DNA from: a virus
DNA: 42,543 bases
IMG/VR virus record: IMGVR_UViG_3300049825_000114
Coordinates: 1 to 42,543 of that record
Reading direction: 5' to 3' (one strand)
Made by a program: the position numbers and the translations under genes. Of the stretch, positions 1 through 42,543 are shown one piece after another. The notes under the pieces were generated by a model that was given only the letters and a program-made list of their open reading frames with translations, made no database searches and was not told the origin of the DNA. How positions within the stretch are numbered: position 1 is the stretch's first letter; each line of letters starts with the position of its first letter.

Positions 1-127
1 CTCCGCAAGCTGCACGTCGATCAACTCGTCCACGCCCTCCGGCTCCATCAAGCGAACGGTGTCGCCTGTGATTACCTTGTGCCCACCGTCCATCTCTGTC
101 ACGCCGCGCGTGCGCAAAACCTCCCAC
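1..127. repeat. Terminal direct repeat, left copy
   Basis: The first 127 bases are identical to the last 127 (42417-42543). The length of exactly 127 matches a common maximum assembler k-mer, so the likeliest meaning is overlap of a circular or circularly permuted assembly rather than a biological terminal repeat. Removing one copy gives about 42,416 bp and restores one uninterrupted reading frame across the junction. Confidence 0.95.
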
Positions 128-1785
128 TCCTTCTCGCCGATCTTGTACAGCGAGAGAACCTGCTTCAGTTGCGGGTCAAGGTCGGCGTGCGCGAGGTGTG
201 CGTTGGCGGCAAGGTTGTGAGCCATCATAACTGACATAGATCGCTCGTTGGCGTTCTGGTGCCAATTCATGCCGGTAAGCCAGAAGAACTTGTGCTCTGT
301 GCGCGCCAGCTTCTTGCTCACGCTGTCACCGAACTCCCATCGCGAGATTATGCTGGAGATGTATGCGTCGAAACCAATGCCAAGATGCGAAGCCGCGTTT
401 CGCAGCCCTTCGTTCCCGCCCGCAACTTGCGACAGGATGTTTCCAGTGTGCTCCGCCAGTGACCCGGTGAAGCTCATGCCTTGGAAGCGAAGCTCGTCAG
501 CGGCGGTCGCGACATCACCCATAGACGACACCATCACAGCGCCGAGCGACGCCATGCGCTGCACGCGAAGGTAAGCCTGCTGCCAGTCTGCGGCGTGTAT
601 ATTTGTCGGCACGTTTGCAGTGCCGTCGGCAATGTCCATCAGTACGCCGAAGTAACGCCCATCTTTAAGCTCGTCTACCACCTTCTTGTTGTCGTTGGAG
701 ATGGCCTTCTCCAAGTAGTGCGTGCGCAACCACTCCACGTTGTCACGCCAGTTTACACCGAAGCGCTCAAGAAGGGCCGCTGATCGCGCCCCGCGCTCAA
801 GATGTGCCACCATGCCCTCGAACACCGTGCCAACGCCAAACTGACCGTTGTATTTCGTGAACTCCTTTGGTCCTTTGAAATGCAGCACGCGACTGGCACT
901 GAGCCTCTTGGCGAGGTTTGCCGCCCCTTTGAAGCCGGATGCTGCGCCAGTTTGTTCTGTGCGATACCACGCGCCGGACGAAAGCTCATCGTATACCTTT
1001 GTCAAAAACTCATTGATGTGCGCGTCGCCACCTTCTTTTTTCGGCTCAACACCCTCGAACGTGCGTACCTCATCTAAGAGAGGTCGAATGAACTTGATCC
1101 ATTCGTCGCGCGTCGTCGCACGCATCTTCATCATGTCGTGCGACTGAGCCATGACATACCCAGGCGTCTTGGCAATCCACGCGCCGAGCGAGTTTTGGTG
1201 CTTGCGCGCAAGCTCGAAGTATTTGTTCGCGATCCTGGCAACCTTCGCCGCCGCCTCGTTTTTCGAAGTCCCTGGCGCTACGCCACGAGACAGCGCATCC
1301 ATCTCGACAGCAACGGCCTCATCAAAGACAGCATCCTCCCTCCCCACCAGGCGCGGCAGGATGGCCCCAAGCAGGCCCTCGCGGTATAGCTCACCCACGA
1401 ACTGCCCGACGTACATGGAGCGGCGCCCTCTGTGCAGAGATTGCACACTCTCGCGCTTGCCCCAACCTCGCTCCTTGGACCCTTGTATGAGAGCCGCAAG
1501 ACCGGCCCCAGGCGTCTTGAACGTGTCAATGTCGGCTATGCCAGCCACGCGGGCGGCGAGGTTCAACTTCGTCGTGCGCTCACTCAGCATGGCGGCGATG
1601 CGGGCCTCCTTCGCAAGCTCCTCGGCGGCGTCGATTTCAGCCGAACTCATTTGCCCTGCGGCTTGCTTGTCCGACACCTTCTTCTTGAACCTGGTGATTA
1701 GACCGCGCATCTCGGCCTCACTGAGCGGGGACTTATCCTGCCCGCCAAGTGTCCCGACTACGCACTTGTAGCTGTCTCTTGCCAT
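1..1785 (-). CDS. Large internal virion (ejection) protein, N-terminal part; gene continues at 42416-41106
   Basis: The ATG at 1785 overlaps the stop of the upstream gene (TGATG). The frame is open for 595 codons to base 1 and continues in frame from 42416 to a stop at 41106, giving about 1031 residues. I infer a role like T7 gp16, the large internal core protein ejected with DNA. The inference rests on size, last place in the internal-protein block, and the tail fibre gene directly after. The sequence is rich in charged helices (for example EIDAAEELAKEARIAA near residue 55). No lytic transglycosylase motif was recognised in this part. Translationally coupled to the 589-residue protein before it. 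Confidence 0.75.
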   Translation of the reverse strand, partial: MARDSYKCVVGTLGGQDKSPLSEAEMRGLITRFKKKVSDKQAAGQMSSAEIDAAEELAKEARIAAMLSERTTKLNLAARVAGIADIDTFKTPGAGLAALIQGSKERGWGKRESVQSLHRGRRSMYVGQFVGELYREGLLGAILPRLVGREDAVFDEAVAVEMDALSRGVAPGTSKNEAAAKVARIANKYFELARKHQNSLGAWIAKTPGYVMAQSHDMMKMRATTRDEWIKFIRPLLDEVRTFEGVEPKKEGGDAHINEFLTKVYDELSSGAWYRTEQTGAASGFKGAANLAKRLSASRVLHFKGPKEFTKYNGQFGVGTVFEGMVAHLERGARSAALLERFGVNWRDNVEWLRTHYLEKAISNDNKKVVDELKDGRYFGVLMDIADGTANVPTNIHAADWQQAYLRVQRMASLGAVMVSSMGDVATAADELRFQGMSFTGSLAEHTGNILSQVAGGNEGLRNAASHLGIGFDAYISSIISRWEFGDSVSKKLARTEHKFFWLTGMNWHQNANERSMSVMMAHNLAANAHLAHADLDPQLKQVLSLYKIGEKEWEVLRTRGVTEMDGGHKVITGDTVRLMEPEGVDELIDVQLAE

Positions 1786-3554
1786 CACTGAAACTCACAT
1801 GCTGCCGCCGCGCGGTATACTTGCTCAAGGTGCTCCGCGAGAACCTTGTCTTCTTTCGCGGCAGCCAACAGATCATCTTCAGCCGCCGTCCACATATCGC
1901 GAGCCTTCAGCGAATTGACGACGGCGTCAAGCGACGAAAGCTCGTCCTGGAGAGCTACCTCTTCGTCGGTCTGGCTGCTGTACGCCGCCACCTCATCCTC
2001 CGCCGCCTGGCGTGCCTTCTCGTTCTCCTCGTCTATGAACGAGTACGGCTGGCTCCCGTCGTCGTCGGCAAACCTGGACGACTCCTCGCCCGCACCCATC
2101 GGCTCGCTGGGATCGCGCCATAGCGCCTCCTCCGGGTCGAAGTCCGGGTCTTTGGCGGCGCGTTCACGCATTTTTTCTGCGCGGTAGGCTGCGAGCTTCT
2201 GAGACTTCGCGACCGGGCTCTCGTGAGCCTGTATACCCGCCTCATCAAGCTCTCGCTTGACGTTTGCGACGTACCTGTCCTGCGCTTTATTGGATGCTTG
2301 CGCGGCGATGTTATCCGGGTGGCGAACGTCACCTCGCGCCTGAGCGTCTAGTATATCATACAAATCGTTGAGGTCCGTTGACCCAGGATCGCGCCCAGCG
2401 CCGAACCACCCGTCCTCGTGAAGCATTTCCCGCACGTAGTCAGGCGGGTTTCCGTGTACGTTGTTTATGAGCCCTGGGTATTTTGCATCACCGACGAGCG
2501 CCAGTATCTCGTGCCCATCCTTCGTGATGTTACCCGCCGCGTCACGCACCTTTATCCCGCCATTCAATGCTATGTGCGTGAATAAATTCTGACCGGCGTA
2601 CTGGTGCTCTGGCGGAAACGCCGCCAGTTCAATGTCACTGTGCGCAGCTTTCAAATCGGCGTCGCTGAAGCCAAGGCCATGCTGAATAAGCTCAACGTCG
2701 GTAGACGCCGACTCTGAGCGCCATTGCGCGTGACCTTCGGCAAACTGTCTCATCATCATCTCAAGCGCATCTGGGTCACGACGACCAAGCTCAGCGGCCT
2801 TCACAAACTCCTTTAGGACGCTCAGCATGTCCTTCTCGTCCATACTACCAACAAGGTCGCGTATACGTGGCGTTGGTATCTTGAACTTGTCGAAGGCGTA
2901 CCCGCCGAGCGAGTGCAGACCGGCGCCTGCCACTGTGCCGAACACTACGTTCATAAAGCTGTCGGCGACGCCGTAGTCCAACTGCGACCAGCGGTTGTGA
3001 GCCATCATGGTCGGCTCAACTGCCAGCGCTCCGAGCGCACCCTCAATGGCTCCGTACTTGGCTCGAACGCCAGCCCTGGCGAGCGTAGACGTGCCAGCCG
3101 AGCGAAGTGCGTTGGCGTACCTGGCCTCTGGCACGAACGGGATGAAGTTCGCAGCAAGAGAAACAGGATCACCAAGAGAGCCCAGCACGCCAGCGCCGAA
3201 CTCAGCAACGCCGCGACCAAAGCCACCAGGGCTGCGCTGCATGTATAGTTGATCCGCCTGCTCGCGCGACTTGTACCAGATCAACGTATCGAGCTTGTAC
3301 TTGCTCATGCCATCGTCAGGTACGTCGATTGAGAGCCCAACCTCACCGACACGTTTCAACGCATCCTGCTTCGAGACGCGCGTACCCCACTCGTAATCCA
3401 CAGCCGAGCGCGCGGCGTTGTACAGTCCGTATACAAAGCCTGAGCTATCGTAAGCGCGGCGCCCTGCTGCATACGCGCTCTGACCAGCCGATGAGGCGTA
3501 GTCATAGATGCTCCCAGGCTCGTCTTGAATCGGATCACCGAGGCCGAGTGGCAT
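1785..3554 (-). CDS. Internal virion protein, 589 aa
   Basis: The ATG at 3554 overlaps the stop of the 723-aa gene (TAATG) and the stop overlaps the next start, so three internal virion genes are coupled. The N-terminal half has Gly/Ala-rich hydrophobic segments, such as FGAGVLGSLGDPVSLAANFI and GVADSFMNVVFGTVAGAGLH (about residues 118-215). These are typical of ejection proteins that cross the host envelope. The C-terminal quarter is very acidic (EEASS.., DDDGSQ, DEEVALQDELSS) and probably coiled. By position it belongs to the T7 gp15/gp16 set, but I recognise no family by sequence. It may be a split-off N-terminal part of a larger gp16-like protein. Confidence 0.7.
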   Translation of the reverse strand: MPLGLGDPIQDEPGSIYDYASSAGQSAYAAGRRAYDSSGFVYGLYNAARSAVDYEWGTRVSKQDALKRVGEVGLSIDVPDDGMSKYKLDTLIWYKSREQADQLYMQRSPGGFGRGVAEFGAGVLGSLGDPVSLAANFIPFVPEARYANALRSAGTSTLARAGVRAKYGAIEGALGALAVEPTMMAHNRWSQLDYGVADSFMNVVFGTVAGAGLHSLGGYAFDKFKIPTPRIRDLVGSMDEKDMLSVLKEFVKAAELGRRDPDALEMMMRQFAEGHAQWRSESASTDVELIQHGLGFSDADLKAAHSDIELAAFPPEHQYAGQNLFTHIALNGGIKVRDAAGNITKDGHEILALVGDAKYPGLINNVHGNPPDYVREMLHEDGWFGAGRDPGSTDLNDLYDILDAQARGDVRHPDNIAAQASNKAQDRYVANVKRELDEAGIQAHESPVAKSQKLAAYRAEKMRERAAKDPDFDPEEALWRDPSEPMGAGEESSRFADDDGSQPYSFIDEENEKARQAAEDEVAAYSSQTDEEVALQDELSSLDAVVNSLKARDMWTAAEDDLLAAAKEDKVLAEHLEQVYRAAAACEFQ

Positions 3555-5725
3555 TATTTCACATCCCCTCTACCCTTATACCAGTCTGGGCGCCCGTGCA
3601 GTTTCCTGGCCTGGTCGGCGCGGAACTGGCCCGTCCGGCGAAGGTCTTCCCACGTATACATCACGTACTGCGGGCGCCCGTTGACGATGGTGTGGACTGG
3701 ATACCCGCTATCGAACATGATAAGCCCCTTCTCGTCTCCACTCGTAACGAAGTACGCATTGGTGCGAAGGTGCTCCTGATATTGCTCCTTGGTGTGGAAC
3801 CGGCCTGACGTGCCACCCGGACCTGTAGGGAGCCATATGTTCTCCGGCGCCGCAAAATTCCCTCTCACGGCGTAGGCCCCAAGCTCGATGTTCTTTTGCT
3901 GGTCGCCGCCGCCGATCTGGTTGCGTGGCATCCGGTACGGCTTGCCAGCTATGTGCGACACGGTATACTCCGACGTTATGTCGTCACGCGCCCTCTCCCA
4001 CGCAGCCGTTGGTGATAGGCCCTGCTGCTTCATGTAAATCGCGGAGGCCCTGAGCGTCGCATCCCTCCACGACTCCACAGTCTCCTTGCCCCACTTGGAC
4101 GAGTAAGCCGTCTGAGCAAAGGCTTTCATCTTAGGGTCTTCGTTGAATAGCCCCTTCAGCGCCCTCACGTCGTCGTCTGGTATACCTTGAAGCAAATCCT
4201 CATTGGACATTTTATGACCGTCGGCGAGCAGCTTGCTTGTTGGTGTGGCTGGCAGCGAAAACAGTGCGCGAACCTTCGTCTGAAGCTTCGATTGTACCTC
4301 GCCAGCGAGCCTGTGCCAATTCGTCGGAAACCGCTCGCGAAGCATCGCCATAGCCTCCGGCAGCTTGGCGGGCTCCATGTTGTTGATGGCCTCAACCTCC
4401 TGCATAACGAACGCCTTCGGAGCCTCGGGGGAAAACGCGCCGTTGTCGAGTTGCTCCTTGTACGTCCTATCAAGCCATTCGTCGTATTGCGCATTAATCT
4501 GGCGCTGCAAGACCGCTTGCTTGCCGGGGTCCGTCTCGGCGTCCATCTCAGACTGAAGCAGCGTGATTTGCTCTTTCACCGATTGGATCACTGGGCTCTC
4601 TTGCACGTACTGCCCGCCGTCGGCAACTAACGCCGCCTCCTTGCGAGCGATAGCCGCCTCAACGGCACCGACGCGAGCATCCACTTCGCCGTATGACGAC
4701 GAGTCATCGGCCACCTTCGCGCGCATCGCCGCAGCTTCGCGTTTTAGGTCTGGGAGCTTTTTAGCTGGGTCGCCGACAACTGCTCCAGCCTTGTAAGCAT
4801 ACTCCATCTCGCGCTTGGCCGCCTTAGCCGCCTCAGGATCGTCGCCGAACATCTCGTCTATCATCTCAGGCGAGAAACGGTCTACATCCTCGGTCTTCGC
4901 GACGTTCCCGTCTGCGACGAGCTTCTTGAAGTCCTCGAACGAGCGAGCCCAGCGGCGCTTGTCGGCGTTGGCGTCTTCTTTGGACTGAGCCTCGCCCTGC
5001 CGTATATCCGTTTCAAGCATGTTCTCCAGCACGCGCCTATCGGTCGGGGCGAGCATCTTGTCGAACTCGCCCTTCTGGAGCCTTGCAAGCGTCCTGTACG
5101 GGCCAACCGACCGGCTCTTTCCCATACCCTCAACCCACGACCGGGCGACCGTGTTGACGGCCTTGCTCTCGGCTTCGGCGCGCATCTCGGAGGGGAGCCC
5201 ACTGGAACGCACAGCGCTCAGCGCCATCTGCACGGCATCCGCACCAAGCTCAGGTTTAGACAGCGCAAAGTTCGCCGAATTTTCAATGACGGCGCTCATG
5301 TCTTTCGACTTCGCGGCCATCGTCTTGCCGGTTTCTATTTTCAGTGCGTCGTTGTATACGGCGCCTCGGAACTCCTCCATCTTGAGAGCGAGGAACTGCC
5401 GGGCTCCGTCGGAAGGTGCGGCGTCGAGAACCCCGTCAATGCCGCCGTCATAGTCCTCCATCACGCGCGGCGTGAAGCCCTCGGGTGTATCTTCAGTCTC
5501 ATCCCTTTTCTGAAGCTCCGCCGTCCACTGATTTTTCCAATCCCCAAGCTGACGAAGCGACCATAGCTTGTCGCGCTCGTCCTGCTTGTCTTGCAGGTAC
5601 GCGCCAAGCTGCCGCCCGCCCTGAGCGATCACGTCGCCCAAGCCGCTATCGGTCCCGCGCGGCGCGATCCCTTGCGCGCTCACGCGCGGGCCTGGGCCTC
5701 CTGTATACAGTGGAATCTCAGGCAT
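3554..5725 (-). CDS. Internal virion protein, gp15-like, 723 aa
   Basis: Starts at ATG 5725 (MPEIPLYTGG) and ends at 3554. The protein is long, mostly helical and charged, without membrane segments. It has a Gly-rich N-terminus (GLGDVIAQGGRQLGAYLQ at about residue 28) and extended Ala/Glu/Lys helices around residues 300-430. Such proteins directly after the small gp14-like gene are the second internal core or ejection protein in T7-like virions. The C-terminus contains an ordered-looking aromatic segment (YVMYTWEDLRR). The role is inferred from synteny and composition, not from a diagnostic motif. Confidence 0.72.
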   Translation of the reverse strand: MPEIPLYTGGPGPRVSAQGIAPRGTDSGLGDVIAQGGRQLGAYLQDKQDERDKLWSLRQLGDWKNQWTAELQKRDETEDTPEGFTPRVMEDYDGGIDGVLDAAPSDGARQFLALKMEEFRGAVYNDALKIETGKTMAAKSKDMSAVIENSANFALSKPELGADAVQMALSAVRSSGLPSEMRAEAESKAVNTVARSWVEGMGKSRSVGPYRTLARLQKGEFDKMLAPTDRRVLENMLETDIRQGEAQSKEDANADKRRWARSFEDFKKLVADGNVAKTEDVDRFSPEMIDEMFGDDPEAAKAAKREMEYAYKAGAVVGDPAKKLPDLKREAAAMRAKVADDSSSYGEVDARVGAVEAAIARKEAALVADGGQYVQESPVIQSVKEQITLLQSEMDAETDPGKQAVLQRQINAQYDEWLDRTYKEQLDNGAFSPEAPKAFVMQEVEAINNMEPAKLPEAMAMLRERFPTNWHRLAGEVQSKLQTKVRALFSLPATPTSKLLADGHKMSNEDLLQGIPDDDVRALKGLFNEDPKMKAFAQTAYSSKWGKETVESWRDATLRASAIYMKQQGLSPTAAWERARDDITSEYTVSHIAGKPYRMPRNQIGGGDQQKNIELGAYAVRGNFAAPENIWLPTGPGGTSGRFHTKEQYQEHLRTNAYFVTSGDEKGLIMFDSGYPVHTIVNGRPQYVMYTWEDLRRTGQFRADQARKLHGRPDWYKGRGDVK

Positions 5726-5733
5726 ATCCTACC

Positions 5734-6282
5734 TCAATAATCCGTCCACGTTCCGGCGTCGGCATAGCCGCCCGAGCTTCCAGCACTACCACCATACGAC
5801 CCAGAGCCGCCACCAGGAAGGATCGACTTTGGAGCGCCCGTCGAACCGCCTGTGCCGCCAAGTGCGTCGATGCCCATTCCAGCAAGCTGCCCAGACGCCA
5901 ACCCAACAACACCCTTCACAAGCTCCATTTTTCCCTTGTAGCGCTCCATCCTGGCCTCATTGCGATAGCCGACGGCCTGCACCTCGCCCTCGTACTTGGC
6001 GTTGAGAGCGTCAAGCTCGAAATTGATATAGCTCTCATGAAGCACATCGAGCGCCGACCCACTCTCGGTTCGACCCGATGCACCGCGCCGCGCGCGCAGC
6101 CTGCCCATCGCATAGTCCGCGTCGCGCTGGACTTTCGTATACTCGTTCGCGGCCACGTTCGAGCTGTATACAGCTTGCGTCTCGGCTACCTTTGCGTTGT
6201 ACGAGTGGGCCTGGCTTGCCGACATCGCCGAAACGGCAGTGCCGACAGCCGCCATAACGGCAGTGATCGTTATTGGGTCCAT
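5734..6282 (-). CDS. Internal virion protein, gp14-like, 182 aa
   Basis: The protein opens with a hydrophobic Ala-rich helix (ITITAVMAAVGTAVSAMSAS). A long amphipathic helix follows, then a Gly/Ser-rich tail (GGSGSYGGSAGSSGG). This is the usual architecture of T7 gp14-type proteins, which form the outer-membrane part of the DNA ejection channel. The ATG at 6282 lies inside the end of the acetyltransferase-fold gene (13-base overlap). It is followed nine bases later by the gp15-like gene, the same order as in T7-like phages. Confidence 0.75.
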   Translation of the reverse strand: MDPITITAVMAAVGTAVSAMSASQAHSYNAKVAETQAVYSSNVAANEYTKVQRDADYAMGRLRARRGASGRTESGSALDVLHESYINFELDALNAKYEGEVQAVGYRNEARMERYKGKMELVKGVVGLASGQLAGMGIDALGGTGGSTGAPKSILPGGGSGSYGGSAGSSGGYADAGTWTDY

Positions 6283-6707
6283 TTGAACGTCCTCGCGTAC
6301 AGATCGCAGTCGCGCCCGAATGGGTCAAAATCGTGCATCGTACCTTCTCGCTTGAACCCGAGAACCTTCGCCATGCGATGAGCTTCGTCCCAGTCTGTTC
6401 TCACGTAAGCCTCCACACGCCGGAACGTGTGACTGCCCTCCAGATGAGCGCGAATTGACCGTATCATCGAATTGAAGTGCGGGCCAGCCTCGCAGCTTAT
6501 GATCGCGTGGGCAAGCCCGCACCCTTTCCAGCGCTCAACGATCCCGGCTACGCACATGGGATCGCCGTTCCACTCGCCAGTGACCGAGCCGACCATCGTC
6601 ATAGCCTTCGAATACTCCCGGTCGAACAGCGTCTTGAACGGCTCTTGCCCGCGCTGGATTTTCAACCTCGGAAGGTCATCAACCTCCGTTGCTCTAACAA
6701 CCCACAT
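6270..6707 (-). CDS. GNAT-fold protein, gp13-like (DUF2833 type), 145 aa
   Basis: I chose ATG 6707 (MWVVRATEVDDLPRL) because it forms a TGATG overlap with the upstream tail gene; a longer upstream start exists. The chain has the acetyltransferase layout: an opening strand, a central segment with CVAGIVERWKGCGLAHAI, and the terminal VEAYVRTDWDEAHRMAKVLGFKREG typical of the last helix and strand of GNAT proteins. In T7-like phages the gene between tail tube B and gp14 encodes gp13, a virion-assembly protein of this fold. A clear acetyl-CoA P-loop (R/QxxGxG/A) is not obvious, so enzymatic activity is doubtful. Confidence 0.7.
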   Translation of the reverse strand: MWVVRATEVDDLPRLKIQRGQEPFKTLFDREYSKAMTMVGSVTGEWNGDPMCVAGIVERWKGCGLAHAIISCEAGPHFNSMIRSIRAHLEGSHTFRRVEAYVRTDWDEAHRMAKVLGFKREGTMHDFDPFGRDCDLYARTFKWTQ

Positions 6708-8953
6708 CAGCCTTCCTCGGTTACGACGTTCGGCGATGCCCACAGTATGCACGTTGGGAGCGGCAAGTCCTGCCTGACGCAGAACGTAACGTCCAGCCCA
6801 GTACTGTCGCTCGACGGCATCAACAAAATTTGCGCGCCGGTCGCAACTGGGACCGCCGTAGACATATCATCTATAGCCCGCCGAAGCTCCAGCAAGTCCA
6901 GGTTGTCGAACGAGCAGCCGTACTTGAACCCCGCCGATTTGAACAGGCTCGCGCCGACGTTGTTGATGGTCTGCACCTGAGCGTGAGAGGCGCCAGCCTG
7001 CGCGCCAACATCCCACCTCTGGGTTTGAAGATCGCATGTGTACGGATAGCCGACCGTGACCTTGGAGGCAGCTTGCGGCAGCGTGATCGAGCCGCCTGAG
7101 ACGACATACGCTCCGGCGTACCATCCGTCAGCCAGCACGCGGACGGTTTCGCCGTTGAAGCGGCTCAATCCGGTAACGACCGTGACTGGCGCCCCAGAAT
7201 ACGTATACGAGCTATCCAGCCCAATATAGTCTGCTGTGGCGTTTCCAAGCTTCCACGACTGACTTAATCTCAATATCTCACGCCTGACGGCGCCGTTGGC
7301 GTACCTCTGAGTTGATACGTACACGTCGTCGTATGTGCCAGCGCTCGACGGGACAGCGCAAACGCTCTCGAATTTCGCTGCAACCGTGTGCCCGGCGTCT
7401 GAGTATCCGCCGAGCGTGTGCTCGTGAAAAGCGACAACCTGCTGCGCCTTGTCGTAGGTGACTCCAATCAGTCGCCCGTCCGACGTGACGCACCAAATGC
7501 ACGACAACGGTTTCTGCTGCCAGGCGAAGTCGATGATCTCGCCACTCTCAAACATATGCGACGCCAGCACCGAAATCTCGTTGGCGACGTACCTGCCAGC
7601 AACGTCTTCTGAGAACACCATGTCGCGCAAGCCCTTGCCGCCTGATTGCGCGAATATCGTGGACGACCCGATGCGCAAAGGCTGTATGAGCTTCGACCCC
7701 CACGCCGTCTGGTCACGGATGTCTACATTCTCCGGCGAGATACCCTCCGTCGTCGTCGTCGGTGCGAGCATGTACTCATTGCCCTCCGTCCCAACGATAA
7801 GCTGGCGCTCGTCAACCGAAAGGAACGTGATTGGGAGTGGCTGGTTCGAGTTGCTGGTTGCGGTTATGGCCTGGTCTGCCACGAGCTTTCCGCGAAGATC
7901 GAAAGCGGAGAAGTTGTCGTAGTCGCCAGTCACAGACAGCCATACCGTGTCCGGCGCCAGCGTTGTTCCGCCGTAGGCGATGCGGTCTTGAATCATCGAG
8001 ATTGCACGCGGATAGCCATTGCCACCACCCCACGCGCCGAACGCGACCCGGTACGACGCCGTCGCGGTCAGGCTGCTTGGAAATCTCGTGATGTTCGTCA
8101 TGTTCACGACGGTCGGCGACACGTATGCGGTGATGACGCCAAGGCCGTATCCGGGATCGTTGTATTCCCACCGGCAGGCCGCCGCTGACGCCGTTCCGTC
8201 GTAAGCCGCCCCGTAGCTGTGAGTCGGCGGCGTCGTCCCAGAGGTTCCGGCGTCGGTGCAGATATACGTGACGCCGTCGTTGCGACGAAGGTCATTGAGC
8301 ACATACGCCGTTGCCGTCACCCACGGCGTTACGTTAGCCAAGTCCTGCTCGCGGACCTGGATAAGCTGCCCCACCATCGAAGCGTCGAACAGTGCCGCGC
8401 TGGCCGTCACGACGACGCCGGTAGCTCCAGCCACCACCGAACTCAGCGTCACCGTTGGCCGTGTGGCATCCGCGTTCTCAGTGTCAAGCGGGCCGCCGCT
8501 GAAAGCAGTCGCGGCGAATGTCCAAGCGGACGCGCCCGTCCTGCTTATCTTGTACGGCGCAACGTCCTGGTGGCAAACTCGGATCACATCGCCGATCTGC
8601 ACAATCTGAAGCTCGTATGCCATGGCAGATGTGTACGGCGTTCCAAGTGACCCTAGCGTCGTGTCAAGCACGCCGTCCTGGATAACTCTAAATATATTCT
8701 GGCCTAGCTCGATCACGTATTTTTGCGACCTGTCGTACACGAACGGTACCAGCTTGCTTGCGAACGAGTCGCTTGCTGCGTCGCAGATGTACTCGAAGCC
8801 TGGTCGCGTGAATACGCCTCCGAGCTTGCGCGGTATCCAGTTAAGGCACTTCCGAAGCGACGCGCGGTAGCGCTCAAGGTCTGACCGCCCGTTTAGCTCT
8901 GGGTTCCACTCGCCAGCGTTGAACGTGTTCTGGATCGGCGTTGCGCGGGCCAT
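6707..8953 (-). CDS. Tail tubular protein B (T7 gp12-like nozzle), 748 aa
   Basis: ATG 8953 overlaps the stop of tail tubular protein A (TAATG). The N-terminus MARATPIQNTFNAGEWNPEL and the following LERYRASLRKCLNWIPRKLGG and FTRPGFEYI segments are the signature of the podovirus tail nozzle family. So is the later IQDRIAYGGTTLAPDTVWLS motif (about residue 330). The rest is beta-rich with many aromatic strands. The protein should form the hexameric nozzle below the tail tube adaptor and carry the fibres. Length matches the family. Confidence 0.92.
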   Translation of the reverse strand: MARATPIQNTFNAGEWNPELNGRSDLERYRASLRKCLNWIPRKLGGVFTRPGFEYICDAASDSFASKLVPFVYDRSQKYVIELGQNIFRVIQDGVLDTTLGSLGTPYTSAMAYELQIVQIGDVIRVCHQDVAPYKISRTGASAWTFAATAFSGGPLDTENADATRPTVTLSSVVAGATGVVVTASAALFDASMVGQLIQVREQDLANVTPWVTATAYVLNDLRRNDGVTYICTDAGTSGTTPPTHSYGAAYDGTASAAACRWEYNDPGYGLGVITAYVSPTVVNMTNITRFPSSLTATASYRVAFGAWGGGNGYPRAISMIQDRIAYGGTTLAPDTVWLSVTGDYDNFSAFDLRGKLVADQAITATSNSNQPLPITFLSVDERQLIVGTEGNEYMLAPTTTTEGISPENVDIRDQTAWGSKLIQPLRIGSSTIFAQSGGKGLRDMVFSEDVAGRYVANEISVLASHMFESGEIIDFAWQQKPLSCIWCVTSDGRLIGVTYDKAQQVVAFHEHTLGGYSDAGHTVAAKFESVCAVPSSAGTYDDVYVSTQRYANGAVRREILRLSQSWKLGNATADYIGLDSSYTYSGAPVTVVTGLSRFNGETVRVLADGWYAGAYVVSGGSITLPQAASKVTVGYPYTCDLQTQRWDVGAQAGASHAQVQTINNVGASLFKSAGFKYGCSFDNLDLLELRRAIDDMSTAVPVATGAQILLMPSSDSTGLDVTFCVRQDLPLPTCILWASPNVVTEEG

Positions 8954-9525
8954 TACGCCAGCCTCGCCAAATCCCACTCGTCGTCAACGGGCTCGTCAGG
9001 CGGGTTCTGGAGCGCGTCGGTGCGCTTAGCGGCGCCCAACGCCTGCCCGAACATGCGCTGAAGCGTCTCGCGCTTTACGTTGCTATTCTGCACGGTCGGC
9101 AGAACGTCGATGGCGACACTCAACGCAAGAGCCTCGGCAAAAAGCGGCGAGAACTTGTCCGCAGTCGCGTCACTTGTGTACTTTATATACAGTGGTCCGC
9201 TATCGTTGATTAGGATGCGACCAGCCTCAACCTGATACTGCTTGGCCTTGAAATAGCCATCAACGTCTCGCAGAGCAAGGCAGCCGCCAGGCAGCAGATA
9301 CGTGTTGTCAAATTCGTATACAGGGGCCTCAGAAATCTCAGGCGTTAGTGCCCCCCTAAGCATGGCGAAGTTCCACGGGTGCCCCTCAAGAAGCGCGCGA
9401 CGCTTGTCGTCGTACACTTCCTTGCAAGCGCGCGCCGCCTCGCTTGCGTCGTTCAGCGAAGTGATGCGAGGGCCTCTACAGTGCCGCAGCGCGCGGTTGC
9501 AGACCTGAACGTCGGTCGTTGCCAT
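8953..9525 (-). CDS. Tail tubular protein A (T7 gp11-like adaptor), 190 aa
   Basis: The sequence has the gp11-type pattern: VCNRALRHCRGPRITSLND, then ACKEVYDDKRRALLEGHPWNFA (about residues 33-54). These are the helical bundle residues that dock on the portal. The protein forms the ring joining the portal to the nozzle. ATG 9525 is preceded by AAGGTGA. The gene is coupled to the nozzle gene by a TAATG overlap. Confidence 0.92.
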   Translation of the reverse strand: MATTDVQVCNRALRHCRGPRITSLNDASEAARACKEVYDDKRRALLEGHPWNFAMLRGALTPEISEAPVYEFDNTYLLPGGCLALRDVDGYFKAKQYQVEAGRILINDSGPLYIKYTSDATADKFSPLFAEALALSVAIDVLPTVQNSNVKRETLQRMFGQALGAAKRTDALQNPPDEPVDDEWDLARLA

Positions 9526-9536
9526 GTCCCGTCACC

Positions 9537-9740
9537 TTACGCTGGCGGCCACTTCCCCGTGATGATTGCGCGTTTAATCGCCTCAAGGCCGTCGAGCGCC
9601 TCCTGGCGTGTTAGGCTGGCGACCAGATCAACCGTGAACTCGAATGTATCCGCAGCGACCGCTGCGCCTACGGCCTCGGTAACTTGCGCGCCGGTATTCG
9701 GGTTCTCACCTCGCGACACTCCCCAACGTCTCGTAGCCAT
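9537..9740 (-). CDS. Small conserved-looking virion-region protein, 67 aa
   Basis: Begins MATRRWGVSRGENPN and contains a short helix (TRQEALDGLEAIKRAII) near its C-terminus. It lies eleven bases before tail tubular protein A and after the 166-aa head-region protein, in the same direction. No family recognised. Similar short proteins in this place are often head completion or chaperone factors, but nothing here proves that. A GNRA-loop hairpin (9764-9787) lies just upstream. Confidence 0.6.
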   Translation of the reverse strand: MATRRWGVSRGENPNTGAQVTEAVGAAVAADTFEFTVDLVASLTRQEALDGLEAIKRAIITGKWPPA

Positions 9741-9763
9741 TTTGATGCTCTCCTATGTTGAAA

Positions 9764-9787
9764 GGGGCGAGCGTTGCCGCCCGCCCC
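9764..9787 (-). other. Intercistronic hairpin with GCAA loop
   Basis: On the minus strand ten bases (GGGGCGGGCG) pair with CGCTCGCCCC, with one G-T wobble, around a GCAA tetraloop. It sits in the gap between the 166-aa and 67-aa genes and is followed by TTTC only. It is therefore more likely an mRNA-stabilising or weak terminating hairpin than a full intrinsic terminator. Confidence 0.55.
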
Positions 9788-9817
9788 AAGGCCAATCAAG
9801 AACGCAAGCCTACCAGC

Positions 9818-10318
9818 TTACGTCCGGTCTTCCAAGACGATATACCCCGACAGCGTCCCGGCAGCGGTCGCCGCCGCCGTGAGCGTAAAGGTCACGTCGT
9901 AGTCGAGGTTCGGGTCAGCCGTCAGACCGGCGTCACCCCAGACATACTTCATAATGTTGACGATGTCGCGCTGCTCGAAAGCAAGCTCCGCTCCGATCAC
10001 GTCGGCGGCGACGAGAGACACCGCCGAGCCGTAAGCCGTCGCAAGCACCACCGCACCGCCGTCAGCGTTCGTGCGGTACAGGCCAACGTCAGCGATGGCG
10101 CCCGTGACCGCGTCGCTGAATTTCCGAATCGACAAAATTCGGTGGTCCGAGTGGACGCGCGCGACGCGGTAGGTCGAGGCAATCGAATCGCCGTTGGCGA
10201 TTTCGACAGTGAAAGGAATCACCTTCAAGCGCCCACGCATATCCTCAACGGCGGGCTTCACGGCTGGCACGGCGTCCAGGTTCGTGATGACGGCGGACTT
10301 GACGTTCACAACGGCCAT
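9818..10318 (-). CDS. Head-region structural protein, 166 aa
   Basis: Begins MAVVNVKSAVITNLDAVPAV with ATG at 10318. It is predicted mostly beta: FTVEIANGDSIASTYRVARV, then FSDAVTGAIADVGLYRTN and a threonine/alanine-rich end (YDVTFTLTAAATAAGTLSGY). It directly follows the coat gene, separated by a 12-bp hairpin, so a decoration or head-stabilising role is plausible. I did not recognise a named family. Confidence 0.6.
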   Translation of the reverse strand: MAVVNVKSAVITNLDAVPAVKPAVEDMRGRLKVIPFTVEIANGDSIASTYRVARVHSDHRILSIRKFSDAVTGAIADVGLYRTNADGGAVVLATAYGSAVSLVAADVIGAELAFEQRDIVNIMKYVWGDAGLTADPNLDYDVTFTLTAAATAAGTLSGYIVLEDRT

Positions 10319-10352
10319 TTACATTCTCCTTGATGCCCACAGCGGGCTCGTG

Positions 10353-10382
10353 AGAGGCCGGGCGTGTAACCGCCCGGCCTCT
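10353..10382 (-). terminator. Strong hairpin after the coat gene
   Basis: A perfect 12-bp stem (AGAGGCCGGGCG with its complement) encloses a six-base loop just past the coat stop codon. On the minus strand there is no T-run, so it probably attenuates read-through or protects the coat mRNA 3' end. Coat genes of T7-like phages are usually followed by such an element. Confidence 0.6.
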
Positions 10383-10387
10383 GGAGA

Positions 10388-11275
10388 TTAGGCTTCAGAG
10401 CACTTCAGTTCGATCACGCGGGCTTCTTCGACGCGCGTTGCGCCGATAGTACCCTTGACCTGACATGCCCACATATTGCGCTTGCCGGGGTCGCGGAAGA
10501 CTTCGGCGCCGAACTCTTTCCAGGTGCCAAGGTGCATCCCGCGCTTCGTCCACATCGCGCAACGACGGAAGCCGGAGCCGTCCGTCAAAAGGCGTGCAGT
10601 GCGAATCCACGTGATGCCCAGGTACCCGTCTGGCAAGACGCCAGTTCCGAGCGGCTTGTTCGGATTGTAGTCACCCGAAATCATCTGCGTTTCCTTCAGG
10701 AGGTTTGTCTCCTGAAACGCAGCCAGAGCGACGTACACCGGCTCGCCTTCATCAACAGCCTCAGCCGCGCGAAGCAACTGAAGTCCCTTGAGAAGTTTCG
10801 CCACGTTCATACCCGTGCTGCCTGTCGCACCTTCCGAGACGGAGACTTGGTTTGCAGCCGGAAATGAAGTGGTGGTCGCGCCGGTCTTGCCGGTCTTGGC
10901 GTCCGCGAAAAGCGCCTTGATGATTACGTCTTCGGTTTTGCGGGCGGCGCCAGCACCAAGAGCGCGGACGTAGGGGCTTTCCCATTCGGCCAGCGTCCGC
11001 AGCTTGTCCTCGGTGTCGATTGCCAAGGCGCGGTCGTAGTCTGTTGGGTATACCCACCGCGCATCGTGCGCGATGTCAGCGTAGTTCGTGTCGCCGTGGC
11101 GGCTCGTGACCTCTTGGAGGTCGATGGTGCCGAGTTGCTGGACGACTTGCCCGCCTTCGCCGACATACGGGGCCTCCATGACGGTCGCGCGTAGACGCGA
11201 TGTCATTTGCTGGGCCAACATGGCGACGTTACCGGAGAACTGCTGAACGAATGAGGTTGTTACGTTGACGGTCAT
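10388..11275 (-). CDS. Major capsid protein, 295 aa
   Basis: The protein begins MTVNVTTSFVQQFSGNVAML and contains the segments VVQQLGTIDLQEVTSRHGDT and ARWVYPTDYDRALAIDTEDK (about residues 44-95). These, with the downstream KTEDVIIKALFADA helix and the C-terminal KRNMWACQVKGTIGATRVEE, match the phage capsid family found in many podoviruses (Phage_capsid_2 type). It lies right after the scaffold gene, as expected. ATG 11275 has an AGGAG ribosome site. The 150-base leader is unusually rich in hairpins. Confidence 0.85.
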   Translation of the reverse strand: MTVNVTTSFVQQFSGNVAMLAQQMTSRLRATVMEAPYVGEGGQVVQQLGTIDLQEVTSRHGDTNYADIAHDARWVYPTDYDRALAIDTEDKLRTLAEWESPYVRALGAGAARKTEDVIIKALFADAKTGKTGATTTSFPAANQVSVSEGATGSTGMNVAKLLKGLQLLRAAEAVDEGEPVYVALAAFQETNLLKETQMISGDYNPNKPLGTGVLPDGYLGITWIRTARLLTDGSGFRRCAMWTKRGMHLGTWKEFGAEVFRDPGKRNMWACQVKGTIGATRVEEARVIELKCSEA

Positions 11276-11358
11276 GGACTCCTGTGTCCCTGCCTTAGAG
11301 GGTTACAGGCTTATCCTTCGTCATAGGTGCCAGCACGGGGCCTTTCGGCTTGTCCGTC

Positions 11359-11405
11359 GGCGGGCCTACGCTACGGGGCCACGGATGGCCGTATGTACGC
11401 CCGCC
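11359..11405 (-). promoter_or_regulatory. Structured leader of the coat gene
   Basis: The gap between scaffold and coat genes (11276-11425) holds no gene. On the minus strand a perfect 7-bp stem (GGCGGGC/GCCCGCC) encloses a second hairpin, TACGG pairing with CCGTA and CCA with TGG around a four-base loop. Downstream are a GCC-GAAA-GGC mini-hairpin and GCCT/AGGC pairings before the AGGAG site. The fold suggests control of coat mRNA translation or stability. No promoter of good quality was seen. Confidence 0.45.
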
Positions 11406-11425
11406 TGCCCTGCGAGGTCAAGTGC

Positions 11426-12313
11426 CTAGTCTGGATACGCCCAGCGGTGGAGTTGCCCCCACAGGTTTCTGGCCGCCATATCGCCTGAACTGTACTTTTT
11501 CTGCCACTCTTGGTCGCGGCGAAGCTCGCCGATCCGGGTTATGGCCTGCTGTGGCGTCATGGCGCCGTCGCTCCCGCCGCCGCCGCCACCACCACCCGTG
11601 AACTGCCCCTCCTTCATCCCAAGGCCGATGTTGTAGAGCATTTCGAGCGTCTCGCGCGTGCCGAGAACCTGCTCCAGCTTGTCGATTTTTTCAGGCGTGA
11701 GCTTCAGCGCGGTCGCGGCGGCGTTACCAACTTTCGTGAACTCGTCGTACTTTGCACCCTGAGCGGTCTTCAGTGCGTCAAGCTCTTGCTCCATCCTGAC
11801 CTGGAGCCCCTCGTTGCGCTCGTTGGCAACTTTGACGCCGTGATCTTGGAACCAAGCAGCGAGAGCGTTGGCCTGCTTGTCTCCGAGCCCGGCCTTGTGC
11901 GCAGCCTCCTTAAACCCGCCGACGAAATCCTTGTCGAAGTTATCCGGCAGCTTCAGCGTATACTTGTCAGGCGCGTCTGGGCGACCTACAACCTTGAATA
12001 GCGCATCCCACCCTTGCTGGTCTGCATCCCCCTTTGGTAGCGCAATCTTCTCGGAGCCGAGCGCCTTCTCAGCGTTGGCGTATGCGTCCAGCACGACGCC
12101 GATAGGCGTTTGATCCCCCCATGATTTTTTCTGGAGCAGTGCCGTTTGATGCTCGTTGATCCCCTGCGCCCACGCAGGAGCTTTGAACCCGCCGCCACCG
12201 CCAGCGGCAGCGGCAGCAGCGGCAGCAGCGGCGGCTTCATCGCCAGGCTCAACTGAGCACATTGACGGCGGAGTATACATAGAGCCATTCAACCACCGAT
12301 TACGGAATATCAT
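11426..12313 (-). CDS. Capsid scaffold protein, 295 aa
   Basis: I place the start at ATG 12313, with GAGG seven bases upstream and 14 bases of overlap with the previous gene. The upstream part contains an Ala run followed by five Gly (about residues 27-42). Helical, acidic regions follow: GWDALFKVVGRPDAPDKYTL, then LTPEKIDKLEQVLGTRETLEMLYNIGLGM. A Gly linker leads to a basic C-terminal helix (IGELRRDQEWQKKY), the usual coat-binding end of scaffolds. The KVVGRPDAPDKYTL motif is common in podovirus scaffolds. It lies immediately before the coat gene. Confidence 0.85.
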   Translation of the reverse strand: MIFRNRWLNGSMYTPPSMCSVEPGDEAAAAAAAAAAAGGGGGFKAPAWAQGINEHQTALLQKKSWGDQTPIGVVLDAYANAEKALGSEKIALPKGDADQQGWDALFKVVGRPDAPDKYTLKLPDNFDKDFVGGFKEAAHKAGLGDKQANALAAWFQDHGVKVANERNEGLQVRMEQELDALKTAQGAKYDEFTKVGNAAATALKLTPEKIDKLEQVLGTRETLEMLYNIGLGMKEGQFTGGGGGGGGSDGAMTPQQAITRIGELRRDQEWQKKYSSGDMAARNLWGQLHRWAYPD

Positions 12314-12596
12314 TTTCAACCTCGTCCTGTTTGACTTGTTCGTAGAGCCGCCGAACGTCGGCATCACTGAGGTGTACGTGCGCCATCAAGCGCAACCATA
12401 CCTCACGCCGCCCCTCTGCGATGTATATACCATACTTGTCGTCCTTGGAGTAAGACGATTTTTCGGCGTGGCAGAACCTCTTGAGGTCGGTGAGCACGCG
12501 CTCTTGCTGAGCTTTCGTTGCGTCCCCAAGAAACACAGCCTGATACGCCTCGACGCGGCGGCGGAAAATCCACCCCCACATATGAGACAGCGCCAT
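12300..12596 (-). CDS. Bbp19-like phage protein, 98 aa
   Basis: ATG 12596 overlaps the upstream stop (TGATG), after a GGAGG site. The core AYQAVFLGDATKAQQERVLTDLKRFC (residues about 17-42) and AEGRREVWLRLMAHVHLSD match a small family known from Bordetella phage BPP-1 and other podoviruses, encoded near the scaffold. Function is unknown. Its steady position between portal-associated genes and scaffold suggests head assembly. Confidence 0.65.
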   Translation of the reverse strand: MALSHMWGWIFRRRVEAYQAVFLGDATKAQQERVLTDLKRFCHAEKSSYSKDDKYGIYIAEGRREVWLRLMAHVHLSDADVRRLYEQVKQDEVENDIP

Positions 12597-13411
12597 CAAT
12601 CCTCCGAAAGCAGGGCAGCGAGCAACGCGATGAAGTCGCCATCATCACCCGAGCGGCGGGTGTTTGGCAAGCTGAAGCTGGCGATTTTCTTAACGCCGAT
12701 GTTCTTTATTTTGTGTCGCGGCCTGTATTCGTACCGGGCCTGCTCGACCCTGATAGGTGTACCTGTCGGCTTAACCTTCAGGCTGATCTTGCGCGGCTCA
12801 GGGCCAACATGCTTTACGGGCAGCTTCTCTGGCGGCTTCCGTGGCGTGTGACCCATGCCGGGCCAACCGCCCGCCCCGCCCGTTCCGTCATCTGGCGGCG
12901 GGGCTGGCGGGACAACTGGCGGGAGGTCGTCTAGCGGCAGCAAGCCCCCAACAACCCTATCGTACACCTTCGCATCGTACCGAGTGATGTCGAATAGCGT
13001 TGGGACGTAGTCGTCTACAGCTACAGCCGCGTCCGTGAACGGCTGCGCGAAGAATGTAACGGCAACCTTGCGCTGAGGCTTGAACGCAACCGGCTGAGAT
13101 GGCGCCCACGGATCGGGCCACGGCTGGCCTGGCTGAGACGGCCTTGCTCGAACGGGTGCGCGCCAAACCGTCGGCAACACAGGCAACCACACATCAGGAA
13201 GCGTGGCGACCGGCTGAGGTGTCGCGAGTCTTTTAAGAGGCCGGTACGTTTGCGGCAGCGACGGAGCGTCGCCGCCGACAGTATCCGGCTGGTTCGGCTG
13301 CTGTACGTTAAATCGTATACGAACGGACGCCTTGATGGCGCCGGGCTGGCTCAATACGTATACATCCGCCGCTGGCGGTGCGACCGTTACAAACCTTAGT
13401 AGTAGCGACAC
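12596..13411 (-). CDS. Proline-rich virion-region protein, 271 aa
   Basis: Starts MSLLLRFVTVAPPAADVYVL. A central low-complexity part is dense in proline and tryptophan (for example RARPSQPGQPWPDPWAPSQP and LPPVVPPAPPPDDGTGGAGG). The C-terminus is basic (PRKISLKVKPTG, RYEYRPRHKIKNIGVKK) and ends in a hydrophobic helix (FIALLAALLSED). It lies in the head gene block between a 220-aa protein and the Bbp19-like gene. I do not recognise the family. The composition suggests an extended linker or surface protein. Confidence 0.6.
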   Translation of the reverse strand: MSLLLRFVTVAPPAADVYVLSQPGAIKASVRIRFNVQQPNQPDTVGGDAPSLPQTYRPLKRLATPQPVATLPDVWLPVLPTVWRAPVRARPSQPGQPWPDPWAPSQPVAFKPQRKVAVTFFAQPFTDAAVAVDDYVPTLFDITRYDAKVYDRVVGGLLPLDDLPPVVPPAPPPDDGTGGAGGWPGMGHTPRKPPEKLPVKHVGPEPRKISLKVKPTGTPIRVEQARYEYRPRHKIKNIGVKKIASFSLPNTRRSGDDGDFIALLAALLSED

Positions 13412-13414
13412 GGC

Positions 13415-14077
13415 CTAGAACGCCGTCACTTCGGCCCAAGCGAAGTCGATGAACCACGTGATGCCGTAGGATGTCACGTTCAAGACGCGGTTCTCGACGA
13501 TCAGCCCTTCATTCTGCGCGAAGACAAAGGGGTGCGTGCCGTTGACATCGTCCATGCAATCCAGCGGCCCCCACTGGGACGCTGTGCCGATTGCCGCCGC
13601 GACGTTGTAGGGCAGCGTGGCAAAAGCCTGCGTGTCCTTGGTCAGCGTGCCGCCGGTCATTCCGGCAGCCGCGCCCGCCAACGTCAGATGCCGCACCGCC
13701 GCGCCGCCAGGGTAGGCCGCCATCGAGGCGCGCTTGACCGAACTGACCGGCGTCACCGTGTTGACCGTATCCACAGCCGAAAAGCCGGTGACGCGGTATG
13801 CGTCGATTGAGTTTTCTTGCGCCGTCCCGGCAACCGTCTGAAGCGCGCGCAGCGTTAGCCGCGTCGGAATGATCAGGTTCGTCGCGTGCGTGTTGCGTAT
13901 CTCAAACAGCCGAGAGTTCGCCGCCTGCGCCGCCGTCGAGTTGATCCGAACAGTGGTCCGGTAGTGACCGAGCGATCCGTATTCGAGCGGCTTGATGTGT
14001 GTGTGGGTGGCTTTGAACGTATTGCCGCCGACATCTTGAGCAATACCCGACACCGAACCGACGATTTGAACTGGCAT
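13415..14077 (-). CDS. Head-region structural protein, 220 aa
   Basis: Starts MPVQIVGSVSGIAQDVGGNT, with a beta-rich sequence (YRTTVRINSTAAQAANSRLFEIRN and NLIIPTRLTLRALQTVAGTA) and a C-terminal aromatic strand (YGITWFIDFAWAEVTAF). It is one of three consecutive small beta proteins between portal and scaffold. They resemble one another in style (a repeated style of RINS.../RNTHA strands) and probably are decoration or head-fibre proteins. No family recognised. Confidence 0.6.
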   Translation of the reverse strand: MPVQIVGSVSGIAQDVGGNTFKATHTHIKPLEYGSLGHYRTTVRINSTAAQAANSRLFEIRNTHATNLIIPTRLTLRALQTVAGTAQENSIDAYRVTGFSAVDTVNTVTPVSSVKRASMAAYPGGAAVRHLTLAGAAAGMTGGTLTKDTQAFATLPYNVAAAIGTASQWGPLDCMDDVNGTHPFVFAQNEGLIVENRVLNVTSYGITWFIDFAWAEVTAF

Positions 14078-14086
14078 GACTATCTC

Positions 14087-14395
14087 CTACTGGTTCCAGA
14101 CCCAGGCAATGTTCCATTTACCGTATACGCGAAATGCGTTACCGGCAAAGCGGCCCTCGAATGTGGAGAAACCCTGCACCGAAAACCCGACGCCTGCAAC
14201 AACGTCACGGGCGACAACCTTGAACGACTCCACAACGTGCTCGTCCGCGCTGTGGTCCGTGGTGGCGGCTGGAAAAACCCACGCCTCGACAAGGGCCGCC
14301 GCACCGATTGCGGCGTCCGCGACGGCAACGGTCGCCGTATCAGTTCCAGGGAACGCACCGAAGTCGAGTGTGGCGGTGCCCTGATTACCGGCCAC
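14087..14395 (-). CDS. Head-region structural protein, 102 aa
   Basis: Starts MAGNQGTATLDFGAFPGTDT and continues with ATVAVADAAIGAAALVEAWV and HVVESFKVVARDVVAGVGFS. This pattern of a short beta-sandwich is seen in many small phage virion proteins and in appendage domains of larger phage fibre proteins. It lies three bases from the preceding 148-aa gene. Function inferred only as virion-associated. Confidence 0.6.
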   Translation of the reverse strand: MAGNQGTATLDFGAFPGTDTATVAVADAAIGAAALVEAWVFPAATTDHSADEHVVESFKVVARDVVAGVGFSVQGFSTFEGRFAGNAFRVYGKWNIAWVWNQ

Positions 14396-14398
14396 GAC

Positions 14399-14845
14399 TT
14401 AGTCCTCGCGGACGTGGAAGTGGAAGCTAACGCTACCGGCGACGACGATGGGCCGGAACGAAAGCTGCTCGCTGTTGCGCGCTTCGATTTCCTGCTCGTA
14501 GTCGGACGGACGCCAGATGAAGTTTCCGCCTTGATCCCGGAACGGAAGAATGATCAGCGGGTCGCCAGACAACGTCGGCGCTACCGCATACGTGGTGAAA
14601 TTCGTGAACGCGGGTGCCGCAGGCAACTCCGTGTGAGGTATCTTCGTCGGCGTCAGCGCTCCGCCCGGCGTCGTGCCACCCGTCGATCTGTACACCGCCA
14701 TCGCGATTGCCGACGTTGTGGCGCCAACTCCGCCGACCACGATTTCACGGATGTTCAGGCGCCGCGACGCGGCGGCCACCAGCGTCAGCACGTCGGTTGA
14801 CACCACCAGCGCCACACTGTTCCTGGATAGACCCCAAAGAGCCAT
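14399..14845 (-). CDS. Head-region structural protein, 148 aa
   Basis: Starts MALWGLSRNSVALVVSTDVL. The region ASRRLNIREIVVGGVGATTSAIAMAVYRST (about residues 26-55) and the end SEQLSFRPIVVAGSVSFHFH suggest a compact beta-sandwich. The ribosome site is AGGAG, with a GTATAC palindrome between it and the ATG. It is the first gene after the portal. Role unknown, presumed virion. Confidence 0.6.
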   Translation of the reverse strand: MALWGLSRNSVALVVSTDVLTLVAAASRRLNIREIVVGGVGATTSAIAMAVYRSTGGTTPGGALTPTKIPHTELPAAPAFTNFTTYAVAPTLSGDPLIILPFRDQGGNFIWRPSDYEQEIEARNSEQLSFRPIVVAGSVSFHFHVRED

Positions 14846-14855
14846 TGTATACCTC

Positions 14856-16541
14856 CTAGCCCTTCAGGGCTTGCCTCATCTGACGAACTGCCTGCCCGAG
14901 CGCCGCGTCCGGGCCGGACTCTGATCTAATCTGCCCGGCTTTCGCCGAACTTTCAACTGCCTGCGCCAAGCCTGGCGCCGCCTCGGTCGCGGCCTGCACT
15001 GCCTGCTGCTGCGCACGCTGCTTGCGGATAGCCTCAACACCCTCATCACTGCGAAGCATCCGGCGCGGCATCCCATTGATTTCCGCGAGAATGAGTAGCG
15101 TCTCGTCACCGTCGATCCGGTCCAGGATCGACGGGTTTGCCTGGGCGAGAGGTGTGATCGCGTCAACGGTCCTCAGAAAGCCAACTGCCTCTTCGGCGCG
15201 CATGGCGCGGGCAAGCGGGCTCTCGTATACCATCGTGTAGCTGAACCCGGCCTCCCGAATTTCCGGCGGCGGCGGCGGGAGCTTGCGGTGATACGAGAGC
15301 AGCGAAAGCTCGCGCTCAACCATCGGCCCCAGAGCCTCACTCTGCTGACGCCCCATCGTTGGCGCCAGTAGGGCGCCCTTCTCCTGAGCGCGCTCCATAA
15401 CCTCTGTGGCCGTCATGCGCGGCGTCTCAACGAGTATCTGAAACAGCGTCACGAGAAACGCATCGTTGACCGTCTTGCGACGCTGCTCCATGTGATCGAG
15501 CCCTATCTCGATCATCGAGCCGGAGCGCATCGGCTTCACAAGCTCTGTGCCGTCACCACTCAAGCCGCCGACGTTGATCGCGTTCGGCTGAAGCTGCACC
15601 TTGGTCAGAACGCCGTCGTCGGAAACCAAAAGCGGCGGCTCCGTGATCCTGTGTATCTGCCGGATCATCGACTTCGACATTGAATTGAGCATCTTCACGT
15701 CGCTGAGCACCAACATCGCTGGCGATCTGCCGTATATCTCGCCAGGCGCCGTCACATAGCGGCCAATCGAGTACGGAAACTTCAGATAGCCGCTCTCCTC
15801 AACGATAAAGCTGTCGTCCTTGAGCATGTATACGCAACGAAACGGCATATTCTTGCCGGGCACCTTCGCGTTGTAGTCCTCGGTCGGCAGCGTGGCGTGA
15901 ATAACCGTAATTTCTTTCTCTGGTGTCTGCTCCAGAATTTTGAGCGTCTTCTCGTTGAGGTTCTCCGCGCCGAAGCGCTGACGTAGCTGCCGAGCCGTAT
16001 ACGGAAACTCTCGATGCAGCGTGTCAACGATGCCCTGGTGGTTCTCAGCCATGTAGCACTGACCGAGCGGTAGAGACTTGTACCGCAGGTTCGTGTCGTA
16101 GTCGTCGGTGAATAGGACTGAGGTTCCAAGCGAGCCCAGCGACAGATAGCACTCGTGCTGATTTGAAGCGTAGTTCGCGTGGTTCGAGTACCTCTCGTCA
16201 AAGAGCGCCTGCGTAACGTCTTCGTACCAGGCTCCGACGCGCTGTTTGCGCATGAGAGAGCGATCCGACGACCTCAAGCTGTGCCAGCGGGACGTGCGCG
16301 GCGTCAGGATGCTCTCGACGGCGGCGGCGAAGCGCTCAAGAGCCAGAGGCGCCGTGCTGTCGTACAGTCGCCCCTCGCGGTTCTCACCGGGAGACTTCTT
16401 CATACCGAACAGATCGTCAAGGCGAGGGATAACAAACGCCGCGATCTGACTCCAGTATGCCTCATATGGGCGCCGAAGTTCGGCAAGCTCGTCGTGGCGA
16501 CGCTTTAGCGCTTGGGCCTTCTTTGTGATTGGCTCCACCAC
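14856..16541 (-). CDS. Portal (head-tail connector), 561 aa
   Basis: The protein is of the T7 gp8-like connector family. It opens with KAQALKRRHDELAELRRPYE and WSQIAAFVIPR, then has ENREGRLYDSTAPLALERFA and SILTPRTSRWHSL (about residues 50-90). A C-terminal helix-rich domain contains ETPRMTATEVMERAQEKGA and GALLAPTMGRQQSEALGPMV. These are well-conserved connector motifs. A GTG start at 16541 with GGAGG upstream fits best. It forms the dodecameric DNA gate between head and tail. Confidence 0.92.
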   Translation of the reverse strand: MVEPITKKAQALKRRHDELAELRRPYEAYWSQIAAFVIPRLDDLFGMKKSPGENREGRLYDSTAPLALERFAAAVESILTPRTSRWHSLRSSDRSLMRKQRVGAWYEDVTQALFDERYSNHANYASNQHECYLSLGSLGTSVLFTDDYDTNLRYKSLPLGQCYMAENHQGIVDTLHREFPYTARQLRQRFGAENLNEKTLKILEQTPEKEITVIHATLPTEDYNAKVPGKNMPFRCVYMLKDDSFIVEESGYLKFPYSIGRYVTAPGEIYGRSPAMLVLSDVKMLNSMSKSMIRQIHRITEPPLLVSDDGVLTKVQLQPNAINVGGLSGDGTELVKPMRSGSMIEIGLDHMEQRRKTVNDAFLVTLFQILVETPRMTATEVMERAQEKGALLAPTMGRQQSEALGPMVERELSLLSYHRKLPPPPPEIREAGFSYTMVYESPLARAMRAEEAVGFLRTVDAITPLAQANPSILDRIDGDETLLILAEINGMPRRMLRSDEGVEAIRKQRAQQQAVQAATEAAPGLAQAVESSAKAGQIRSESGPDAALGQAVRQMRQALKG

Positions 16542-16907
16542 TCAGTCCTCCAACCTTCCGCGTAGCTTGGTGCCAGAGCCAATGACTGCCAAGCTCTGTT
16601 CAATCATGTCCAGGCGTTTTTCGTGGTCGGCGATCCGCTGATCCCTAAGTGTGAAATCTGCGGCGGCCTGAGAACCTCTGTATCGGTCCTCCGAGCCGCT
16701 CTGCGTGCGAAGCTCAAGCAGGGCAACGGACGTTTTGATCGTCGCCAGGTCGTCGGTCATCTTAATCTGCGACACCCACATCCCAGCCGCCAGCGCCACA
16801 ACTAGAGGTATACCTACGATCTGCATGACGCGCGCAAGCATGAACTGCCACGCGGCCTCCGGGAAAGCTTTCGGTGCGTACACTCGTTTGCGCCTCGGGG
16901 CGGTCAT
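16542..16907 (-). CDS. Membrane protein with coiled coil, 121 aa
   Basis: ATG 16907 overlaps the upstream stop (ATGA). After a basic N-terminus (APRRKRVYAPK) comes one membrane segment (MQIVGIPLVVALAAGMWVS, about residues 28-46). A helical region follows (MTDDLATIKTSVALLELRTQ ... RDQRIADHEKRLDMIEQSLA). This N-in membrane helix plus coiled coil resembles phage holin-associated or XhlA-like small proteins. An alternative is a virion protein, since it lies between a fibre-like gene and the portal. Confidence 0.6.
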   Translation of the reverse strand: MTAPRRKRVYAPKAFPEAAWQFMLARVMQIVGIPLVVALAAGMWVSQIKMTDDLATIKTSVALLELRTQSGSEDRYRGSQAAADFTLRDQRIADHEKRLDMIEQSLAVIGSGTKLRGRLED

Positions 16908-18124
16908 AGCGTGGCCCGCCTCAGGAACTCATTCGACTTGCGCTCCGGCCAGTAGTCGAGGCGGCGGATGTGGCCAAATAAATGATCTAAGGCGACTCGT
17001 TGCCCTAGTCGGAGCGTTGTTACGGTCGGCAGTGTAACAGTCGCATCAGTCTGAAGTGCTGTAACATCGGACGCCGACACACCATCATTCAGCGTGTACG
17101 CTATTGCGACCTTAAACGCCGATGAAGCAGTAACAGCAGCGTGTGCCGTTTGCATCTGTACCGCGCCCCCGTCAACGATTAACCCTCTCATTGCATCGGC
17201 GGCTGGCCCATCGCGGTAGAACAAAATTCGTTCATTGGTCGTACCATCATCTATATTTACAATAATCTCGCCGGTAGCGGAAGCCGTGCTGGGCGCCGTT
17301 CGTCCTTCAACATACAACGTGCCAGCTGTAGCACTAAATTCCGCACCAAGAACACGAGATGGGACATCGGCCGCCCGCGCCACACCAGCCGCAGTCGTCT
17401 GGATTGTGCTCGATGCGAACGCACCAGCTTCAAATTGAGCGCCCCAGACATCAACGGCGTCACCATTCGTGACGATACGGATGCCGACACTAGGATTGAG
17501 CGTACTCAAATGCGGACAAGCGAATTTCGTCCATAGCGTCGTGACAGCCTGCGTTGTCCATGTGACGCCGGTATCTTGCGTGATGTCGATATTGCCAGCC
17601 CCGGTGCGCCGCTTGATCCATATGCTAAACGTGCTGTCGGCTGCGGCTTCGACAAAGGCTTGTAATGTCGTCGCGTTTCCAGCCGTTGCGGTCAGCGTGG
17701 TAGCCGAGTTTGCAACACCGTCCGGCCCCGTTGCCGTCTTGACCGTCGTCGTCGTCGCTTTGATCCATGCAACATTGGTCATGTCGTTGGATTGCAGGCA
17801 TCGATTGGTGCGCGCGCCCTCAATTAGCAGGCCACGCACATTGCCGTTGGCGTCGAACTCACGGCGCTTTGCGTTCGTCACACTTGGGATCAACAGCCCG
17901 GAAGGGCCGAGATACATCGAAAGATTGTCGCCAGTGAACGTGAACAGCGACTCGAAGGAACCAGCAACCGGCGATGCTCCTGGCGCCTTCGTGTAGTACC
18001 TATCAGCCACGAAGTCGAGACTTATACCGTCGTGGTATACAGCCTGGCGCCCTGCCGCAATATCGCTTTCCCTGAACGCGAGCGGAAACGCCAACGGCTT
18101 CCCGAGGGGAAACTGAAGGCTCAT
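16904..18124 (-). CDS. Fibre/appendage-like structural protein, 406 aa
   Basis: I prefer ATG 18124 with GGAG seven bases upstream; a GTG three bases earlier is possible. The part GLLIEGARTNRCLQSNDMTN (about residue 98 on) is a motif shared by many phage appendage and minor structural proteins with a LamG/carbohydrate-binding-like domain (W/FSIWIKRRTGAG, about 170). The C-terminal domain (RTAPSTASATGEIIVNIDDG ... LGQRVALDHLFGHIRRLDYWP) has the usual concanavalin-like strands. It sits between terminase and portal, an odd place for a fibre, so it may be a head fibre. It looks richer in A+T than flanking genes. Confidence 0.65.
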   Translation of the reverse strand: MSLQFPLGKPLAFPLAFRESDIAAGRQAVYHDGISLDFVADRYYTKAPGASPVAGSFESLFTFTGDNLSMYLGPSGLLIPSVTNAKRREFDANGNVRGLLIEGARTNRCLQSNDMTNVAWIKATTTTVKTATGPDGVANSATTLTATAGNATTLQAFVEAAADSTFSIWIKRRTGAGNIDITQDTGVTWTTQAVTTLWTKFACPHLSTLNPSVGIRIVTNGDAVDVWGAQFEAGAFASSTIQTTAAGVARAADVPSRVLGAEFSATAGTLYVEGRTAPSTASATGEIIVNIDDGTTNERILFYRDGPAADAMRGLIVDGGAVQMQTAHAAVTASSAFKVAIAYTLNDGVSASDVTALQTDATVTLPTVTTLRLGQRVALDHLFGHIRRLDYWPERKSNEFLRRATL

Positions 18125-18128
18125 CACC

Positions 18129-18431
18129 CTACTCCGGCGTCGGCATGGTTATGGCGTATGCGAAAATGTTCGCCGGGGCGCCGCCCGTTAGGACCGCGCG
18201 TATACGACCCTCTGGAATCTGGAATCCGTAAGCGTTCGGCAGCGCCGTGAACGTCAGAAGAGGGTCAACATCCATCCACGTTCCGTTCGGGCTTATCATT
18301 TGCAGCTTCAGCGCGGAGCCGCCGATGGTGCCTTCGCCCATGAAGGCGCCGGGGCCACCCGGCCACATTTTATCAGTGCCGTTGCCAGTCGCCGAAATGT
18401 TCGTGAGGAGGTCTACTCTTGTGCCAGCCAA
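18129..18431 (-). CDS. Small virion-region protein, 100 aa
   Basis: TTG start at 18431, supported by GGGAGG five bases upstream inside the end of the preceding gene. The sequence MAGTRVDLLTNISATGNGTD ... GSALKLQMISPNGTWMDVDP ... PEGRIRAVLTGGAPANIFAY is a beta-rich single domain. It is similar in style to small phage head-decoration proteins, often found next to fibre genes. No certain family. Confidence 0.6.
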   Translation of the reverse strand: MAGTRVDLLTNISATGNGTDKMWPGGPGAFMGEGTIGGSALKLQMISPNGTWMDVDPLLTFTALPNAYGFQIPEGRIRAVLTGGAPANIFAYAITMPTPE

Positions 18432-18432
18432 C

Positions 18433-18615
18433 CTAACCTCCCAGCGCCGACGACGCGACGCCGACGGTACGCGCTTTCGCGCCGTAGATGATCTGGGCGG
18501 CGCGGCCCTTGCGCTTGTTCATGGAGTCGCGAGTGTCTGCCATCTCGCGCGCAACGTCGCGCGACGGCGGCAGTGGTGGCTTCTCGATCTTCGGCTGCTC
18601 GAACAGGTTCGACAT
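18433..18615 (-). CDS. Small protein after terL, 60 aa
   Basis: Begins MSNLFEQPKIEKPPLPPSRD with a GGAGG site before ATG 18615. It ends in a basic Ala-rich part (RKGRAAQIIYGAKARTVGVA). Short proteins with a proline-rich start and RRGRAATIL-like end are common between terminase and portal in podoviruses. Their role is unknown, probably head assembly. Confidence 0.65.
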   Translation of the reverse strand: MSNLFEQPKIEKPPLPPSRDVAREMADTRDSMNKRKGRAAQIIYGAKARTVGVASSALGG

Positions 18616-18629
18616 GGCGTCCCTCCAGG

Positions 18630-19949
18630 CTATGCAAACTCATCGTAGTCCGCATCGGCCCTTGCTTGCAAGCCCCCTCTGGAGGACATCCCTGAGCCCG
18701 TCATGCCCCACATTTTCTGCGCAGATGCGCCAATTTTGAAGGCGTCCGAGCCGTTGGACGACCAGTCATGGAGCGGCTTGTCCGAGAACATCTGAAGCTC
18801 GTCGGACCATTCCTTGCGGAACATCCGCAGCGCCTCGATGCCCTGCTCGCACTTTTCCAGGTCGAAATAGCAGCGCGGAAGCATCTGCCGGGCCGCGCTG
18901 ATCTGGTCGGCGGTAGACAGTTTAGGAGCAACCTTGACCCGTATACCAAGGCGAAGAAGCGTCTCTACGCGAGAGACGCCAGTTCCAAGCTCGCGGACCT
19001 TCGCGTCGTGCGGTACGATATGTGTACCGTATGCGTAACCTCGGGAGCGTAGTTCGTTTGCGTACCACGAAAGCCCAACACCGTGGTTTACCAGATAATC
19101 TATCAGCCATATCTCGCGCCCAACCTCCTGCACAAACCAGATCGCCGTCGAGTCGCGCATCCCCAAGTCCCACCACGTATGCACAAGATGATCTGTCGAG
19201 TACGGAACGCGGGTGATTTGCTTGAGCTTGTCGAGGCGCTCCATTTGTTCGCCGAAGTACGAGCCGCGCACGGCTGCGTTGAACGAGCAAAAATACTCTT
19301 GCTGGATCATCGACTCGTCCATGCCGGACTTGCGGTCTTCCTCAATGGCGCTCATGGGGATCGCGTGCGTGTCGTCTACCGTGAGTATCTCGTTGAACCA
19401 CGACGGGTTCTTGCGCGCCATGTCGTACATCTTGGCGCCGTGGTTGCGCCCGCGAGGTGTATACGGAAAAATCGCCCAGCCGCCGTTCTCGGCAAGGATG
19501 GGCCTGATGTAATCCCACGCGGCAGGGTTCGCAATCGAGAACTCAGACATCACGAGCCCCACAGGGTTCGACCCGACCAAGCTGTCGTAGTTGTCCGACC
19601 CGCACAACTGCCAGATCGAGCCGCACTTAAGCTCTATCCTCATGTCGTTTTCGTGCGTGGACTTGCGGATCACCTTTGGGAACACCGCGTCGATCAACCG
19701 GCGACCCTGCTTGTCGATGCCATCCCATATCACTTTGCGAGCCTGCTTGGCCTCAGGTAACATGTGCCAGTATACGCCGACGCGCTGGTGTGCGGCGAAC
19801 GCGGTCCAGTGCATAGCCACGGTGTCCTTACCGGCGCGGCGATGCCAAACAAGGGCCGCGCGGATGCCGCCGCCCTCCATGTAGTTCCAGAATTTTGTCT
19901 GATACGGTCTACAGGAGAACTGGTTGGGGATCGTTACTTCGATAGTCAT
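18630..19949 (-). CDS. terL: Terminase large subunit, 439 aa
   Basis: The ATPase-nuclease that packages DNA into the prohead. I chose ATG 19949 (MTIEVTIPNQF), which has a GGAGG site, over longer starts that read through a structured leader. The ATPase part shows a Walker A-like HRRAGKD (residues 36-42) and a Walker B-like VMSEFS (133-138). The nuclease part shows D261 and D266 in TWWDLGMRDSTAIWF and D315 in HDAKVRE. Length is normal for the family. It is separated from terS by eleven small genes and directly preceded by an 82-base three-way-junction-like element. Confidence 0.92.
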   Translation of the reverse strand: MTIEVTIPNQFSCRPYQTKFWNYMEGGGIRAALVWHRRAGKDTVAMHWTAFAAHQRVGVYWHMLPEAKQARKVIWDGIDKQGRRLIDAVFPKVIRKSTHENDMRIELKCGSIWQLCGSDNYDSLVGSNPVGLVMSEFSIANPAAWDYIRPILAENGGWAIFPYTPRGRNHGAKMYDMARKNPSWFNEILTVDDTHAIPMSAIEEDRKSGMDESMIQQEYFCSFNAAVRGSYFGEQMERLDKLKQITRVPYSTDHLVHTWWDLGMRDSTAIWFVQEVGREIWLIDYLVNHGVGLSWYANELRSRGYAYGTHIVPHDAKVRELGTGVSRVETLLRLGIRVKVAPKLSTADQISAARQMLPRCYFDLEKCEQGIEALRMFRKEWSDELQMFSDKPLHDWSSNGSDAFKIGASAQKMWGMTGSGMSSRGGLQARADADYDEFA

Positions 19950-19960
19950 TTGCGACCTCC

Positions 19961-20051
19961 AAAAAAAGTGCCGCCAGCGATGGGGGTCAGGCCAATGGGG
20001 GGTGGCCTGGCGCTCTTGGTGCGTGCGGGGCATGAGAGCGCCGCTGGCGGC
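19961..20051 (-). ncRNA. Putative three-way-junction RNA upstream of terL
   Basis: On the minus strand a perfect 10-bp stem P1 (20051-20042 with 19979-19970) encloses two abutting hairpins. P2 has seven or eight pairs (20041-20010) and P3 has seven (20009-19988). An eight-base linker then leads back to P1. AC and seven T follow P1, then at once the terL ribosome site GGAGG. There is no gene in 19950-20069. It could be an attenuator, a terminator or a riboswitch-like leader. An alternative is a simple processed hairpin between the HNH gene and terL. Confidence 0.5.
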
Positions 20052-20069
20052 TTGGATCGTCTAGCACGG

Positions 20070-20492
20070 TCAGAACGGCGCTTCAAGGTCTTCCGGCGCA
20101 ACTCGGTTAGCGCGCAATTTCTGCGCCATCCTGGCGCGCTTGACGCGCTTGGCCTCAGCCGCGCGAACGCCGTTCACGTGTGGAGTCACATACTCGCCGT
20201 GGTCCGGCCTGACGCACGCTGCGCTCGTGCAACGCTCGAAAACGTGGTCTTGAACTTTTCCTCGCGGCCTAGGCTCCCCGAGAACGATTTCCGTGACGAC
20301 GTGGTGGGCCAGCCGGTTCTTCCCTTTGAAACACACACGCCCATACCCATCACCCGCTACGCCGTCGCAATGTCGGGCCCCGATCCACAGCCAACAGGCC
20401 GTCGCGCGCGGGCTGGTGCGGCGTATCTTATCTCGTATACGCTTCGGCAGCCGAGCGAACGCCGCCGCTGGGTCAGCCAGCCAGGCCCTCAT
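20070..20492 (-). CDS. HNH endonuclease, 140 aa
   Basis: The core reads ACWLWIGARHCDGVAGDGYG (about residues 31-50), then KNRLAHHVVTEIVLGE (60-75), QDHVFERCTSAACVRPDHGE (81-100) and YVTPHVN. The HH...DH...C..C...H arrangement is that of small phage HNH endonucleases. ATG 20492 overlaps the upstream stop (ATGA). HNH proteins next to terL can assist packaging by cleaving concatemers; alternatively this is a homing nuclease. The basic C-terminus (EAKRVKRARMAQKLRANRVA) fits DNA binding. Confidence 0.8.
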   Translation of the reverse strand: MRAWLADPAAAFARLPKRIRDKIRRTSPRATACWLWIGARHCDGVAGDGYGRVCFKGKNRLAHHVVTEIVLGEPRPRGKVQDHVFERCTSAACVRPDHGEYVTPHVNGVRAAEAKRVKRARMAQKLRANRVAPEDLEAPF

Positions 20493-20611
20493 AGCGCAGC
20501 GTGGAGAAATCTAACTGCCGCAGACATACCCCACAGCGCCAGCAGGATCGAGCCGAACGTAGCCAGAGCTACGGCGGCGTTGGCAAGCGCGTTGCGCGTT
20601 TCTTCGTTCAC
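20489..20611 (-). CDS. Tiny membrane protein, 40 aa
   Basis: GTG 20611 has a GAGG site five bases upstream, and its stop overlaps the HNH start (ATGA). The product MNEETRNALANAAVALATFG continues into a hydrophobic helix (SILLALWGMSAAVRFLHAAL), so it is one membrane segment. A longer reading frame from 20767 would give a 92-aa protein with a Cys/His-rich front (HECPDS ... HECARCGF). It would overlap two other genes, so the short start is favoured. Confidence 0.45.
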   Translation of the reverse strand: MNEETRNALANAAVALATFGSILLALWGMSAAVRFLHAAL

Positions 20612-20613
20612 GT

Positions 20614-20709
20614 CTACCTCGCTAACAGATAATACAAAGCCACAGCGAGCGCACTCATGCAGATCGCCGCCGAAACCAGAAACACCGCCACCGCTGTCTG
20701 GGCACTCAT
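20614..20709 (-). CDS. Tiny membrane protein, 31 aa
   Basis: ATG 20709 overlaps the stop of the preceding gene (ATGA) and the TAG lies two bases before the next GTG start. The product is almost entirely one hydrophobic helix (QTAVAVFLVSAAICMSALAV, then ALYYLLAR). Two consecutive single-helix genes are reminiscent of membrane-acting accessory or holin-like toxins. Support is positional and compositional only. Confidence 0.45.
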   Translation of the reverse strand: MSAQTAVAVFLVSAAICMSALAVALYYLLAR

Positions 20710-20933
20710 GCCAAGCCTCCGTTATGCCAGGCACATACCCTCGCAGCGAGAGCGCGCGCGTCCTCATCGGTATCGCCGAAAACTCGCATGATCGCGCCGT
20801 GCTTTATCATGTCCGCTGGCGCGCAATCGACGTAGACGTTGACGCACTTGCGGAAACCTCCCGTTGCAGGATCGCATATGAAGCCGACAGTGCTGGAGGC
20901 AACCCACATGAGCCCACCTTGCGCATCGCTCAT
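20706..20933 (-). CDS. Small unknown protein, 75 aa
   Basis: ATG 20933 overlaps the upstream stop (ATGA) and its own stop overlaps the 31-aa start. Sequence MSDAQGGLMWVASSTVGFIC ... KCVNVYVDCAPADMIKHGAI ... DEDARALAARVCAWHNGGLA contains four cysteines and a helical end. No family recognised. It is part of the coupled small-gene cassette between terS and terL. Confidence 0.6.
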   Translation of the reverse strand: MSDAQGGLMWVASSTVGFICDPATGGFRKCVNVYVDCAPADMIKHGAIMRVFGDTDEDARALAARVCAWHNGGLA

Positions 20934-21445
20934 CCCTGCTCTCCCTTCGTCATGGCGGCGATGGAGCGGCAAGCGTCTTCAAAACCTCGTCCGTGCCACG
21001 TCACCTTTGGTTGTGCTAGGTGGTGGTCGGTAAACTCCACGACTTCCGCCAGCTTGGCTTCTGCGGCGTTGGCGCGGGCGTTGGCCTCCCGCCAGCTTTC
21101 CGTCATAGCGTTCGCGGTGATATTGCATGTATCCCGCTCCACCTTCAGCGCGGCGTTCTCGCGAGCGAGGCGGAGAAGGACGACCTTCATGGCGACGGCG
21201 ACATCTGTGATCGCCTTAGCGCTTCCGCCGAATCCTAGAATTAGCTCAGCGGTGAGCCGCTCGGAAAGCGCTTCGACCTCCACATTATCGACCGGCCTCG
21301 TCAGTTCCGCGTCGCTGTAGTGGGCGAGGACGACAGCGAGAGCGGCGCGCATGGCTGCAATGCCATGCGCCCTGTATGGCACAACAGGCACGGCCTCATA
21401 CGCTATGACCATCTTCTCAATCAGCGCGTCGTGCGGGGTGGTCAT
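20930..21445 (-). CDS. Coiled-coil accessory protein, 171 aa
   Basis: ATG 21445 (MTTPHDALIEKMVIAYEAVP) overlaps the upstream stop. The middle is a coiled coil, LARENAALKVERDTCNIT, then AEAKLAEVVEF, followed by a C-terminal domain ending in SIAAMTKGEQG. The LARENAALKVERD segment is shared with the 112-aa gene and EAKLAE with the 90-aa gene, at both DNA and protein level. The cassette therefore contains duplicated coiled-coil modules. Similar Ala/Glu-rich accessory proteins occur in early regions of many phages; function unknown. Confidence 0.65.
   Translation of the reverse strand: MTTPHDALIEKMVIAYEAVPVVPYRAHGIAAMRAALAVVLAHYSDAELTRPVDNVEVEALSERLTAELILGFGGSAKAITDVAVAMKVVLLRLARENAALKVERDTCNITANAMTESWREANARANAAEAKLAEVVEFTDHHLAQPKVTWHGRGFEDACRSIAAMTKGEQG
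21135..21169. repeat. Direct repeat coding for LARENAALKVERD, copy 1
   Basis: Twenty-nine identical bases (starting CGCTCCACCTTCAGC on the plus strand), one mismatch, then five more identical bases, shared with 21763-21797. Both copies encode the same coiled-coil segment in the same frame of two genes 0.6 kb apart. This points to duplication or recombination within the cassette. Confidence 0.8.
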
Positions 21446-21714
21446 GGCTGCGCTCCCTTCGGCTGTGCGAGGGCGCGGATGGCTGCGGCACACTGCTCCA
21501 GCATTAGCCGCTCGCCATTTGAGAACGCGCGCGAACCGTCAAATAGCTTCGCCGCCTGTTCCAGCGCATCCCGCCGCGCATTCTCCAGAGCCGCCACGGC
21601 TTCCGCCAGCTTGGCTTCGAGTGCGAGGATGTGGTCACGGATAACCCAAGATGGCGGCTCCGCACCATCGCTGTGTACCCAATCCTCGACTTCGTTTGTG
21701 GGTTGGCGGCTCAT
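21442..21714 (-). CDS. Coiled-coil accessory protein, 90 aa
   Basis: ATG 21714 overlaps the upstream stop and the stop overlaps the next start. MSRQPTNEVEDWVHSDGAEP is followed by a helical region (IRDHILALEAKLAEAVAALE, then EQAAKLFDGSRAFSNGERLM) and a terminal helix. The EAKLAE helix is also found in the 171-aa neighbour, over a shared stretch of nearly 20 bases. Function unknown; the protein should form an oligomeric coiled coil. Confidence 0.6.
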   Translation of the reverse strand: MSRQPTNEVEDWVHSDGAEPPSWVIRDHILALEAKLAEAVAALENARRDALEQAAKLFDGSRAFSNGERLMLEQCAAAIRALAQPKGAQP

Positions 21715-22049
21715 CCCTGCACTCCCTCCCGTAAGGCGTATGCCTCAACTAGTGCTGCATCGCGCTCCACCTTCAGCGCGGCGTTCTCGCGGGCGAGCGT
21801 CAACAGCATTGCAGATGCTCGCTCGCCATCGGCATTCATGCGTTCGCCAAACGAATTAAGGCGGGCGATCTGCGACGACATCGCCCACACATCCGCATCC
21901 CCGACCGGCTTCTCCAGTTCCGCGATGCGGGCGGTCAGGGCGTCGATGTGGGACAATAGCTCGTCAACCGTCCACTCTGATACGTTCGCGCGCAAATCCT
22001 CGGACTCACGCAACTCCGCCAGCCGGTCGGCGCTCAACTCTCCAATCAT
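21711..22049 (-). CDS. Coiled-coil accessory protein, 112 aa
   Basis: I chose ATG 22049 (MIGELSADRLAELRE) because AGGAG lies nine bases upstream; a GTG nine bases earlier has no spacer. The whole chain is helical: EWTVDELLSHIDALTARIAE and LARENAALKVERDAALVEAY. A GTATAC palindrome lies just upstream of the ribosome site. It is related to the 171-aa gene through the shared repeat. Function unknown. Confidence 0.6.
   Translation of the reverse strand: MIGELSADRLAELRESEDLRANVSEWTVDELLSHIDALTARIAELEKPVGDADVWAMSSQIARLNSFGERMNADGERASAMLLTLARENAALKVERDAALVEAYALREGVQG
21763..21797. repeat. Direct repeat coding for LARENAALKVERD, copy 2
   Basis: Partner of 21135-21169, inside the 112-aa coiled-coil gene. 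Such repeats can drive deletion or shuffling of accessory genes. Confidence 0.8.
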
Positions 22050-22078
22050 ACCCCTCACTCCTATGTATACCTACGCGC

Positions 22079-22600
22079 CTACTTCGCCAGCGCCGCCTTC
22101 GCAGCCTGACCTGCCGGACTGTAATCGTAGTCCGTTGCAATCCGGTTAAGAACCTCACGCAAGCGATCTGCGTCAGCCGTCGCGTCTACACGCGCCTTCG
22201 CCAGGGCCTTCGCCTCAACGTCCATGCCCGCCATAACCCGCTCGCAGTTCTCGGCGAACGCCTTCTCCTGCGCGACCATCTGCGTTACGACCGGCTCGAA
22301 CTTGCGCAGCCGCGTGACCTCGTCGGCGAGCAAACGAACCGTGCCCCAGACCTCACCGTCGATGCCCCTGGTCAGCCATGCAGCAGCCCGGTCAAGGGCG
22401 CCGTCTACCGTGTCCGGCGAACTAGCAGGCAGCGCCAGCGCGGCCTGAAGCTGCGCTCTGACATCTCCGACGATCAATATAACATCGCCAAGCCCAACCC
22501 GAGTCGCATCAGTCAACCCGTCCTGCATACCGACTTCAGCCGCCTTTATCAGTGCGTCGCTAATGCGCGCGAGGATCGTCGCTGTAGGTGCGTTTGCCAC
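22079..22600 (-). CDS. Helical accessory protein, 173 aa
   Basis: GTG 22600 has AGGAG seven bases upstream, which decides the start; the frame overlaps the end of the 103-aa gene by 41 bases. The protein is nearly all helical (ISDALIKAAEVGMQDGL, VRLLADEVTRLRKFEPVVTQ, AFAENCERVMAGMDVEAKAL). It ends with YDYSPAGQAAKAALAK, a tail often seen in phage early accessory proteins. No named family and no membrane segment. Confidence 0.6.
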   Translation of the reverse strand: MANAPTATILARISDALIKAAEVGMQDGLTDATRVGLGDVILIVGDVRAQLQAALALPASSPDTVDGALDRAAAWLTRGIDGEVWGTVRLLADEVTRLRKFEPVVTQMVAQEKAFAENCERVMAGMDVEAKALAKARVDATADADRLREVLNRIATDYDYSPAGQAAKAALAK

Positions 22601-22871
22601 TTTCAATCTCCTGTAAAAAACCTTCCGACGTGCTCCAGGACGGAGGCACACCCTTGACGATCTTGAACCTTCGCGAGAACGCGATCCAGACCGCTTCCTC
22701 CATGTACATGCGCTCGATAAGCTCCTGCGAGTGTATCACGCACGAGAACACCGTGAACAAACACTCGCAGGAGTTTTCAGGGTTCTTCGGCATCCCCTGA
22801 CACCACGCGCGAAGCCCGGCCTGATAAACGGCGGCCTGTATACACCCCTCGCGCGTGCAAGACAAAATCAT
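22560..22871 (-). CDS. Cysteine-rich small protein, 103 aa
   Basis: ATG 22871 overlaps the stop of the SciP-like gene (ATGA). The first half, MILSCTREGCIQAAVYQAGL ... CQGMPKNPENSCECL ... SCVIHSQE, has several Cys/His that could bind a metal ion. The second half has an aromatic/basic segment (VWIAFSRRFKIVKGVPPSW). Longer frames upstream would overlap the SciP-like gene completely. Not recognised. Coupling suggests it is made together with the SciP-like protein. Confidence 0.55.
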   Translation of the reverse strand: MILSCTREGCIQAAVYQAGLRAWCQGMPKNPENSCECLFTVFSCVIHSQELIERMYMEEAVWIAFSRRFKIVKGVPPSWSTSEGFLQEIESGKRTYSDDPRAH

Positions 22872-23191
22872 GCAAAAACTCGTTTGTTGTGCTGCGCCGA
22901 AATCGGCCAACCCGGCTTCGCAGTGCCAGCATAAACCTGGCACCGGGAGATGCGCAAGCCAGGCTCGCCGTATTTCTTGCGCATGAACATCCAGTGCGCA
23001 AGCTCCTCGGCGGATATGCCGTATAGCTCGGTCATCTGAGCGACCGTCACGACACCGCCCTCGATCAGGCCGACCACCACACTCTTGCGGCTCACACACC
23101 AGCGGGCTCTCGGGTGGTGCAAATCCGACTTCGAAATAACGCCACGGAACTCGTCTCTGACGACGTTCGGGTCTTCAATCCTTCTGGTCAC
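22868..23191 (-). CDS. SciP-like (DUF1153) CtrA-inhibitor homologue, 107 aa
   Basis: GTG 23191 follows AAGGAG by five bases. Residues about 28-88 have the DUF1153/SciP layout: RWCVSRK (30-36), VV (39-40), GG (45-46), a helix-turn-helix with Y57, EE (62-63) and W67, then YGEPGLR (74-80) and QVY (85-87). In alphaproteobacteria SciP binds the regulator CtrA and stops it activating promoters, so this phage copy could reset the host cell-cycle programme or its own CtrA-type promoter at 24908. The 27-residue N-terminus and 20-residue C-terminus differ from host SciP. The family call is by eye. Confidence 0.78.
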   Translation of the reverse strand: MTRRIEDPNVVRDEFRGVISKSDLHHPRARWCVSRKSVVVGLIEGGVVTVAQMTELYGISAEELAHWMFMRKKYGEPGLRISRCQVYAGTAKPGWPISAQHNKRVFA

Positions 23192-23270
23192 GGCTAACTC
23201 CTTCGCTTGTGAGAACGGGCCGCACCTTACAGCACAGCCCGTTACTAAAGCGTATACAGATCGGCGGAAA

Positions 23271-23516
23271 CTACAGAGCCGCCCGAATCGCCGCGTCCTT
23301 GGCCTCCAAGAGCTTCCTGAGCGCAACCGTGCGCTCGGCGTTGCGCGGCAAGGATTCCACAACGAACATCGCCGTAGCCGCGAACACCTCGGAAATCGGC
23401 TTCAGTTTATCAGGCGGCAGGTGCGTGAACAAAAAAAACCTAATAATCGGGTCAGCCTCCGACGCGCTCATAAGACGCGTCGTCAGAGATTCCTTCAGCG
23501 CTGCACCATCTTCCAT
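23271..23516 (-). CDS. Acb2/Tad1-hairpin-domain-like small protein, 81 aa
   Basis: The sequence ADPIIRFFLFTHLPPDKL (about residues 21-38), LPRNAERTVA (56-65) and LRKLLEAKDAAIRA (66-79) follows the pattern of the Acb2/Tad1 hairpin family (hydrophobic-HLPP-...-LP-ER-AL--LLEAKDA). Known members in other phages are small sponges that bind cyclic nucleotides made by CBASS or Thoeris defence. ATG 23516 has GGAG eight bases upstream. It lies after terS and before the SciP-like gene. The family assignment is by pattern memory, so I keep it moderate. Confidence 0.55.
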   Translation of the reverse strand: MEDGAALKESLTTRLMSASEADPIIRFFLFTHLPPDKLKPISEVFAATAMFVVESLPRNAERTVALRKLLEAKDAAIRAAL

Positions 23517-23533
23517 CCTCTCTTCTCCTGCGT

Positions 23534-24402
23534 GTATACGCGGTTATCTGGCCCCCGCACGCCTCGCAAGCAAACCCCTGCGTTGGACCCTACTCAGGCA
23601 GATCGGGTATCTCATGCGGCGCCGCAGGCGTCAAGTCTCCAGGCCCGACTCCCTCCGAAATTTCCCGGAAAAAATCTGGGTCGTCGTCTTCGAGACCTCC
23701 CTCCACGGTGATCGTAATGCGGTCAACGGCGGTTTGTGTATACGTGGTTTTAGGGCGGACCCCCGGATTATGCGTGGGTCCGGGCGAGAAAGGGGGTACC
23801 GGGGTCGCTGGGGCCCCGCCCCCATCCGTATCGCGCGAGCCATTCGTGCCTACCCCTGGGTCCGCCGCGTATACGCCTGTCCCGCCCAACGCCAGGCGCT
23901 CAGCGTTTGCAGCGTGTTGCGTATACGCTGAATCGTCCCGTGTCTGGGGCTTTAGCGGCTCACTCTCAAGCGTGTGTATACCTTTCATGCCTTGTGCCGC
24001 TAGGCGTATAAGGTTCACGACCACGCCCCCGACATCCACAGCGCCAGCATCGCGCCCGTATACACGGGGCGCAATCATCGCAGCTACCTTAAGCCGTACA
24101 TCCGCCTTGACCCTGGCGCAGGCCGCGCTCTCTTTGTCCTCTGCACTATCGGCGGCCTCAATGGCCTCATCAAGCAAGCGCTGAGCGTAATCGCCCACAG
24201 CGGCGTCAAGCGCCGAACGAAACGAAGGCACCTCGCGCGCCCAGCGCAGTACCGTGCGCCTGCTCGGCGATCCTGGCGCCTCACAGGCCGCGCTGAGGCC
24301 GGAGCCCGCGATTGCGTCGAGTAGCCGCTCAGCGTCGTCAGCGGCTATAGGTATACCTAGATAGTCAGGCAGTGTGATCGTTAGAGAGTTGGCCACGTAT
24401 AC
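23534..24402. repeat. Cluster of eight GTATAC palindromes
   Basis: GTATAC at 23534, 23738, 23869, 23921, 23976, 24058, 24351 and 24397, one per about 110 bases, against about one per 640 elsewhere in the window and one per about 7000 expected by base composition. Seven lie at or in terS. It is the densest region of the genome-wide enrichment. Confidence 0.85.
23590..24396 (-). CDS. terS: Terminase small subunit, 268 aa
   Basis: Residues about 20-120 have the usual small-terminase layout. A helix-turn-helix (GSPSRRTVLRWAREVPSFRS) is followed by long helices (LDEAIEAADSAEDKESAACA) and KVAAMIAPRVYGRD, ending in a common KxPKxYG-like motif. The C-terminal half is disordered and proline/glycine-rich. 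GTG 24396 has GAGG seven bases upstream, with a GTATAC palindrome between; a GCCTC/GAGGC hairpin can hide the ribosome site. Seven of the genome's GTATAC sites lie at or in this gene (24397, 24351, 24058, 23976, 23921, 23869, 23738). Confidence 0.8.
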   Translation of the reverse strand: MANSLTITLPDYLGIPIAADDAERLLDAIAGSGLSAACEAPGSPSRRTVLRWAREVPSFRSALDAAVGDYAQRLLDEAIEAADSAEDKESAACARVKADVRLKVAAMIAPRVYGRDAGAVDVGGVVVNLIRLAAQGMKGIHTLESEPLKPQTRDDSAYTQHAANAERLALGGTGVYAADPGVGTNGSRDTDGGGAPATPVPPFSPGPTHNPGVRPKTTYTQTAVDRITITVEGGLEDDDPDFFREISEGVGPGDLTPAAPHEIPDLPE

Positions 24403-24419
24403 GCCTCGCTTGTTGAGGC
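24403..24419 (-). promoter_or_regulatory. Ribosome-site-masking hairpin of terS
   Basis: On the minus strand GCCTC pairs with GAGGC across a seven-base loop, and the GAGG of the second arm is the likely terS ribosome site. A fold here would damp terS translation until another factor opens it. The stem is only five bases, so the effect is uncertain. Confidence 0.4.
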
Positions 24420-24471
24420 CGCGACGCTAGCACACGTTGCCCGGATCGGCGAAATGGCGGATTTGCGCCAA

Positions 24472-24765
24472 TGACACTAGAACCGAGTCAATGACACTAC
24501 CTATGACACTTGCCCCTCACAGCTAAGCCATTGATATATAACAATAAATGACGCTATGACACTAGAATCGAAAAAAGTCGAAAGACTTTCGTGTAGTAGC
24601 ACCTCTATAGGGGCGTCTGGTATATGGTTAACGCTATATGCTCACATAGAGCATAACCCCTATTCCCGTATATATATTAAAATTTAAGTGTCATATAGTG
24701 TCATAGTGTCATTATGCAGCGTCATCAAGCACTTAGCTATGACACTGCCCGACCTCTATGACACT
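24472..24765. repeat. TGACACT iteron-like array
   Basis: Nine exact TGACACT heptamers. Six are on the plus strand (24472, 24492, 24504, 24557, 24740, 24759) and three on the minus strand (24687, 24697, 24705). At least three TGACGCT variants (24549, 24718, 24770) lie close by. Most copies are preceded by A (ATGACACT), and several are 8-20 bases apart. The array flanks an A+T-rich core around 24665-24690. The arrangement fits an origin of replication with iterons or a set of operators for one DNA-binding protein. Confidence 0.7.
24576..24691. other. A+T-rich core with inverted repeats (candidate unwinding region)
   Basis: Within the array are AAAGTC-GAAA-GACTTT (about 24576-24591) and TATGCTC-ACATA-GAGCATA (24637-24655). 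A long-range pair ATAGGGG/CCCCTAT lies at about 24608 and 24657. A stretch of alternating T/A (GTATATATATTAAAATTTAA) follows near 24668. This is the most A+T-rich part of the window and holds no gene. It resembles an origin core, but function is inferred. Confidence 0.45.
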
Positions 24766-24827
24766 TCACAAGCGTCATGCTCGACGCCTGGTACCGCCGT
24801 TATAGCGAACCTTAAACCACAAAGCTG

Positions 24828-24873
24828 CATGTGAAACTTAAAGCAAATCACAAAACCACATGTGAAACTTAAA
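24828..24873. repeat. Two 15-bp direct repeats CATGTGAAACTTAAA
   Basis: Exact copies at 24828-24842 and 24859-24873. The starts are 31 bp apart, about three turns of DNA, so both would face the same side. Each copy is preceded by a CCACA-containing segment. They lie between the heptamer array and the CtrA-type box and could be operators for a second regulator of the rightward operon. Confidence 0.6.
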
Positions 24874-24907
24874 ACGAACGTAAACCTGTGATAATCGTTA
24901 CGGCGAG

Positions 24908-24939
24908 TTAATGTGATTTTAACTCGCTGCGCGTATACA
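24908..24939 (+). promoter_or_regulatory. CtrA-type box with -10 element driving the rightward operon
   Basis: TTAA at 24908-24911, seven bases, and TTAA at 24919-24922 form a perfect CtrA consensus box. It lies within a 9-bp inverted repeat (GCGAGTTAA/TTAACTCGC). TATACA at 24934-24939 starts 11 bases after the box, so the box replaces the -35 element, the usual geometry of CtrA-activated promoters. A start near 24946 would give a 75-base leader. An alternative is that the inverted repeat is simply an operator for a phage repressor. Confidence 0.55.
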
Positions 24940-24949
24940 CACTATTGCA

Positions 24950-24972
24950 GGCCACGGCGAACCGCCGTGGCC
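24950..24972 (+). other. Hairpin in the leader of the AAA+ ATPase gene
   Basis: A perfect 10-bp stem (GGCCACGGCG with its complement) encloses a three-base loop, just downstream of the predicted start site. It ends about 48 bases before the ATG and is not followed by a T-run. It would sit near the 5' end of the mRNA, where such stems stabilise transcripts. Confidence 0.55.
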
Positions 24973-25020
24973 GACGGGGCAATTGTGCCCAGAAACCCCT
25001 AGGAATAGGACACCCAGAAC

Positions 25021-26337
25021 ATGACAACCGCCAGAGAACCGAAACACCCCGACGCCCTCCCGTGGAAAGCTATCGCCCCGTGGAGTGATGACGCAATCTA
25101 TGCCCACTTCCTATCGCTTGGCCGCACACCGCGCCACGCTAAGAACTCGCTGAAGTTCCTCCGCGCACGCCTTGGCGACGGTTCGGCGGGGTATACGTCC
25201 GTTGTCAGCACTGGCGCCAGGCCGAGGAAGCCGAAGCCCGCGCCGGTCCCGGCGTTGCTGATCGACCCAGAGCCAGCCGCCACTCAGAATATGAGCCAGG
25301 CCATGCACGCGACACAGTCCGCGATTGACGAAGAAACGCGCCTTGCCAACGCCGCGAAGGTTCAGGCGATCCGCGCGACGCACGCCCACAGCGCACCGGC
25401 CAACGGGAAGGCATCCGACGCCCTCGCAGGCTTGGCGGCAGCGCTGGCGCCGCTACTGGGTGGCAACCTGCACGACCTCATTCGCGAGGCCGTGGCCGAG
25501 GCAATGGCAAGCTTTACGCCAGCCGCAACCGCTCAGGCCACAGCACCTGGTCAGGTTGTAGTCATCGAAAAGGGCAAGGAACCCCGCGCCCTCTCAGGTA
25601 TACACCACAAGCAAGCTGGCAAAATCATCAAGCTCGCAGGCCAGCGCGGCTTAAATGTGTTGATGGTGGGCCCAGCGGGTTGCGGTAAAACCGTATTGGC
25701 CAAATCAGTATCTCAGGCGCACGAGCGCCCGCTTACAGTGATTAGCTGTAGCGCTGGGATGTCCGAGGCGCAGCTATTAGGGCGCTTGTTGCCAATGGGC
25801 GCAGGCGGCGCCTTTGTATACGTCGAGAGCCCATTTATGAAAGCCTACGCGAACGGCGGGGTTATCTTGCTGGACGAAATCGACGCAGCGGACAGCAACT
25901 TACTTCTCGTTATCAACGCGGCCTTGGCTAATGGTGGCGTTGAAATCGAAGCTCGCGCGGCATCCGGCCTCGATACCCGCGTAGAACGCCACGCGGAGAC
26001 GATCATTCTTGCAGCGGCTAACACATGGGGAACCGGCGCCGATACTCAGTATGTAGGGCGCGCGGCCTTGGATGCGGCGACGCTTGATCGGTTCTATCGC
26101 GTCGCCGTTGACTACGACACGGACTTAGAGCGTGCCGTGTGCGAAAACTCCGAAATAGTGGAGAAGGTCCAGCGCATGCGCTCGCTCGCTCAGGCCGCGA
26201 AGCTTCGCAGGGTGTTGTCTACACGCATGATCGTGCGCGTTGATATGGCGACGCGCGCAGGCATCCCAATGCGCGAAGCCTTTGCCGATGAGCTTGCGGC
26301 ATGGTCAGCCGACGAACGCTCGAAAGTAGGAGCGTAG
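25021..26337 (+). CDS. MoxR/CobS-type AAA+ ATPase, 438 aa
   Basis: Residues 1-180 are low-complexity (Ala/Pro/Lys). The ATPase domain follows, with Walker A GPAGCGKT (217-224), Walker B VILLDEID (281-288), sensor N324 in AAANTWG and an arginine near R347 in LDRFYR. This is the dynein-related AAA_5/MoxR/CobS group, chaperone-like remodelers that usually work with a VWA-domain partner. The next gene looks like such a partner. The gene is first in the rightward operon, after the CtrA-type box. AGGA lies ten bases before ATG. Likely expressed early; the substrate is unknown. Confidence 0.82.
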   Translation: MTTAREPKHPDALPWKAIAPWSDDAIYAHFLSLGRTPRHAKNSLKFLRARLGDGSAGYTSVVSTGARPRKPKPAPVPALLIDPEPAATQNMSQAMHATQSAIDEETRLANAAKVQAIRATHAHSAPANGKASDALAGLAAALAPLLGGNLHDLIREAVAEAMASFTPAATAQATAPGQVVVIEKGKEPRALSGIHHKQAGKIIKLAGQRGLNVLMVGPAGCGKTVLAKSVSQAHERPLTVISCSAGMSEAQLLGRLLPMGAGGAFVYVESPFMKAYANGGVILLDEIDAADSNLLLVINAALANGGVEIEARAASGLDTRVERHAETIILAAANTWGTGADTQYVGRAALDAATLDRFYRVAVDYDTDLERAVCENSEIVEKVQRMRSLAQAAKLRRVLSTRMIVRVDMATRAGIPMREAFADELAAWSADERSKVGA

Positions 26338-26340
26338 ATC

Positions 26341-27204
26341 ATGGGAAAGCAACAAACCTATTGGAGATACGAAAGCCTCGACACTCTATTGGCCGAAGCT
26401 TTCCAGGCGCCGCACGTCGCGGCAAACTTGCGCCTGCAGGACTGGCGGCGGGTCGAGGGGGATGGATGGTACTGCAACGACCGCAAAAACATCGCAGGCA
26501 CAGCCGACGCTCGAAGGGCGTTTTCTGAGCCGCTATTCCCGGCAGGCGTTGCGCGACTTGAGCGCCTCGCCGAAAAACTCGAAGCGCCAACGCCTGTAAG
26601 TATACGCCGCAAGCCAGTGCGCGGCGACCACGGCGACGAAGTGGATATGTCCCGCGTTTGGACAGGCCACCTAGAAACCGCCTGGACACGCGCGGCCCGC
26701 ACGGTAACGCCGAACGTGGCCCGCGTGTTGATAGGAGTTTTTGTCGGTGGCGTTAGTGACCTAAGGGCCGAGGCGCTTGCATGGCGCGGCGCGGCTGGCC
26801 TGGCCTTGGCGGCAGCGCTAGACGGCGCAGGCTTTGCCGTCGAGGTCCGCGCCGTGCGGCGTAGTTTGCTTATCTTATCGGGTGGCGAAACCGGCCCGGA
26901 GCACAGCGTAGACGTGACGATTAAAGCGGTAGGCCAGCCGCTCGACACGCACAAGGCCGCGAGCCTCATAGCCTCGCCGCTGCTTTTTCGCGGCATACTA
27001 TTGCCGCACGCCGCAACGCACGCGCGCGCCGTGCTCGACACCGGCTCGTCTAGGACAGTAACAGCGGCGCCGACGATGCAGGACACGGCAGGCTTTGATT
27101 TTGTTTGCTGTGTACCTCACGAAGTTCTCTCACAATCAGCGGCGCAAGCGTGGATAACAAAAACCCTAACCCAGATCGAAGCGAAAGAGGAGCGCACACA
27201 ATGA
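26341..27204 (+). CDS. Degenerate VWA-like partner of the AAA+ ATPase, 287 aa
   Basis: Starts three bases after the ATPase stop. Residues about 125-170 (ARVLIGVFVGGVSDLRAEAL, then AWRGAAGLALAAALDGAGFAVEV) show a Rossmann-like strand-helix-strand as in VWA proteins. The metal-binding DxSxS is missing; the strand ends in VGGVSD. Later strands (SLLILSGGETGP) and a C-terminal domain (DFVCCVPHEVLSQSAAQAWI) follow. ATPase plus VWA-like gene pairs of this type occur in other phages. I infer a two-part machine acting on a host or phage complex. The target cannot be read from sequence. Confidence 0.6.
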   Translation: MGKQQTYWRYESLDTLLAEAFQAPHVAANLRLQDWRRVEGDGWYCNDRKNIAGTADARRAFSEPLFPAGVARLERLAEKLEAPTPVSIRRKPVRGDHGDEVDMSRVWTGHLETAWTRAARTVTPNVARVLIGVFVGGVSDLRAEALAWRGAAGLALAAALDGAGFAVEVRAVRRSLLILSGGETGPEHSVDVTIKAVGQPLDTHKAASLIASPLLFRGILLPHAATHARAVLDTGSSRTVTAAPTMQDTAGFDFVCCVPHEVLSQSAAQAWITKTLTQIEAKEERTQ

Positions 27205-27452
27205 CCACCACCACGAAAGACTGGCGAGCCATGGCAGATGGCTTGCGAATCAACGCCGCGCGTCTCCGCACCGAACTGCTATGCGCAAGGGCCGAGGCAT
27301 CAATGGCCCGTGGCCGAGGCCTTGGCGCCAAGGCTAAGACCTGGGACGCTAAGGCCGGGTTGTATCAATCCCGCCTCGACACCACGGAGCGCATGATAGG
27401 CGCGCTTAGCGAGGCCGCCGACACCGTGGACAGGCTCACGCCAACGACCTAA
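27201..27452 (+). CDS. Helical small protein, 83 aa
   Basis: ATG 27201 overlaps the preceding stop (ATGA). MTTTTKDWRAMADGLRINAA is followed by an Ala/Arg-rich helix (AEASMARGRGLGAKAKTWDA) and LDTTERMIGALSEAADTVDR. The whole is a helical, basic protein. No family recognised. Coupling links it to the ATPase pair. Confidence 0.6.
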   Translation: MTTTTKDWRAMADGLRINAARLRTELLCARAEASMARGRGLGAKAKTWDAKAGLYQSRLDTTERMIGALSEAADTVDRLTPTT

Positions 27453-27458
27453 GCGCCA

Positions 27459-27482
27459 GGCGGCACGCTCGCCCGTGCCGCC
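27459..27482 (+). other. Intercistronic hairpin
   Basis: A perfect 9-bp stem (GGCGGCACG with its complement) and a six-base loop after the 83-aa gene, without a T-run. It is one of several such stems in this operon. Confidence 0.55.
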
Positions 27483-27520
27483 CCCGCTTCGATCTGAAGC
27501 AAACAAAGAAAGGCCTAAAC

Positions 27521-27721
27521 ATGAAACACGGCACAACGCGCCCCCCGTTCCTAGTGCAGACCCGACAAGGGCGGGACTGGTACTTTATGGTCGACGGGCA
27601 CTTGCACGGCCCATTTGAGCAATCGGAGGGGCCCTCGGAGTATCGCAAGGCTTGCGAGGCCGGGACCGTGCGCGAAAAGGCGCCGTTCGGATGGGAAACC
27701 GCAGGCGGGCCGACCGATTGA
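27521..27721 (+). CDS. Small unknown protein, 66 aa
   Basis: MKHGTTRPPFLVQTRQGRDW begins a compact sequence with YFMVDGHLHGPFEQSEGPSE, a pattern of short beta strands rich in aromatic and Gly residues (a GYF-like or small beta-barrel feel). AAAGG lies about ten bases before ATG. No family recognised; flanked by hairpins on both sides. Confidence 0.55.
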   Translation: MKHGTTRPPFLVQTRQGRDWYFMVDGHLHGPFEQSEGPSEYRKACEAGTVREKAPFGWETAGGPTD

Positions 27722-27732
27722 GCATAGCCCAC

Positions 27733-27762
27733 GGGCGCCAGGGGCTTGAACGCCTGGCGCCC
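27733..27762 (+). other. Intercistronic hairpin
   Basis: A perfect 10-bp stem (GGGCGCCAGG with its complement) with a ten-base loop, just after the 66-aa gene. No T-run follows. Confidence 0.55.
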
Positions 27763-27792
27763 TGGCCTGCGCTCAGCAGGGATGGAGGAACT

Positions 27793-27954
27793 ATGAAAGC
27801 GTATACACTCGCGCTCGTTTGTGGCGCCACCTTTGCCGTTACGATCATGGCAGGGGCTTACCTGACGACGGAGGCGCGGAGCATGGCTTGCGCGCGCGCC
27901 TACGAATTGCAAACCGTGGAGAATTTTGTTATTCTCCGCACATCTCAACGATAG
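27793..27954 (+). CDS. Small membrane-anchored or secreted protein, 53 aa
   Basis: ATG 27793 follows GGAGG. The start MKAYTLALVCGATFAVTIMA is a hydrophobic segment that could be a signal peptide or anchor. A short tail with YLTTEARSMACARAYELQTV follows. A 7-bp hairpin (GGAGAAT/ATTCTCC) lies inside its last codons. Function unknown. Confidence 0.55.
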   Translation: MKAYTLALVCGATFAVTIMAGAYLTTEARSMACARAYELQTVENFVILRTSQR

Positions 27955-27965
27955 GAGGTAGACAC

Positions 27966-28286
27966 ATGCCTGCAATCATAATGAAATGCGACGGCACGAT
28001 GATTTGGCAAAACTGCGACGGAGTTCCGCCGCTTGCCGAGCTTCAAAAAACGGTCGGCGGCTACATTGAGCGGCTGGCCATGCCCGAAGGGTTCTTCGGG
28101 GACATCTGGGTTGATGAGGAGGGCCACTGCAAAGAGGCCCCCTTAAACGCAAGAGCGTCAATCTTGATGCAACGTGAATGGGAGCGCTACTGCATCGCTG
28201 AGGGTATGGACCCTAGTAGCGCGCTTAATTATGGCATGATGCAAATTGTAGGCGATGCGATCTGGACGACGCCCGAGCAGGAATAA
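27966..28286 (+). CDS. DUF3846-like protein, 106 aa
   Basis: ATG 27966 follows AGGAGG. Sequence features LAELQKTVGGYIERLAMPEG (about residues 24-43), GDIWVDEEGHCKEAPLNARA (46-65) and IVGDAIWTTPEQE (93-106) match the layout of the phage/plasmid DUF3846 family: a GGxIE strand, an EEG-x-LP-N segment and a final GD strand. The family has no agreed function; it is typical of early accessory regions. Confidence 0.65.
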   Translation: MPAIIMKCDGTMIWQNCDGVPPLAELQKTVGGYIERLAMPEGFFGDIWVDEEGHCKEAPLNARASILMQREWERYCIAEGMDPSSALNYGMMQIVGDAIWTTPEQE

Positions 28287-28293
28287 AGCGCCA

Positions 28294-28318
28294 GAGGGCA
28301 GGCTTAAAACCTGCCCTC
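28294..28318 (+). other. Intercistronic hairpin
   Basis: A perfect 9-bp stem (GAGGGCAGG with its complement) around a seven-base loop CTTAAAA, after the DUF3846-like gene. No T-run; it is the third of the operon's hairpins. Confidence 0.55.
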
Positions 28319-28352
28319 CCCGCTCCATTCCGGGGCTTTCGGAGTATGCAAA

Positions 28353-28598
28353 ATGAAATGGAGACTTGAAATTGACACCGACAACGACGCTTTCGTGAAC
28401 TCTCCATCGGCGGAAATTGCGCGCATCCTGCGCTACGCCGCCGACAACGTGGACGTGATGCAGGACACCGGCATCACCGAAGGCGAGGCAAAACTGACCG
28501 ACGCCAACGGCAACACCGTCGGCTCGTTCGATTTTGTGCGAGCCGCCGCCGTTGATGCTGGCGTGCGTTGCCAGAAATGCGCCGCGATTCAGGCGTAG
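28353..28598 (+). CDS. Small acidic protein, 81 aa
   Basis: MKWRLEIDTDNDAFVNSPSA continues with EIARILRYAADNVDV and LTDANGNTVGSFDF. Small proteins with a DNDAF start and a D-NGN-VG strand are widespread in phage early regions. Their function is unknown. GGAG lies eleven bases upstream of ATG. An intrinsic terminator follows. Confidence 0.65.
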   Translation: MKWRLEIDTDNDAFVNSPSAEIARILRYAADNVDVMQDTGITEGEAKLTDANGNTVGSFDFVRAAAVDAGVRCQKCAAIQA

Positions 28599-28609
28599 GC
28601 CGCTCGTTA

Positions 28610-28639
28610 TTGACTTGGTAAACCGGGCTGGCGTATACT
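28610..28639 (+). promoter_or_regulatory. Sigma70-like promoter nested in a terminator
   Basis: TTGACT (28610-28615) and TATACT (28634-28639) are 18 bases apart and close to consensus. The -10 lies in the loop of the terminator hairpin at 28624-28658, so upstream transcripts end as new ones begin. It would drive the 93-aa gene and possibly the genes beyond. Confidence 0.65.
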
Positions 28640-28658
28640 GCGCTGGCCCGTTTTTTTT
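28624..28658 (+). terminator. Intrinsic terminator
   Basis: Ten base pairs, two of them G-T (CGGGCTGGCG with CGCTGGCCCG), enclose a seven-base loop, followed directly by eight T. Placed 25 bases after the stop of the 81-aa gene. Confidence 0.8.
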
Positions 28659-28682
28659 GGGCGCCCACATAGGAGGCTTTGC

Positions 28683-28964
28683 ATGTTCAAAACGACATCC
28701 AAAAAAGACGACGTTCTCCCTCTGACGACCGTCGTTAGTGACGATTGCGTATACCAGGCGCAGCTTGCGTCAATGCGCGTACTCCGAACCCGACTCGGCA
28801 TCGAAAACGACGGGCGGCACGCTCGCGCGTTTCTCGCGACGCTCAGCGGCGAGGAGTTCCGCGCGATCCTGTTGCGCTACGTGGCGCGCGAAGCCGAAAA
28901 CGAGGCGTGCCAGATTGAGGCGCGGCTGAAGAATGGGGGATTCGTCACGCCATCCCCGCGCTAA
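28683..28964 (+). CDS. Small unknown protein, 93 aa
   Basis: AGGAGG lies seven bases before ATG. The chain is helical (LASMRVLRTRLGIENDG, EEFRAILLRYVAREAENEAC) with a basic and acidic mixture. No family recognised. It lies between a promoter and a second terminator, so it may form its own transcription unit. Confidence 0.55.
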   Translation: MFKTTSKKDDVLPLTTVVSDDCVYQAQLASMRVLRTRLGIENDGRHARAFLATLSGEEFRAILLRYVAREAENEACQIEARLKNGGFVTPSPR

Positions 28965-28989
28965 CCAAGCCAAGGCATAGACTGTTAAG

Positions 28990-29023
28990 GGCTCGTGAGG
29001 TAGACTCGCGAGCCTATTTTTTT
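28990..29023 (+). terminator. Intrinsic terminator
   Basis: A 10-bp stem (GGCTCGTGAG with CTCGCGAGCC, one G-T pair) with a short loop, followed by TATTTTTTT. It ends the 93-aa unit and precedes the zinc-ribbon gene. Confidence 0.8.
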
Positions 29024-29047
29024 CCAACCGGTGAAGGGGCTTGAGCG

Positions 29048-29410
29048 ATGACAAAAGAAATTCGGTTCGGCGAGTCGGTGACCCTTGTGCTCAATTCGAG
29101 CATAAGTGCCCAGAACGCCGAGTGCACAAACTGCGAATGGAGCGGCACACCGGCAGATTGCCGTGACGCGACCGTCCAGCTAATTCCGGGGATGCAGCTA
29201 CCGCTTGGCGAGTGCCCATCGTGCGGCATGGCGTGCCGCGACCCGCTTATCCCCGATCTTGAATACATCCGCGCGAACTATGAGCAGCTAAGGCGCTCTG
29301 AGCAGGGCGCGCGCGAGGGCCTCGGCGCGTCCAGGCGCAAAATCGTTGAGATGGAGCACCGAATAATGAACCTCGAAAACGACGTATCGGAGGCAAAGCG
29401 CCGTGATTAA
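29048..29410 (+). CDS. Zinc-ribbon and coiled-coil protein, 120 aa
   Basis: Two CxxC pairs (CTNCEWSG near residue 26 and CPSCGMAC near 55) are consistent with a zinc ribbon. The second half is a coiled coil (IRANYEQLRRSEQGAREGLG, IVEMEHRIMNLENDVSEAKR). It overlaps the next start by eight bases. Such proteins are probably nucleic-acid- or protein-binding. Role unknown. Confidence 0.6.
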   Translation: MTKEIRFGESVTLVLNSSISAQNAECTNCEWSGTPADCRDATVQLIPGMQLPLGECPSCGMACRDPLIPDLEYIRANYEQLRRSEQGAREGLGASRRKIVEMEHRIMNLENDVSEAKRRD

Positions 29411-30014
29411 GCACCTCGCACTTCCGGCCACCATCGCCGTCAGCATGGGATCGCTCTACTTCGTCAACGATTTGCTTCGCGTATACTACGAAGACTGTAT
29501 CGACGGGGCTTGCGTTGTGCTTCCGCTCTCTGCCCACGATGCGGAGACGTACATCACCCCAGCCCAGATAGACGACGTGGTTGCGACCGTGATCGGCGAA
29601 GTTCGCGGCGTTGACAACCCCGCCGAAGTTGCAGCCGTGACCGACGTGATCTATAACCGCTTCGAGAGCGGCTCTTGGGGAGACACACTCTCGGACGTTG
29701 TGCATTATCACGTTAAGGGGCTTCACGCATTTTCGTGCTGGAACGAACGCGACCCGTCGTACAAAATCGCGTCGCGCCCTGGCGTCGCCCGCGATCCTAA
29801 GTACAAATCAATCCGCTGGATCGTGGAGCTTCACATCAATTATCGCTTCGCTGGAAAGCCTATCAAACTCACGCACGGAGCGACACACTACTATCACCCG
29901 GCCTCGATGATGCCAGCCGGTCGCGTACCGTCATGGGCCACCAAGTACCCGCTCGTTGCCAAGATCGGCGGTGCAAAATTCTACCGGGCGCCGTGGGCTC
30001 ACCCTCTCTCGTAA
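29403..30014 (+). CDS. SleB-type cell-wall hydrolase, 203 aa
   Basis: GTG 29403 has GGAGG nine bases upstream. One N-terminal hydrophobic helix (LALPATIAVSMGSLYFV) could act as a signal-anchor. The domain has the SleB/CwlJ pattern: VIGEVRG with catalytic-type E66, VAAVTDVIYNRFESGSWGD (about 76-94), then FSCWNERD and GATHYYHP. SleB enzymes are lytic transglycosylases that cut peptidoglycan. It is not part of the lysis cassette and lies at the end of the accessory operon. It may therefore act at another stage or be an additional SAR-type lysin. The 3' end overlaps the convergent primase gene by 16 bases. Confidence 0.8.
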   Translation: MIKHLALPATIAVSMGSLYFVNDLLRVYYEDCIDGACVVLPLSAHDAETYITPAQIDDVVATVIGEVRGVDNPAEVAAVTDVIYNRFESGSWGDTLSDVVHYHVKGLHAFSCWNERDPSYKIASRPGVARDPKYKSIRWIVELHINYRFAGKPIKLTHGATHYYHPASMMPAGRVPSWATKYPLVAKIGGAKFYRAPWAHPLS

Positions 30015-32221
30015 TATCTCTCTGTCGTGCTGCGCCGCCTAATATAGCCCGCGTCTACCAAGATGCGGGCTATACGCTTTGTGTGGATCGGTGAGCGGTC
30101 CTTACCAGGCATCCCGACGGCGGTAAGGGCATCGTTCATCGAGATGCGATCCTGGTACATAAGCTCTGTCAGAGAATGCCTCCAAGGGTCATCCGACATA
30201 CGATCTTTCTGCTCACTCTTTGCGACCTCGTTGACCACTACGTCCGTGATGTACCAGACCTCACCGCTTTCATATGCGGTCATGGCCTCGGCCCACAACT
30301 GATCGCGGTCGCGCTGTATCGCCAGAACGTCTACCTCTGAGGCGGCAATCGGATAGAAGCGCCTACCTCCGGTTCTGTCTTCAAGCCACTCCGCGTCGTT
30401 GCATGTAGCGCAGAACACGGCTTGTCGCGGGAACTCCACGGTCTTGCGTCCGTATGGGGGCCTGAAGCGGTCTACGCGCCGCGTCAGGAAGGACTTCACG
30501 CTCTCAACGTCCGACTTACGCATCGCCGAAAGCTCGGAAAGTTCGATGATCCACGCCGACGTGACGCTATCGCTGGCGTCTTTCGTTCCGAGTGCTGGCA
30601 TGTCGTCGGTATACCATACCCCACCAAGGGCTCTAAACATCGAAGATTTTCCCAAGCCCTGAATGCCTTCAAGGACAAGCGTCGCGTCGGCCTGACATCC
30701 GGGCTGCATGATACGGGCTATCGCCTGAACCATCCACTTGCGCCCAACCTGACGCCTGTACTCCTCAACGTCAGGGTGCCACTCGACGCCAGCGCGGACG
30801 TAGTCAGTCAGCAACAAGTTGAGACGCTCGACGCCGTCCCACGCCAACCCCTCCAGGTACGAGCGAACCGGATGAACCTTGTTGTCGTAAGCAACGACGG
30901 CGGCGGCGACCGCGACTTGGGATATTTTAAGGGGCACGTTAAGGCGTTGGAAGTGCATAGCAGCCTCAGCATCGTCCAGATCAAGCCACGGCCTCGGATA
31001 TTTGCCCCCGCTATCCCAAGGCAGCGGCGCGACGACGGAAATTATTCGGTGAAATTCGTCGTATACAATCCGGCTCTTTAGGGTGGGGTCACTCTCGATG
31101 CAGTAACGCGCGTTCGCTTCGTTGCCTATCGGGTGCCCGGACTTGGTGATGTTCGGGAGTCCGGCCATCCAATCTGGGTACTCGCGCGAGCCATTGACGA
31201 TGCTCTGTGGATCGACCGGCAGGGCCTTGATGATCTGCCCGGCTGGCGGCACATGGTCGAGCCACGGCTCCGGCTCCGGGTCGGGCGGTGGAGGGTCGAA
31301 CACCGGGATCGGTTTCAGGTCTTCGGTGCAGGTTCCCAGCCAGGCGCCGACCTTGGCATTGTCCCAGCCGTCAGCCTCCGCGTCGGCGGCGTCCCAGCCC
31401 GACCGCATGTCGAGGACCTTGGCCTGGCGGACCTTGGCCCCCAGATCAAGCAGGAGCCCTGCGATTTCGTCCATAGCCTTGACGCCAGGCGCGTCCGCGT
31501 CGGGCCACAGGAGCACTGTACGGCCAGCCAGAGGCGACCAGTCGGCCTTGCTGCCGGACGACGCGCCGCCCGGCCATGTCGTCGCCACGGACCCAGGGAA
31601 AAGCCTTGCCGCAGCGTCCGCCGCCTTCTCCCCTTCGACTACGATCACCTCGCGGTCGTTCATGCGCGCCAGCCGGTCCAGGTTGTACAGCGGGCGCGGC
31701 GTCCGGTAGTGTTTCTGGTGGTAGCCCTCATTGCCGTCCAGGGTGCCCCATGACAGCGGCAAATAATCCTTCTTGCCCCCCGCCCGGTTCTTGCGGCGAA
31801 TGTAGAACAGCGGCGCCCCGGTCGGTGATTTGTATACCCACACGTTGTCGCACTCGCCTATCTCGTCGGCGAAGGCGGCGCGTGGCGGGTCCGTCGAAAC
31901 CCACGACGCCACGGGGACTGAGGCCGATCTGTTGAACGGTGCCTGTGGCCGCGCGTCTTTGTCGGCGCCAAGGAAGTCCAGCGCCGCGTTGAACGTCATG
32001 TTATAATGCTTCTCGACAAAGCGGATGACATCGCCACCGGCCCCGCACCCGTGGCAATGGTAGAGTTGCTTCGCCTCATCCACCGCAAGCGATGGAGTCT
32101 TTTCGTTGTGGAACGGGCAACACCCGAAGAAAACAGAGCCCTTCCGCTTCAGCGCGGTAACGTCTCCGATGACCTCGACAATGCTGACGCGCTCCCGTAT
32201 ACGGGCTGCGCGGTCTGACAT
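29999..32221 (-). CDS. Primase-helicase (CHC2, Toprim, VirE/VapE-type ATPase), 740 aa
   Basis: ATG 32221 overlaps the upstream stop (TGATG). A CHC2-type zinc finger (CCPFHNEKTPS near 34-44, CHGCG at 56-60) is followed by a Toprim domain (VEGEK at 195-199, DAD at 241-243). A C-terminal VirE/VapE-type ATPase follows, with Walker A GIQGLGKS (519-526) and the DRTGGRRFYPI signature near 640. The protein should both prime and unwind DNA at the origin. No phage DNA polymerase is present, so the host replisome must extend. Confidence 0.9.
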   Translation of the reverse strand: MSDRAARIRERVSIVEVIGDVTALKRKGSVFFGCCPFHNEKTPSLAVDEAKQLYHCHGCGAGGDVIRFVEKHYNMTFNAALDFLGADKDARPQAPFNRSASVPVASWVSTDPPRAAFADEIGECDNVWVYKSPTGAPLFYIRRKNRAGGKKDYLPLSWGTLDGNEGYHQKHYRTPRPLYNLDRLARMNDREVIVVEGEKAADAAARLFPGSVATTWPGGASSGSKADWSPLAGRTVLLWPDADAPGVKAMDEIAGLLLDLGAKVRQAKVLDMRSGWDAADAEADGWDNAKVGAWLGTCTEDLKPIPVFDPPPPDPEPEPWLDHVPPAGQIIKALPVDPQSIVNGSREYPDWMAGLPNITKSGHPIGNEANARYCIESDPTLKSRIVYDEFHRIISVVAPLPWDSGGKYPRPWLDLDDAEAAMHFQRLNVPLKISQVAVAAAVVAYDNKVHPVRSYLEGLAWDGVERLNLLLTDYVRAGVEWHPDVEEYRRQVGRKWMVQAIARIMQPGCQADATLVLEGIQGLGKSSMFRALGGVWYTDDMPALGTKDASDSVTSAWIIELSELSAMRKSDVESVKSFLTRRVDRFRPPYGRKTVEFPRQAVFCATCNDAEWLEDRTGGRRFYPIAASEVDVLAIQRDRDQLWAEAMTAYESGEVWYITDVVVNEVAKSEQKDRMSDDPWRHSLTELMYQDRISMNDALTAVGMPGKDRSPIHTKRIARILVDAGYIRRRSTTERYYERG

Positions 32222-32664
32222 CACACAGGGACCAGCGAGCTAACGCGAAGATCGACCATGCGAAGATCGACCTCCCAGATTAAATCTTCGACGCAAGACC
32301 TCACGTCGCGAGCCTCAACGAACACGCCACCGCAGCGCTCCCAGTTGCTCCGAAACGAAATCTGCGCCTCTGACAGCTTGTCGCGCCCGACCTTACACTC
32401 GACAGCAATCGCAATGCCGCAACTAACGCCGACGATGTCAGCGAGGCCCTTCTTCCCGAAGCTTATCCCCCTCTTGCCGTCCGGCGTGAGCCCGAACCCT
32501 GTCGGCGTATTGAACACCAGCGTTGAACTAAGCGCGCTAAGCGCCATCAGCACCTTAGCCTTCAAAGCACCGTGCGTCAGTCCTTCCGACGCCGCGTCGC
32601 GTTTCGGCTTTTCTGCGGGCTTCTTTTGATGCCCTGTCGCACTCTTCGTTCCTGCGCGTGTCAT
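32221..32664 (-). CDS. VRR-NUC type nuclease, 147 aa
   Basis: The pattern KKGLADIVGV (about 71-80), VECKVGR with E89 and K91, and Q101 fits the VRR-NUC (PD-(D/E)xK) fold: D76, E89, K91 and a following Gln. Proteins of this fold cut branched DNA or resolve junctions in phages that replicate by recombination. The first about 35 residues overlap the end of the RNase H-like gene in another frame, so the start is uncertain; a later start is possible. The gene runs into the primase. Confidence 0.82.
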   Translation of the reverse strand: MTRAGTKSATGHQKKPAEKPKRDAASEGLTHGALKAKVLMALSALSSTLVFNTPTGFGLTPDGKRGISFGKKGLADIVGVSCGIAIAVECKVGRDKLSEAQISFRSNWERCGGVFVEARDVRSCVEDLIWEVDLRMVDLRVSSLVPV

Positions 32665-33037
32665 GGCTTAAACTCCCTTGGTGTGAGCGCACGTGTGTAA
32701 ACGAAACATCCCTACCGTCCAGCAGCGCGTTGAAAGTAAGGACGTTGGCTTTGTATTTGTCGCGAGTCCAGAACCAACTTTCCATTGTGAGCATACGCAT
32801 GGCCGGTTTAGAATCCATGTATACCTCGACGCTACTGCAAAGTGGGAAATGTTTGAGCGCCTGGTTGAGCCCCGCGACGGCGCCGCGAACTTCGGCCTGC
32901 GTGGGGCACTCCGTCTCGCCCGCGAAGGCATCGCTGAACCTGCGCAGCGCTCCGCCGCACTCGATCACGCACCCATAAGCGCCAACCATCGTTCGCGGGT
33001 TATGACTTGCGTCGCAGTAGAGCTTGAGGATTGTCAC
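32555..33037 (-). CDS. RNase H-like protein, 160 aa
   Basis: GTG 33037 follows GGAGGGG by six bases. The acidic set expected for RNase HI is visible: D9 (YCDASHN), E49 (TQAEVRG), D75 (YMDSKPA) and D134 (NEECDRASKEA), with H115 and H119 before the last. It may remove RNA primers or process replication intermediates, as in T4. Its last 110 bases also code for the start of the VRR-NUC gene. Confidence 0.82.
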   Translation of the reverse strand: MTILKLYCDASHNPRTMVGAYGCVIECGGALRRFSDAFAGETECPTQAEVRGAVAGLNQALKHFPLCSSVEVYMDSKPAMRMLTMESWFWTRDKYKANVLTFNALLDGRDVSFTHVRSHQGSLSHDTRRNEECDRASKEARRKAETRRGVGRTDARCFEG

Positions 33038-33038
33038 A

Positions 33039-34433
33039 TCATACCCCTCCAAAAATATCGACCGGCCTGCCCATCGCGCGCTTAACCTCTCGCGAAGCCA
33101 CCATCATGTCAACCCACCCTTTTTTGTAGCCGCGAAGCCTGGCGATCTGCTCCAGCGCCTCACGGTCGCGCGCTTTCTGAGTCTCCACACGCGCCGCCAC
33201 AGCCTCGCCTCGCTTTAGCTCAACCAGATCACCGTCACGATGCTCAATCTCGCGCGGCTTTGGAACCCACACGAAGCCGCAGCCTGGACACACGCGAAGA
33301 ACGCCGCGAACGATGCGCCAGCACGACGGGCACGTCTTCGTGGCCTCCTCCTCAGTCTTACGCGCCTTCTTCGGCCTCCCGTCCAATGACCACTCATGGT
33401 CGTCGTCAGGTAGACCGTGCCGTCCCGCATTCCCCGCGTGGTCTAGGATCACGGCGTATTCTTTGCCGGGAAAGGGGCGCAGCGCACGCCCGACTTGCTG
33501 TAGGTATAGGGAGAGCGATTGCGTCGGTCGGAGGCAAATCGCGACTTCAAGTTGGGGTAGGTCGAACCCCTCGCTAACAATGTCTACACTGGTAAGAAGA
33601 AGCTTTTCGCCGGAGGCGAACTGCCGCAGCGCCATGTCACGCTTAAAGACATCCATCGTGCCGTCTATGTGCGTCGCGGCAACACCTGCGGCGATGAAGC
33701 TGTCCCGAACGTGCTTCGCGTGATCGACTGAGACACAGAAGGCAATTGCCCGCTTGCCGTTAGCGAGCCTCTTATAGTGCTCTATGGCGTCGCCAGTTAT
33801 CGACGGCTTGTCTACAACTTTCGCAAGTTGCCCCTGGTTGAAATCACCACCAAGGTTCTTGATGGCCGACACGTCAACCACGTTGCGCGGGGCGAACATC
33901 CTGTACGGAGACAGGTAGCCCTGAGAGATAAGCTCAGCGACCGAAGGGCCCTCCACCATCACGTCGAAGTAAGGCCCAAGCCCCTTGCCGTCGAGACGCT
34001 CGGGCGTTGCAGTCACGCCGATGTCGATGCAGTCATGCGCTTCGTGAATCCGCTTCCACGTCGTCGCGGCGCAATGGTGACATTCGTCCCAAACCCTCAT
34101 GCTCGGCTTGGGCATCTTCGACATACGGTTGACAAGCGTCTGCACGCCGCATATCTGAATCGTCTCTTTGGGTTGAAACGGGAACCCGGCCCCGACGATG
34201 CCGTGCGAGATACCCGCATCCTTGAACGTCCGGCTCGTCTGTTTGATAAGCTCTCGCCTGTGGCATATGAACCACGCCGTCATTCCGCGCTTCGCAGCCG
34301 ATGAGAACATAAAGGCCGCGACGACGGTCTTGCCGCCGCCCGTCGGAAGGCGGTACAGAACGCGCTTGACGCCAGCCTTTAGCTCGGATCGTATACTTTC
34401 CAGGTCGTTACTTTGGTACGGTCGCAGTTGCAT
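33039..34433 (-). CDS. SF2 (SSL2-type) DNA helicase, 464 aa
   Basis: Motifs: Walker A PTGGGKT (30-36), DEXH box DECHH (116-120), TATPER (141-146) and a motif VI-like LQQVGRALRPFPG. The C-terminal part has a four-cysteine zinc ribbon (CPSCW ... CPGCG). Proteins of this group unwind DNA during phage replication or repair. ATG 34433. First gene of the leftward replication operon, two bases before the RNase H-like start. Confidence 0.9.
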   Translation of the reverse strand: MQLRPYQSNDLESIRSELKAGVKRVLYRLPTGGGKTVVAAFMFSSAAKRGMTAWFICHRRELIKQTSRTFKDAGISHGIVGAGFPFQPKETIQICGVQTLVNRMSKMPKPSMRVWDECHHCAATTWKRIHEAHDCIDIGVTATPERLDGKGLGPYFDVMVEGPSVAELISQGYLSPYRMFAPRNVVDVSAIKNLGGDFNQGQLAKVVDKPSITGDAIEHYKRLANGKRAIAFCVSVDHAKHVRDSFIAAGVAATHIDGTMDVFKRDMALRQFASGEKLLLTSVDIVSEGFDLPQLEVAICLRPTQSLSLYLQQVGRALRPFPGKEYAVILDHAGNAGRHGLPDDDHEWSLDGRPKKARKTEEEATKTCPSCWRIVRGVLRVCPGCGFVWVPKPREIEHRDGDLVELKRGEAVAARVETQKARDREALEQIARLRGYKKGWVDMMVASREVKRAMGRPVDIFGGV

Positions 34434-34550
34434 GATTTGAGGTCTACCACGGCATTAGTTATATTTCAATGAATTAGGTGTTGAATGTCCGCAAGTTGTC
34501 GTATACGGTGCCGCGAAAGACGCTCACCACAAAGAAAGGTTCCAGCTACA
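34434..34550. promoter_or_regulatory. Divergent promoter region between helicase and recombination operons
   Basis: A 117-bp gap. Leftward: TTCAAC, 16 bases, TATAAC. Rightward: TTGAAT (34481-34486) and TATACG (34502-34507), 15 bases apart, a rather short spacer. A GTATAC palindrome forms the rightward -10. Both halves fit host sigma70-type promoters. No operator-like repeat stands out. Confidence 0.4.
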
Positions 34551-34799
34551 ATGGCAAAATCTAAAGCAAAAGCCAAGCCCGCCACGAAGGTTAGGTCGGT
34601 CAAGGTGCCGCCTCTCCCCGTGGAGAAAAAGGCGAGGTCGAAGACCCCGGCATCCGTCAAAACAGGCAAGCGCACTTACAAGACCGTTGTTCTGCACACC
34701 CGCGTCTTGCCGGAGACGGCAGCGAAGGTGAAGGCCGCCGCCAAGGCGCGCAAGATGACGGTGTCGGCGCTGCTCAATATGTTCTGTTCCGGGCTCTGA
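34551..34799 (+). CDS. Basic ribbon-helix-helix-like protein, 82 aa
   Basis: I chose ATG 34551 (MAKSKAKAKPATKVRSVK), with AAAGG in front; earlier starts would cross the promoter region. A Lys-rich N-terminus is followed by KTVVLHTRVLPETAAKVKAA and AKARKMTVSALLNMF, the strand-helix-helix layout of Arc-type regulators. It ends one base before the RecE-like gene, so it probably regulates the recombination operon or coats DNA. Confidence 0.6.
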   Translation: MAKSKAKAKPATKVRSVKVPPLPVEKKARSKTPASVKTGKRTYKTVVLHTRVLPETAAKVKAAAKARKMTVSALLNMFCSGL

Positions 34800-34800
34800 C

Positions 34801-35700
34801 ATGGCAGCGAAGCTCGCCGCTGGCGTCTACCGAAACCTGAAGGACAGCACCTATCACAGCGATTGCGCTGAGGTGCCGTCCTTCTCCTCGTCCGACTTCA
34901 AGGCGCTCGCTCTGGAGTGCCCTGCGCATTTCTATGAGGGTCATTGGCTGAATAACGAGTACGCGCGCCCGGACTCGGCGGCGCTGTCGTTCGGACGCGC
35001 CGCGCACCACATGATGCTCGGCGAAAAGTATTTCGATGAGAAGTTCGCAATCTCGCCGTTCGCGGAATTTCGGACTGACGAGTCGAAGGGGTGGCGCGAT
35101 GTAATCGCGGCTGGTAAGACCGTCATCAAGCCAAAAGAGCTTGAGACGGTCAATGCCATGTGCGCGGCGCTGCGGTCTACGCCGATGACAGCAAGGGCCT
35201 TTTCCGACGGCGAGGCGGAGCTAACGCTGATCTGGAAGCCAAGCCAAGGCGTCTGGCCCAAAGAACTCCCGCCGATCATGTTCAAGTCGCGCCCAGACTG
35301 GACGCCGAACACGCGAGACGGAAGCCATCCCGCCCTTGAGTACAAGACGGCAGAGAGCGCGCACCCTGACGACTGGCAGCGCGCGTTCTTCGAGTACGGC
35401 TACGACGTGCAGGCAGCGGTCCTGGATGAAGGCTTGCGTAGAGCTTTCGGCGTGACGATCCCTGTTGGGCATGTCGTTCAGGAAAAATCAAAGCCCTACA
35501 TCACACAGGTATACATTTGCTCCGAAAAGCACCTAGAAATTGGCCGCGCTCGATTGAAACGTGGCATCAAGTTGCTGGCAGAGTGCCTGCCAGCGCACCT
35601 GTCCGGTAAGCCGCGCGACGAGGCGTGGCCTGGATACTTTACGAAACCCGTCCAGTTTGGTATCCCGGCCTGGATCGAAAACAAGGAGAGTGGAAAATGA
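34801..35700 (+). CDS. RecE-like PD-(D/E)xK exonuclease, 299 aa
   Basis: Residues show GRAAHHMML (65-73), SRPDW with D166, and LEYKT with E180 and K182. YDVQAAVL (201-208) completes the conserved Gln found in the RecE/lambda-exonuclease-like fold. It resects DNA ends to give single strands for the RecT-like protein that follows. The stop overlaps its start (ATGA). Catalytic residues are by eye; length is typical of phage exodeoxyribonuclease VIII-like proteins. Confidence 0.85.
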   Translation: MAAKLAAGVYRNLKDSTYHSDCAEVPSFSSSDFKALALECPAHFYEGHWLNNEYARPDSAALSFGRAAHHMMLGEKYFDEKFAISPFAEFRTDESKGWRDVIAAGKTVIKPKELETVNAMCAALRSTPMTARAFSDGEAELTLIWKPSQGVWPKELPPIMFKSRPDWTPNTRDGSHPALEYKTAESAHPDDWQRAFFEYGYDVQAAVLDEGLRRAFGVTIPVGHVVQEKSKPYITQVYICSEKHLEIGRARLKRGIKLLAECLPAHLSGKPRDEAWPGYFTKPVQFGIPAWIENKESGK

Positions 35701-36827
35701 GCGACGTGCAAGCAGGAGGCGCAGTTTCAACCGAGGTCAGGCGCGAGCGTATACCCGTGAGCTTCGACAGCGCTGACCCGAGGGCGATGTACCTAGATAC
35801 CGGCGTGTTCGAGCAACTCAACCGCGTCGCCGTCGCGCTATCGCAGTCAAGTCTCGTTCCGGCTCACCTTCAGGGGAAGCCTGCCGACTGCCTTCTCCTG
35901 ACGGCTCAGGCGATGCGCTGGAACATCGACCCGCTCGTATGCGCGCAGCACTCTTTCGTACACAAGGGCAAGGTCGGCTACGAAGGAAAGCTAGTCGCGG
36001 CCATCATAAACTCAGCGCTGAAATCGCGCGGAGAGGGCACCTTAGACTTCGCGTATTCAACGGTCGGCGGGGATCGCAAGATAGAGGTGTCGGCCAAGGT
36101 TGACGGTAGGGACAAAAAGATTGAGGGGTTTGTCAGTCGTTGGAAGACCGACAATGGCGCCTGGGCGAAAGACCCAGATCAGATGCTCGCATATCGCGGC
36201 GCCCGTCAGTGGGCTCGCCTGTGGATGCCTGAGATACTTCTCGGCGTCTCTGGCGGCGCCGACGAGGTTGAGGAGCGCGAGGTCGTAGATGTTACCGACA
36301 AGGCCCGCGTCGTGACCGTGATCGACGCGCTAGCTCAGCCCAACAAAATCATGCCTGGCAATGGCGCCACCTTCGAGCCGCAGCCTGCGCCCGATGAACC
36401 AAAGACCCGCAAGCGCAGGACGCGCGCAGAAATCGAAGCGGATGAGGCGCGCGAGGCGGCTGATGAGAAACGGGCGCTTGAGGTAGCCGGGCAGGCAACA
36501 CTTGATATTGAATCCCCAGTGGAGAAAAAACCAGCAGCGAAGCCGGAGATTGAAGACGCCGTTGTCACCACGATCCCCGACGACGACGAGCCAGCGACGA
36601 CCGAGGCTACCGCCGATGAGCTTCTTGCTAAGGCAGTCGCCGAAGGCAAGGTCAGCGACGCTCAGAAAAAGTGGATGGAAGCTCGCTTCATCGGCATCGC
36701 CGAACTCACGAGCGTCAAAGCAATCGAGTTGATGAACGAGAAGATGTCTCAGCAACTTAAACCGCATCCGGTCCTCGCGACCGTTTGGGAGGCCGCCCGC
36801 AAATCCGCGTCGGCTAAATTCAAGTAG
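35697..36827 (+). CDS. RecT-like single-strand annealing protein, 376 aa
   Basis: Residues about 35-215 have the RecT layout: LQGKPADCLLLTAQAMRWNI, DPLVCAQHSFVHKGKVGYEG, KLVAAIINSALKS, and later DPDQMLAYRGARQWARLWMP. The C-terminal 150 residues are an acidic, alanine-rich tail not part of the core, ending in a helix (KPHPVLATVWEAARKSASAK). It pairs with the RecE-like exonuclease for recombination and possibly for replication restart. The long tail may bind host replication factors. Confidence 0.88.
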   Translation: MSDVQAGGAVSTEVRRERIPVSFDSADPRAMYLDTGVFEQLNRVAVALSQSSLVPAHLQGKPADCLLLTAQAMRWNIDPLVCAQHSFVHKGKVGYEGKLVAAIINSALKSRGEGTLDFAYSTVGGDRKIEVSAKVDGRDKKIEGFVSRWKTDNGAWAKDPDQMLAYRGARQWARLWMPEILLGVSGGADEVEEREVVDVTDKARVVTVIDALAQPNKIMPGNGATFEPQPAPDEPKTRKRRTRAEIEADEAREAADEKRALEVAGQATLDIESPVEKKPAAKPEIEDAVVTTIPDDDEPATTEATADELLAKAVAEGKVSDAQKKWMEARFIGIAELTSVKAIELMNEKMSQQLKPHPVLATVWEAARKSASAKFK

Positions 36828-36836
36828 AGGTGAAAA

Positions 36837-37118
36837 TTGTCTTCTGAAGGAAAATTGAAACTCTCAGGCACCTCGCCGAAGTTTACACTAGGCGAGGTGG
36901 TTCTCTACACCCCAGAGACTTCGACCGGCAACGCCAACGGGATGCGCGAGTATCTGGCGTTCGTCGGTCAGGTCGAGGACGTTGACGGCGGAGTCGAATA
37001 TCATCTTGTGGTATTCGCGCCGTTTCAGCGCCCGCAGTGGTACGGCAACGTGAAGCCGTTCCGCAAAGGCGAGGCTCGTCGCGGGTCGTTTCGCGGACTT
37101 TCGAACGTACCGGAATAG
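36837..37118 (+). CDS. Small beta-rich protein, 93 aa
   Basis: TTG 36837 with AGAGG six bases upstream is the best start. The sequence KFTLGEVVLYTPETSTGNAN ... VEYHLVVFAPFQRPQWYGNV forms several strands with aromatic residues. No family recognised. It follows the RecT-like gene and precedes a strong hairpin. Confidence 0.6.
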   Translation: MSSEGKLKLSGTSPKFTLGEVVLYTPETSTGNANGMREYLAFVGQVEDVDGGVEYHLVVFAPFQRPQWYGNVKPFRKGEARRGSFRGLSNVPE

Positions 37119-37136
37119 AGCGCCCTGTACGTTCAC

Positions 37137-37161
37137 CCCGGCAGGCGCTGCGCCTGCCGGG
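37137..37161 (+). other. Intercistronic hairpin
   Basis: A perfect 11-bp stem (CCCGGCAGGCG with its complement) around CTG, between the 93-aa and 188-aa genes. It is not followed by T, so probably a processing or stability element. Confidence 0.55.
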
Positions 37162-37183
37162 AACATTCACACGAGGCTGTCCA

Positions 37184-37750
37184 ATGGCAAGACTACCTGT
37201 AGACCGATTGCGCGACATCGCCAATATGTGCCAGCGCGGGAAATCTCCACTCGGCGACGAAGTCTTCGCCGAAATCTGCTCGCTGACTACTCCATTCGAC
37301 GCGTGGTCCGCGAGGTGGGAGCCGTGCGACAGTGGCGGCGAGATGCTTGTGATCTACAACCTAGACACCCACGACAAGCGCAGCCCGCACACGGGCGCAA
37401 GGTTCTGGCCGCGCGCCGACTACGACACTGACGCGGCAATCGAGTTTATCTCGAAGCTAATCCCGTACCCATACCGCGTCGAAATTGCCATAATCGAGGG
37501 GGCTGAAGACCATCGAGGCTGGAAATATGATGCATACTGCTCGAAGACAACCGATGTCGGAACATCAATGTCTCACGGATGGGGAGAGGTTCTGCCGCTG
37601 GCTCTGCTGTCGGCTGGGCTTCAGCTTCTTGCGACGATGACTGAGCTTCACGAAATCCCATCGGCAGAGGATCATCCGCCACCACAGCTTCCAGACCTGC
37701 CGACAAGCAGTGAGGCCCCTGAATCCACCTTTGAAGACTTGCCAGCCTGA
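37184..37750 (+). CDS. Unknown protein, 188 aa
   Basis: ATG 37184 with GAGG seven bases upstream. The sequence MARLPVDRLRDIANMCQRGK ... RWEPCDSGGEMLVIYNLDTH ... YPYRVEIAIIEGAEDHRGWK suggests a mixed alpha/beta fold. The C-terminus is proline-rich and acidic. The segment RGWKYDAYCSKTTDVGTSMS HGWGEVLPLALLSAGLQLL is like that of small phage proteins next to recombination genes. The last 305 bases overlap the Rz1-like gene on the other strand. Confidence 0.6.
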   Translation: MARLPVDRLRDIANMCQRGKSPLGDEVFAEICSLTTPFDAWSARWEPCDSGGEMLVIYNLDTHDKRSPHTGARFWPRADYDTDAAIEFISKLIPYPYRVEIAIIEGAEDHRGWKYDAYCSKTTDVGTSMSHGWGEVLPLALLSAGLQLLATMTELHEIPSAEDHPPPQLPDLPTSSEAPESTFEDLPA

Positions 37751-38003
37751 CGGCGTCGTGCGTTCGAAGTTGCATCAGGTTGAGATACGAAACGTATACG
37801 GACGCCGCGTCCTTGTCGGCGACTGTTTCCATGTCACTTGGCGGGGACAGCCACCCCGTCGGCGGCTGCTCGCACTGCGCGGTTTGAATCGGCGGCGGCA
37901 TCGTTGAGCATCCTGAGAGCACCGTCGCTAAGGCAGCTAGTGCCATCAGGAATAAGCTGGCGAACGATCTTTGGCGAGACGCGCCGGTTGTGAGCTTCTT
38001 CAA
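37446..38003 (-). CDS. Rz1-like outer-membrane spanin lipoprotein, 185 aa as read
   Basis: TTG 38003 follows GGAGG by five bases, inside the Rz-like gene in another frame. A signal sequence (SFASLFLMALAALATVLSGC) has a lipobox-type LSGC with Cys at residue 32, followed by a proline-rich start (STMPPPIQ). The conserved part seems to end near LASLQRW (about 93). The other 90 residues are antisense to the convergent 188-aa gene and unlike the rest, so the true stop may be earlier in evolution or the tail unused. Confidence 0.7.
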   Translation of the reverse strand: MKKLTTGASRQRSFASLFLMALAALATVLSGCSTMPPPIQTAQCEQPPTGWLSPPSDMETVADKDAASVYVSYLNLMQLRTHDAVRLASLQRWIQGPHCLSAGLEAVVADDPLPMGFREAQSSSQEAEAQPTAEPAAEPLPIRETLMFRHRLSSSSMHHISSLDGLQPPRLWQFRRGMGTGLASR

Positions 38004-38229
38004 GTTCCACCTCCATCATTGCAATCGACTGCTGAGCAGCAACGCGCGCGGCGTTGGCCTCGCGGTTCTTCACGGCGAGGCCGGTCAACGCTGCGCGCGA
38101 CAACTTCAAATCTGCCTCCGCCTGGTCAGCCGCGTGGGCCCGCTCGCGGATGTGACCAAGGTAGAGCCCGGCAGAGACAAGCGCCACGACCGTCAACAGC
38201 GGCCCAGCGAGCTTGATGACCCAGGCCAT
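37834..38229 (-). CDS. Rz-like inner-membrane spanin, 131 aa
   Basis: ATG 38229 overlaps the holin stop (TGATG). One N-terminal membrane helix (LAGPLLTVVALVSAGLYLG) is followed by a coiled coil (EADLKLSRAALTGLAVKNRE, ARVAAQQSIAMMEVELEEAH). This is the usual i-spanin layout, which spans the periplasm to meet the lipoprotein. It encloses the start of the Rz1-like gene in a different frame. Confidence 0.82.
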   Translation of the reverse strand: MAWVIKLAGPLLTVVALVSAGLYLGHIRERAHAADQAEADLKLSRAALTGLAVKNREANAARVAAQQSIAMMEVELEEAHNRRVSPKIVRQLIPDGTSCLSDGALRMLNDAAADSNRAVRAAADGVAVPAK

Positions 38230-38468
38230 CACGGCTGCGCGGCCTTCTCAAGCTCCGCTACCTTGACCTCCAGGGCCGCCGTTGGCGCCCTGGCGCGGAT
38301 CAGGCCGTACCCTCCAGCGATCCAGCCGGTGCCCGTCACAGGGTCAACCAGGCCAAGGGCTGAGCCGACCACACCGCACAGGATCATCAACCCACCGATC
38401 ACGTAAGTCCCCGAGCCCTTGACGATGTCGAGCCCGAGCAGCCACGTCACCATTTGCTTCATGTCCAT
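38229..38468 (-). CDS. Holin, 79 aa
   Basis: A GGAGG site precedes ATG 38468. MDMKQMVTWLLGLDIVKGSG is followed by hydrophobic stretches (TYVIGGLMILCGVVGSALGL, VTGTGWIAGGYGLI) and a charged C-terminus (LEVKVAELEKAAQP). This is a typical small two-segment holin, placed between endolysin and spanin genes. The family was not identified. Confidence 0.72.
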   Translation of the reverse strand: MDMKQMVTWLLGLDIVKGSGTYVIGGLMILCGVVGSALGLVDPVTGTGWIAGGYGLIRARAPTAALEVKVAELEKAAQP

Positions 38469-38485
38469 GAGACACCTCCGAATGA

Positions 38486-38938
38486 CTACCCTAGCTGGAA
38501 GTGCGGCCCGTCGGCAAGGGGCTTGCGGCCCTTCTTTGCCTGGAACCTGGCGACGTATGCCGCGTGAGCGGCCTGTAAGTCCCCGTTAACTTCGTTTAAC
38601 GGCGTATCCCAGATCGCACCCCACGTCACACGCAACCCTTGCTTGCGGGCTTCCTTGCGCACGAAATCGGCGAACTTAAAATACAGCGGCCAATCGAAGC
38701 GCACTTCACCGTCGATGCGAAATGCAACGTCTACCGCATGAGAGAACCCATCCAACTGCTGAAGATGTTTCGAGCGTAGCGTTCGGCTTGCGCCTTGACG
38801 CACAAGTATACGCTGCCTCTCCACGGTTCTGACCGTTTCGGTGATAATCACATCCATCGCACTCTCGCGACAGGCCCTCTCGATCACCAGCGCAAGCAGC
38901 GGGGTAAGATGCAAGAGTTTACTTTGTCCTTCAATCAC
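38486..38938 (-). CDS. Endolysin, M15 peptidase type, 150 aa
   Basis: GTG 38938 follows GGAGG. The peptidase M15 (VanY/L-alanyl-D-glutamate endopeptidase) signature is visible: SKHLQQLDGFSHAVDVAFR with H67 and D70, then a Trp-rich part (VTWGAIWDTP) and the terminal H146 in DGPHFQLG. It cuts the peptide cross-bridges of peptidoglycan at lysis. No signal peptide; it should pass through the holin. It follows the LamG-like gene. Confidence 0.88.
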   Translation of the reverse strand: MIEGQSKLLHLTPLLALVIERACRESAMDVIITETVRTVERQRILVRQGASRTLRSKHLQQLDGFSHAVDVAFRIDGEVRFDWPLYFKFADFVRKEARKQGLRVTWGAIWDTPLNEVNGDLQAAHAAYVARFQAKKGRKPLADGPHFQLG

Positions 38939-38955
38939 GCCAACCTCCGTTCATG

Positions 38956-39759
38956 TTAGGCGTATCCAGGTCGTGTGGATGCGACTGCGTTGCGTAGATT
39001 TAACATCTCTGATTCTGTCAGTAGGCGGTTAAACGCCATCATACCAGCCCACCGCTCTCCAGACTCCCATGATGTTACGCCAGCGCCGTCGGCCATCTGG
39101 TATTGCACGCCAGAAACCGGGTCAGTGTCAGTAGACGGCGTTCCGGCTTGGCTTTCGTGCGTGGCGTTTATTTGCATCCGAACCAAGGATGATGCGTCAT
39201 CCCACCCAGCCGCTAGGAAATTCCACGCCCCGCCGACTGGGGCCGCTGAAGAGTTGTCAGTAGCAGTCGTTGTAGTCGTGACAGACCGCCGCAAAGATAG
39301 AAGTCCGGTGGTCACATTCACCCTAAGAAGCACCCCAGCGTTGCTTGCTCCGGGTATGCGATTTGCCCACAATTCTGTGAATGAAGACTTAGTGACGAGC
39401 GGGTAGTACAGCACGACAAGCGTGAACGCGCCGTTGTCTTTGTGCCAGTTTGCGTCGAACGTCTGGGCTGCCGTTCTGATAAAAAAGTCCGTGCCATCGG
39501 TGCTGAAGTACGCTCCGGCGTCCCCGGCAGGGCCAACAAGGGCCGGGTCGGTTGCGTCAGCGCCGGACGTTGACCCTAGGAAGTGGTTGTTCCCTCCGAC
39601 GCGGTCTACGATTGTTTGCCCCGAAGTGTAGCTCAGCGGGTCGGCTGCGTCGAGACACGAAAGCGCAGAAGACAAGAGGCCCTGGCGGGTGATTATGTCA
39701 TACAAGAAATGCGTGTCGCGCGCGCCTCCAAGCCCTGCAAGTTGCGTGACGCTAAGCAT
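38956..39759 (-). CDS. LamG/concanavalin-like protein, 267 aa
   Basis: ATG 39759 overlaps the tail fibre stop (TAATG). The sequence LDAADPLSYTSGQTIVDRVG ... DGTDFFIRTAAQTFDANWHK ... GGAWNFLAAGWDDASSLVRM ... ERWAGMMAFNRLLTESEMLN matches the laminin-G/concanavalin lectin fold used in phage receptor-binding proteins. It is directly downstream of the fibre, so it may bind a host surface sugar or act as a fibre tip. It has no enzymatic motif. Confidence 0.75.
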   Translation of the reverse strand: MLSVTQLAGLGGARDTHFLYDIITRQGLLSSALSCLDAADPLSYTSGQTIVDRVGGNNHFLGSTSGADATDPALVGPAGDAGAYFSTDGTDFFIRTAAQTFDANWHKDNGAFTLVVLYYPLVTKSSFTELWANRIPGASNAGVLLRVNVTTGLLSLRRSVTTTTTATDNSSAAPVGGAWNFLAAGWDDASSLVRMQINATHESQAGTPSTDTDPVSGVQYQMADGAGVTSWESGERWAGMMAFNRLLTESEMLNLRNAVASTRPGYA

Positions 39760-41099
39760 TAGTCGTCTACGTTTGCGTTGGTGGTGTAGAACAGAATGAC
39801 ACCCTGCAACCGCGCGTCTATCGTCATGGTGTCGGCGCCGTTTGCGGCAGCCCTGTACACCTGAAGCGTCAAGATGTCGCCCTCAGCGAACGAGTTTGAC
39901 GGCGTTATCGCCGTCGTCTCCGGGCTCCTGTATAAGTTGTTCGTGGTACCACCCGTATCTGTGACCTCAACGCCAGTGCCGAAGGCTTGATCTTGTGCCT
40001 CGTTGTCACCAAGGGCGAGAAGCTGCGCGCCCCAGCGCACACCAAAGTTTGTTGCTGTCGCGGCGTGGGACCAAACGAATACGGCTGTGAGTGTCGTCTC
40101 CGCAGAGCCCTTCGGTGCTGGGAACTGAAACTGAATATGCTCTTGCGTTGTAGCGTCGAAGTCGTAGCTCTTGACCATGACACGGTTCGTCGCAAGCTCA
40201 ACGGTTCCAGCAGCCGCGCCATTGGTGGTTCTCGCCCACATAGCCCCGGCAGGTATACCTATCGTGTTCTTACCGATACCAAGCTCGCTGAGCAGCATCT
40301 TGTGCAGCGATCCGTCCGACAGCTTTCGCGCCATTACTTCGTAGTCTGTCGCCAGCGCGGGTGTCGTGTCGGTTGAGTTTGCAATCGCGTTTGTGAACAT
40401 CGTGGACACGAGCATCTTGTTCGACGCGAAACCCTCGCTCGCGTCGGCGAACGGAATGAAGTCTGTATGCGCGGCGCCGGTCGTGTCGGTCGTAAGGTTG
40501 TTGATGATCCGCTCAGCATCCAATGTCGCGCGCGCTGTGGCGGCGTCGGCATCGTCAAGCAGCGTCAGGATGAACGCCGACACCGTGACGCCAACGAGCG
40601 ACGTGATCGCGGCTTTAAGCTCGTATGCAGTTCCGCCCGCGTCTATCCCAAGATAGAAACCGGCGTTCGTCACTTTCGGCTCTGGCAGTTCTTGGTTTGC
40701 CAGCAGGCCAGTGATCGGCAGGAGTAGCGCACGGTCAACGCGCTCGTTGACGCGCTGCAACGCCATCACAAGCTGGTCGAGAGTTTGCTCCACCGTGTCG
40801 GCTGGCAGGCTGTCATACGCGACGAGGTCCGTACCCTGCGTCAACGCTTGCCCGCGAGCGATCACGATGCGCTGGTTCGCCGTTGGTGCGATGGCAAATA
40901 CCACGTTGCCACCACCGGGGTTTCCCTTGCCGGTCACGGTGTAGTCGGCGTTGAGCGTTAGCGGCGTCTCTGAGAACGTCGTAAGATCGCGCCTGTATAC
41001 AGCCAAGTCTGCATCGTTGTAAAACAGATAAGGGAACGAGAACGAAGTGGTAGCCCCGTTTCCGGTGTACGCCGCCCTGGCAGTTGTGCTTGAGAACAT
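39759..41099 (-). CDS. Tail fibre, T7 gp17-like N-terminus, 446 aa
   Basis: Residues 1-140 have the T7-type tail attachment layout: AAYTGNGATTSFSFPYLFYN, DADLAVYRRDLTTFSETPLT, LNADYTVTGKGNPGGGNVVF and YDSLPADTVEQTLDQLVMAL. The rest is repetitive and beta-rich (AEGDILTLQVYRAA near the end), probably a trimeric shaft and a C-terminal domain. The fibre attaches to the nozzle and recognises the host. Confidence 0.9.
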   Translation of the reverse strand: MFSSTTARAAYTGNGATTSFSFPYLFYNDADLAVYRRDLTTFSETPLTLNADYTVTGKGNPGGGNVVFAIAPTANQRIVIARGQALTQGTDLVAYDSLPADTVEQTLDQLVMALQRVNERVDRALLLPITGLLANQELPEPKVTNAGFYLGIDAGGTAYELKAAITSLVGVTVSAFILTLLDDADAATARATLDAERIINNLTTDTTGAAHTDFIPFADASEGFASNKMLVSTMFTNAIANSTDTTPALATDYEVMARKLSDGSLHKMLLSELGIGKNTIGIPAGAMWARTTNGAAAGTVELATNRVMVKSYDFDATTQEHIQFQFPAPKGSAETTLTAVFVWSHAATATNFGVRWGAQLLALGDNEAQDQAFGTGVEVTDTGGTTNNLYRSPETTAITPSNSFAEGDILTLQVYRAAANGADTMTIDARLQGVILFYTTNANVDD

Positions 41100-41105
41100 G
41101 ATCCA

Positions 41106-42543
41106 TCACTCCGTAAATAGCTTGACGCGGTCTTCGCTTGGTGGCGCTAGGAACTCAACGCCGCTATCACTCTTGAGGTTGTCCTCCATACGCCGAAGCG
41201 AGCCGGGACTCAAGGCTTCCTGCACGTCGTACAGGATCATGTAGTCGAGCGCCGCCCTGGTGTAAAATAGATTGATGAATGGGGTATTGCCTTTCAGGAA
41301 GCTCCAGACCTGATCGTCAGGCGGCGCTCCGCCGTTGGCCCACCTCGCAGTTTGCCCGATCATCTTCGCCAAGCTCTCAACGTCGCCAGCGATGGGCCCT
41401 CCAGCCGACGCGAGAAAGCTCTCGCCGAACCTGTTCGACGTTGCCGACAGGAAATCTCCGTACAGGCCGAAGCCTCCACCCTGCACCATGGCCTTGCCAA
41501 ACGTCAGGAAGTTCGGGTTATTCTCGTCGTCAAAAATCTCAGGTGGCGTGCGGCCTTTGAGTAGCGCTTTCGTAGACAGCGACATATACCCAAGGACTGT
41601 GAGCGTGGTTATTAGCCCCGCAAGCTGCATCTTCTCCCCAAGGGGAATCCTAACCAGCGACGGCAGCACGCGCCAGAACTTGTCCTCCTGTGCGTACCGG
41701 CCAAGCACCTCGTTGATAAACGAAACTCCATACCCCTTGAACTGCATCATTGCTCGCGACAGGAAGCCCCACCCCGTCCCCGGCCTCTGCCCGGCGCCGG
41801 TCAACGCATACTGCTCCTTGATGCCAGCGCGAGGTATACCGACTGCCGTTCGGTCCATATAGTACGACTGGAGTTTTCGCTCCAAATTATCAATCGCCGA
41901 AAACCTGAGCGCCTCGACAGACTTGTCGAAGGCGTCCGGCAATCCGGCAATTTCCAAGCGCATGGCCTCGACAACGTCGGCGGCGTCCTCAATGGCGCTC
42001 AGGACAGCGGGCTCAGCGAGCTTGTCCAGGCGCATCCTCTTGCTGATGCCGCGAAGACCGTCAGCCCACTTCTTCCCAACGCCGACCTCAGCTTTAGACA
42101 AAAACTCCATCTCGCGGCGCAGCGTACGCCACACCTTATTGAAATCTAGCACCTTCTTGCCGTCGGGCACGAGCGGAGCGCCCTTCCCGCGAACCATGGT
42201 ATCCTCGCTCAGCGCCTCCAGTTTATCCATGAGCGTCTTCTGAGCTTCATGCTGGCGGCGCAGCGCGTCTATAGTATACCTGACAGTCTTGCGATCCGCC
42301 TCCGTCGCACGATCACCCATCGCGCCAAGCTGCTGCTCAAGCCTCTCGATGCGCTCGCTCGACTTTATCATCTTGTCGTTTATCTTCGACATACGCCGCG
42401 TCACGCGATCCTTGACCTCCGCAAGCTGCACGTCGATCAACTCGTCCACGCCCTCCGGCTCCATCAAGCGAACGGTGTCGCCTGTGATTACCTTGTGCCC
42501 ACCGTCCATCTCTGTCACGCCGCGCGTGCGCAAAACCTCCCAC
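41106..42543 (-). CDS. Large internal virion (ejection) protein, C-terminal part of the gene starting at 1785
   Basis: This is the same reading frame that runs off base 1. It ends in ...DRVKLFTE and stop at 41106. The first part is strongly helical and charged (coiled coil around MSKINDKMIKSSERIERLEQQ). A hydrophobic stretch (MQLAGLITTLTVLGYMSLST) near the last third could insert in a membrane, as expected for an ejected channel protein. The TTG at 42533 is an internal codon and not a start; the true start is at 1785. The tail fibre gene begins seven bases after the stop. Confidence 0.75.
   Translation of the reverse strand, partial: WEVLRTRGVTEMDGGHKVITGDTVRLMEPEGVDELIDVQLAEVKDRVTRRMSKINDKMIKSSERIERLEQQLGAMGDRATEADRKTVRYTIDALRRQHEAQKTLMDKLEALSEDTMVRGKGAPLVPDGKKVLDFNKVWRTLRREMEFLSKAEVGVGKKWADGLRGISKRMRLDKLAEPAVLSAIEDAADVVEAMRLEIAGLPDAFDKSVEALRFSAIDNLERKLQSYYMDRTAVGIPRAGIKEQYALTGAGQRPGTGWGFLSRAMMQFKGYGVSFINEVLGRYAQEDKFWRVLPSLVRIPLGEKMQLAGLITTLTVLGYMSLSTKALLKGRTPPEIFDDENNPNFLTFGKAMVQGGGFGLYGDFLSATSNRFGESFLASAGGPIAGDVESLAKMIGQTARWANGGAPPDDQVWSFLKGNTPFINLFYTRAALDYMILYDVQEALSPGSLRRMEDNLKSDSGVEFLAPPSEDRVKLFTE
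42417..42543. repeat. Terminal direct repeat, right copy
   Basis: Identical to bases 1-127. It lies inside the coding sequence of the large internal virion protein, in the same frame as the left copy, which supports joining the two ends. Confidence 0.95.

Follow-up and report, generated by a model that had tools for sequence, protein, structure and literature searches.

The window, i.e. the whole 42,543-nucleotide stretch of DNA analysed here, is a complete podophage genome of ~42.4 kb with 127-bp terminal repeats (positions 1-127 recur at 42417-42543), and one internal virion protein gene (phrog_684) is divided between both genome ends. The gene content includes an HTVC010P-like capsid, T7-like internal and tail proteins and RecE/RecT; no integrase was seen in the genome, and neither tRNA nor GcrA genes were found in it. 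Between the genes for the small and the large terminase subunit lies a candidate gene for SciP, and the leftward operon that holds it faces a rightward cobS-like gene across a divergent control region (Table 1). The rightward gene (25021-27204, +) encodes a CobS/CbbQ-like AAA ATPase, whose PHROG match carries the label porphyrin biosynthesis and which adjoins a DUF7192 protein. The stem-loop in the leader of the candidate SciP gene is a possible, weak candidate for a terminator or attenuator.

Table 1. Features of the DUF1153/SciP-family locus and the divergent control region (positions in the window)
Feature	Position	Strand	Basis
Terminase large subunit, downstream of the DUF1153 gene, same direction	18630-20033	-	phrog_2, E 4e-21
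DUF1153/SciP-family protein, 107 aa; GTG start at 23191, stop ends at 22868	22868-23191	-	Pfam PF06627; PDB 2oa4/2jrt by sequence and fold
Ribosome-binding site AAGGAG, ends 6 nt before the GTG of the DUF1153 gene	23198-23203	-	read from sequence
13-bp stem-loop in leader, between upstream gene and ribosome-binding site	23214-23243	-	RNA fold of 23185-23270, z -1.81
Phage protein phrog_1761, 81 aa, upstream neighbour of the DUF1153 gene	23271-23516	-	PHROG match
Terminase small subunit-like, first gene of the leftward operon holding the DUF1153 gene	23590-24396	-	PF20901, E 3.7e-16; phrog_1482
624-bp divergent control region, leftward operon versus rightward cobS-like gene	24397-25020		ORF map, sequence
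Nine (A/T)ATGACACT iterons (TATGACACT-type), both orientations	24470-24765		9/10 genome matches fall here
CtrA half-site TTAACCAT, only one in the genome, towards the terminase/DUF1153 operon	24624-24631	-	local chance 1.3-2.4%
CtrA-like full box with one mismatch (TTAAAACGAACGTAA)	24869-24883	+	motif scan
CtrA full box TTAA-N7-TTAA, only exact one in the genome	24908-24922		local chance about 1.5%

The sequence-only reading had described the 107-aa protein as carrying the conserved DUF1153/SciP core, and all the motifs that it named were located (R30-W31, R35-K36, V39-V40, YGEPGLR at 74-80 and Q85-x-Y87). Moreover, the profile search that it proposed as a check matched Pfam DUF1153 (PF06627) with E 2.5e-14 and 53.6 bits, over twice the cut-off of 23.5, and the match spans residues 18-87 of the protein and 16-86 of the 87 profile positions. 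By phmmer, the protein matched the solved DUF1153 proteins 2oa4 (1.8e-8) and 2jrt (4.4e-8) and was alignable from residue 3. In a 72-sequence alignment, 9/9 invariant columns were kept (R30, W31, R35, K36, V39, E63, W67, G75 and L79), while the identity to host and phage homologues is just 24-38%. An AlphaFold model built with DUF1153 family members in the alignment had a mean pLDDT of 72.6, and its best two structural matches in the PDB were 2jrt and 2oa4 (probability 1.00, TM 0.50-0.65, E about 1e-3); the single-sequence model was poor and unusable, and a BFVD fold search gave no convincing viral match. In total, we conclude that the phage protein almost certainly belongs to the DUF1153/SciP family.

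Both arms of the protein had been taken to differ from the family. This holds for the C-terminal ~20 residues, which form an unstructured extension (AlphaFold pLDDT < 50). The N-terminal arm still aligns to the family pattern V.GP.G.PLT..DLPPP.T and is modelled as a hairpin, and residues that are near-constant in hosts are replaced in it (P14->E, G16->R, P25->H and T28->R). T24 and T65 are loss-of-function positions of SciP (PMC4241560). They would correspond to Ser20 and Ser60 in the phage protein, both conservative changes, in a mapping that relies on their 41-residue spacing on a Phenylobacterium homologue (L165).

The DUF1153 protein is without any PHROG, a search with its own sequence in 50,697 phage records gave no match, and no counterpart was present in 81 related viral records, which had been selected through their connector, terminase or AAA ATPase and many of which are fragments. 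The gene is therefore most likely an accessory acquisition of the podophage. The available sequence of the nearest sister phage (L002; capsid 91%) stops short of the DUF1153 region. A search of 84,980 genomes with peptides of the protein itself found no close cellular relative and no near-identical host gene, and the capture was thus probably not recent. The DUF1153 tree has long branches and does not place the origin of the podophage copy. A single phage clade was not rejected (p-AU 0.23), and independent captures by phages are therefore argued from their differing backgrounds only.

GANTC is the methylation site of CcrM. In the podophage genome, GANTC occurs 60 times versus 136 expected (0.44) and is the most depleted of the 16 palindromic pentamers; it is likewise depleted in the sister phage (5 versus 24 expected) and in L088, L177, L179 and L180. 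Because of this depletion and the CtrA-type sites in Table 1, the host is likely an alphaproteobacterium with CcrM methylation, and the alphaproteobacterial setting assumed by the sequence-only reading is accordingly probable. In a sample of the class around Erythrobacter sp. NAP1, DUF1153 was found in 41/95 genomes. Several 6-bp palindromes are missing from the podophage genome (CCGCGG, CGATCG and CTCGAG). By contrast with these, the palindrome GTATAC has 66 sites (991 to 42279) without a flanking consensus, versus 3.3 expected from dinucleotide shuffles or 8.2 from a trinucleotide model, and 16 sites in 8.7 kb of the sister phage versus 1.5 expected; no such excess is seen in other relatives or at host loci. 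GTATAC was also considered as a DUF1153 operator and rejected as a trait of the family, since only 0-1 copies are present at the loci of other DUF1153 phages.

The control region makes up 1.5% of the genome and is its one divergent control region. The TTAA-N7-TTAA box and the TTAACCAT half-site are established CtrA motifs (PMC3692519, PMC6180460), and the joint chance of finding the only full box and the only half-site in this region is about 0.015-0.075%, given the composition of the region and with the co-occurrence noticed post hoc. Full boxes with 0-1 mismatch number 4 in the genome versus 1.95 expected. The two sites are thus intergenic and clustered as in CtrA-controlled phages, although the numbers are small and the comparison is post hoc. 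The full box lies inside the palindrome GAGTTAA-N7-TTAACTC, which could be an operator of another kind. A 31-bp tandem repeat occupies 24814-24875. Given the iterons and tandem repeats, the control region may be a replication origin; the iterons possibly mark such an origin or an operator array. A scan for sigma-70 promoters and terminators gave nothing above chance, and the control region showed no sigma-70-like promoter. Altogether, a link between the DUF1153 protein and a CtrA-type control region of the phage itself is plausible.

SciP is a small alphaproteobacterial protein that restrains CtrA, the master switch of the cell cycle. As described in the passage on SciP in PMC6169604, which cites Gora 2010, the Caulobacter protein binds CtrA, leaves it on the DNA and blocks recruitment of RNA polymerase at CtrA-activated promoters. 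Over-expression of SciP reduces the output of a gene under the CtrA pathway (PMC4241560), and host sciP genes are in turn targets of CtrA, that of Caulobacter being CtrA-driven (PMC7200025, PMC6169604). Caulobacter SciP also binds DNA directly, at GCGAC and GCGNC-N5-GNCGC (PMC4287350). This motif was not enriched in the podophage: the control region contains a single GCGAC, with the closest CtrA-type site about 200 bp away, and the full motif is absent. A protein-protein route is therefore likelier than DNA binding.

Most simply, the protein would serve the phage as its own brake on CtrA-activated transcription. An alphaproteobacterial podophage would have taken up a SciP (DUF1153) gene and keep it as an accessory within the terminase part of the leftward operon. 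The protein would dock on CtrA at CtrA-type promoters and block activation by RNA polymerase; it would thus dampen CtrA-activated host genes and modulate the divergent control region of the phage, in which the only full box and the only half-site lie. This action through CtrA, tuning CtrA-activated transcription, is the likeliest of the readings, and we give it about even odds: the CtrA-type sites are new, circumstantial support for a link to CtrA, and we infer CtrA binding, repression, and the direction and timing of the effect. The conservative changes at the two loss-of-function positions, the place of host sciP genes among the CtrA targets, the CtrA-type sites in other DUF1153 phages and the GcrA homologue that accompanies DUF1153 in L088/G059 also favour the model. 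It is weakened by the low identity and the replaced host-constant residues, by the lack of enrichment of the SciP DNA motif, by three DUF1153 records without CtrA-type sites, by the post hoc statistics, by the palindrome around the full box, by the lack of a sigma-70-like promoter at the control region and by the tree, which does not place the podophage copy. Of the earlier proposal that the phage switches off its own CtrA-type promoter, the link to the control region is plausible; the switching off itself would be a further step. The proposal that the cell is held in a replication-competent state is not supported: since SciP leaves CtrA on the DNA according to the same passage of PMC6169604, phage SciP should not relieve the CtrA block of an origin, except indirectly via lower ctrA transcription.

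Beyond the podophage, the profile search identified DUF1153 in 7 other viral records, i.e. G059/L088, G060/L091 with its near-copy G061, G062/L089, G063 (two copies), G064/L179, G065/L180 and Erythrobacter phage XM05. CtrA-type sites lie near or within the block holding DUF1153 in 4/8 of these records, podophage included. The strongest case is XM05, in which XM05_97, annotated as hypothetical, is a 64-aa DUF1153 protein. Of 38 half-sites in this phage, 35 share a block with the DUF1153 gene at 75.1-97.9 kb, and all 7 full boxes lie at 78.2-97.8 kb. This 22.8-kb block contains about 40 small genes, TTAA is intergenic in 143/146 cases, and many genes of the block (L284, 75-98 kb) have a common upstream module of TTAACCAT, TTGACC and GAATC elements, as if they were wired to host CtrA and CcrM/GcrA. 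The SciP DNA motif was not enriched at the XM05 half-sites. G060/L091 has 6 half-sites in 38.7 kb versus about 0.7 expected, and one of them precedes the DUF1153 gene, at a distance of 41-48 bp from its TTG or 74-81 bp from its ATG. In G064, the single full box and the DUF1153 gene are about 0.8 kb apart. No CtrA-type site was found in G059, G062 and G065, at least one of which is a short fragment, and no half-site was found in a control set of 10 phage records without DUF1153 that had been chosen for GANTC depletion (338 kb). At least one half-site is thus present in 5/8 DUF1153 records versus 0/10 control records (Fisher p about 0.007, post hoc and with unequal records).

DUF1153 was also observed in other contexts. 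The phage contig L088/G059 combines a GcrA homologue (PF07750, E 4e-10) with a DUF1153 protein near its terminase gene (4007-4354, -; 5953-6243, +). In L177 (5989-7350, +), one frame of 453 aa joins DUF1153 to a hydrophobic stretch and a long C-terminal portion, as a fusion or by read-through. The Sphingomonadaceae conjugative plasmids pLA4 and pBAR3 (L082, L084) carry DUF1153 genes, and mobile SciP copies therefore extend beyond phages; in a Paracoccus plasmid (L087, 971-1899), the gene immediately downstream of a DUF1153 gene encodes a CtrA-like response regulator. The DUF1153 gene of L090/L175 is a host SciP gene at the edge of a prophage and was left out of the phage gene count.

We tentatively suggest, as a reading that may well not hold, that alphaproteobacterial phages have repeatedly linked the control regions of their genomes to host CtrA and encode a SciP of their own, which adjusts the gain or terminates the CtrA phase. 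Such a SciP would be a co-regulator, encoded by the phage, of a cell-cycle response regulator and would form a phage-owned CtrA-SciP feedback loop. This reading is clearest in XM05 and in contig G060, in which a half-site precedes the DUF1153 gene.

Alternatively, the protein could be a DNA-binding regulator with the DUF1153 fold that has lost the contact to CtrA and controls the phage's own transcription, its HTH binding a phage operator, e.g. in the 24.4-25.0-kb region. The HTH fold, the C-terminal extension, the strong divergence at host-constant positions, the operator-like region with its iterons, tandem repeats and 21-bp palindrome, and the direct DNA binding of Caulobacter SciP (PMC4287350) all agree with such a regulator. 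However, the invariant DUF1153 core is retained, this explanation does not predict the CtrA-type sites found again in unrelated phages with DUF1153, and an unsystematic look revealed no repeated operator common to these phages; we consider it unlikely. In a role in host takeover only, the protein would repress host genes for motility, pili or the envelope that CtrA activates, for example to prevent superinfection or conserve energy, and the phage would have its CtrA-type sites by coincidence. This role accords with the best known SciP targets, which are CtrA-activated host genes, with the lowered pathway output upon over-expression (PMC4241560) and with the accessory nature of the gene and its place in the terminase region. 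It is at odds with the joint occurrence of the two sites in the control region and with the same association in other DUF1153 phages, and we regard it as distinctly improbable. Finally, the gene could be of host origin, captured or in decay, and have no function for the phage, to which the lack of a counterpart in the related phages searched and the long branch would point. This is least probable, as the frame is intact with a good ribosome-binding site, all nine invariant residues persist despite great divergence, and the protein's own peptides identify no close cellular relative.

A phage-owned brake on CtrA would, if true, make the phage protein a small, portable CtrA inhibitor and suggest how CtrA-wired phages exit the CtrA-controlled phase. 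We found no report of a phage SciP or a phage CtrA antagonist in the open-access literature searched. Phages are known to carry analogues of GcrA and CcrM and to use host CtrA sites. The phage resembles HTVC010P-type podophages in its major capsid protein, which has 36-38% identity to those of HTVC010P and HTVC034P, whereas the searches of phage records and of the related viral records described above gave no DUF1153 match. Host SciP of Caulobacter and other alphaproteobacteria is of the same family and fold and has the same invariant core (RW/RK/V/E/W/G/L); the podophage copy differs from it in being phage-borne, in its low identity, in the replaced N-terminal residues and in its C-terminal extension. 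The GcrA homologue of phiCbK (PMC3556154) is likewise an alphaproteobacterial cell-cycle transcription regulator on a phage; however, it belongs to PF07750, and GcrA up-regulates S-phase genes while SciP restrains CtrA-activated ones. In CtrA-controlled phages with lytic deferment, CtrA sites in the control regions hand transcription to host CtrA (PMC9437464), and the podophage resembles them by its CtrA-type sites; while these phages were not reported with SciP, the podophage encodes its own SciP homologue.
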